From a virus: a stretch of DNA of 27,379 bases. A program made the translations under genes and the position numbers. The notes beneath the pieces were generated by a model. That model was not told the DNA's origin, did no database searches, and saw only the letters and a list, made by a program, of their open reading frames with translations. How positions within the stretch are numbered: the first letter of the stretch is position 1; each line of letters opens with the position of its first letter. The DNA lies in IMG/VR virus record IMGVR_UViG_3300044627_006928, positions 1 to 27,379 of that record, one strand, 5' to 3'. This document shows, one piece after another, positions 1-27,379 of this stretch.

Positions 1-63
1 ATCAAGGGCTCCTGGGGCAGCTCAGATCTGCCAGGAACCAGGAGTCTGGGAGCTCTCCAAGGT

Positions 64-133
64 CTGGACGGGATATAGAATAATATTGTCGCTAGCCTGG
101 ACGGGATTGAGAGCTCTGAGACCTGGACGGGAT
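64..133 (+). repeat. Three copies of CTGGACGGGAT
   Basis: Identical 11-base words lie at 64-74, 97-107 and 123-133, followed by a partial copy (GTCGGACGG) near 141-149. Spacing is uneven (33 and 26 bases). They lie just before the AT-rich repeats at 151-190. Function unknown; protein-binding sites are possible. Confidence 0.7.
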
Positions 134-150
134 CCAGATTGTCGGACGGT

Positions 151-190
151 TTCTAAAAATTGTCAAAATTTCTCAAAATTTGTCAAAAAC
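151..190 (+). repeat. AT-rich 10-base direct repeats
   Basis: Units starting at 161, 171 and 181 read TGTCAAAATT, TCTCAAAATT and TGTCAAAAAC; the ten bases before them (TTCTAAAAAT) are a degenerate unit. A strict 10-base period means every unit faces the same side of the helix. This would suit a DNA-binding protein, an iteron or a bent or easily melted segment, but that is inference. Confidence 0.65.
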
Positions 191-402
191 TTACAGTTAT
201 TTGCTTGACTGTTTAAATGCCTTTAGAGAGGTCGCCATTAAAGGGGCCCTCTAGGGGCTATGAGGCGTCTAAAAGGGCTGGGAGAGGCGTAAAAAACGAT
301 TGGAGGGGGTTTGGGGAGAGTTCTCTAACTCAAACTTTCTCAAATATTCTTCAATCTTCTTTTCCCCACACGCCCCCACAATCCCCCACCTTTACCCCTT
401 CT

Positions 403-552
403 TCATTTCCTTACCTCGTTGGCGTTTTCTTCCTGTGTGATATCCTCATCCGTAGTCTGTTCTATCTCGTCTGATGTATCTGCCTTCTTGAATCCCATAG
501 GCTTGTCAATGTAAACATCATAATTTTCTAAAAATTGTTTAAAATTTTTCAT
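403..552 (-). CDS. Small acidic protein with capsid-targeting-like start
   Basis: A 49-residue protein starting MKNFKQFLENYD. Its ATG at 550-552 overlaps the TGA of the methyltransferase gene upstream as ATGA, which fixes the start and points to coupled translation. The first ten residues are a short amphipathic segment resembling the start of T4 internal head proteins (MKTYQEFIAE), and the rest is acidic and Glu/Asp/Thr-rich. The (I/L)xE prohead-protease site is not exact here (FLE). No family is recognised. Because it shares the late promoter at 1100-1106 with the methyltransferase, it is probably a late protein. Confidence rests on the overlap and clean frame, not on similarity. Confidence 0.65.
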   Translation of the reverse strand: MKNFKQFLENYDVYIDKPMGFKKADTSDEIEQTTDEDITQEENANEVRK

Positions 553-1094
553 TCTTTTGTTCCGTGTATGATTCCATGCTGTAGTTTGGCATTTGGGAAA
601 ATTTTCTGAACTTCAGGGAGATGGGCTGATGTTGCCATATTGTTCTGCCATGAGTCTGCCTTTGTTCTCTTGCCGACTCCTGTCTTATCGCCTTCGTAAA
701 TGGAAATGAATACTTTTCCACCGGGCTTCAGGGCTTGATGGGCTGTGCGGAGGGCTTCCTGTCTGTATTCCGGCTCCTTGATGACATTCAGCACATTGAA
801 CAGCGAGGCCGAGTCTGCCTTGCCCTTGCCTACTCGTTCCATTACTTCCTGATTGTGTTCAGGGGTTCGGTTGTAGGGGTCAAAGACATGGGCATCGACT
901 CCCAAATTTCCTAAAAAATCTTTGGCGTTGTCAAACTTTCCACCGCCAATGTCAATATGGGTAGTGCCCTTCTGCCATCCCATTCTCTTGTGAATGGTTG
1001 AGTATGCTTCGGGGAGTTTGTTCTTGTTGATGCTGGTTGCCGCAGATGTAAACTCTTGGGCATCCTCATTCAAAAATTTGAGAAAACTTTTCAT
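549..1094 (-). CDS. SAM-dependent methyltransferase with capsid-targeting-like N-terminus
   Basis: This 181-residue protein has a class I (Rossmann) methyltransferase core. A motif I glycine loop IDIGGG lies at about 47-52, an acidic strand end FDPYNR at 71-76, and LKPGGKVFISIYEG near 122-135 matches the usual post-motif III region. The substrate cannot be told. The frame stays open upstream to 1157, but the ATG at 1092-1094 is chosen because a late promoter element CTAAATA ends exactly 5 bases before it and the product then begins MKSFLKFLNEDAQ. That start resembles T4 capsid-targeting sequences, and LNE fits the (I/L)xE cleavage rule. It may therefore be packed in the head and delivered into the host. 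There is no ribosome binding site. Confidence 0.8.
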   Translation of the reverse strand: MKSFLKFLNEDAQEFTSAATSINKNKLPEAYSTIHKRMGWQKGTTHIDIGGGKFDNAKDFLGNLGVDAHVFDPYNRTPEHNQEVMERVGKGKADSASLFNVLNVIKEPEYRQEALRTAHQALKPGGKVFISIYEGDKTGVGKRTKADSWQNNMATSAHLPEVQKIFPNAKLQHGIIHGTKE

Positions 1095-1099
1095 CAATC

Positions 1100-1106
1100 T
1101 ATTTAG
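1100..1106 (-). promoter_or_regulatory. Late promoter element CTAAATA
   Basis: CTAAATA on the minus strand, then GATTG, then the ATG of the methyltransferase gene. It resembles the T4 late element TATAAATA. There is no -35 box, as expected for late promoters. With T4 geometry the transcript would begin at or next to the A of the ATG. Confidence 0.7.
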
Positions 1107-1143
1107 GGTTGTTGCTTGCAAGAAAGGTGGGTAAGGGTATATT

Positions 1144-1758
1144 ATGGGTATGAACAACGACTTTGCCTACCCGAAATACAAGCCTTGCGGGACTCGTAGA
1201 GTTACCGTCGATGGCATGGGTGTTGTGTTCCATGTCTATAAAAATTTGACGAGAAAAAATTCTGATGGTGATGGTGCGAGTGTGTTCTTTCTTCGCAACA
1301 ACGCCAAAGTGAACAAAGCCAACCAGTTTGGCCTGAAAGTTTTCTATGACAAGGACGAAGCCTACTACTCTTGGTTGCGTCAGAAGAAAGCAGCCGATGC
1401 TGGTTTGGCTCCCCCAGTTGGCAAGATGTTCATGGTCGTGGGACGGACAGGCAAGGACAATTACTGGGGCTATCAGACCGCGATTGCCGACACCAGTATG
1501 TTTGACAAGTACAAAGACGACTTTGAACTTGAGCGACTAAAGCCTTTCAAAAATTTTGCAAGCAAGTTGCGCCGAATCAATGTTCCTCTGACAAAGGATC
1601 TCAAAAAAGATTACATGGATTCTAACAGCTATGACCGTTTGCCTGAAAAACTTAAGGCCAAACTTGGCGATGATCTGCACGGCTACAACATTGGAATGTG
1701 GAAAGATGGTGTAGTTTGTATTGACTTTGGTGTGGAATCGGTTATAATTGACGACTGA
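1144..1758 (+). CDS. Protein kinase-fold (phosphotransferase-like) protein
   Basis: A 204-residue protein whose second half reads like the core of a kinase or aminoglycoside-phosphotransferase fold. There is a GLKVF strand with Lys65 (candidate ATP lysine), a helix around 73-88, then DDLHGYNIG (177-185), which matches the HxDLHxxN catalytic loop, and CIDFG (192-196), which matches the DFG metal site. The N-lobe is short and the first catalytic-loop residue is not His, so it may be a reduced or atypical kinase. The ATG at 1144 is preferred because AAGGG lies 7 bases upstream; the alternative at 1150 has none. Substrate unknown. It opens the + block of accessory genes. Confidence 0.6.
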   Translation: MGMNNDFAYPKYKPCGTRRVTVDGMGVVFHVYKNLTRKNSDGDGASVFFLRNNAKVNKANQFGLKVFYDKDEAYYSWLRQKKAADAGLAPPVGKMFMVVGRTGKDNYWGYQTAIADTSMFDKYKDDFELERLKPFKNFASKLRRINVPLTKDLKKDYMDSNSYDRLPEKLKAKLGDDLHGYNIGMWKDGVVCIDFGVESVIIDD

Positions 1759-1772
1759 AAGGACTCGCTCTG

Positions 1773-2024
1773 ATGCCCGACTACAAACCCCTAGATTACC
1801 GCCTACGCTGCCATACCAAGCGCACCGATCTCCCTCCTGATGTTCTGCGGGATATCTCGGAGGCTTATGTGAGGCTTCTCAACTTGGAAGAGGAGCGTAA
1901 TGAGGCTAGAAGGGATCTCTGTGATCTGTATGTGAAGGGCCAGCCAAGTTCAAGCAACATGACAGACAAAGATTACGCCGCTGAACTTGGATGGAACTGT
2001 TTTAAGGAGGACGACAATGTGTGA
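1773..2024 (+). CDS. Small protein of unknown function
   Basis: An 83-residue protein, basic at the start (DYRLRCHTKRTDLP), followed by a helical Glu/Arg-rich stretch at about 28-50 that could be a short coiled coil. No family is recognised. It lies 14 bases after the kinase-fold gene, and its end overlaps the next gene by 8 bases, so the three probably form one translation-coupled unit. AAAGGACTCGCTCTG before the ATG gives a weak ribosome binding site. No signal peptide or membrane segment is seen. Confidence 0.6.
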   Translation: MPDYKPLDYRLRCHTKRTDLPPDVLRDISEAYVRLLNLEEERNEARRDLCDLYVKGQPSSSNMTDKDYAAELGWNCFKEDDNV

Positions 2025-2298
2025 TAAACACGGAATGTCTCAAGAGCGTTGGAACTACCTAATGCAACCCTTTGATGACACTTGGGATGTCATGCTCACA
2101 TCAGATGAACTGAACAACGGATGGCATTGGTGTGATGAATGGGACGGACTTCTTATTCATGTGGATGACCGTGAGTTTGAGCATTGCAAATGTGATTTTA
2201 TGAAAAAGTTTCGGACGCCTGAGAGACTTCAGAAAATGAAGCAGGAACAGGCGATGGACAGACTCGCACAACTTGATGAAGAAATGGGATTGAATTAA
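2017..2298 (+). CDS. Small Trp/Asp-rich protein of unknown function
   Basis: A 93-residue protein with a Trp- and Asp-rich centre (NNGWHWCDEWDGLL near 34-47) and a Lys/Met/Gln-rich C-terminal helix. The start at 2017 is set by AAGGAGG at 2004-2010, one of the strongest ribosome binding sites in the window; a longer frame from 1987 has none. The alternation DEWDGLLIHVDD suggests a small alpha/beta fold, but I recognise no family. It overlaps the previous gene by 8 bases, and the next gene starts 1 base after its stop. Confidence 0.65.
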   Translation: MCDKHGMSQERWNYLMQPFDDTWDVMLTSDELNNGWHWCDEWDGLLIHVDDREFEHCKCDFMKKFRTPERLQKMKQEQAMDRLAQLDEEMGLN

Positions 2299-2299
2299 A

Positions 2300-2746
2300 A
2301 TGGGATACGCAGTTTCAACAATTTATGATATCGGACAGAAGTTTTCTTCGTCCATCGACCAAGGCTCCATGTACATGGAGGTGTCGTACACCAACCCCTT
2401 GAAGTTTGATCCTACGCTGACGATCATGGAGCCTCGCTCCGAAGCAATCGTGGAGCCTACGGTGTCGAACTATGTCGCAGCCACTCGCCCGTTCTTCATG
2501 GGTTCGTTTGATGGCTTTTGGATTCACAAGGTCTACAACAACGGTATTCTTGTGATGACCGTGCAGACCGTTGATCAGGATATGTTCATTCCCGTGCAGC
2601 ATGACCGTGTTGAAAGCGTGTCGATGGGATACACGGAGAGCATTCCCTATGACGGCCCTGTGCGTCCTCCTGTGCCTGCTCCGGGCGTCGGAGCCATGCT
2701 TGGACTGGCTGCTCTGTTTGCCATCGGGCGCAGACGCTTCAGTTAA
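2300..2746 (+). CDS. Protein with PEP-CTERM-like C-terminal sorting tail
   Basis: A 148-residue protein. The first 120 residues look like a soluble beta-rich domain. The end is striking: a Pro-rich linker (DGPVRPPVPAPG, about 118-129), a 13-residue hydrophobic segment (130-142) and a closing GRRRFS. This three-part layout matches PEP-CTERM and related exosortase-type tails, whose VPAPG variants are common in environmental Gram-negative bacteria. A usual PEP-CTERM protein also has an N-terminal signal peptide, and none is visible here, so a simple C-terminal membrane anchor is the main alternative. The codon choice is richer in G+C than in the neighbouring AT-rich genes, so transfer from a host-like genome is possible. 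Gene assignment sure, role unsure. Confidence 0.65.
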   Translation: MGYAVSTIYDIGQKFSSSIDQGSMYMEVSYTNPLKFDPTLTIMEPRSEAIVEPTVSNYVAATRPFFMGSFDGFWIHKVYNNGILVMTVQTVDQDMFIPVQHDRVESVSMGYTESIPYDGPVRPPVPAPGVGAMLGLAALFAIGRRRFS

Positions 2747-2755
2747 ATAGTACAG

Positions 2756-3514
2756 ATGCACTACACAACAGTCTTTCTGTCAGACTTTCACCTTGCCTCC
2801 AAGAAGGCAAAGCACAAGCCTCTCATAGACTTCCTGAAGTCCAATACATTTGATAACATCTACTTGGTAGGTGACATCATTGACATTTGGAGATTCAAGG
2901 ACGCATTTTCAATGAAGCATGAGAAGCAGATTGGACAGGTTGAAGTCGTGGAAAGGCTGTTGAAACTTTCCCGTAAGGGAACCAAGGTTCATTACATCTA
3001 TGGAAACCATGACGAGTTCATGGCAAAGTTCATAGGACATGAAATATTTGGAAATATTTCTCTGTACGAGAGAATGGACTACAGCACCAAGACCGGAAAG
3101 AAGTTTCTCGTTCTTCACGGACATCAATTTGATCTCGTCACGAAGTATCCCATAAGTTCTTCAATCTACAAACTTGGAGATATTGGATATGAAATAATGC
3201 TTGACCTAAATGAAATATTCAATTGGTGTCGTCGTATCTTGGGAATGAGATACTGGTCTTTGTCGAAGTACGTGAAGATCAAGGTCAAGAGAGCAGCACA
3301 GTTCATCGAAAGCTTTGAAGAGGTCATATGCAGATATGCAAAGGACCGAAAGTATGATGGAGTGATCTGCGGGCATCTTCACAACCCGAAGATTACGGAA
3401 GTCAACGGGACGGTGTACGCAAACTGCGGATGCTGGACCGAGAAGGATAACTGCACGTTTCTTTACGAAGATGATTCGGGTGAGTTGAGGATCGGAACTT
3501 ATGCAACAGAGTGA
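2756..3514 (+). CDS. LpxH-like calcineurin-fold metallophosphoesterase
   Basis: A 252-residue metallophosphoesterase with the full motif set in order: SDFHL (9-13), GDIIDIW (39-45), GNHDEF (83-88), HGHQFD (121-126) and GHLHNP (206-211). The usual two-metal ligands are present. The DIIDIW run, the length and the order fit UDP-2,3-diacylglucosamine diphosphatase LpxH and its close relatives. LpxH cleaves UDP-2,3-diacylglucosamine to lipid X in lipid A synthesis at the inner membrane. Whether the phage enzyme acts on that substrate or another diphosphate is not shown by sequence. It starts 9 bases after the PEP-CTERM-like gene, and its last 14 bases overlap a small membrane protein gene, so it may belong to an envelope-related cluster. 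Confidence 0.85.
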   Translation: MHYTTVFLSDFHLASKKAKHKPLIDFLKSNTFDNIYLVGDIIDIWRFKDAFSMKHEKQIGQVEVVERLLKLSRKGTKVHYIYGNHDEFMAKFIGHEIFGNISLYERMDYSTKTGKKFLVLHGHQFDLVTKYPISSSIYKLGDIGYEIMLDLNEIFNWCRRILGMRYWSLSKYVKIKVKRAAQFIESFEEVICRYAKDRKYDGVICGHLHNPKITEVNGTVYANCGCWTEKDNCTFLYEDDSGELRIGTYATE

Positions 3515-3683
3515 TTGGAAGGATATCAACTACAGGCCCACGAAGTTCTTTGATCCGTTCGTGGTATTTCTGTGCGTGTGTTTCTTGATTCCAATCATTT
3601 GTTATGGCATAATTGCAGGACCGATAAGTAGGAAGTTCAAGAAGATAAAAGAAAAAACCTGCATGAACAGCGGTAAGCAATGA
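3501..3683 (+). CDS. Small single-span membrane protein
   Basis: A 60-residue protein with a polar N-terminus, one hydrophobic span at about residues 19-39 (VVFLCVCFLIPIICYGIIAG) and a Lys-rich C-terminus (SRKFKKIKEK). By the positive-inside rule the C-terminus should face the cytoplasm. It starts inside the end of the LpxH-like gene (14-base overlap), and its TGA overlaps the next ATG as ATGA. No family is recognised. A spanin or holin part is conceivable from the size and nesting, but no lysis enzyme lies nearby. Confidence 0.6.
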   Translation: MQQSDWKDINYRPTKFFDPFVVFLCVCFLIPIICYGIIAGPISRKFKKIKEKTCMNSGKQ

Positions 3684-3808
3684 GTCAGCAAGGCATTCCA
3701 TACATCATTCCTCTTTGGGCATTCATAGGTATTGTCTTTGCACCTGCGCTTGGATTGTTTGTCGCAGAAGTTTTAATTTGGTTTCGCAAACATAAAAATA
3801 AATATTGA
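3680..3808 (+). CDS. 42-residue membrane protein
   Basis: A short frame starting ATG at 3680, overlapping the previous stop as ATGA and ending TGA at 3808. The product is almost all one long hydrophobic span (about residues 6-34, from IPYIIPLWAFIG to VAEVLIW), closed by a basic tail RKHKNKY. It is probably an inner-membrane peptide made by coupled translation with the preceding membrane protein. It ends 2 bases before tRNA-Pro, and the late-type element at 3798-3804 lies within its last codons. No family is recognised. Confidence 0.6.
   Translation: MSQQGIPYIIPLWAFIGIVFAPALGLFVAEVLIWFRKHKNKY
3798..3804 (+). promoter_or_regulatory. Possible late promoter element ATAAATA before tRNA-Pro
   Basis: ATAAATA ends 6 bases before the first base of tRNA-Pro, the distance at which a T4-type late transcript would start. 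It lies inside coding sequence, so chance is possible in AT-rich DNA. Confidence 0.4.
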
Positions 3809-3810
3809 TA

Positions 3811-3884
3811 CGGGCATTAACTCAGCTTGGTAGAGTGCTTGCTTTGGGAGCAAGATGCCGTTGGTTCAAATCCAGCATGCCCGA
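3811..3884 (+). tRNA. tRNA-Pro (TGG)
   Basis: A complete cloverleaf. The acceptor stem CGGGCAT pairs with ATGCCCG, the anticodon arm is CTTGC-TTTGGGA-GCAAG with anticodon TGG, and the T arm carries TTCAAAT. CCA is not encoded. A coding region starts only 6 bases (all T) after the discriminator A. Confidence 0.95.
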
Positions 3885-3890
3885 TTTTTT

Positions 3891-4481
3891 ATGAACGTTA
3901 ATTTTTTAAACAATTACTGGCAGCAAAAAAGTGTGAGAGCCGATAAGCACTTTGATGCTCTTGATAAAAATCTTTTGTCCAACATCAATTGTCCCGGTTC
4001 ACCGAGAGAAAAATTGAAGACAATGTACAGGGGAACTAAATGTTGGGATATGCATTTTTTACAAAAAAAAGTGGCAATTGAATATAAAACAATTGCGACA
4101 GAACAAATAATAAACACAAGTATGCAAAGAGGTTTGCATTTAAATTTAAACAAATCAATTGGAAACAGAATTGAAGAGGCAATCGGATCTGCGATAGATT
4201 TAAAACACTTTGATCCGGAATATAAACTTGGATATATTCTTGTATTCACTTTACCTAGAAATAAAAACATAACAATCCCAAAGAAAAAAATAGATAAGAT
4301 CATAACAAAATTTGATACAATCATAAAAAATAAAATATATGATTTCTTTTGTCCCTTGATGACTTTGGGTATTGACGACCATATCGAATTGTCCGAAGAA
4401 TACACCTATTATAACTTTGTAAATGAAATAAATTTCGTTCCATCAAAAAATACTGGACGACTTTCAGAATACTTTGTATAA
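3891..4481 (+). CDS. XhoI/PaeR7I-like restriction endonuclease
   Basis: A 196-residue protein with the signature of the XhoI/PaeR7I type II restriction enzyme family (PD-(D/E)XK fold). TKCWDMHFL (49-57) gives the catalytic Asp53, VAIEYK (61-66) gives the E-x-K pair, and GNRIEEAIGSAIDL (91-104) matches the family's NNRtEEaiGsaxDLw block, followed by LGYILVF. Family members cut CTCGAG; target and activity here are unknown. It is shorter than XhoI (about 245 residues). No partner methyltransferase is adjacent; the one at 549-1094 is distant and on the other strand. The gene is very AT-rich compared with its neighbours and starts directly after tRNA-Pro without a ribosome binding site. Both facts suit a recent arrival. 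A longer frame from 3855 would run through the tRNA and is rejected. Confidence 0.75.
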   Translation: MNVNFLNNYWQQKSVRADKHFDALDKNLLSNINCPGSPREKLKTMYRGTKCWDMHFLQKKVAIEYKTIATEQIINTSMQRGLHLNLNKSIGNRIEEAIGSAIDLKHFDPEYKLGYILVFTLPRNKNITIPKKKIDKIITKFDTIIKNKIYDFFCPLMTLGIDDHIELSEEYTYYNFVNEINFVPSKNTGRLSEYFV

Positions 4482-4486
4482 TAAAT

Positions 4487-4516
4487 TTGACAGATAATAA
4501 ATCTGTGTCATATTCA
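4487..4516 (+). promoter_or_regulatory. Possible sigma70-like promoter with dyad
   Basis: TTGACA (4487-4492) is a perfect -35 box, followed at 18 bases by a weak TATTCA. Between them CAGAT-AATAA-ATCTG forms a small inverted repeat that could be an operator. It would serve the membrane protein gene at 4521. Confidence 0.4.
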
Positions 4517-4520
4517 TACT

Positions 4521-4682
4521 ATGAAAACACTTTTAAATAAAATTGCAGTGCCAATCCTTGCTTTAATTTTTATCAATATCATTGGACTTACATACCATTA
4601 TAACTACGAGGGCGCAGTTGTTGGAAGCGTTGTTGGGATGATTGTTGGCTTTCTTGCATCAGAGATCAGAGCAAAGTTTTAA
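4521..4682 (+). CDS. 53-residue two-span membrane protein
   Basis: The frame runs from ATG at 4521 to TAA at 4682. The product starts MKTLLNKIAVPILALIF, has a first hydrophobic span at about 8-24, a short polar turn (TYHYNYEG), and a second Gly/Val-rich span at about 32-46 (AVVGSVVGMIVGFLA), ending SEIRAKF. It forms a small membrane hairpin. A GxxxG-like pattern in the second span suggests helix packing. No family is recognised. It lies between a promoter-like sequence and tRNA-Glu. Codon use and hydrophobic pattern support a real gene. Confidence 0.6.
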   Translation: MKTLLNKIAVPILALIFINIIGLTYHYNYEGAVVGSVVGMIVGFLASEIRAKF

Positions 4683-4699
4683 TTAGTATGTTGGCGCAC

Positions 4700-4773
4700 G
4701 GCCCCTTCGTCTAGTTGGTCTAGGACACGGCCCTTTCAAGGCCTTAACATGGGTTCGAATCCCGTAGGGGTCA
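4700..4773 (+). tRNA. tRNA-Glu (TTC)
   Basis: A complete cloverleaf. The acceptor stem GGCCCCT pairs with AGGGGTC (one G-U), the D arm is typical of tRNA-Glu, the anticodon loop is CTTTCAA with anticodon TTC, and the T loop is TTCGAAT. Position 27-43 is mismatched. No encoded CCA. A coding ATG follows after 2 bases. Confidence 0.95.
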
Positions 4774-4775
4774 CT

Positions 4776-4958
4776 ATGAATAAAAAACAAGAAAAATTAT
4801 TTTGGCTTGCAGCCATGATTGGTTCATGGCTGATTGCTTTGTGGGTTGTGTGGTCCATGCTCGTTGAGCATAATGCTAGCATCATCCACGTAATCGGAAT
4901 GTCTTTGATTTGCTATTTCACCACCGCATGCTATATTAGCACATACAACTATGAGTAA
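4776..4958 (+). CDS. 60-residue two-span membrane protein
   Basis: The product starts MNKKQEKLFWLAAMIG. It has hydrophobic spans at about residues 8-27 and 35-54, with a short loop (VEHNAS). The Lys-rich start suggests both ends face the cytoplasm. The ATG lies 2 bases after the tRNA-Glu discriminator, so there is no room for a ribosome binding site outside the tRNA, and the mature 3' cut would leave an almost leaderless message. The frame opens earlier (4749), but that part is tRNA. The end overlaps the next gene by 8 bases. No family is recognised. Confidence 0.65.
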   Translation: MNKKQEKLFWLAAMIGSWLIALWVVWSMLVEHNASIIHVIGMSLICYFTTACYISTYNYE

Positions 4959-5205
4959 TATCGAAACAAAGATCAGAGAACTTTCTGACAAGTGGAAGAA
5001 TGCTCACATGGAGGCATCAACCATCTGCCGTGATGCCGCAGAGGAACTTCGTGTTCTTCGCCTACAACTTGAGGCCGCAAACAGAGAACTAGAACTTTAC
5101 CGTTATATGGATCGTCCCCAGTTTTATCCAAATATTCCTGAAAAGGAGTATAGAGTTACTTGTTCTAGTAATGTTCTTGGATGGGGCAAAGGAAAAGACG
5201 AATGA
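4951..5205 (+). CDS. Small coiled-coil protein
   Basis: An 84-residue protein. Residues 1-50 form a regular charged helix with heptad-like Leu spacing (ELRVLRLQLEAANRELELY), followed by a short C-terminal part containing YPNIPEKEYR. The start overlaps the preceding membrane protein gene by 8 bases, and the stop overlaps the next start as ATGA. No family is recognised; a dimeric adaptor is a guess from the coiled coil. Confidence 0.65.
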   Translation: MSNIETKIRELSDKWKNAHMEASTICRDAAEELRVLRLQLEAANRELELYRYMDRPQFYPNIPEKEYRVTCSSNVLGWGKGKDE

Positions 5206-5648
5206 ACCCTTTTGTTGAGAATCATCCCGATCAGATCGACAAACTGATACAGGACTATCCCGTTGTCTTCCGTCACATGGATACCACGACAGTCTCCGGC
5301 CTCCCTGCTGGCTGGTACACGATCATGGATAATCTCTGCTCTGAACTCACTCCGCTTCTTGAAGAAGCCCTGCAAGAGAATCCAGAGACTCCCGAGGAGC
5401 CTCTGTTCAGCATACTGCAGATCAAGGAGAAGTTCGGTGGTCTTCGTTTTTATTATACGATGAACACCAAGAACGATGATCTCTACAGAAAGGTCCAGGC
5501 AATGGTTGACAATGCCGAGGACGCTTCCTACGAGACTTGTCAGATTACGGGAAAGCCCGGTGTTCTGTGTAAGAGCGGTAGTTGGTACATGACTCTTTGC
5601 GAAGAGTCTAGAATCTCCATGGGTTACAAGATTATTGGCAATGGATAA
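5202..5648 (+). CDS. Conserved-looking phage protein with Cys pair region
   Basis: A 148-residue protein starting MNPFVENHPDQIDK. A longer frame from 5181 exists, but the ATG at 5202 overlaps the previous TGA as ATGA and has AAAGGAAAAGA upstream, so it is preferred. The centre contains ILQIKEKFGGLRFYY (about 78-92), and the last third holds YETCQITGKPGVLCKSGSWYMTLCEE with three Cys. I have seen the combination of KFGGLRFY followed by Cys-containing turns in phage proteins of unknown role, and a small metal site is possible. It overlaps the SpoU methyltransferase gene by 8 bases. Confidence 0.65.
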   Translation: MNPFVENHPDQIDKLIQDYPVVFRHMDTTTVSGLPAGWYTIMDNLCSELTPLLEEALQENPETPEEPLFSILQIKEKFGGLRFYYTMNTKNDDLYRKVQAMVDNAEDASYETCQITGKPGVLCKSGSWYMTLCEESRISMGYKIIGNG

Positions 5649-6183
5649 CAGAAACCTAATCGATCACTATAAGTACTGGACAGACGATGCAATTCGCGCA
5701 GATTTGGATATACGGCGTTTTAATTATTCAGTTGTCTGTTGTAATATTGGCAATGATTTTAATATTGCAACCGTCATTCGTAACGCTAATGCGTTTCTTG
5801 CAAAAGAAGTGGTTATATATGGAAATAAAAAATATGATCGTAGGGGCACGGTGGGCACTCACCACTACACTAATTTTAATCATGTTAGGACTGTTGATGA
5901 TCTTTCAGAATATTTTCGAGGAATCCGAGGAGAGGTTCGACTCCTAGGAGTTGATAACGTCAAGGATTCGATAAACATCAATGATTATGATTTTTATCCA
6001 AATATTCATTATGTAATGATTTTTGGTCAGGAACAGATAGGCGTACCTCAAAACGTACTAGATATGTGTGATGACATTCTTTATATTCCCCAGTACGGTT
6101 CTGTGAGAAGTATAAATGTTGGAACTGCGTCTGGAATTATGATGAATGCATATTGTACTAAAATATCTTCCTTCGTGGTGTAA
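5641..6183 (+). CDS. SpoU/TrmH-family RNA 2'-O-ribose methyltransferase
   Basis: A 180-residue SPOUT enzyme with the three SpoU motifs: motif 1 NDFNIATVIRNANAF (38-52) with the conserved Asn and Arg, motif 2 MIFGQEQIGVP (126-136), and motif 3 YIPQYGSVRSINVGTASGI (148-166), which forms the SAM-binding trefoil knot. Family members methylate the 2'-OH of a ribose in tRNA or rRNA. Given the phage tRNAs around it, a tRNA target is plausible. The start is ATG at 5641 (overlapping the previous gene); TTG at 5635 is less likely. Its last 15 bases, encoding SFVV and the stop, are also the 5' end of tRNA-Gln. Confidence 0.85.
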   Translation: MDNRNLIDHYKYWTDDAIRADLDIRRFNYSVVCCNIGNDFNIATVIRNANAFLAKEVVIYGNKKYDRRGTVGTHHYTNFNHVRTVDDLSEYFRGIRGEVRLLGVDNVKDSININDYDFYPNIHYVMIFGQEQIGVPQNVLDMCDDILYIPQYGSVRSINVGTASGIMMNAYCTKISSFVV

Positions 6184-6239
6184 CGGTAACACGGGAGACT
6201 TTGGATCTCTCTTTCTAGGTTCGAATCCTAGCGAAGGAA
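6169..6239 (+). tRNA. tRNA-Gln (TTG)
   Basis: A complete cloverleaf. TCCTTCG pairs with CGAAGGA, the anticodon loop CTTTGGA gives anticodon TTG, and the T loop is TTCGAAT. The first 15 bases overlap the end of the SpoU-family gene. No encoded CCA. Confidence 0.95.
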
Positions 6240-6263
6240 TTTTTAAAAATAAAGGAAAGTAAA

Positions 6264-6524
6264 ATGAAAAAAATGAAACCAGTCGGTAAGTGGATTTTAG
6301 CAGATTCTTTAGTAGGTGGAGAAAAAACCACAGAGGCAGGAATCATCTTTCAAGAAAAATCAAAATCAAAGATCATTCCAGCAAAAGTTGTTGCCGTTGG
6401 AAATAACTTAACTGAAGATATAAAAGTCGGTGATACAATTTGGTGGGATGTTACAAAAATCCGAGATGGACACGGCGGTTCCCATGTAGTCCATCAAGAC
6501 TGGGTTGAAATGGTTGAGAGATAA
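6264..6524 (+). CDS. GroES/Cpn10-like co-chaperonin
   Basis: An 86-residue protein of the usual Cpn10 length. It shows the typical opening beta strands (MKPVGKWILADSL), a mobile-loop region carrying EKTTEAGIIFQEKSKSK (about 20-36), and the AKVVAVGNN...VGDTIWWD segment that matches the Cpn10 core (KVVAVGxG...VGDxV). It should cap the host GroEL ring and help fold phage proteins, as gp31 does in T4, though at 86 residues it looks closer to bacterial GroES. A good ribosome binding site (AAAGGAAAG) precedes the ATG. It is the last + gene before the minus block, and a hairpin follows at once. Confidence 0.85.
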   Translation: MKKMKPVGKWILADSLVGGEKTTEAGIIFQEKSKSKIIPAKVVAVGNNLTEDIKVGDTIWWDVTKIRDGHGGSHVVHQDWVEMVER

Positions 6525-6527
6525 AAG

Positions 6528-6556
6528 AAACAACCCCGAACTTCTCGGGGTTGTCG
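6528..6556. terminator. Terminator hairpin between convergent genes
   Basis: CAACCCCG pairs with CGGGGTTG over a 7-base loop (6531-6553). On the minus strand it is followed by TTTCTTTT, so it best ends the minus-strand gene at 6584. It may also stop + transcription from the Cpn10 gene. Confidence 0.7.
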
Positions 6557-6583
6557 GACCTGAGATGCTATCTCAAGTGGGGT

Positions 6584-7456
6584 TTATTCTCCGAAGTTTC
6601 CACCGCGAATAAGTTTAGCATGTCTTTCTGCGTCTGACATAAAAGTTCCGTGGTGTGGGTGTGATTCCATTGCGGCTCTTGCTGCTTGTGCAGATTCTGT
6701 GGCAGCAGATATGGCTTGAATATTTTCAGGTGAATCTTGCCATGTAAAATCAGAGGCTGCTTTTTGTTTTGCTTCTATTCCCTGTTTTTCATATGGAGCC
6801 ATGTGTTTCAAATATGCCATTTGTTTGGCACGTCTATGTGCACTGGAAAGATCTGTCAAAGTTTCTGATGCTGCGCTTGATTCTCTCGCTACTTTAGCAT
6901 ATTCAGAGCTTGGATATTTTAGTCCCATGCCACCTTCAACAGAAAGGTCGTCTGGTTGTGTGGCAATATTTTCGCCACCAGTATCGTCGGCATCATTAAA
7001 TCTTGCGGTTGCATGTGGATCTGGGCGTCCAGCCAACTCAGATTCTTCATCTGGATTTGCATTTCCTTCGGCTAGACGAATTTCCACTTCATTCAAAATT
7101 TTTGGAAATCCACCGTAAACAAAGTTTCCGGCCTGTACTTCATTACCTTCTTTCAAATGCTTCTTTTTCTTCTCTACTTTCTTGGCAGGCTTCTTGGACT
7201 TATTGTTTTTCTTGGCCATATTTGCCTTGATTGCCTTGTCTCTGGAACCCAGGAATTCCTCGGAGCCGGTTTCAACCTCTCCGTCACCATCATAATCTTC
7301 GTCGGCTATTTCTTCTTTTTCTTTTTTTTCTTCTTTTTTCTTTTTCTTTTTCTTTGCTTCCATCAATAGAGCTTCTTGCAAAGCTCTTTGACGCATCATA
7401 TAAAAATTATCTTGTGGATTTGGTGAAAAGTTTAAATGGTCATTAAAGTTTATCAT
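6584..7456 (-). CDS. Late low-complexity protein with EF-hand-like motif
   Basis: A 290-residue protein. After MINFNDHLNFSPNPQDN comes a run of seven Lys and a Lys/Glu tract (about 35-50), then DEDYDGDGEVETGSEEF (about 52-68), which has the D-x-D-G-D-G spacing of a calcium-binding EF-hand or dockerin loop, then more Lys-rich sequence and an Ala/Glu-rich helical C-terminal half. The block D-x-DGDG-x-E followed by GSRDKAIK seems to me recurrent in marine T4-like virion proteins, but I cannot check this. The late promoter CTAAATA ends 5 bases before the ATG and there is no ribosome binding site. Probably a virion or internal head protein; exact role unknown. Confidence 0.75.
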   Translation of the reverse strand: MINFNDHLNFSPNPQDNFYMMRQRALQEALLMEAKKKKKKKEEKKEKEEIADEDYDGDGEVETGSEEFLGSRDKAIKANMAKKNNKSKKPAKKVEKKKKHLKEGNEVQAGNFVYGGFPKILNEVEIRLAEGNANPDEESELAGRPDPHATARFNDADDTGGENIATQPDDLSVEGGMGLKYPSSEYAKVARESSAASETLTDLSSAHRRAKQMAYLKHMAPYEKQGIEAKQKAASDFTWQDSPENIQAISAATESAQAARAAMESHPHHGTFMSDAERHAKLIRGGNFGE

Positions 7457-7461
7457 AAAAT

Positions 7462-7468
7462 TATTTAG
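7462..7468 (-). promoter_or_regulatory. Late promoter element CTAAATA
   Basis: CTAAATA, then ATTTT, then the ATG at 7456. Same 5-base spacing as at 1094, 8321 and 11908. Confidence 0.7.
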
Positions 7469-7472
7469 CCTT

Positions 7473-8321
7473 TCATAAACTCAAACTTTGATCTTGTTTT
7501 GATTTTAGATAATCGTTCATCTTATCCAAGTATCCAAGATTTCTAAGTTCCTTGAATACCAAATTTTCTATAGAAAGCTCTCCACCTTTTTTCAGTGAAG
7601 AATTTCTCATATTTTTAAATTTTTCTTTTAACTTTTGAAATGATTCATCTTCAGCATTGCTAGAGATCAAAGAATCAATTTTTTGAGTAAAATGATCTAC
7701 TTTATTTTTTAAATGTGGGTCTTCCAAATCAACATCTTGTTTCTCTGGATGTTTTATCCATTCACCTTTTGTGAGGCTGTAAACCCCTTGGTCACTTGGT
7801 GTGGCTTCATTTATATCTTGAGCATAAAGTTCTACATCGTGACCATAAATTGTTATATCGTGTATTTGTGTCCACATCAATTTTTTATCTTTTAGATAAT
7901 CATCAAGCAAATCTGGGCAATCTTGCATTTTATCTTTGTCGATTAAAATATGGACATCCAGGTCTGAGTAATTTGTATAATTGTAATTTGCATTTCCACC
8001 AACAAATAAGATATCAAGTATTGCTTCTTCAGGAATGTTAGCAAATTCTGACCACGCCTGTCCTATTTCAAGTAACTTCTCTTTTACTTCTGGCTTTAGG
8101 TCATCATTTTGCCAAAATTTTGGATTTAATTCGTCGTGATATTGAAGAGTGAGCGAAGCAGCTTCTTCAAGGTGCTCTTTAAATGTCTTCTTTTTCTTTT
8201 GTTGGGATATATGAATTGCAGTTAATTGCTGTTCTGCTTCTTTTTCAGAACTATGTGTTCCAAGGACTTTTTTTCCTTCAGAATCCATTACAACCCATTT
8301 ATTTCCTTTGTTTACAATCAT
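7473..8321 (-). CDS. Nucleotidyltransferase-fold late protein
   Basis: A 282-residue protein with two parts. Residues 1-40 (KWVVMDSEGKKVLGTHSSEKEA, then a short helix) look like a small module found at the start of various phage proteins. Residues 100-170 read as a nucleotidyltransferase fold: LFVGGNANYNYTNYSDLDVHI gives the GG/GS loop (108-109) and the two metal Asp residues (120, 122), and HDVELYA supplies a third Asp (162). TFKEHLEEA (46-54) between them contains an LEE/A site like those cut by T4-type prohead protease. Substrate unknown; tRNA, antibiotic or protein nucleotidylation are all possible. The late promoter ATAAATA ends 5 bases before the ATG, with no ribosome binding site. Confidence 0.7.
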   Translation of the reverse strand: MIVNKGNKWVVMDSEGKKVLGTHSSEKEAEQQLTAIHISQQKKKKTFKEHLEEAASLTLQYHDELNPKFWQNDDLKPEVKEKLLEIGQAWSEFANIPEEAILDILFVGGNANYNYTNYSDLDVHILIDKDKMQDCPDLLDDYLKDKKLMWTQIHDITIYGHDVELYAQDINEATPSDQGVYSLTKGEWIKHPEKQDVDLEDPHLKNKVDHFTQKIDSLISSNAEDESFQKLKEKFKNMRNSSLKKGGELSIENLVFKELRNLGYLDKMNDYLKSKQDQSLSL

Positions 8322-8326
8322 AAAAT

Positions 8327-8333
8327 TATTTAT
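8327..8333 (-). promoter_or_regulatory. Late promoter element ATAAATA
   Basis: ATAAATA, ATTTT, ATG: the same layout as at 7456. It lies just downstream of the tmRNA terminator, so the nucleotidyltransferase gene starts its own transcript. Confidence 0.75.
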
Positions 8334-8338
8334 GGCAA

Positions 8339-8374
8339 TAAAAAACCCGGTTTTTCAGATGCGGGAAAACCGGG
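8339..8374 (-). terminator. Rho-independent terminator of the tmRNA
   Basis: On the minus strand CCCGGTTTT pairs with AAAACCGGG around a 10-11-base loop and is followed by a run of T. It closes the tmRNA transcript shortly after the tag stop codon. Confidence 0.9.
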
Positions 8375-8375
8375 A

Positions 8376-8660
8376 AACCCCACTGCTTTAAGCAGCCATT
8401 GCCATTTCGTTGGCAATTAAATTTGCAACTGTTGTTTCACGTTCCTCGTTGCCAGTAACGGGTATCTCCTTCTTCAATACTTTACGACAGTCGAAGCCAG
8501 TTCAGCCCCTTATTGACCTGAAGCCTAGGACTTCAGGTCGTGCCCCGCTGCTACGAGGACTTGGATCGCCATCTCTAAGGAATTGCAGTATCCTTCGGTT
8601 AGGCTAATGGAGCCGAGGGGAATCGAACCCCTGTGTTGCCGTATTTCTATCCAATATCAA
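8376..8660 (-). ncRNA. ssrA: Circularly permuted two-piece tmRNA
   Basis: On the minus strand the acceptor part comes first. The T arm AGGGG-TTCGATT-CCCCT (8632-8616) runs into CGGCTCCA, whose discriminator A is at 8608. After about 98 bases the coding part starts with GGGGCTGAACTGGCTTCGAC at 8509. GGGGCTG pairs with CGGCTCC over 7 bp, with a G3-U70 wobble, the alanine identity signal. GTCGTA (8488-8483) pairs with TACGGC (8643-8638) as helix P2. The resume frame 8426-8388 encodes ANLIANEMAMAA and a TAA stop, a normal degradation tag ending in Ala-Ala. The intervening part contains a perfect 9-bp hairpin near 8516-8540, a likely processing region. CCA is not encoded. tmRNA rescues stalled ribosomes. 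The 5' limit of the acceptor piece is approximate. Confidence 0.93.
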
Positions 8661-8670
8661 CAATACCAAA

Positions 8671-8758
8671 GCGTAGCGAAGGACTTGCACCTCTGTTGCT
8701 CTGTATCAAATCACCCCTTGCAAGTAGGCGATTCTAGTCAGCGTTAACTGAACTACGC
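8671..8758 (-). ncRNA. tRNA-like structured RNA upstream of tmRNA
   Basis: On the minus strand GCGTAG (8758-8753) pairs with CTACGC (8676-8671) and encloses several arms. TCAG/CTGA forms a small hairpin. AATCGCCT with GGGTGATT forms an 8-bp helix around CTTGCAA-like loop bases. GAGG-TGCAAGT-CCTT resembles a T arm. The text TAGTTCAG...TAGAATC also resembles a tRNA D arm. No arrangement gives a proper tRNA: the D loop lacks GG, position 33 is C in the best loop, and the T loop has G at position 55. It may be a decayed or unusual tRNA, or a leader of the tmRNA precursor. Confidence 0.4.
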
Positions 8759-8764
8759 ATAAAA

Positions 8765-9382
8765 CTATTTAGTCGGTTTTATATCATAGTAATAATTGTC
8801 ATCATGACCATCGATGATCCAACGATCACTCTCACCTTCGCACTTCCATGCCTTGTTGTCAACCTTGAAGTCCGGTTTTTCCGGGAATGGCTTGGTGACA
8901 AATGACATGTTTTTCCAAAAGATTCTATTATTCGGCTGGAGTGTATAGTTTCCGTTGTCCAGTGCAATCATGTGAAGGCATTTGTATTGCGTAGGTTCCT
9001 CCGAATAGGCATTTCTATACCAATCAAAGGTCATTACATAATCGCCCCAATGCTCGGTCTTGTCTTTAAGAACAACCTTTGCCCTGCAATCAAAGAGAGC
9101 ATCATATTCAACCGTGGATACATTTTCATGGAAACAATCCCAAAGTTGTAGATGATCAAGTGGCATTAAAGGAGCATCTGGCTTCCAGCATAACATGTGG
9201 ATGGGGACTCTGCTACGAACAATTCCGTAGTCAGTCATGACATGGAAAGTCATTGCATACCCGGCGCAGGACTGTGCACCGAATACCAAGACCTTGTCAA
9301 ATTCTCCCTTATGCAGCTCATGCTGGTACATGTGCTCTTTACGAAGATAACAATAAAAATGAGGTATATTCACATTGTGCAT
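8765..9382 (-). CDS. Conserved-looking phage protein of unknown function
   Basis: A 205-residue protein, rich in aromatic residues, Asp and Cys. FDKVLVFGAQSCAGYAMTFHVM lies in the first third, HLQLWDCFHENVSTVEYD in the middle, and a C-terminal part ends DRWIIDGHDDNYYYDIKPTK. It looks like a compact enzyme or binding fold, but I cannot name the family. The frame is open up to 9568, yet that part is tRNA-Tyr and tRNA-Thr sequence. The first ATG outside the tRNAs is at 9382, 2 bases after the tRNA-Tyr discriminator. A start at 9331 (MYQHELHKGEF) is also possible. It lies between two tRNAs and the tmRNA on the same strand. Confidence 0.65.
   Translation of the reverse strand: MHNVNIPHFYCYLRKEHMYQHELHKGEFDKVLVFGAQSCAGYAMTFHVMTDYGIVRSRVPIHMLCWKPDAPLMPLDHLQLWDCFHENVSTVEYDALFDCRAKVVLKDKTEHWGDYVMTFDWYRNAYSEEPTQYKCLHMIALDNGNYTLQPNNRIFWKNMSFVTKPFPEKPDFKVDNKAWKCEGESDRWIIDGHDDNYYYDIKPTK
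8766..8772 (-). promoter_or_regulatory. Late promoter element CTAAATA before the tmRNA
   Basis: CTAAATA overlaps the TAG stop of the gene at 8765-9382 and is followed by GTTTT and then ATGCGTAG, the start of the structured RNA. A T4-type start would lie within a base or two of that RNA's 5' end, so the tmRNA region may be transcribed late. Confidence 0.6.
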
Positions 9383-9384
9383 AA

Positions 9385-9466
9385 TGCGAGCTGAAGGATT
9401 CGAACCTTCGTAGGCAATGCCAGCAGATTTACAGTCTGCCCTCGTTGACCGCTTGAGTAAACTCGC
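9385..9466 (-). tRNA. tRNA-Tyr (GTA)
   Basis: A type II tRNA with a long variable arm. GCGAGTT pairs with AGCTCGC, the anticodon arm is GCAGA-CTGTAAA-TCTGC with anticodon GTA, and the T arm is GAAGG-TTCGAAT-CCTTC. No encoded CCA. It ends 2 bases before a coding ATG. Confidence 0.95.
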
Positions 9467-9469
9467 CAA

Positions 9470-9541
9470 AGCCACTTGTGGGATTTGAACCCGCAACCTA
9501 TGCTTTACAAAAGCATTGCTCTGCCGTTGAGCTAAAGTGGC
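9470..9541 (-). tRNA. tRNA-Thr (TGT)
   Basis: GCCACTT pairs with AAGTGGC, the anticodon arm is ATGCT-TTTGTAA-AGCAT with anticodon TGT, and the T loop is TTCAAAT. It lies 3 bases upstream of tRNA-Tyr on the same strand, so the two share a transcript. Confidence 0.95.
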
Positions 9542-9542
9542 A

Positions 9543-9668
9543 AATCGGGCATTGAACCCTTTTTCCAAAGCCGATCAAGCCTTGGGAAGTATGATACTAG
9601 CCCTGCGCGTTCTTCTGAGGTATCCCGCGCCCCACCTCTGATTGCTGCGGGGTATCAGTTATCCCTAC
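9543..9668 (-). ncRNA. Unassigned structured RNA with possible pseudoknot
   Basis: This GC-rich segment has no gene and lies between a promoter and tRNA-Thr on the minus strand. It starts with a hairpin GCTGCG-TA-GGG...CCC-CGCAGC. Then GAGGT pairs with ACCTC, and GCGCG inside that loop can pair with CGCGC after it: an H-type pseudoknot with loops of 3, 4 and 7 bases. Then CCAAGGC-TTGATCG-GCTTTGG forms a 7-bp stem with a 7-base loop like an anticodon arm (GAT), and GGG-TTCAATG-CCC resembles a T arm. It may contain a decayed tRNA behind a pseudoknot RNA. I cannot assign a known family. Confidence 0.45.
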
Positions 9669-9673
9669 GCAGC

Positions 9674-9700
9674 TTTATAGACGATTTATTTAATTGTCAA
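9674..9700 (-). promoter_or_regulatory. Sigma70-like promoter for the tRNA/RNA operon
   Basis: Minus-strand TTGACA (9700-9695), 15 bases, then TATAAA (9679-9674). A start near 9668 would fall at the first hairpin of the structured RNA. Its -35 box lies back to back with that of the + promoter at 9704. Confidence 0.6.
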
Positions 9701-9703
9701 TTG

Positions 9704-9731
9704 TTGACACGAACGAGTAGTATTATATACT
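9704..9731 (+). promoter_or_regulatory. Sigma70-like promoter
   Basis: TTGACA (9704-9709), 16 bases, TATACT (9726-9731): close to the bacterial consensus. It gives a leader of about 15 bases with AAAAGG before the ATG at 9753. Such host-type promoters fit early expression. Confidence 0.8.
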
Positions 9732-9752
9732 CTACAAACTAAAAGGCAAATA

Positions 9753-9956
9753 ATGGATAACAAAGAACTAGAAGAAAAAATTTATGAATTTGGAAACGTT
9801 CTTTATCGTATTGGAAGAATGGAAACTGATGAGAAAGAAACCACAAAAGAATACAATAAGATGTGCAAGAGAAGAGAAGAACTTACAGAAGAGTTTAACA
9901 AACACTTTAAATCAAACATCAATAAAAAGTTGGCCGCTTCTTTGAACTTAATCTAA
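9753..9956 (+). CDS. Small charged helical protein
   Basis: A 67-residue protein, almost wholly helical and rich in Lys and Glu (MDNKELEEKIYEFGNVLYRI... REELTEEFNKHFK). It is probably a short coiled coil or a small regulator. AAAAGG lies 7-8 bases before the ATG, and a strong host-type promoter lies upstream, so early expression is likely. Small early phage proteins of this type often target host machinery, but nothing identifies a target. Its end overlaps the convergent gene at 9948 by 9 bases. Confidence 0.75.
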   Translation: MDNKELEEKIYEFGNVLYRIGRMETDEKETTKEYNKMCKRREELTEEFNKHFKSNINKKLAASLNLI

Positions 9957-10151
9957 CATTGTTCCAAATATTGCTTTGATTGCTTGATCTATATTTGGGA
10001 CATTTGCCCTTCTTAAATATTCTAATGCTTGCTTACGAGCTTCCACTTTCCACGCAGCCAAACCATCTTTACTTGAATTTTGGTTTGCACCAAATGTTGT
10101 TTCCATATTGTATAGGTTTCCCTCTTTTACAATTTTTTTATTTGACATCAT
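9948..10151 (-). CDS. Small protein of unknown function
   Basis: A 67-residue protein beginning MMSNKKIVKEG. The second half is a basic, Ala-rich helical segment (LAAWKVEARKQALEYLRRANVPNIDQAIKAIF). Two adjacent ATG codons (10151 and 10148) are possible starts; AGGA lies about 10 bases before the first. The longer frame to 10250 is antisense tRNA-Gly and is rejected. The gene is transcribed against, and its start region overlaps, the promoter of tRNA-Gly. No family is recognised. Confidence 0.65.
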   Translation of the reverse strand: MMSNKKIVKEGNLYNMETTFGANQNSSKDGLAAWKVEARKQALEYLRRANVPNIDQAIKAIFGTMLD

Positions 10152-10169
10152 TGTTTTTTGTCCTATAAT
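10142..10169 (+). promoter_or_regulatory. Consensus sigma70-like promoter for tRNA-Gly
   Basis: TTGACA (10142-10147), 16 bases, TATAAT (10164-10169): both boxes perfect. The expected start, about 7 bases on, falls 1-2 bases before tRNA-Gly. Confidence 0.85.
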
Positions 10170-10177
10170 ACTTATAC

Positions 10178-10249
10178 GCGGCTGTAGTATAGCGGCCATT
10201 ACGCTAGCCTTCCAAGCTTGATACGAGGGTTCGATTCCCTCCAGCCGCA
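10178..10249 (+). tRNA. tRNA-Gly (TCC)
   Basis: GCGGCTG pairs with CAGCCGC, anticodon loop CTTCCAA gives TCC, T arm GAGGG-TTCGATT-CCCTC. No encoded CCA. A coding ATG follows the discriminator after 3 bases. Confidence 0.95.
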
Positions 10250-10252
10250 TTC

Positions 10253-10549
10253 ATGCCAAGAATTAAAAAAACATCCTCGCAACCAAAAAGAAAACCAAAA
10301 GTGTTGCCAAAAATTCCGGAGCCAGTTTATCCGGAATACATTAAAATTTTTATTGAAGAAATAAAACAAAAAACACCTTTCACGGTAAAAGTAGACCAGT
10401 ATTCTGATGGTGCTTCTTACCACATTGGAGTAATTGCAAAAATTGGCAAATCAAATAGATGTATTTGGATGGTAAATTTTGCAACTGGACCGGAGCATTT
10501 AAGGCCATTTTGGTCTTCAATGGCTTTTCAATCCCATATGAAAAACTAA
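10253..10549 (+). CDS. Basic-tailed protein of unknown function
   Basis: A 98-residue protein. Residues 1-25 are Lys/Pro/Ser-rich and probably disordered (MPRIKKTSSQPKRKPKVLPK). Residues 26-98 look like a small alpha/beta domain (FIEEIKQKTPFTVKVDQYSDGASYHIGVIAKIG). No family is recognised. The ATG comes 3 bases after tRNA-Gly, so tRNA 3' processing would leave a 3-base leader; the tRNA promoter would serve both. Its TAA stop is part of the late promoter CTAAATA of the next gene. Confidence 0.7.
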   Translation: MPRIKKTSSQPKRKPKVLPKIPEPVYPEYIKIFIEEIKQKTPFTVKVDQYSDGASYHIGVIAKIGKSNRCIWMVNFATGPEHLRPFWSSMAFQSHMKN

Positions 10550-10552
10550 ATA
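10546..10552 (+). promoter_or_regulatory. Late promoter element CTAAATA
   Basis: CTAAATA, then TTTGTAAC, then the ATG at 10561. The element contains the stop codon of the preceding gene. It marks the switch from a host-type to a late-type promoter on this strand. Confidence 0.65.
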
Positions 10553-10560
10553 TTTGTAAC

Positions 10561-10812
10561 ATGTACGACAAATATTCAAAAGCAGCACCAATAACAACAG
10601 GTTCTAAAATTCCAACGCATAAAGGAATTTTATTTTCAAATTCAAATTCTGGTAGTCCATCCGGTGTAACTATGCATTTTTATAGAGCAACTGGTGGAAC
10701 ATTTTCTACATTAATTCAAATTGCCCCAAGCGGATCAATGTTGTTGCCAATAGAAGTACACACATTACCTAACGCTCTTCCTTCTGGCGTTACAGCATTT
10801 TATCTTAACTAA
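10561..10812 (+). CDS. Small probable virion protein
   Basis: An 83-residue protein starting MYDKYSKAAPITTGSKIPTHKG. It is rich in Ser, Thr, Gly and beta-forming residues, with alternating strands (GVTMHFYRATGG, STLIQIAPSGSMLLPIEV). The composition fits a small beta-structured virion part such as a decoration, neck or tail protein. The ATG follows a late promoter by 8 bases; the longer frame from 10459 overlaps the previous gene and is rejected. The next gene, also beta-rich, follows after 4 bases. I cannot name the exact homologue. Confidence 0.65.
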   Translation: MYDKYSKAAPITTGSKIPTHKGILFSNSNSGSPSGVTMHFYRATGGTFSTLIQIAPSGSMLLPIEVHTLPNALPSGVTAFYLN

Positions 10813-10816
10813 AATA

Positions 10817-11251
10817 ATGGATCTTAGTCTAGTTTTAAGTTTCTTGAGAGCAGGCGGAACCGCTGCAGGAGAACCACCACAGTTTACTGCAGACTGGGGA
10901 AATATCAATACGATTGATGATTTTCAACCAACAATATTTTGGGCAGGCCCAAGTGGAGCGGTTAGAAATATAGGATCTGCAACCGCAATAACATTTTCTG
11001 ATGTGGGTACTATAACAGTTACTTTATCTATAGCAGGAACAGGAGGAGTTACAAGCATGAGATATGATAAAAATGGAGTAACTTCAACTTATAGCACACC
11101 ATTCACAATGACAAACGGAGATGTTTTAAAAATTGGTCTGGTAGGTCCCGCAACATCTCCAATTTCTGGAAGTGGAGAAATCACTATTACTAATACGACC
11201 GAAGGAGGGTATGCAATCGACAAGATTCCTTACGCAGTTAACATTGAATAA
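10817..11251 (+). CDS. Beta-rich probable virion protein
   Basis: A 144-residue protein. A short hydrophobic start (MDLSLVLSFLRAGGTAAG) is followed by a long Gly/Thr/Ser-rich beta region with Ig-like wording (ITFSDVGTITVTLSIAGTGGVTSMRY... FTMTNGDVLKIGLVGPATSP) and the closing GSGEITITNTTEGG. It looks like a single beta-sandwich domain, as in phage decoration, fibre or neck proteins. It shares the late promoter at 10546 with the gene before it. Its 3' end overlaps the next gene by 41 bases. Confidence 0.7.
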   Translation: MDLSLVLSFLRAGGTAAGEPPQFTADWGNINTIDDFQPTIFWAGPSGAVRNIGSATAITFSDVGTITVTLSIAGTGGVTSMRYDKNGVTSTYSTPFTMTNGDVLKIGLVGPATSPISGSGEITITNTTEGGYAIDKIPYAVNIE

Positions 11252-11450
11252 AGAAATACGCTGCCTTGTCACCAATAAAATTTTAAATTCCGATGAATGG
11301 TATTGGTATTCATGGGAAATGGAAGCCGTTATTTCCGCACCGGGACTTGCCGAAATAGAAATTCGTCGTCATGACCCTGACGACGAATTTGCTAAAATGT
11401 TATGGGAAGAATGGGAATGGACCAGAGAGATCGGGTATCCGGATATTTAA
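11211..11450 (+). CDS. Small Trp/Glu-rich protein
   Basis: A 79-residue protein from the ATG at 11211, placed by a perfect ribosome binding site (GAAGGAGG, 11201-11208). An earlier frame start at 11172 has no such site. The protein holds a basic first third and an acidic Trp-rich part (SDEWYWYSWEME, then LWEEWEWTREIG). No family is recognised. The gene overlaps the beta-rich protein by 41 bases and meets the convergent gene at 11447 with a 4-base overlap. Confidence 0.6.
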   Translation: MQSTRFLTQLTLNKEIRCLVTNKILNSDEWYWYSWEMEAVISAPGLAEIEIRRHDPDDEFAKMLWEEWEWTREIGYPDI

Positions 11451-11908
11451 TTTTTTAGAAATCGATTAATTTTTTGAGAAACCGACTCATACATTTTTTC
11501 ACCGGTTCTTCCGGTGTAATCACTCCAATGTCTTGCATCTTCACTTTCTTTCCAATCTTCTTCTCTTTCCAAGTCTGCGGTTTCTTGTCTTGCCTGAGCT
11601 GCAATAGGGTAACTTGGGAGTCTTGAAAGTGGAGGATCATCAATGAAACCGTTTTCAGCATCATTTTCTACATCTTGTGCAGATCCTTCTGGTTTAAAAT
11701 CTATTGGACCTTTTATTTTTGCAAGGTCTGCCATTTTTTCTGCATCTTTCATTGCTTTCAATCGTTCATATGCAGAGTCATCACCACCCGCACTTTTTGG
11801 ATCATTCCCATTGCTTTCTGCAAGCATTTCAATTCCCTTTTTATGTGCACTGATGGCAGAATTATTCAATGTATGAATCCAACTGTAATAACCTTTATTA
11901 TTTTTCAT
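11447..11908 (-). CDS. Late protein of unknown function, probably virion
   Basis: A 153-residue hydrophilic protein. It starts MKNNKGYYSWIHTLNNSAISAHKKGIEML, has an Asp/Ala-rich middle and a charged region (RQETADLEREEDWKESEDARHW), and ends with a short amphipathic helix SQKINRFLKN. Its composition resembles that of the other minus-strand late proteins. The start is fixed by the late promoter TATAAATA, which ends 5 bases before the ATG; there is no ribosome binding site. No enzyme motif is visible. Confidence 0.7.
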   Translation of the reverse strand: MKNNKGYYSWIHTLNNSAISAHKKGIEMLAESNGNDPKSAGGDDSAYERLKAMKDAEKMADLAKIKGPIDFKPEGSAQDVENDAENGFIDDPPLSRLPSYPIAAQARQETADLEREEDWKESEDARHWSDYTGRTGEKMYESVSQKINRFLKN

Positions 11909-11913
11909 AAAAA

Positions 11914-11921
11914 TATTTATA
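11914..11921 (-). promoter_or_regulatory. Late promoter TATAAATA (exact T4 consensus)
   Basis: TATAAATA, TTTTT, ATG at 11908. It matches the T4 late element exactly, with 5 bases to the start codon. It is back to back with a host-type promoter on the + strand. Confidence 0.85.
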
Positions 11922-11922
11922 C

Positions 11923-11950
11923 TTGACTTTTCTTTAACATAGGATATAGT
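11923..11950 (+). promoter_or_regulatory. Sigma70-like promoter
   Basis: TTGACT (11923-11928), 16 bases, TATAGT (11945-11950). Only 7 bases separate it from the ATG at 11958, so this transcript too would begin at or next to the start codon. Confidence 0.75.
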
Positions 11951-11957
11951 AAATATT

Positions 11958-12098
11958 ATGGACTACGGAAACAATGGCGCAGGTAAAGGAGATTCACCTA
12001 GACAGGTGAATATGGAAGTTTATGGTAAAAATTATGATGCTATTTTTAGTAAAAAGCGTAAGGTAACTAAGAAATCTAAGAAATCAAAGAAAACTTAA
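11958..12098 (+). CDS. 46-residue protein with Lys-rich tail
   Basis: The frame runs from ATG at 11958 to TAA at 12098. It has a Gly/Asn-rich start (MDYGNNGAGKGDSPRQVN), a middle VYGKNYDAIFSKKRK and a strongly basic end (KKSKKSKKT). The wording KGDSPRxVN...YGxNYDAIF appears to me to recur as a small conserved phage protein, but the function is not known. The basic tail suggests nucleic acid binding. No ribosome binding site is possible if transcription starts about 7 bases after TATAGT. Confidence 0.65.
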   Translation: MDYGNNGAGKGDSPRQVNMEVYGKNYDAIFSKKRKVTKKSKKSKKT

Positions 12099-12112
12099 TT
12101 TTGGAGTAAAAT

Positions 12113-12286
12113 ATGCCTAATTCAAAGCAACGTGTAACAGCTCGCAGACATAGAAAGCGTAAAGAGAGAATTCGCAATAATAGAAACAAAAGTTTGATGG
12201 AAGCTAAAGTTTCAACGCTAAGAAAGCTTGACTCTGTTGGCCGTCTTCCAGATACCGTAAAACAAGAAAGATTGCCCAATGGCTAA
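12113..12286 (+). CDS. 57-residue basic protein
   Basis: The frame runs from ATG at 12113 to TAA at 12286, 14 bases after the previous gene and overlapping the next by 8 bases. TTTGGAGTAAAAT gives a GGAG ribosome binding site. The product is extremely basic in its first half (MPNSKQRVTARRHRKRKERIRNN), which suggests RNA or DNA binding or a ribosome-related role, and ends with a short Leu-containing helix. No family is recognised. Confidence 0.65.
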   Translation: MPNSKQRVTARRHRKRKERIRNNRNKSLMEAKVSTLRKLDSVGRLPDTVKQERLPNG

Positions 12287-12578
12287 AACTGACACACAAT
12301 TACCTTTAAGTGAAGTAAGAAAAAAGTATGACTCAATTGATTGTTTCTTTACGTATTATGACGGAGAAAAATCTACATTTGATTTTTATGGGTCTGATCC
12401 GTCAGGCAATGAAGTTAGAATTTCTCTTGGTGGATGCTCCGCTTGGATCAAGCATCTGTCTTTTGGCCCAAACGATCCACTAAATATTTCAGATGCAATT
12501 GAACGTCATGTTCGGTATATTTCTGTAACCGACAGTCGTGGAAAAATTGTATATGAACAGTTCTTCGATACTAACTAA
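12279..12578 (+). CDS. Protein of unknown function
   Basis: A 99-residue protein starting MAKTDTQLPLSEVRKKYDS, with an alternating beta pattern (CFFTYYDGEKSTFDFYGSDPSGNEVRISLGG, later RHVRYISVTDSRGKIVYEQ). It looks like one compact beta-rich domain. The start overlaps the preceding gene by 8 bases (ATGGCTAA), so translation is probably coupled. No motif is recognised. Confidence 0.65.
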   Translation: MAKTDTQLPLSEVRKKYDSIDCFFTYYDGEKSTFDFYGSDPSGNEVRISLGGCSAWIKHLSFGPNDPLNISDAIERHVRYISVTDSRGKIVYEQFFDTN

Positions 12579-12586
12579 GGAAACAC

Positions 12587-13012
12587 ATGAATAATTCAGA
12601 CTATAACGATTTTCAAAATTGGCAAAATGGCGACGATAATGACCCAAGCAATCCAAACAATGGATTCTTCTATTACGGTCCATTTAATCCAAAATTTAAA
12701 AACATGTGGAATAAAATGCAAAATAATGAAGATTATTTTGAACACATGCAAGAGTATTTAAACATGGATGACATTTTAAAGCAATGGTCTAAACAACTAA
12801 ACAATAAACCAAATCCAAACAAGCAACCGAGAAATAAGCCACAAAGACCACAGAAAACTAAAGTCATGACTTTTAGTCAAGATGAATACATGAAGTTAAT
12901 TGAAATCCGTGGATATCTCGCAATCACTGAGCAATTTGCCCACGTAAAAGCTCTTGACAAGTTAATAAATCAGATTCAAATTATTCCAGTTGATCCAAAG
13001 GAGCAAAAATGA
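12587..13012 (+). CDS. Asn-rich protein of unknown function
   Basis: A 141-residue protein. Residues 1-75 are rich in Asn, Asp, Phe and Trp and probably partly disordered (NDFQNWQNGDDNDPSNPNNG). A Pro/Asn/Lys linker follows (about 75-93), then a helical C-terminal part (MTFSQDEYMKLIEIRGYLAITEQFAHVKALDKLINQI). AAGGA lies 7-8 bases before the ATG. The stop overlaps the next gene's start as ATGA. No family is recognised. Confidence 0.65.
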   Translation: MNNSDYNDFQNWQNGDDNDPSNPNNGFFYYGPFNPKFKNMWNKMQNNEDYFEHMQEYLNMDDILKQWSKQLNNKPNPNKQPRNKPQRPQKTKVMTFSQDEYMKLIEIRGYLAITEQFAHVKALDKLINQIQIIPVDPKEQK

Positions 13013-13227
13013 GCGACTATAAACCAGGTTCAGCATATAGTGAAGGATTTCAATCTCGCATGAGAGGGGTTGCAAAACACACGTTTAATAATGAAAATCC
13101 CGTTTACATCCAAGAATGGACGGCTGGCTGGGATGATGCACATGAAAAAATTATAAATGAAGCAAGAAAAGCAAACATGTGCTCTAAGCCCAATTGCTGC
13201 AAAAAGAAAAATTTTATTCAGGATTGA
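13009..13227 (+). CDS. RMF-like (ribosome modulation factor-like) protein
   Basis: A 72-residue protein. Residues 7-48 (GSAYSEGFQSRMRGV, then NPVY, then WTAGWDDA) follow the pattern of bacterial ribosome modulation factor: AxxxGYxxGxxG, then NPY, then W..GW..A. RMF pairs 70S ribosomes into inactive 100S dimers under starvation. Here the C-terminus carries an extra Cys/Lys-rich tail (CSKPNCCKKKN) that RMF lacks and that might bind metal. Whether it binds ribosomes is inference. The ATG overlaps the previous stop as ATGA with AAAGGAGC upstream. A terminator follows at once. Confidence 0.6.
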   Translation: MSDYKPGSAYSEGFQSRMRGVAKHTFNNENPVYIQEWTAGWDDAHEKIINEARKANMCSKPNCCKKKNFIQD

Positions 13228-13228
13228 T

Positions 13229-13253
13229 AAAACCCCCGAAAGGGGGTTTTTTT
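13229..13253. terminator. Bidirectional terminator
   Basis: AAAACCCCC-GAAA-GGGGGTTTTTTT, a perfect stem with a GNRA-type loop, T-rich on both strands. It separates the + block from the convergent minus cluster. The stop codon of the gene at 13252 lies in its T run. Confidence 0.95.
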
Positions 13254-14778
13254 ATTTTAAAAATTCACTGTTTCTTACATAAGAACCATGCATTTCATGG
13301 TCAGCCGAAACAGGAGTTAATTCGACTCTTGTTTTTAAAGATACACCTTTATCAGTTTCACTTGTTGGTCTGGACTTTTTAAAGCCTGTTTGCAAAGTAC
13401 CGCCCCAGTCTTTTATATTTCCTGTGAGATCCATTCCAATTGAACTTGCTAATCTTTGGTGTCTATCGTAAAGTTCTGATCTATTGTTTTCCGATGATTT
13501 TCTTCTTGAAGAAGAAACTGCATGTACGCCACCAACATCACCTGCAATTATAAGCTCGCCTCTTCTTTCTATTTCTTTTTGTGCACCCCGCTCAACTAAC
13601 TTCTGTAACTTACTGGAATCCATTAATCCAGAAAAAATTTTCTTAACGAGAGATGGCTTTTTTTCAACTTCAGATTCTTTACCATATCTTTTTGCAAGCT
13701 TATCCAATAAAATTCTGCTTATTCCTATTCCCATCCCATGATGAGATGGTTTTTTGGATCTTGGTTTGGACGCTGTGCTTTTTTTAAGTTCTATTCCACC
13801 GTATGTTTCATTATCAACTTTTAGATATGCATCATGACCCCGACCTTCATTTGGATTTTCTCCAACATAAAAATGTCCGTGAGGTAAAGAATCATGAAAC
13901 TTTTGCAGAGATTCTGCATTTTGTCTAGTTTTTAAGTCTGGCGAAGGAACCCTAACATATCCTTTTTTTATTAAATGTGTGGCAAATTTATCATGGACTT
14001 CTTTGGGGGACAATGCTTCATTTAAGTATTCCATGCCTTCAGTTAAAAAATCAACATTTTTCAACCCATATTCTTCCATAAAACTTTTTGATGGATATGT
14101 AATCCAATAAAGATCTTGCTCTCCACTCTCTGGCATTGTGGTTCTTACAGCAAGTTTAGTTCCTTTGTTTCTTCTTTGAAACCGTTGCATGTAGTTTTTA
14201 GTTGGTCCATCTGGAATATTTTTCCATGATTTTGCATTTTTAAATGCAACATAATCCTCTGGACAAACATCAAATATTTCACAATTTTGCAAATACTTTC
14301 TTTTTATTATTTTATCTGTGAGTGGTGGGTCATAACCTGCAACACCGGGAGTGTCGCCAGATCCTCCCATTGGTGTTCCCAATGAACCTGCTGCACCGCC
14401 TCCTGAACCCATATCCTCACATAATTCCAAATAACTAATTTCACCATCAGTGATATTTGAAATGTGCCCTTCAATCAAAGCGTGCATATATTCTGAGTTA
14501 AAGTTGTATGCTTCTGCTTCTTCTGCAAATAACTGCAAAGTTGACAGATACCCACCCAATTTTGCTTTTGTCATTCCATATGGAAGCTGTTCAAATATTT
14601 TTTTAAGCTTTATAACCAAATATTCAAATGGCTCTATGTTGTTTTCTGATTTTAAAAGATTTCCATTCGCATCAATAACGCCCCCTTGATAAGCCTTTAA
14701 AGACGTATAGGGTGCACTTATTGCATCTGCAAATTGGTAAAAATAAAATGGTGGTATGTATGAGGATCCTGAAAGCAT
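13252..14778 (-). CDS. Large probable virion protein, multi-domain
   Basis: A 508-residue protein. Residues 1-110 (FYQFADAISAPYTSLKAYQGGVID... EYLVIKLKKIFEQLPYG) resemble a module of marine T4-like structural proteins. A Gly-rich linker (MGSGGGAAGSLGTPMGGSG) follows. Next comes a segment from KRKYLQNCEIFDVCPEDYVAF to YMQRFQRRNKG, which I recall as a recurrent small domain of cyanophage-type proteins. The last third is basic and contains DAYLKVDNETYGGIELKK, with a spacing that could suit a PD-(D/E)XK nuclease (weak). The ATG at 14778 is chosen; a TTG at 14781 would extend it by one residue. The late promoter CTAAATA ends 6 bases upstream. Exact role unknown. Confidence 0.7.
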   Translation of the reverse strand: MLSGSSYIPPFYFYQFADAISAPYTSLKAYQGGVIDANGNLLKSENNIEPFEYLVIKLKKIFEQLPYGMTKAKLGGYLSTLQLFAEEAEAYNFNSEYMHALIEGHISNITDGEISYLELCEDMGSGGGAAGSLGTPMGGSGDTPGVAGYDPPLTDKIIKRKYLQNCEIFDVCPEDYVAFKNAKSWKNIPDGPTKNYMQRFQRRNKGTKLAVRTTMPESGEQDLYWITYPSKSFMEEYGLKNVDFLTEGMEYLNEALSPKEVHDKFATHLIKKGYVRVPSPDLKTRQNAESLQKFHDSLPHGHFYVGENPNEGRGHDAYLKVDNETYGGIELKKSTASKPRSKKPSHHGMGIGISRILLDKLAKRYGKESEVEKKPSLVKKIFSGLMDSSKLQKLVERGAQKEIERRGELIIAGDVGGVHAVSSSRRKSSENNRSELYDRHQRLASSIGMDLTGNIKDWGGTLQTGFKKSRPTSETDKGVSLKTRVELTPVSADHEMHGSYVRNSEFLK

Positions 14779-14784
14779 CAAAAA

Positions 14785-14791
14785 TATTTAG
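14785..14791 (-). promoter_or_regulatory. Late promoter element CTAAATA
   Basis: CTAAATA, TTTTTG, ATG at 14778. It overlaps the stop codon of the upstream gene (14788-14790). Confidence 0.7.
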
Positions 14792-15228
14792 TTTTCAGTC
14801 TGAGAGAGCTTTTTGTCAACTCTCTGATCTGTTAAAATTTTAAAATATTGAACTTCTGGGATATCCTGTATATTAAAATTTAAAAATACTAAAAAAGACT
14901 TCAAATAACAATGAAGTCTTGGCTCCAATTTAAAAAACAAAATTCTGGCTGTATTTTCTTCACCAAACACGTTTCTTAATATTATGAGATGATTTATTAT
15001 CAATCTCTCTCTTATTGATTTTAATGTTTTGTGTTTATGTATTTTTTGAAGCAATCTTTTTATGTATTTGATTCGCTTCATGTCATCAATAAACTCTTCC
15101 TTGCCCGAACATTCCGGGTTAAAATAATATTTTTGACAAAAATCAGTGAAACACGATTCTGTCAAAATATTGTTGGAATTGTTTGTTTGATTAATGTGAA
15201 CAACCACAATCTGCGCCCGCCATATCAC
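14788..15228 (-). CDS. Helical protein of a T4-like phage family, start uncertain
   Basis: Up to 146 residues. The conserved-looking core is FIDDMKRIKYIKRLLQKIHK, then IRERLIINHLIILRNVFGEENTARILFFKLEP, then LKSFLVFLNF. I remember this wording from a family of short helical proteins in T4-like environmental phages that lie among virion genes. Function unknown. The first in-frame start is GTG at 15228, inside the end of the upstream gene. A GTG near 15207 would give VVHINQTNN; no clear ribosome binding site decides. Its stop is embedded in the next late promoter. Transcription probably comes from the promoter at 15757. Confidence 0.65.
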   Translation of the reverse strand: MIWRAQIVVVHINQTNNSNNILTESCFTDFCQKYYFNPECSGKEEFIDDMKRIKYIKRLLQKIHKHKTLKSIRERLIINHLIILRNVFGEENTARILFFKLEPRLHCYLKSFLVFLNFNIQDIPEVQYFKILTDQRVDKKLSQTEN

Positions 15229-15745
15229 CAGTATTATAGGATGATGTAGCTGTTGGCACGATCATCATTGTCACTTTACGAAGACTTGTTGGCATCTTTT
15301 GAACATTAACAGACAATGCTAAGGAGTGACCCAATTTTTCTTTGATTCCATCTCCTTGAGAGAATCCTTTTTCATTTACGTCATCATAAGGATTTTGCCC
15401 ATAAACTCCCAATTGGGTGCTTCCGTATTGCACCAATTCGTACATATTATCACCATCTTGAACTTTTCCTTTGCATGCAAAGTCAAGACCGAAGTGGTTT
15501 AATTTTTGTTTTACAATCGACATAACTCCATCTGGGTCGATGTAATCTTTATAAGAAAAGGTGTGAAGCAATGCATTAATTGCATCAATGGATCTAGGCA
15601 GAGCAAGGTTAAATGTTCCCTTATCTGTTAAGGCAGATGGCCCTGGGTTTGGTTGACCTGAATAGAGGCCACCACCGCCTTCGGTATGCTCTCCTGAATT
15701 TTCGGCCAATGTTTGGATATTTGAGATTAATTCTTTGAATTTCAT
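15191..15745 (-). CDS. Probable virion protein with capsid-targeting-like start
   Basis: A 184-residue protein starting MKFKELISNIQTLAENSGE. The amphipathic first 15 residues end in LAE, which fits the (I/L)xE prohead-protease site. A Gly/Pro-rich stretch follows (GGGGLYSGQPNPGPSALTDKG), then a mixed alpha/beta domain and a Cys-containing end (GADCGCSH). The AAGGAAG ribosome binding site is clear, and the late promoter ATAAATA lies 11 bases before the ATG. Probably a head or neck component of the virion. No enzyme motif is seen. It overlaps the following gene in a different frame. Confidence 0.7.
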   Translation of the reverse strand: MKFKELISNIQTLAENSGEHTEGGGGLYSGQPNPGPSALTDKGTFNLALPRSIDAINALLHTFSYKDYIDPDGVMSIVKQKLNHFGLDFACKGKVQDGDNMYELVQYGSTQLGVYGQNPYDDVNEKGFSQGDGIKEKLGHSLALSVNVQKMPTSLRKVTMMIVPTATSSYNTGDMAGADCGCSH

Positions 15746-15756
15746 AGTCTTCCTTT

Positions 15757-15763
15757 TATTTAT
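15757..15763 (-). promoter_or_regulatory. Late promoter element ATAAATA
   Basis: ATAAATA, then AAAGGAAGACT, then ATG at 15745. The TAA inside it is the stop codon of the upstream gene. Here a ribosome binding site fits between promoter and ATG, unlike at the 5-base sites. Confidence 0.7.
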
Positions 15764-16923
15764 GACTGAAAAAATTTGTTTTTTCTTAAATCCATCAACC
15801 CATAAAGATTTTTATTATAAGATTTTGAATAAAGTTTGTTTAGCCCTGCTAATGCAATGTCCTCTGAAAGTTTTTTCCATTTTCCACCCTTGCTCTTGTA
15901 GCATTTTGCTGCCCATGCATTGGCATATGCTGATGGATAAACATCAAACTTTTTCTTAGCTTGAGCAATGCAAGAACTCCATTTTTTAGGATCCTTTGCT
16001 TTGTTCTTTGCTGCTTCACCAAGTATTTCAATTTCTTCTTTCAACATAGAAGTAACTGATTGTGTGCTCCATGTCTTACAAGCCCAGTAGCGTGCTTTCC
16101 ATCTTGGTCCCGGAGTATCGCAATTGTGTCTAGCTCTGAAGTTTCTGCGACGATCTGGGTCGTCTCTTTTTATTTCCATGTTTGGGTCACCAAAGTTTAC
16201 TTTGACTACATTTCCTTTGTCATTTTTTACATAAACTTTGTATTTTTTAACATCGCCCTTCATGATTTTATTGAGTTTTACTTTTTTATTGTCATCCTCG
16301 TAAATCTCAACAAATTTTCCTTCATCGTCTTTTTCAGTTCCTTCATTAGTATCAACAAACCCCATTACAGTAGAAGGTTCAAATATCTCATTAACTTCAT
16401 TACCTTCTTCGTCAGTAAAACTTATTTCGTATTTTTCTTCATTTAGTTCTATTCCGTTTACATTTAATATTTTACCAGCTTCGTTTATAATCAAATCACA
16501 TGGCAATAGATCTTTTGCTTCAATTGAATTAAAAGTCAACGGAATAAAGCATTCGTTTAAAACTGTAAACACTTCAAAAAATTCTTTAACTTCAGTAACA
16601 CCAGTTTTTACAAATACAGGCTTTTTACCTTTTCCTTTTACATCGCCTTTATCGCCTCTTCCGGCTTTATTTTGTGCAGCTCTTTTTCTTCTTACAAATG
16701 ATCCTATTTTTTCTTTTCCAAGTTTGTCTGCCTTTTGACGGCTCAAACATGCGGCATACGATTCACCCTCTTTTGCGTCACCACATTTTCCGACACGCTC
16801 TCCCTTGGTATTGTAACGATCCCAGCCCGGTCCACCCCCGGCAGATTCTTTGTTAAACCATTTGCCTAGGCCAGAGTTTTCGTATACTTTTTCTGTGATC
16901 AATTTTATATTTTTAGAGATCAT
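15760..16923 (-). CDS. Probable internal virion protein, Lys/Gly-rich
   Basis: A 387-residue protein. The start MISKNIKLITEKVYENSGLGKWF includes an ITE site near residue 11. Residues 20-95 hold KWFNKESAGGGPGWDRYNTKGERVGKCG and SYAACLSRQKADKL, then a Lys/Arg-rich run. The middle is acidic and beta-rich. The C-terminal part carries KWSSCIAQAKKKFDVYPSAY followed by ANAWAAKCYKSKGG. Both end blocks, with small Cys/Lys/Gly motifs, are wording I associate with phage virion proteins of unknown function. The ATG at 16923 overlaps the upstream TGA as ATGA with AAGGA 8 bases upstream; the TTG at 16929 is rejected. Confidence 0.7.
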   Translation of the reverse strand: MISKNIKLITEKVYENSGLGKWFNKESAGGGPGWDRYNTKGERVGKCGDAKEGESYAACLSRQKADKLGKEKIGSFVRRKRAAQNKAGRGDKGDVKGKGKKPVFVKTGVTEVKEFFEVFTVLNECFIPLTFNSIEAKDLLPCDLIINEAGKILNVNGIELNEEKYEISFTDEEGNEVNEIFEPSTVMGFVDTNEGTEKDDEGKFVEIYEDDNKKVKLNKIMKGDVKKYKVYVKNDKGNVVKVNFGDPNMEIKRDDPDRRRNFRARHNCDTPGPRWKARYWACKTWSTQSVTSMLKEEIEILGEAAKNKAKDPKKWSSCIAQAKKKFDVYPSAYANAWAAKCYKSKGGKWKKLSEDIALAGLNKLYSKSYNKNLYGLMDLRKNKFFQS

Positions 16924-19316
16924 TTCCAATCCTTATTTTGTTTTTCACCTTTGTGGTGTCCATTGTCAGATCTGTTTTCTGAACGATTTCTGACACGTAA
17001 ATTATTTATGCCCTTAGAACCACCGTGTCGAAGAGGCTTTTTGTGATCTATGTCTTTGCCGTCACCTTTTTTTGCTCTTCCCTTTTTTATCATCAATTCT
17101 CTTGCAGCAGTTCTAGCAGCTCTTTCTTTTCTCTGTTTTGGTTTTCCGTGGTAATTTTTGTATTCTTGTTTGTAGTCTCTTTCATACTCTTCATCGATTG
17201 CATTCAATATGTTTACAATCCACAAAAGACGGAAAGGTTCGTTTTCAACTCTTTCCATTACATTTTTATATATTTGTTGCAACTCCATAGGTCTTATTTC
17301 ATTTTCCAACAAAATTTGTTCACCCATGTTCAAAAATGATGCCTCTGTATCATTTACCAATGTAGTTTTTAATAATGTGTGAAGTACAAAATTATTTGTA
17401 AAAGATTCTAAAAGCAAATCATTTACTATGAGACCTGCATTTTCCTGCATTGCCAAAGAAATATTTTGTTCTTTTTCTACAGGAATTTTTATTGTCTTTT
17501 TACCTATTTTAACATAATTAAAATCAACAGAATTTAAATCTTTTGGTTTGAATCCGGGTAACAAACTTGAGTTTAGTTGAAACTCATAATTATTCATTAT
17601 ATGATTTACCATAAACTGAGCAGGATTTATGCTCTCAGCAGGAATAATCATTTTTGAAAGAGAAGGCGTTTTTTCTTCTTTTTGTTCTACTACAACACTA
17701 TATTTTTTCAACATTTCAGCTGCTGAAGGTTTATAGTTGGTTACGTTTTTTGAACTTAAAATTGTTTTTGCTGGTTTTATATCAAGCTCAGATTGCTTAG
17801 ATACAATATCAAACCAATCATCCGTCATCGGGAATACGCCATTTACTGTAATTAAGTGTGTCGGTGCATTTTTTGGATCTACGATATTATCTCCACGAAG
17901 AACATTTTTTAATACTTGTTTTGATATTTCGCTTTTAAATGGAGTTTCTTTTCCTTTTACAAGATCTTTTGACAAGGTTTGCCACTCTTTGTAGTAGTTA
18001 TCCAAAGATGCTTTTGGATTTAAATTATTTTCAGAATCTATAATTGTTCCGAGATCGTTTCCATTTTGATCTTGTATTTTTGTATTTTTAAATTTTGTGA
18101 GAAGCTTTTCATCATTTAAAATCAAACTCAATGCTTCTGGTGGGATCAGCTCAGAACTATACCCAGAACTAATCTGTGATCCTTTTTCAAAAACTGATTT
18201 TACAGCATTGTCTCTAGCAATTGTTTCAGGAGATCCCAAAGCGGTTGCTAAAGCAGATGCAACATAACCTTTAAATGATTTGTTCTTTTGATCAAACTGT
18301 GTAGTAGATAGACTTATTTCACCACCAGCAGAAACTTTGAATTTATAATCACCGCAAGCCATATCTGGAACACCATCGCTGCTCATTGGTGTTCCACCAC
18401 TTTCAATTGTTGACATCATTGATTGAATACATTCTTCGCCTAATTGGGAAAGTATTTTCTTTGCTGTGTAGAATGCTCCACGTGTAAAATCCATTCCCTT
18501 TGGATTCATTGCACTGATTGTCTGCATCTCCTGGTCGCTTGCACCCATTTTCATCTTTGCCAAGAAAATAATAGCGTTCAATACTTGTTGGTTGTATGGG
18601 GTAGAAGATACTGGATTAAGACCAAATTTTACGCTTAGTGTCTCGTATGTCATCTCATCAAAATCATTATTTGATGGCGGCTTTCTTTGCGTCTGGAAAA
18701 ACTCTTGACGGAGATCGGGAGGAACACCCAGCAATTGATCTGGTGTCATTTGTGAAAGAGATTGAAATATCTCTTCTTTGCTAAGTCTTCTGGCTTTTGG
18801 TTTTTCTTCTTTTTCCTGGCCTTCTTTTTGCTGGCCTTCTTTTTTCTTTTCGTCTTCTTGTTTTGGTTTAGTTTCTTTTTTTGGCTCAGACTTTCCTTCT
18901 TTTTTTGGTCCCTTGTCTGATTTTTCTTTTTCTTTTACGTTTCCAAAGAGAAGTTTTGATGCTCTTGTTTGTTCAAATTTTGGATCTTTTGTCAATTGTT
19001 GAGCATCAGCAATTGACATATTTTCTTTTCCAATTTTTGTGTGTTGTTCTTTATTGAAAGAATCTTTAAAAATAAGCTGAACTCTTCCACCTCTAGTTTT
19101 TACGCCTAAAACTTCTTTCACTAATTCTTGTTTAGGCTTTCTTTCACGGGGCATCTCTCTTGCCCGCTCTGCGCGCTTTCTGGCAGCATCTTTTGACCGA
19201 GAATCAACAGATTTGCTCTTTTCTCTTTCTTTTTTGGTGGCTTCACCAGTCCGAGTAAAGGCTTCTTTATTGTCTCTTGCTTCGTATAATTTTGATAAAA
19301 GGCTTTTAAAGTTCAT
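16920..19316 (-). CDS. Large virion-type protein with C-terminal HNH domain
   Basis: A 798-residue protein. It starts MNFKSLLSKLYEARDNKEAF, with an amphipathic opening and an LYE/A site of prohead-protease type. Residues 20-180 are highly charged and low complexity (KKEREKSKS, EKEKSDKGPKKEGKSEPKKE). The middle is an ordinary mixed domain without known motifs. The last 80 residues contain YHGKPKQRKERAARTAAREL and then DIDHKKPLRHGGSKGINNLRV plus SENRSDN, a clear HNH nuclease wording (D-x-DH...NL...N). The gene may encode a virion protein carrying a nuclease, or a structural protein that acquired a homing-type domain. The late promoter CTAAATA lies 7 bases before the ATG, with GGAG between. Confidence 0.75.
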   Translation of the reverse strand: MNFKSLLSKLYEARDNKEAFTRTGEATKKEREKSKSVDSRSKDAARKRAERAREMPRERKPKQELVKEVLGVKTRGGRVQLIFKDSFNKEQHTKIGKENMSIADAQQLTKDPKFEQTRASKLLFGNVKEKEKSDKGPKKEGKSEPKKETKPKQEDEKKKEGQQKEGQEKEEKPKARRLSKEEIFQSLSQMTPDQLLGVPPDLRQEFFQTQRKPPSNNDFDEMTYETLSVKFGLNPVSSTPYNQQVLNAIIFLAKMKMGASDQEMQTISAMNPKGMDFTRGAFYTAKKILSQLGEECIQSMMSTIESGGTPMSSDGVPDMACGDYKFKVSAGGEISLSTTQFDQKNKSFKGYVASALATALGSPETIARDNAVKSVFEKGSQISSGYSSELIPPEALSLILNDEKLLTKFKNTKIQDQNGNDLGTIIDSENNLNPKASLDNYYKEWQTLSKDLVKGKETPFKSEISKQVLKNVLRGDNIVDPKNAPTHLITVNGVFPMTDDWFDIVSKQSELDIKPAKTILSSKNVTNYKPSAAEMLKKYSVVVEQKEEKTPSLSKMIIPAESINPAQFMVNHIMNNYEFQLNSSLLPGFKPKDLNSVDFNYVKIGKKTIKIPVEKEQNISLAMQENAGLIVNDLLLESFTNNFVLHTLLKTTLVNDTEASFLNMGEQILLENEIRPMELQQIYKNVMERVENEPFRLLWIVNILNAIDEEYERDYKQEYKNYHGKPKQRKERAARTAARELMIKKGRAKKGDGKDIDHKKPLRHGGSKGINNLRVRNRSENRSDNGHHKGEKQNKDWK

Positions 19317-19322
19317 CTCCAA

Positions 19323-19925
19323 TTATTTAGGCTCTTCAAGAGCCTTGTATTTTTCAATTGGATTGAATAATTTTAAGTTTCTATATGTTTTTGCCTTGCC
19401 TACCGCAAGTTTTCTTAAATTTGCATAATCTAAATTATTGTCTTTGGCAAAATCTGCTATGCTTGAAATATTTAAAATTTCACCAGTAGTAATGTCTTGT
19501 AAAACGGCACCCATAGTTATCTTAATCTTATCTTTTTTGGGTTCCTTTAACTTCTCGTTGGAGCCAACGCTATCCTTCACTTCTCTTATTTCAACTGCAG
19601 TCCAACCTTTATAGGTTTTTCTTTTTCCATTCAAGAGTTCGCATATTTTTACTGCGGTAAGCCCATTTTCATTTCCGAATTTAGTCATATTTTCAAAAAA
19701 GACTTTTTCTCCGCTATCTGCTCGTTTTAACCAATAACCATTCTTTTCTTTTACTGGAGTATTCCATTTCCAATAGCGACCTTCACGAACAAAAAAGCCA
19801 CCATTCTCTTCAACAAAAAGTTGCCTGTTTTTTTCGGATTTGGAATTATCGTTCATTTTAGTCCATAAACGACTTCCTCTTGTGTTGACAGCTTCTTCCA
19901 GTGTTCTCTGTTCACGATATTCCAT
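19323..19925 (-). CDS. Protein with NUMOD/IENR-like DNA-binding repeats
   Basis: A 200-residue protein with two related segments. Residues 77-112 contain FENMTKFGNENGLTAVKICE, then GKRKTYKGW; residues 145-190 contain GEILNISSIADFAKDNNLDY, then GKAKTYRNLKLF. This pattern (short strand, helix-turn-helix, then GKxKTYxxW/L) is that of the repeat DNA-binding modules found with homing endonucleases (NUMOD1/IENR1 type). No nuclease domain is present, so it may be a stand-alone DNA-binding protein or the remnant of a homing enzyme. The N-terminal half also has RYWKWNTPVKEKNGYW. It overlaps the exonuclease gene by 14 bases. Confidence 0.65.
   Translation of the reverse strand: MEYREQRTLEEAVNTRGSRLWTKMNDNSKSEKNRQLFVEENGGFFVREGRYWKWNTPVKEKNGYWLKRADSGEKVFFENMTKFGNENGLTAVKICELLNGKRKTYKGWTAVEIREVKDSVGSNEKLKEPKKDKIKITMGAVLQDITTGEILNISSIADFAKDNNLDYANLRKLAVGKAKTYRNLKLFNPIEKYKALEEPK
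19324..19330 (-). promoter_or_regulatory. Late promoter element CTAAATA
   Basis: CTAAATA, ATTGGAG, ATG at 19316. Its TAA is the stop codon of the preceding gene. Confidence 0.7.
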
Positions 19926-20580
19926 TTGCGTTCCTGTATTTTTTTACTAATTTATGTAAATGTTTAACATAGTGGAGTGGATTTCCCTCAAAAACTTGTT
20001 TTAAGCCATCTTCACATGCAATTAATATTGCAAAATTGTCAACTATTATTCCCGTTCTTTCTTGGAACATTAGGGCATATGCAGTTGCCTGAGCAAAATA
20101 ATTATCGATATCTTTCTTTCTTTTTTCTTTTGTGCTGGCTTTAAAATCTATTATTGTAAGTTTGCCATCATATTCTGCAATACAATCTGTTCTTCCGGCC
20201 AGTTTTAAAGTTTTTGACCATAAAGGACTTTCAAGAGCAATTATGTTGTCTATCTTGTCTAGCTCTGGTTTCAATAAAGAAAATAAAGCTTTGTTTCCAG
20301 ATTGGAGATTATCATAATCTATATCTTCATTTTTTAAATATTTTTCTATTAAAGAATGGAATTTTGTTCCCCTTGATGTTACTCTTTTGCTTTCTTCTGG
20401 ATTTCTCTGTCTCCATTCAGCAAAAAATTGTTGTTTTTCAAAACCAACTACAGTTGTAACACTGGGAAAGATTCCCTCTGGAGTTTCATAAAAACGTTTT
20501 CCATTTTCTGAAACTTCTTTTAAAGAACCTTCTATGTCTATTGGTTTATGCGTAAACTTTTTATAATTTTCAATGTACAT
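19912..20580 (-). CDS. PD-(D/E)XK exonuclease (RecB/Cas4/MGME1-like)
   Basis: A 222-residue nuclease with the RecB-type PD-(D/E)XK layout: GTKFHSLIE (71-79) with the motif I His, ESPLWS with an upstream Glu (117), AGRTDCIAEYDGKLTIIDFKAS (129-149) with Asp132, Asp145 and Lys147, and QATAYALMF (164-172) with the Gln/Tyr motif. Phage members of this class are single-strand exonucleases, often annotated as MGME1-like, and act in replication or recombination. It is the only clear replication-type gene inside the virion-type cluster and has its own host-like promoter instead of a late element. No clear ribosome binding site precedes the ATG at 20580. Confidence 0.85.
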   Translation of the reverse strand: MYIENYKKFTHKPIDIEGSLKEVSENGKRFYETPEGIFPSVTTVVGFEKQQFFAEWRQRNPEESKRVTSRGTKFHSLIEKYLKNEDIDYDNLQSGNKALFSLLKPELDKIDNIIALESPLWSKTLKLAGRTDCIAEYDGKLTIIDFKASTKEKRKKDIDNYFAQATAYALMFQERTGIIVDNFAILIACEDGLKQVFEGNPLHYVKHLHKLVKKYRNANGIS

Positions 20581-20591
20581 AATACATAATA

Positions 20592-20619
20592 ATTATATCA
20601 CATATTATATAAGACGCAA
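20592..20619 (-). promoter_or_regulatory. Sigma70-like promoter for the exonuclease gene
   Basis: Minus-strand TTGCGT (20619-20614), 16 bases, TATAAT (20597-20592). The box pair lies in and just after the end of the upstream gene. It would express the exonuclease earlier than the flanking virion genes. Confidence 0.65.
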
Positions 20620-21492
20620 GGCCGTTGCATATCTTAATCCAATAGCTTCTCTTCCCAAATTTACATAAGCTGGTAAAAGAAATCCTTGTTCACCTGTTCT
20701 ATAAGAATCCATCGAACTACCACCAATATCAATTTTTGGACTTCTCGTTCGGCGTATTAAATTTGTCACACCGGCTATTGGTGGTGCAGATGGTTTTACT
20801 GGCTCTTCTTTTGGAAGAGGCTTTGTTTCTTCTTTTGGAGGAGTTCTCGTTTCTTCTTTTGGAGGAGTCCCAGTTTCATCTTTTGGAGGAGTTTTAGTTT
20901 CTTCTTTTGGAGGAGTCTTTGGCTCTTCTTTTGGAGGAGTTTTTGGTCTTGTAGAAGGAATCTCCTCTGGTTTTGGTTTTGGAGATGGAACCTCATCAGG
21001 TTTTGGTTTTGGCTTTTGGCCTGGGATCTCATCTGGTTTTGGCTTTTGGCCTGGGATCTCGTCTGGTTTTGGCTTTTGGCCTGGGATCTCGTCTGGTTTT
21101 GGTCTATACCCCGGTAACTCTTCTGGCTTTGGTCGTACTACAGGAATTTCAGCTGGTTTTGCTGGAGGAACCGTTGGTTGTGTTGTTGGTATTTCAACTG
21201 GCTTTGTTGTCGGTATTTGAGTTGGGACTTCTGTTGGTACGGGAGCTGTAGACGGCGATGGGGCTGTAGCTGGTTTTGGTTTTACTACAACTACATTTTT
21301 TGGTGTAGTCATAGTTGGTCTTACGGCTGTTCTTCCACCAGTTTCTGTTGCAGTACGTGTTGCTGTTTTAGTTGCCTGTTTTGCTCCTTGACTTAAAGCT
21401 CTTCCAACTGCACGAACTGCAGCTCCAACGAATTCATTTAAATTTTCTTGGTATCTTTGCTCCAACAGTTCTTCAACTAGTTTATTTTTCAT
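20605..21492 (-). CDS. Pro-rich repeat protein, probably internal virion protein
   Basis: A 295-residue protein with three zones. The helical start MKNKLVEELLEQRYQENLNEF contains an LLE site of prohead-protease type, followed by an Ala/Thr-rich helix (VGAAVRAVGRALSQGAKQATK). Residues 70-235 are Pro/Lys/Glu/Thr repeats: about four decapeptides of type PKPDEIPGQK, then six octapeptides of type KTPPKEET. Residues 236-295 look folded (VTNLIRRTRSPKIDIGG...ALRLI). The middle is probably an extended rod. The ATG overlaps the previous TGA as ATGA. It belongs to a set with the next two genes upstream, all repeat-rich. Confidence 0.7.
   Translation of the reverse strand: MKNKLVEELLEQRYQENLNEFVGAAVRAVGRALSQGAKQATKTATRTATETGGRTAVRPTMTTPKNVVVVKPKPATAPSPSTAPVPTEVPTQIPTTKPVEIPTTQPTVPPAKPAEIPVVRPKPEELPGYRPKPDEIPGQKPKPDEIPGQKPKPDEIPGQKPKPKPDEVPSPKPKPEEIPSTRPKTPPKEEPKTPPKEETKTPPKDETGTPPKEETRTPPKEETKPLPKEEPVKPSAPPIAGVTNLIRRTRSPKIDIGGSSMDSYRTGEQGFLLPAYVNLGREAIGLRYATALRLI
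20800..21110 (-). repeat. Tandem codon repeats of 24 and 30 bases
   Basis: Within the Pro-rich gene a 30-base unit is repeated three times almost exactly (about 21021-21110). A 24-base unit encoding KTPPKEET-type octapeptides is repeated six times (about 20800-20945). Unit lengths are multiples of 3, so copy number can change without breaking the frame. Confidence 0.8.
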
Positions 21493-22784
21493 TGTGAACT
21501 CTCTTTTGCTTTTAATTCTGCTACTTTTTGTGCAATACGAGCAGAACGCCCTTCAGCTCTTGATTGTTCTGCAGCCTGTTTTCTTGCTATTTCTGCTTGT
21601 TCTTCCTCATCTTCTCTTTGATTTTGAGCTATCTTACTTGGATCTCCGCCTGCAACACCTTTTGGCTTTTCATTCAAGTCGCCCATTCCTGCAGTTAAAG
21701 CATTTCCGGCTAGAATATTTGTTGCACTGCGAACAAGTGGGTTATATTGATATAATTTTTCCCCAAATCTTTGGTGCGTGCTTTTTGCGTTTCCTGTTTC
21801 TCCTGGAAGTTTATATTCTATTTCACCGACTTTTTCTAATCCTTTTCCTAATACTGCGCCAGCAGCTCCTGCTGCGGCAAATGGAAGAACTGCAGCTGCT
21901 CCCAATCCTGCAGCTGCACCTAACCCTGCACCACCGAGTGCAGAGGTTGTTGCGATGTCTGTTGCCATACCAACACCAGTTCCAACTGCAGTACCAGCAA
22001 TATCTTTTATATTTTCATCTTCTACACCAAGAGCACCTAAAGCTGATCGTGTGGCTTCATCGGCACCCCACCCTGTCGCCAAACCGACACCGAACCCCGT
22101 TAATTTTTTTGGAAAAGAGAGTTTTGATTTAGGTGCAGAAGGTTTTGGTTTTGCTTGTACTGGCGGCTCTTGTGGATATTTTGGTGGAGTTCCAGAAGGT
22201 TTTGGTTTTGCTTGCACAGGTGGTTCTTGTGGTGGTGTTCCGGAGCCTTTTGTTTCTGGCATCCCATAACTTGTAGGTTTAGTTAAATTTTCTAAATCTT
22301 TGGCACTTTGACTTAAATTTGAATTTGAAAAATAATTTCGTACACCTTTATAACGAATGCTTGGGTCACCCCACGAAGATGGGGTTTTTATGTCTGCAGC
22401 ATTTGCTGTGCCCTGTGTCGATGATGAGCTAACGGTTCCTTTAGCTGTGGAATTTGCATTTGCTCTGGCTCTTTCTTGAGTTCTCATTCTTCTTTGTGCC
22501 GAATCAGAAGTGCGAGAAGCTTTTTGAGCTTTTTGTGAAATATATTTTGCTGACATTTGTCCAAGATTCTCTTTAGATCCCGACTGCAAACGCATCTCAT
22601 CTCTAGCAGCATCTAACAATTTTTTATCATCTGCGGAGAGCTGGTGCATGCCACCTTGCCTTAAGCGTCTTAATACATTATCAAGGTTCTCGTCTTCTTT
22701 TATAAAAATCATGTACTCAAGAATAGTTTTTTGAGCATCAAGAGATTCACAAATATTTTTATAATGTTCTGTTAAGTAGTTCAT
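21489..22784 (-). CDS. Gly/Ala-zipper protein, probably membrane-active virion protein
   Basis: A 431-residue protein. Residues 1-75 are a helical domain (MNYLTEHYKNICESLDAQKTI..., with an ICE/S site of prohead-protease type). Residues 75-215 are low complexity with two PPQEPPVQAKPKPSGTP-like copies. Residues 225-320 are a long Gly/Ala-rich hydrophobic region (GVGLATGWGADEAT, GTAVGTGVGMATDIATTSAL, then GAGLGAAAGLGAAAVLPFAA) with a GxxxG pattern typical of glycine-zipper, membrane-inserting segments. The end is charged (EEEQAEIARKQAAEQSRAEG). Such a protein could help form a channel for DNA entry; this is inference. AGGA lies 8 bases before the ATG. Confidence 0.65.
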   Translation of the reverse strand: MNYLTEHYKNICESLDAQKTILEYMIFIKEDENLDNVLRRLRQGGMHQLSADDKKLLDAARDEMRLQSGSKENLGQMSAKYISQKAQKASRTSDSAQRRMRTQERARANANSTAKGTVSSSSTQGTANAADIKTPSSWGDPSIRYKGVRNYFSNSNLSQSAKDLENLTKPTSYGMPETKGSGTPPQEPPVQAKPKPSGTPPKYPQEPPVQAKPKPSAPKSKLSFPKKLTGFGVGLATGWGADEATRSALGALGVEDENIKDIAGTAVGTGVGMATDIATTSALGGAGLGAAAGLGAAAVLPFAAAGAAGAVLGKGLEKVGEIEYKLPGETGNAKSTHQRFGEKLYQYNPLVRSATNILAGNALTAGMGDLNEKPKGVAGGDPSKIAQNQREDEEEQAEIARKQAAEQSRAEGRSARIAQKVAELKAKESSQ

Positions 22785-22785
22785 A

Positions 22786-24399
22786 TTATATCCTGTAAGA
22801 AGATGCTTTTGTTTGTTTTATTGGTTGAGCTGTTTTTATTGATGAAAATGATGCTTGAGGATTCATTTGATTCAATTCTCTAAAACCTGGTTCAAGATTA
22901 TCATTTTCAGACGATGGAACAAAGCCAGACAATGACGCAGGCTTTGATGCAGCTTGTTCAAAGCTACCCGTTGGTTTTTGTTGCGTGCCTCCAAATAAAT
23001 TATTTGTTTTTTGTGAAACTTGTGAACCAGTTTGAGTAGAAGATGTAGAAGTAGTTGGAGGCGTAGAAGCAGTGGTGCTAGTGCCTGTTGGTTTTGGGGT
23101 GCTGCCCGAAGTACCAGCAAATTTTCCAGACTGTTGTTGGTTGGCGGCTGCAATTGCTTCAGGACTTGCTCCTAAATTTGACATCGACCCTGGTTTTGTT
23201 GATGGAGTTTTTCCAGCCGCACGGGAAGCTGCTTCAGATGCAGATACTTGTGGAAGACCTCTCTTAGATCTTTCCGCAGCAATAAATTCGTTTCTTTTTT
23301 TATCCCACTCCTGATAACTTTGACCCGACGCTGGACGAGCTAATTCTGGTGGTAAATTTATTTTTTCTTTCTGTTTAGCCTGTGTATCGTTTCTATATTT
23401 TAAATCACCTGAAACTCTTTTAGCAATATCACTATCGCTCATATCCATGTCGCCGCGAAGTTGTTGTTGAAATTTCATCTTATTTCTTGCAACAGCCATT
23501 CTTCCACTTTCACTCATTTTGCTAGTGTCTAGCTGTTCAATTGCAGCAAGACGTTGTTCTGCTTCTAATTTCTTTTTTGCATTTTGTTTTTTGTAGTAAT
23601 CTGTTCTTGCAGATGAGAATTTTTCATCCTCGGTTGGTTCTTTTTTCTCTGTTGCTTTTGCTGCATCAGCTGCTTCTTTTTCTTTTTGCGCTCTGGCTGC
23701 GGCTTCTCTTTCTTCATCTGCAGTAGGAACGGCAGGCCCTTCAGTATCAACTCCAGCTGTTGCCGGTTTCGCTTGTGCTGCCTGTGCTTCTCTTTCTTTT
23801 ACAAAGTCAGGTTTTACACCATATCTTGCACCGGTACTAGTTGTTTTTATAGTAGATCCCGCAACTTGTGCTTCTGCCTCTTCCGTTTCCTCTTCGTCTT
23901 GTTTTTGTAATTCTAATTGTTTATCTCTAGTAGCTTGTGCAGCAGCTTCTTGATCCCTTAAACTTACATACTGTTTTCTTTGTTCCGGTGTGGCATTATT
24001 TGGATCAATGTCTCTGAGCTGTGTTTGGATATCTGCCAATTCTCTTGCACTAGTTTGAAGCGTGTCTTGGTTAAATTTTTCTTCATCTTGCTCGTATATT
24101 TTTTTAACAGATTCAGTCAAAGAACGAAATGGATTGCCTGCAATGTTTTTTGTAAAAGCAACTATACTTGGCGTCCCATTATTTTTTATTTCTTGCGACT
24201 TATTGATTGCTTTTTTGACAGCCGATGTCATATTTTCATTATAAGAAACAGTGGGGGCTGGTTTTGGTTTGCTGGTTTCTAGCAAACTTTTAACAGTATT
24301 AACTACTGATTCTGTCTTAGGTTTCACGTTAAAGTTAGGTTTTTTTGTCAAGAAATCCTTGACTTCCCAGTAAAATTGTTTATCTTTTTTATTATCCAT
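22786..24399 (-). CDS. Large Ala/Gln/Lys-rich late protein with shared repeat cassette
   Basis: A 537-residue protein. The start MDNKKDKQFYWEVKDFLTKKP is followed by a helical region with SLLETSKP and NPFRSLTESVKKIYEQDEEK. A long charged, probably coiled-coil region (about 100-350) is rich in Glu, Ala, Gln and Lys. The C-terminal 150 residues are Ser/Thr/Pro/Gln-rich and contain SMSNLGASPEAIAAANQQQ, a cassette found again in the protein at 25950-27182. Low complexity and the late promoter (CTAAATA, 10 bases before the ATG) suggest an internal head, ejection or tail component. There is no enzyme motif. It ends 1 base before the next gene. Confidence 0.7.
   Translation of the reverse strand: MDNKKDKQFYWEVKDFLTKKPNFNVKPKTESVVNTVKSLLETSKPKPAPTVSYNENMTSAVKKAINKSQEIKNNGTPSIVAFTKNIAGNPFRSLTESVKKIYEQDEEKFNQDTLQTSARELADIQTQLRDIDPNNATPEQRKQYVSLRDQEAAAQATRDKQLELQKQDEEETEEAEAQVAGSTIKTTSTGARYGVKPDFVKEREAQAAQAKPATAGVDTEGPAVPTADEEREAAARAQKEKEAADAAKATEKKEPTEDEKFSSARTDYYKKQNAKKKLEAEQRLAAIEQLDTSKMSESGRMAVARNKMKFQQQLRGDMDMSDSDIAKRVSGDLKYRNDTQAKQKEKINLPPELARPASGQSYQEWDKKRNEFIAAERSKRGLPQVSASEAASRAAGKTPSTKPGSMSNLGASPEAIAAANQQQSGKFAGTSGSTPKPTGTSTTASTPPTTSTSSTQTGSQVSQKTNNLFGGTQQKPTGSFEQAASKPASLSGFVPSSENDNLEPGFRELNQMNPQASFSSIKTAQPIKQTKASSYRI
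23099..23202 (-). repeat. Repeat cassette copy A (104 bases)
   Basis: These 104 bases match 26893-27059 with one base change, once the extra 63-base unit in the second copy is left out. The copies lie in two different late genes about 3.8 kb apart and encode the same 21-residue segment plus flanks, so a recent duplication or gene conversion is likely. Confidence 0.9.
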
Positions 24400-24409
24400 G
24401 GCTGTAAAA

Positions 24410-24416
24410 TATTTAG
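24410..24416 (-). promoter_or_regulatory. Late promoter element CTAAATA
   Basis: CTAAATA, TTTTACAGCC, ATG at 24399. It is divergent from the + late promoter six bases away. Confidence 0.65.
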
Positions 24417-24421
24417 AATTA

Positions 24422-24429
24422 TATAAATA
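24422..24429 (+). promoter_or_regulatory. Late promoter TATAAATA (exact T4 consensus)
   Basis: TATAAATA, then CTTAAAAGGT and the ATG at 24440; AAAAGG gives a short ribosome binding site. With the minus element at 24410 it forms a compact divergent late promoter pair. Confidence 0.75.
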
Positions 24430-24439
24430 CTTAAAAGGT

Positions 24440-24937
24440 ATGAAGAAACAGGTACTCCTGTTAAATCAAGACAACACTCCTTTAAATATTATCACTGTCG
24501 CCAAAGCTTTTAAGCTTCTTTCTAAAGATAAAGTTTGGATCGATGAGACAGCACAAGAATATTATGAAGTTGTCTCTGTCTCAAAAATTGTAAGAATTCC
24601 AAAAATTTTAATATTAAAATATTATATTCGTTTGCCATACAAAAAAGTAGCACCGAATAGAAAAAATATTTTTAAAAGAGACCAATATTGCTGCCAATAT
24701 TGTGGAAAAACTTTATGCGATGAAACTGCCACTATTGATCATATTATTCCAAAATGTAAAGGTGGGGGGTTTTCTTGGACTAATTTGGTAGCAGCATGCA
24801 AAAAATGCAATTTAACCAAGGGAAATAGAACACCAAAAGAAGCTAGCATGCCTTTGTTAAAGAAACCAAAAGAACCTTCATATGGTTTCTTGTTTGAAGA
24901 TATGCTAATTACTTTTAAGAGACCAAACAATGCCTAA
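24440..24937 (+). CDS. HNH endonuclease
   Basis: A 165-residue protein. The N-terminal part MKKQVLLLNQDNTPLNIITV...KAFKLLSKDKV is the usual lead of a widespread bacterial and phage HNH family. The nuclease part has YCCQYCGK (zinc CxxC, 85-88), ATIDHIIPKCKGG (catalytic Asp-His, 100-101), NLVAACKKCN (second CxxC, 120-123, and the HNH Asn) and KGNRTP. It probably cuts DNA; mobile or packaging-related roles both occur in the family. The frame is open from 24398, but the ATG at 24440 follows a late promoter and ribosome binding site and matches the family start. It overlaps the next gene by 8 bases. Confidence 0.88.
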   Translation: MKKQVLLLNQDNTPLNIITVAKAFKLLSKDKVWIDETAQEYYEVVSVSKIVRIPKILILKYYIRLPYKKVAPNRKNIFKRDQYCCQYCGKTLCDETATIDHIIPKCKGGGFSWTNLVAACKKCNLTKGNRTPKEASMPLLKKPKEPSYGFLFEDMLITFKRPNNA

Positions 24938-25235
24938 TTATGCTTTTCGTTGTGAAAAATGTAGTCACACATTTGATGAAATTTTAAATTATAACGACAG
25001 GGATCTTCCGACCAAAAAACCTTGTCCAAGTTGCAACAAAAAGAAAGTTGTAAAAGATTGGGGTGCATCAACCCCATCGCTTGCAATGGATATGACATTA
25101 TGTCCGCAAAAAGTAGTTGGAAGTCAATTTAAAGAAGTAATTGATAAAATTAAATCAAGTGGCCAGGTTCCAAAGCGTTTCCATGAAAAATTGGATAATA
25201 GCGTAAAAATGAAACCCGGAAGAATAGTTCGTTAA
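24930..25235 (+). CDS. FmdB-family zinc-ribbon protein
   Basis: A 101-residue protein with the FmdB-type zinc ribbon at the N-terminus: MPNYAFRCEKC (Cys8, Cys11), then PCPSCNKK (Cys32, Cys35). The MPxYxFxCxxC start is diagnostic of the family. The rest is Lys-rich with a helix (GSQFKEVIDKIKSSGQVPKRFHEKLDN). Members are called putative regulators, but their role is not settled; several environmental T4-like phages carry one. Translation is coupled to the HNH gene (8-base overlap). It overlaps the convergent RuvC gene by 4 bases. Confidence 0.85.
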   Translation: MPNYAFRCEKCSHTFDEILNYNDRDLPTKKPCPSCNKKKVVKDWGASTPSLAMDMTLCPQKVVGSQFKEVIDKIKSSGQVPKRFHEKLDNSVKMKPGRIVR

Positions 25236-25771
25236 TTTTTGCTGGCTATCAACGATTTTAATATAAAGTAACTGTCCACAATATCAGTTACCGGATTTGA
25301 CAAAGTTTTTTGCTCAAATTTTTGAAGTAAATTTGTATTTGTTTCTTTGCTGAAGGCTTCATACATTAGGGCTTTATCAGCATTACCTTTGCCCGTAGCG
25401 AGTTTCTTGGCTTTAGACGGCTCAATGACCGTCAGAGGAATCGCGGCCTTATAGAGCTTATGCTTAAAGATTCCCATATTTTCGGCAAGATTAAAAACTT
25501 TACCTTTTGATCCATAAGAATAGCCCTCAACAGCGACATCTGAGGCCCCAATACAAAGTTTTAAGGCCCACTCAGAAATGCTGTCAAAACGGTCTACATC
25601 CTGTTCGTAGTCTTGAAAAGATTCTCCCTTTATATTCGGGAATACTTTATTTGTAAATTTTTTAGTATTTGTTAAATAGTAAAACAAACAATTTTCAAAT
25701 TTAAATTCTTTGCGTTCGTCATAAAGACAAAGGCAAGGGCAAGTTATCGAATAATCAACACCTACTAACAT
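25232..25771 (-). CDS. RuvC-like Holliday-junction resolvase
   Basis: A 179-residue RNase H-fold nuclease of the RuvC type. The first strand MLVGVDYSIT carries Asp6. VAVEGYSYGSKG (79-90) gives the Glu82 site. NLAENMGIFKHKLY is the typical following helix. KGNADKALMYEAF and PVTDIVDSYFI (160-170) supply the last acidic pair (Asp163, Asp166). Such enzymes resolve recombination junctions and branched DNA before packaging. Two ATGs are possible. The one at 25780 is only 3 bases after the late promoter and would lie before a T4-type start; the one at 25771 leaves a short leader and matches the family's usual first residues, so it is preferred. Confidence 0.85.
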   Translation of the reverse strand: MLVGVDYSITCPCLCLYDERKEFKFENCLFYYLTNTKKFTNKVFPNIKGESFQDYEQDVDRFDSISEWALKLCIGASDVAVEGYSYGSKGKVFNLAENMGIFKHKLYKAAIPLTVIEPSKAKKLATGKGNADKALMYEAFSKETNTNLLQKFEQKTLSNPVTDIVDSYFILKSLIASKN

Positions 25772-25783
25772 ATAGAACATATA

Positions 25784-25791
25784 TATTTATA
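25784..25791 (-). promoter_or_regulatory. Late promoter TATAAATA (exact T4 consensus)
   Basis: TATAAATA on the minus strand directly downstream of the hairpin RNA region and upstream of the RuvC gene. It helps decide the start at 25771. Confidence 0.8.
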
Positions 25792-25798
25792 CCTTGGC

Positions 25799-25883
25799 CA
25801 GCAGCGGTGGTTCCTGAGCATTACGATGAGCGTATACTTCGATTGGCCCAAAAGGAATGCGTGGAACTACCCCACCGCCGCTG
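25799..25883 (-). ncRNA. Candidate structured small RNA between two late promoters
   Basis: This segment is far richer in G+C than its surroundings. CAGCGGCGGTGG (25883-25872) and CCACCGCTGCTG (25810-25799) pair over 12 bp, with one G-U that would be an A-C clash on the + strand, so the minus strand is the likelier RNA. TTCC/GGAA continues the stem after a 5-base bulge, and GCATT/AATGC can pair inside. CATAAATA lies about 8 bases upstream and TATAAATA just downstream. A minus reading frame through it has no start codon, and a 20-codon + frame (25826-25888) has no ribosome binding site. No known family is recognised. Confidence 0.5.
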
Positions 25884-25890
25884 ACTAAAA

Positions 25891-25898
25891 TATTTATG
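25891..25898 (-). promoter_or_regulatory. Late promoter element CATAAATA
   Basis: Minus strand CATAAATA, then TTTTAGT and the first base of the hairpin stem. A T4-type start would fall at the 5' end of the structured segment. Confidence 0.65.
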
Positions 25899-25899
25899 A

Positions 25900-25931
25900 A
25901 AAAATCCTCCCTTTAACAGGAAGGATTTTTA
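25900..25931. terminator. Terminator hairpin
   Basis: AAAATCCTCC pairs with GGAAGGATTTT (one bulge), A/T-rich on both sides. On the minus strand it ends the gene at 25950; it may also work on the + strand. Confidence 0.75.
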
Positions 25932-25949
25932 ATTTTTGTTTTTAAATTA

Positions 25950-27182
25950 TTATTTCTTTGGGAAATCGTACCATTTTCCGGTAGAGTCAGCTCTAAACTT
26001 CATGAATTGATCCACGTTTACTGGATCTGCTTTTGCTCCAAGTCTGGCTTGCATTTCTTCATATGCTTTTCTTCCAGATGCTGTTGGTGTATTTGCTGCT
26101 CTTTGTCTTTCACCAATTTCTGCCATAGATGAGGGATCTGTTCCGGGTCTTGCTGCATTTGGTGCAGCTTCTGGTTGTTGATAATTTTTTCCAGTGTATG
26201 GATTTACTGGCAATCCTTTTGGCTTTGGTGTTGCCGCACCACTTGGATTCATTGCTGCCTGCTCCAATTCAGAACGAGACATAGATGGTTTTGCTGGTTT
26301 TGGTTTAGAAGCACCAAATCCAGATAATAAATTTGTAATTTGGTTCATTAAATCTTTTGATGAATTATTAAAATTATACGCTGGTTGTTTTGCTGGCGAA
26401 GGTTGCGTTCCCAACAATTGACCTACACTAGGAACACCACTGGTTTGTGTTGTTTGTGCTGGTGTTGTTGTTTTGAGTGCATCTTTTACCATTCCTGTAT
26501 TGAATGAAGCTCTTTGTTGATTTGCCCAATCTGAGTTTGGACCAATAGATGTTGGTTGTGGCTTTGTCCCACCTTGAACTGGTGCAGGTGATCCTTGTGC
26601 GGGAGGAGTTGGGACATTTGGATCTCTTGCCAAAAGTGGCGGTGGGGCTGGTGCCTTTACAGGTGGTTTTGTTCCACCTTGAACCGGAGCTGGCTGTCCT
26701 TTGGCGGGAGGAGTTGGGACATTTGGATCTCTTGCCAAAAGTGGTGGTGGAGCAGGTGCTTTTGCTGCCTGCTTTGGCTTAGAATACATTTGCTGACTTA
26801 CTCTTTGAGAGGGTTCATTTGCCAAATCTTTCATTCTTTTTGCTTTATTAGCAGCCATCAACTCCGCTGTGCTTTTTCCGGTTTGATTTGGCGTGCTGCC
26901 CAAAGTACCAGCAAATTTTCCAGACTGTTGTTGGTTGGCGGCTGCAATTGCTTCAGGACTTGCTCCTAAATTTGCAAATTTTCCAGACTGTTGTTGGTTG
27001 GCGGCTGCAATTGCTTCAGGACTTGCTCCTAAATTTGACATCGACCCTGGTTTTGTTGAGCCAGCTTTAAAAGTAGAAGCTGGTGCCTGCTCAATCAAAG
27101 AATTAATTTTAGCTTCTAAATTTTTTAATTGTTCTGCTAAAACTTCTGATTTGTTTTTATAAAAATTTGTTAATTGGTCCAT
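25950..27182 (-). CDS. Repeat-rich late protein, probably virion
   Basis: A 410-residue protein. Residues 1-35 form a coiled-coil start (MDQLTNFYKNKSEVLAEQLKN, with an LAE site of prohead-protease type). Two exact tandem copies of a 21-residue unit (LGASPEAIAAANQQQSGKFA plus one residue) lie at about 50-91. Two 35-residue copies of PPPLLARDPNVPTPP-containing sequence lie at about 145-214. The rest is Pro/Ala/Gln/Ser-rich, with a more folded last 70 residues (KAYEEMQARLGAKADPVNVD... KWYDFPKK). The cassette is shared with the gene at 22786-24399. GAGGAAC gives a ribosome binding site, and the late promoter is 17 bases before the ATG. Confidence 0.75.
   Translation of the reverse strand: MDQLTNFYKNKSEVLAEQLKNLEAKINSLIEQAPASTFKAGSTKPGSMSNLGASPEAIAAANQQQSGKFANLGASPEAIAAANQQQSGKFAGTLGSTPNQTGKSTAELMAANKAKRMKDLANEPSQRVSQQMYSKPKQAAKAPAPPPLLARDPNVPTPPAKGQPAPVQGGTKPPVKAPAPPPLLARDPNVPTPPAQGSPAPVQGGTKPQPTSIGPNSDWANQQRASFNTGMVKDALKTTTPAQTTQTSGVPSVGQLLGTQPSPAKQPAYNFNNSSKDLMNQITNLLSGFGASKPKPAKPSMSRSELEQAAMNPSGAATPKPKGLPVNPYTGKNYQQPEAAPNAARPGTDPSSMAEIGERQRAANTPTASGRKAYEEMQARLGAKADPVNVDQFMKFRADSTGKWYDFPKK
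26562..26766 (-). repeat. Two tandem 105-base coding repeats
   Basis: Unit period is exactly 105 bases (35 codons), with scattered base changes between copies, so this duplication is older than the 63-base one in the same gene. Confidence 0.85.
26893..27059 (-). repeat. Repeat cassette copy B with perfect 63-base tandem duplication
   Basis: Bases 26912-26974 and 26975-27037 are identical 63-base units (21 codons). Outside the extra unit the block matches 23099-23202 with one change. The unit ends share an AAATTT word that could have helped slippage or unequal exchange. Confidence 0.92.
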
Positions 27183-27199
27183 CTATAGTTCCTCACTTT

Positions 27200-27206
27200 T
27201 ATTTAT
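27200..27206 (-). promoter_or_regulatory. Late promoter element ATAAATA
   Basis: ATAAATA, 17 bases including GAGGAAC, then the ATG at 27182. It directly follows the tRNA-Asn terminator. Confidence 0.65.
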
Positions 27207-27212
27207 GCCAAT

Positions 27213-27243
27213 AAAAAATTCTCCCCTAAAAGGGGAGAATTTT
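27213..27243 (-). terminator. Rho-independent terminator after tRNA-Asn
   Basis: AATTCTCCCCT-TTT-AGGGGAGAATT with a T run on the minus strand, starting 3 bases after the tRNA-Asn discriminator. Confidence 0.9.
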
Positions 27244-27245
27244 GA

Positions 27246-27318
27246 CTCCTCCGACTGGAATCGAACCAGTGACATGGAAGTTAACAGCTTCCCGCTCTAC
27301 CTACTGAGCTACAGAGGA
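27246..27318 (-). tRNA. tRNA-Asn (GTT)
   Basis: TCCTCTG pairs with CGGAGGA, the anticodon loop CTGTTAA gives GTT, and the T arm is ACTGG-TTCGATT-CCAGT. The discriminator is G, as usual for Asn. No encoded CCA. Confidence 0.95.
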
Positions 27319-27325
27319 TTGAGGA

Positions 27326-27379
27326 TCAGACTATCTGGCAACCTCCAGCACTGCAGGCAAATTCCTTTGCCGACTCAGT
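27326..27379 (-). CDS. 3' end of a gene cut by the window edge
   Basis: A minus-strand frame enters from the window end and stops at TGA (27328-27326), giving a 17-residue C-terminus with ESAKEFACSAGGCQIV. The Cys/Gly-rich ending looks like coding sequence, and tRNA-Asn begins 7 bases after the stop, as elsewhere in this genome. GGCAAA/TTTGCC could instead form a small hairpin. Too short to identify. Confidence 0.35.
   Translation of the reverse strand, partial: TESAKEFACSAGGCQIV

Follow-up and report, generated by a model that had tools for sequence, protein, structure and literature searches.

A conserved phage protein family with a PEP-CTERM-like tail and no signal peptide in uncultured T4-like lake phages

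The locus and its C-terminal tail

The window, that is the whole viral DNA stretch of 27,379 bases analysed here, carries on its plus strand an open reading frame (positions 2300-2746) that encodes a protein of 148 amino acids with the C-terminus PPVPAPGVGAMLGLAALFAIGRRRFS and has 50 viral relatives. An acidic, beta-rich N-terminal domain (residues 1-124, positions 2300-2671, plus strand) with the family-specific core FFMGSFDGFWIHK and no signal peptide, described from charge counts and low-confidence fold models, is followed by a PEP-CTERM-like tail, VPAPGVGAMLGLAALFAIGRRRFS (positions 2672-2743, plus strand), delimited by the TIGR02595 profile and by alignment and composed of a VPxP motif, a short hydrophobic helix and a basic end. 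In the focal protein VPAPG leads into about 13 hydrophobic residues, and GRRRFS forms the very end. With the NCBIfam profile TIGR02595 (PEP_CTERM), residues 125-147 score 16.7 bits versus a cut-off of 16, and a six-frame search with the same profile places the match at positions 2672-2740. Taken alone, this match is borderline. The Pfam profile PF07589 stays below its cut-off (13.1 versus 20.7), as does the MYXO-CTERM profile (12.4 bits versus 20). The preliminary description had likened the tail to the architecture of exosortase substrates, and this likeness is borne out by the TIGR02595 score and by the retention of the tail in all 50 relatives. Of the two outcomes that it had named as refuting it, the lack of a profile match and homologues with unrelated anchors, neither was observed.

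The N-terminus, MGYAVSTIYDIGQKFSSS, contains no hydrophobic stretch and no signal peptide. As the frame spans only 150 amino acids from stop to stop and an in-frame stop lies two codons upstream of the ATG, a longer N-terminus is impossible and the missing signal peptide is not an error in the choice of start site, which confirms what had been noted earlier on this point. Because the protein passes the NCBIfam cut-off and has the expected architecture but fails the Pfam cut-off and lacks a signal peptide, its C-terminus is here termed PEP-CTERM-like, denoting a putative rather than a proven exosortase substrate.

In the bacterial PEP-CTERM/exosortase system (EpsH; TIGR02595, PF07589, PF09721), such a tail serves to direct proteins to the cell surface by way of the enzyme exosortase. 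With this system the focal protein shares the Pro-x-Pro motif, the short helix, the basic C-terminal cluster and a TIGR02595 score above cut-off, and some of its relatives have a literal PEP. It differs in being encoded by a phage, in lacking a signal peptide, in having no exosortase in the same genome and in occurring, as a rule, in one copy per phage. While the motif of the PEP-CTERM domain is a near-invariant Pro-Glu-Pro, that of the window is PAP and those of the family are mostly PAP or PSP. A signal peptide, which the focal protein lacks, is said to be present in about 97% of PEP-CTERM proteins of bacteria (PMC1569441). The tripartite build of the tail also recalls the MYXO-CTERM/myxosortase system (TIGR03901), but the window tail is without the invariant Cys of that system; in some relatives a Cys precedes the motif.

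Downstream of the focal gene lies a gene for an LpxH-like metallophosphoesterase (positions 2756-3514, plus strand; PF12850, E 2.6e-14). This enzyme and small membrane proteins had been pointed out as neighbours, and both are real; the LpxH-like gene, however, adjoins the focal gene in only 5 of 16 loci. It is probably an incidental neighbour, and a role as functional partner of the focal protein was rejected for this lack of conserved adjacency. Other genes of the surroundings include a small membrane protein, MKTLLNKIAVPILALIFINIIGLTYHYNYEGAVVGSVVGMIVGFLASEIRAKF (positions 4521-4681, plus strand), found near the focal gene in 11 of the 16 loci, a SpoU-type RNA methyltransferase (positions 5635-6183, plus strand; 14/16) and a small GroES-like co-chaperonin (positions 6264-6524, plus strand; PF00166), conserved in 10/16.

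Two fold models of the family suggest a beta-rich domain but are weak (mean pLDDT 43 and 53). Such a domain, together with the fact that a virion protein would not need a signal peptide, could fit a virion or injected protein whose tail becomes active on insertion into the membrane of the next host cell. The focal gene nevertheless has small genes around it, in a region rich in tRNAs, and on the large contigs gp23 lies at a great distance from it. Fold searches with the two models returned no match, including none to virion proteins. Both points make this explanation highly improbable.

Conservation and specificity of the tail

Five IMG/VR scans yielded 50 viral loci with relatives of the focal protein, at identities from 96% down to about 31%. 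The combination of P-x-P, short hydrophobic helix and basic end is present in every one of the 50, the motif being shifted in L055 (PVPSAG), and none ends in an unrelated anchor. Across all relatives the distance from motif to end is 21-27 residues with 2-5 basic residues, and the hydrophobic stretch measures about 13-15 residues. An alignment of 23 sequences shows an invariant P126 and a conservation of at least 90% for V125 and P128. The letters of the helix and linker differ widely, and the motif itself takes the forms VPAP, VPSP, CPSP, VPEP, CPEP and IPSP, with a literal PEP in L024 (DVPEPTGVALIGIAAAITAFRKRKA), L025 (HVPEPSIVLICMVFLVLIGKRSLSRF) and L072 (CPEPATGMLIALSGAVLFGRKRKS). TIGR02595 matches all nine members of the first alignment. 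No viral relative has a conserved N-terminal hydrophobic stretch or signal peptide. The N-terminal domain has a net charge of -3 to -11 in 46/46 distinct relatives, and the tails are all basic.

Among close relatives, substitutions are mostly synonymous (dN about 0.02-0.05 versus dS about 0.2-0.4, per site) in domain and tail alike, so that dN/dS is well below 1. The family is restricted to one phage clade in the collections searched, usually with one copy per phage. No homologue was found in isolate phages, and two scans of genomes detected none in bacteria, although such degenerate-pattern scans may miss distant ones.

The specificity of the profile was examined by six-frame TIGR02595 searches of 49 phage records, in which the only matches were to the focal protein or to other PEP-CTERM proteins. 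Focal copies exceeded the cut-off in 23 of these 49 records, and the focal protein was the sole match in 10/17 records. The same search, which does yield matches in the related phage records, gave none in eight unrelated isolate T4-like phages, and TIGR02595 likewise had no match in 14 control genomes. Ten phage sequences contain 514 non-overlapping open reading frames of 100-220 amino acids, of which 12 have a hydrophobic and basic C-terminus; eleven of these contain P-x-P, namely nine members of the focal family and two signal-peptide-bearing PEP-CTERM proteins, while the twelfth is unrelated. A chance resemblance to PEP-CTERM is ruled out by the 50 relatives that keep the tail and by these controls.

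The resemblance may instead be due to convergence, with a proline linker and a charged helix end forming a plain inner-membrane anchor. The lack of a signal peptide in all relatives and the missed Pfam cut-off would agree with such an anchor. It is made unlikely by the position of P-x-P directly before the helix in 50/50 relatives, including literal PEP forms, by its presence in 11/12 of the hydrophobic and basic C-termini of these genomes, and by a hydrophobic stretch that is shorter than usual for an anchor. Signal peptides are, moreover, present in unrelated proteins of these phages that bear this type of tail, as described below.

The phage clade and its putative hosts

Judged by the T4-type genes present in its members, the phages carrying the focal family are assigned to an uncultured clade of T4-like lake phages. 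The gp23 major capsid protein (PF07068) is encoded in G004, G008, G009, G017, G018, G019, G041, G042 and G043, and G018 possesses UvsW, UvsY, a family B polymerase, a class II ribonucleotide reductase and ThyX. The 27 kb of the window lack gp23 and contain an exonuclease whose type is known from T4-like cyanophages. Both gp23 and the exonuclease are nearest to cyanophages (about 50-57%), and as gp23 reaches only about 57% with its nearest isolates, which are Synechococcus phages, no isolate stands close to the clade. A cyanophage with photosynthesis genes was rejected, as no match to the psbA/psbD family was found in the 16 records searched. Genes for surface-sugar modification (Gmd, fucose-synthase-like, GT11, FkbM and DegT) occur in clade genomes. 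No exosortase was detected in 48 related phage records, and a phage-encoded enzyme is thereby ruled out for these records.

Three related phages, G048, G042 and G017, encode PEP-CTERM proteins which are unrelated to the focal family and have apparent signal peptides (judged by eye). The G048 protein (L126:5470-6003), starting with MRNPLLATTVLALAATNASQA and ending with VPAPASVALLLCAPVFGFRRKR, overlaps the focal stop with its start by 8 nt. A G042 protein with the end VPSPGTFALALCSCALGSNRRRK (L120:3442-4122) overlaps the focal start with its stop by 4 nt, and a second one in this phage, again with an apparent signal peptide, ends with VPAPGAIALVGLAAFFMSRRRL (L120:6673-7305). The G017 protein (L142:892-1566) has an apparent signal peptide and the end APAPSAIALLGLAGIVGRRRR. 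These canonical proteins thus have the same type of tail as the focal protein, and in G042 and G048 one of them overlaps the focal gene, but they differ from it in their signal peptides and, for the two searched, in a distribution limited to one or two viral contigs per protein, in contrast to the clade-wide focal family. A third PEP-CTERM-type tail in G042, NIPSPSGIYLFAMGGMFGSRNRS (L120:7318-8010), belongs to a protein with no clear signal peptide, and the cluster at L120 1164-8010 comprises a pseudopilin, a dockerin-repeat protein and the three PEP-CTERM-type tails beside the focal gene.

The pseudopilin (PF07963) and the dockerin-repeat protein of G042 have gp23 on the same contig. Dockerin repeats are present in G017, G034 and G042; in G017 they are found both in one protein and at the C-terminus of another, a secreted subtilisin-like protease. 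The protease gene (L174 558-2009, minus strand; two repeats) adjoins apparent structural genes of a T4-like phage, and in G034 the repeats lie within a proline-rich protein (L208 658-1821) with a start that resembles those of the window proteins at 25950-27182 and 21489-22784. For Planctomycetota and related groups, dockerin repeats of the form DGxVDGxDLGxLLxxWG are typical, as are such pseudopilins. Dockerins have been reported from freshwater Planctomycetes (PMC6461901), and PEP-CTERM occurs in Planctomycetes (PMC1569441). The signal-peptide-bearing PEP-CTERM proteins, dockerin repeats and pseudopilin of the relatives therefore suggest that the hosts are probably exosortase-bearing and probably Planctomycetota, a suggestion derived from genes of related phages, the window itself containing none of the planctomycete-type genes. 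On the earlier question of whether homologues occur in exosortase-bearing hosts, these genes give indirect support, but the phages were linked to no host genome: the two scans of genomes turned up no homologue, and a plasmid search for host gene donors provided no host information.

Possible roles and further features

A phage protein that uses or mimics the host sorting system, as envisaged in the preliminary description, is suggested by the sequence data and consistent with all findings. The reading we favour, with a probability of roughly 0.55, is that the family is a core accessory protein of this clade, that its tail is a true PEP-CTERM-type signal to the host exosortase, and that it probably becomes a processed surface protein. 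Support for it comes from the profile match and its specificity, the tail conserved in all 50 relatives, the charge pattern, the canonical PEP-CTERM proteins and planctomycete-type genes of related phages, and the surface-sugar genes of the clade. In this reading the helix would be lodged in the inner membrane of the host, its basic end facing the cytoplasm and the acidic N-terminal domain lying on the other side. This N-out/C-in orientation, which is the topology of exosortase substrates, is favoured by the positive-inside rule, given an acidic domain and a basic tail. The host exosortase would recognise VPxP and cut the protein or transfer the domain to the cell surface, where the displayed domain may alter the infected cell's envelope and, for instance, block the adsorption of further phages.

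The missing signal peptide is a real difficulty for the exosortase-substrate reading, as it leaves the crossing of the membrane unexplained. Lacking it, the domain would need N-tail translocation, which would be the likeliest route for some 125 residues. In E. coli, about 100 residues of ProW are moved in this way. Further points against the favoured reading are the PAP motif of the window with its score below the Pfam cut-off, the lack of an exosortase in the 48 related phage records, the lack of planctomycete-type genes in the window and the known distribution of permuted tmRNAs such as that of the clade, described below. A more tentative proposal is that the family gains access to the exosortase of the host although it has no signal peptide, with the result that infected cells, which are probably planctomycetes, either display the phage protein or have their surface sorting jammed.

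The tail could alternatively serve as a decoy or inhibitor: by imitating an exosortase substrate it would keep the enzyme occupied and prevent the sorting of host surface or polysaccharide-associated proteins. A small protein, usually in one copy per phage, with a tail constrained more in its motif than in its letters, would suit such a function, and so would the other surface-remodelling genes of the clade. As the predicted site of exosortase action is the periplasmic side (PMC1569441), however, a decoy would need the same N-out insertion; a conserved domain of 125 residues exceeds what a decoy needs, and the neighbouring phage PEP-CTERM proteins resemble ordinary substrates. We regard the decoy as improbable, somewhat more so than the plain anchor.

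A search of the open-access literature found no paper on phage-encoded PEP-CTERM proteins. If the favoured reading, recognition of the tail by the host exosortase, is true, these phages take advantage of a surface-sorting system of which both the enzymes and the products are poorly known, and the family offers compact natural substrates or inhibitors for exosortase tests. The tail would also be a marker that helps to connect uncultured T4-like phages of lakes with hosts that possess an exosortase, probably Planctomycetota, and entry without a signal peptide would represent both a new phage-host interface and a new route into PEP-CTERM sorting.

The window further contains a permuted (two-piece) tmRNA (positions 8297-8697, minus strand; RF04321, 78.4 bits) with the tag ANEMAMAA. 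Permuted tmRNA scores above cut-off in 25/49 clade records, with tags such as ANELAMAA, ANQLAMAA and ANRLAMAA, and occurs with a different tag, GEDNFALAA, in the Pelagibacter phage Mosig. Permuted tmRNAs are known mainly from Alpha- and Betaproteobacteria and Cyanobacteria (PMC11915505). Being common to the clade and a Pelagibacter phage, the molecule was rejected as a host marker and may be a trait of the phage lineage. Elsewhere in the window, two neighbouring proteins on the minus strand (positions 22786-24399 and 25950-27182) have the repeat GSMSNLGASPEAIAAANQQQSGKFA in common, partly doubled in the second, and KPKPDEIPGQ repeats are found at positions 20605-21492 on the same strand.

Follow-up and report, generated by a model that had tools for sequence, protein, structure and literature searches.

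An optional XhoI/PaeR7I-like nuclease gene at a tRNA locus of T4-like phages: a candidate mobile endonuclease

The nuclease gene and its surroundings

We analyzed the complete IMG/VR record IMGVR_UViG_3300044627_006928 (27,379 bases, in the following the window), which is probably a phage fragment. It encodes an exonuclease, the best database relatives of which are T4-like cyanophages, a RuvC-like resolvase, GroES, a SpoU methylase and an HNH protein, together with eight tRNA/tmRNA genes. The ORF studied here lies between tRNA-Pro and a small membrane-protein-like ORF (Table 1). Its open frame runs from 3855 to 4481. Position 3855 falls within tRNA-Pro and orthologues begin at the position that corresponds to ATG 3891, with a stop two codons upstream of this ATG in loci L022 and L023; we therefore place the start of the gene at ATG 3891.

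Table 1. Coordinates of the nuclease gene, its motifs and other features of the window
Feature	Position	Strand	Basis or remark
General class-I methyltransferase ORF	549–1157	−	PF13489
ORF with PEP-CTERM-like sorting tail PVPAPGVGAMLGLAALFAIGRRR	2300–2746	+	tail seen by eye; no Pfam match
tRNA-Pro (TGG), left border of insertion	3811–3884	+	ARAGORN; Rfam 64 bits
XhoI/PaeR7I-like PD-(D/E)XK nuclease, 196 aa	3891–4481	+	motifs, profiles, model
Asp53 codon (K-x-W-D)	4047–4049	+	invariant 13/13; catalytic role inferred from PD-(D/E)XK motif
E64-Y65-K66 (ExK), putatively catalytic	4080–4088	+	invariant 13/13; in predicted strand 61–69
NRIEEAIGSAIDLK helix motif, residues 92–105	4164–4205	+	R93, E95, E96, A97, G99, D103, K105 invariant 13/13
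Sigma-70-like promoter TTGACA-16-CATATT, before next gene, near right border	4487–4514	+	sequence match
Small membrane-protein-like ORF, 53 aa, syntenic right neighbour	4521–4682	+	beside empty site in L103, L110, L149
tRNA-Glu (TTC)	4700–4774	+	downstream of nuclease in 8/8 group A carriers
SpoU RNA methylase	5641–6183	+	overlaps start of tRNA-Gln
tRNA-Gln	6168–6240	+	
Permuted phage tmRNA, tag ANEMAMAA	8297–8697	−	Rfam RF04321, 78.4 bits
HNH endonuclease gene	24398–24937	+	possibly another mobile nuclease

The original prediction had described an AT-rich, XhoI/PaeR7I-like nuclease gene that starts directly behind a tRNA and combines D...ExK and NRxEEAxGSAxDL motifs, and the sequence bears out this description. 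The ATG lies 6 nt past the tRNA-Pro end. GC content is 0.299 in the gene and 0.387 in the remainder of the record, in which 18 of 536 equally long segments reach such a low value. In all 13 family members compared, the GC content of the gene is below that of the surroundings. The protein carries D53, E64-x-K66 and NRIEEAIGSAIDL, i.e., the residue strings K50-C-W52-D53, E64-Y-K66 and N92-R-I-E-E-A-I-G-S-A-I-D-L104. The motifs are not chance occurrences, because the catalytic residues are kept in relatives at 37–58% identity. Moreover, dN/dS was 0.03–0.28 in 10 of 12 pairs with computable dS, two pairs being saturated, which indicates that the nuclease codons are under purifying selection.

The promoter-like sequence near the right border is weak evidence by itself, as six such sites were found in comparison with 5.2 expected in shuffles; a TTGAC...TA stretch is present at its position also in the empty sites of relatives. 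Some further features of the window recur in related phages. The overlap of SpoU and tRNA-Gln is found again in several of them, e.g., L103, L104 and L109, and homologues of the PEP-CTERM-like ORF occur in many sister phages. The tmRNAs of relatives bear other tags, e.g., ANIKAAPMRMAA.

Relationship to XhoI/PaeR7I and distribution

Against the Pfam XhoI profile (PF04555) the window protein scored 16.3 bits (E 0.0096), with 55 of 191 positions matched, which is below the curated cut-off of 25 bits. This was its only Pfam match. With the same profile, 9 of 13 family members were found at E-values of 1 or lower, the best being 2.3e-4. The PADLOC profile for type II restriction enzymes (REase_II) gave E 5.6e-4, and we set aside PHROG 30470 (E 0.042) and other PHROGs, which do not describe the nuclease family. 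A profile-profile comparison of 13 representatives of the 22 short-protein records (set A3) with 12 canonical XhoI-family proteins (set A4) yielded a match at 98.8% (E 7.7e-17) over 157 columns. Here the catalytic D, ExK and the R-x-E-E-A-x-G motif align with the canonical set, and D53, E64, K66, R93, E95 and E96 are invariant in all members of A3. The catalytic residues are intact, and no Pfam family other than XhoI matched the window protein; a better match to another family or a loss of these residues would have spoken against the XhoI assignment.

The short proteins share K-x-W-D, ExK and N-R-x-E-E-A-x-G-x-A-x-D with XhoI and PaeR7I. However, they are about 45 residues shorter (196 aa for the window protein, about 235–250 aa for XhoI/PaeR7I), they lack the N-terminal part, so that the match starts at canonical column 53, and the GNNFN(N) loop before R93 is not conserved. 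As they miss both the N-terminal region and the NNFNN loop of the canonical proteins, the short proteins are not to be assumed specific for CTCGAG. In a tree with canonical XhoI proteins, a branch supported at 100/100 divides the two sets. From these comparisons we regard the ORF as a remote homologue of XhoI/PaeR7I and the short proteins as a clade separate from the canonical family.

An AlphaFold model of the window protein (pLDDT 81, pTM 0.80) has the PD-(D/E)XK fold with its catalytic strands. Its top structural match was the type II restriction enzyme PspGI (Z 9.2 over 142 residues), followed by NucC (Z 9.0), BbvCI (8.8) and BstEII (8.6); the catalytic domain of I-Bth0305I, with Z 7.0, was within the common range. 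Foldseek alone gave no PDB match to the model at E 0.001, and a PDB sequence search gave no relative of the nuclease.

Relatives were gathered by a motif scan of IMG/VR plus further scans. The short protein occurs in 22 IMG/VR records including the window, mostly T4-like phages, which we assigned to group A (window, L022, L023, L024, L025, L026, L028, L158), group B (L027, L074 and a broken copy in L029) and group C (L053, L070, L071, L072, L073, L076, L077, L078, L080, L081, L082). L025 and L028 are near-copies, as are several group C records. The record of L029 (G008) shows apparent frameshifts throughout, and both its nuclease copy and its methyltransferase are broken. With the window protein, tblastn found no close relative among 50,697 phage records and 72,556 plasmids, nor did it in the phage records with a group C member. 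A peptide-pattern scan of bacterial genomes found no relative, and a DNA motif scan of bacterial genomes gave 15 loci, of which five were canonical XhoI-like (L057, L061, L065, L067, L068; L067 is incomplete and was excluded from the canonical alignment) and none belonged to the short clade. A further pattern scan returned 40 loci, i.e., 16 previously known family members and 24 chance matches. The short clade was thus not found in the isolate phage, plasmid and bacterial collections searched, and a limited, non-exhaustive literature search found no publication on an XhoI-family phage nuclease.

Insertion points, recognition sites and modification genes

In the window and in L158 the nuclease stands between tRNA-Pro and the 53-aa membrane ORF. 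These two flanking genes are 34–47 nt apart, with no nuclease between them, in L103, L110, L149, L114 and L136, in agreement with the predicted insertion behind tRNA-Pro. DNA identity between the window and nuclease-less L103 is 95.6% up to position 3886, and the next DNA-level match begins only at 4942. In L022 and L023, the nuclease is flanked by a PEP-CTERM-like ORF on one side and the membrane ORF on the other; L109 has these two ORFs directly side by side. In L026 and L028 the nuclease is placed after orf1987. In the group C loci examined (L072, L053, L070, L078, L081) it lies between gp44 and a 97-aa ORF; this site is empty in Synechococcus phage S-BM3, whose DNA matches 95% of a 20 kb query at 91.5% identity. 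The gene follows psbD in L071, and in G029 it belongs to a row that also includes a no-Pfam ORF, Mom, a no-match ORF, HNH, methyltransferase, GroES and DNA polymerase (gp43). We fetched 80 relatives via the SpoU methylase gene, five of which carry the nuclease. The membrane ORF together with the preceding 700 bp is visible in 29 of them, including the five carriers. The comparison with these empty alleles indicates that the gene is optional and is found at several unrelated insertion points between conserved genes, as are free-standing homing endonuclease genes.

At the gp44 site, three of four members have a copy of the gp44 3′ end at the end of the nuclease gene (19–22 of 24 nt identical to their own gp44). 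The fourth, L078, matches its own gp44 at 12 of 24 nt, and members at other sites match the gp44 3′ end at 6–12 of 24 nt. In L072 (9320–9885), this copy makes up an 18-bp exact direct repeat around the nuclease, and L081 likewise has such a repeat. Identity between G027 and S-BM3 is uneven around the insertion, with 97% for gp44 and 78% for the next ORF, which by itself proves no transfer.

We consider it very improbable that the gene is a domesticated nuclease with a phage housekeeping role, e.g., in repair or packaging, or a decayed one that lacks function. Its sparse distribution would fit, as would the broken copy in G008, a record that appears frameshifted as a whole. However, low dN/dS together with invariant catalytic residues argues against decay, and the precise presence or absence of the gene between sister phages argues against housekeeping.

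Recognition sites were counted on both strands and compared with a second-order Markov expectation (observed/expected in the following). CTCGAG was absent from all 11 carrier records counted, the window included. CTCGA counts were 1/19.6 in the window, 0/20.9 in G016, 0/20.1 in G012, 1/12.9 in G007, 7/60.0 in G009, 19/59.0 in G023, 2/16.4 in G022 and 1/22.3 in G029; for group C they were 19/28.5 in G027, 14/31.0 in G032 and 5/12.9 in G026. Nuclease-less controls gave 47/77 (S-BM3, three pieces), 37/53 (S-PM2), 8/13 (P-HM1), 35/69 (S-RIM50), 27/57 (Bellamy), 27/41 (S-CAM8), 37/35 (T4) and 84/76 (KVP40).

Scarcity of CTCGAG had been expected to support cutting of host or rival DNA. Such an enzyme would be a solitary restriction-type weapon, acting on host or rival-phage DNA at a short XhoI-like site that the phage's own genome lacks, and its mobility would be incidental. 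The missing CTCGAG sites of the carriers fit this explanation, as do the near absence of CTCGA from the window, G016, G012, G007 and G029 and the Mom gene of G029. However, CTCGAG was equally absent from the controls S-BM3, five other cyanophage segments and KVP40, with only T4 having sites (14). The 75 nuclease-less relatives, some of which may hold the gene outside the visible stretch, gave 6/138 for CTCGAG and 237/801.5 for CTCGA, compared with 0/9.5 and 3/59.8 for the five carriers among the 80. Among loci of at least 10 kb, CTCGA was missing altogether from 15 of 55 non-carriers (e.g., L110, L149, L167, L177) and from 3 of 5 carriers; the rank test of these carriers against the non-carriers gave p 0.018, uncorrected for relatedness and with carriers that are partly near-copies. 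The carrier G023 has 19 CTCGA sites. Also, the canonical XhoI-family loop is not kept in the short clade. We hence consider the weapon explanation rather unlikely. Site avoidance is ruled out as its proof, because this phage group and marine cyanophages avoid CTCGAG regardless of the gene. From these counts, avoidance appears to be a property of the phage group, to which carriers add at most a weak extra signal.

The lack of CTCGA in nuclease-less loci perhaps reflects a host restriction system. Other short sites are depleted as well. AGCT and ACGT are absent from G029 (L090, L091; about 149 and 184 expected) and from L027 (35 and 38 expected), which suggests strong host restriction or self-avoidance. 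In the S-RIM50 segment L097, GATC is found 80 times with 420 expected, a depletion unlike that of other cyanophage segments.

The prediction of an orphan gene with no adjacent methyltransferase stood for the window record, a 27 kb fragment in which PF01555, PF02086, PF00145 and PF05869 found no DNA methyltransferase; this sets it apart from XhoI/PaeR7I type II enzymes with a linked cognate partner. The search for modification genes gave a mixed outcome over the carrier records tested, with several types in some of them and no constant one. PF01555 matched 2 of 9 records (G022, G008), and in L027 an N6/N4 methyltransferase lies directly behind the nuclease, 3 nt apart. PF02086 matched 10 of 21 records at E 0.001, eight of them over the cut-off and all of these in group C, where a D12 methyltransferase lies about 0.4–0.6 kb downstream of the nuclease. 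PF00145 (C5) matched 3 of 14 records, the group A carriers G007, G016 and G036, 2–4 kb upstream of the nuclease. Mom (PF25680) was found in 1 of 14 records, G029 (L090, 6467–7381), within the row of genes upstream of DNA polymerase. PF05869 matched 0 of 13 records and the hypermodification families QueC and thymidylate synthase 0 of 14; the MT-A70 count of 0 of 13 is uninformative, since its control gave no match either.

These neighbours could mean that the nuclease is the restriction half of a restriction-modification pair, with its methyltransferase elsewhere in the phage genome or represented by the common cyanophage Dam-like or C5 enzymes. The close pair in L027 and the downstream D12 genes of group C would agree with this, as would the C5 gene, found in 3 of 5 carriers and 5 of 75 non-carriers (Fisher p 0.006, uncorrected for relatedness). 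However, the three methyltransferase types belong to different families. Moreover, S-BM3, which has no nuclease, carries the D12 gene in the corresponding position (95.6% identical), matches to this gene occur in 562 phage records, and the C5 gene occurs in nuclease-less L110 (96%), L118, L120, L147 and L181. The longest group A records, G009 (82 kb) and G023 (136 kb), possibly fragments, gave no match to PF01555, PF02086, PF00145, PF05869 or Mom. As the D12 and C5 genes are also present in nuclease-less phages, we reject a dedicated methyltransferase as a general rule, and we judge the pair explanation improbable.

A homing-type reading and its known counterparts

A gene that is optional, occurs singly in several intergenic positions, has low GC and lacks a constant partner leads us to a homing-type reading. 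We give about even chances that the ORF encodes a free-standing endonuclease with the XhoI/PaeR7I fold and is a mobile gene of T4-like phages, where we infer homing and the cut site. In a mixed infection, the enzyme would cut the DNA of a relative devoid of the nuclease, at a site which is missing from the carrier genome or has been removed by the insertion. When the break is repaired from the carrier genome, the recipient would gain the nuclease along with flanking genes, in the window the tRNA-Pro/tRNA-Glu segment, in the manner of T4 SegB. More tentatively, and somewhat short of an even chance, the XhoI/PaeR7I fold may be the origin of a further lineage of free-standing homing endonucleases among cyanophage-related T4-like phages, which would spread tRNA genes and photosystem or replication gene neighbourhoods between co-infecting phages.

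Some observations count against the homing-type reading. The protein is one compact domain and has no separate DNA-binding module. To our knowledge, the known XhoI enzymes are restriction enzymes with short palindromic sites, and a 6-bp cutter would be toxic and not homing. The methyltransferase behind the L027 nuclease, the C5 genes upstream in three group A carriers and Mom in G029 fit a restriction role. The type II-like cutting of host or rival DNA in the original prediction, taken without homing, is the less likely reading, and site counts lend it no support. Cutting of rival DNA fits a homing-type element and a plain host-killing restriction enzyme alike, and the apparent multi-locus mobility points more to the former.

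Homing endonucleases are known to have folds in common with restriction enzymes. If the homing-type reading is true, the XhoI-type clade would be a direct example of a family of restriction enzymes that has moved into a homing lifestyle, or out of one. The nuclease would then be a candidate driver of the exchange of tRNA-gene and psbD/gp44 neighbourhoods in T4-like environmental phages. Moreover, the short clade would offer compact new nucleases with measurable specificity.

Several known systems resemble the short clade. PMC2988022, in the part available, describes twelve free-standing endonuclease genes between conserved genes of T4, with segB between tRNA genes. According to excerpts of PMC13096335, SegB homologues show significant co-location with tRNAs and bring about the amplification of tRNA loci, and nuclease genes at exchange borders are described in the accessible text of PMC10448857. 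The short clade resembles such endonucleases, e.g., SegB, in being encoded by an optional gene that stands singly between conserved genes, next to tRNA, clamp loader or photosystem genes, and in having no constant modification partner. In contrast, the T4 free-standing endonucleases are GIY-YIG or HNH enzymes as far as given in that part of PMC2988022, and the short clade has a predicted PD-(D/E)XK XhoI fold. F-CphI, which adjoins psbA in cyanophage S-PM2, is likewise a free-standing endonuclease by a photosystem gene, as is the L071 member behind psbD, but differs by its Endo VII DHHRN motif (PMC6083498, in part).

The homing families named in the available sections of PMC6083498 include the I-Ssp6803I family, a PD-(D/E)XK homing endonuclease, and do not include the XhoI family. 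The short clade shares the PD-(D/E)XK restriction fold with I-Ssp6803I, while the searches made gave no sequence relationship between the two. I-Ssp6803I itself uses a restriction fold for homing and is intron-encoded. PacI, as described in the part of PMC3488263 at hand, is similarly a restriction enzyme with no methyltransferase in a genome free of its sites; however, it is bacterial and not a mobile phage gene. We conclude that the short proteins are a real and conserved clade of XhoI-fold nucleases, the genes of which are probably mobile among T4-like phages.
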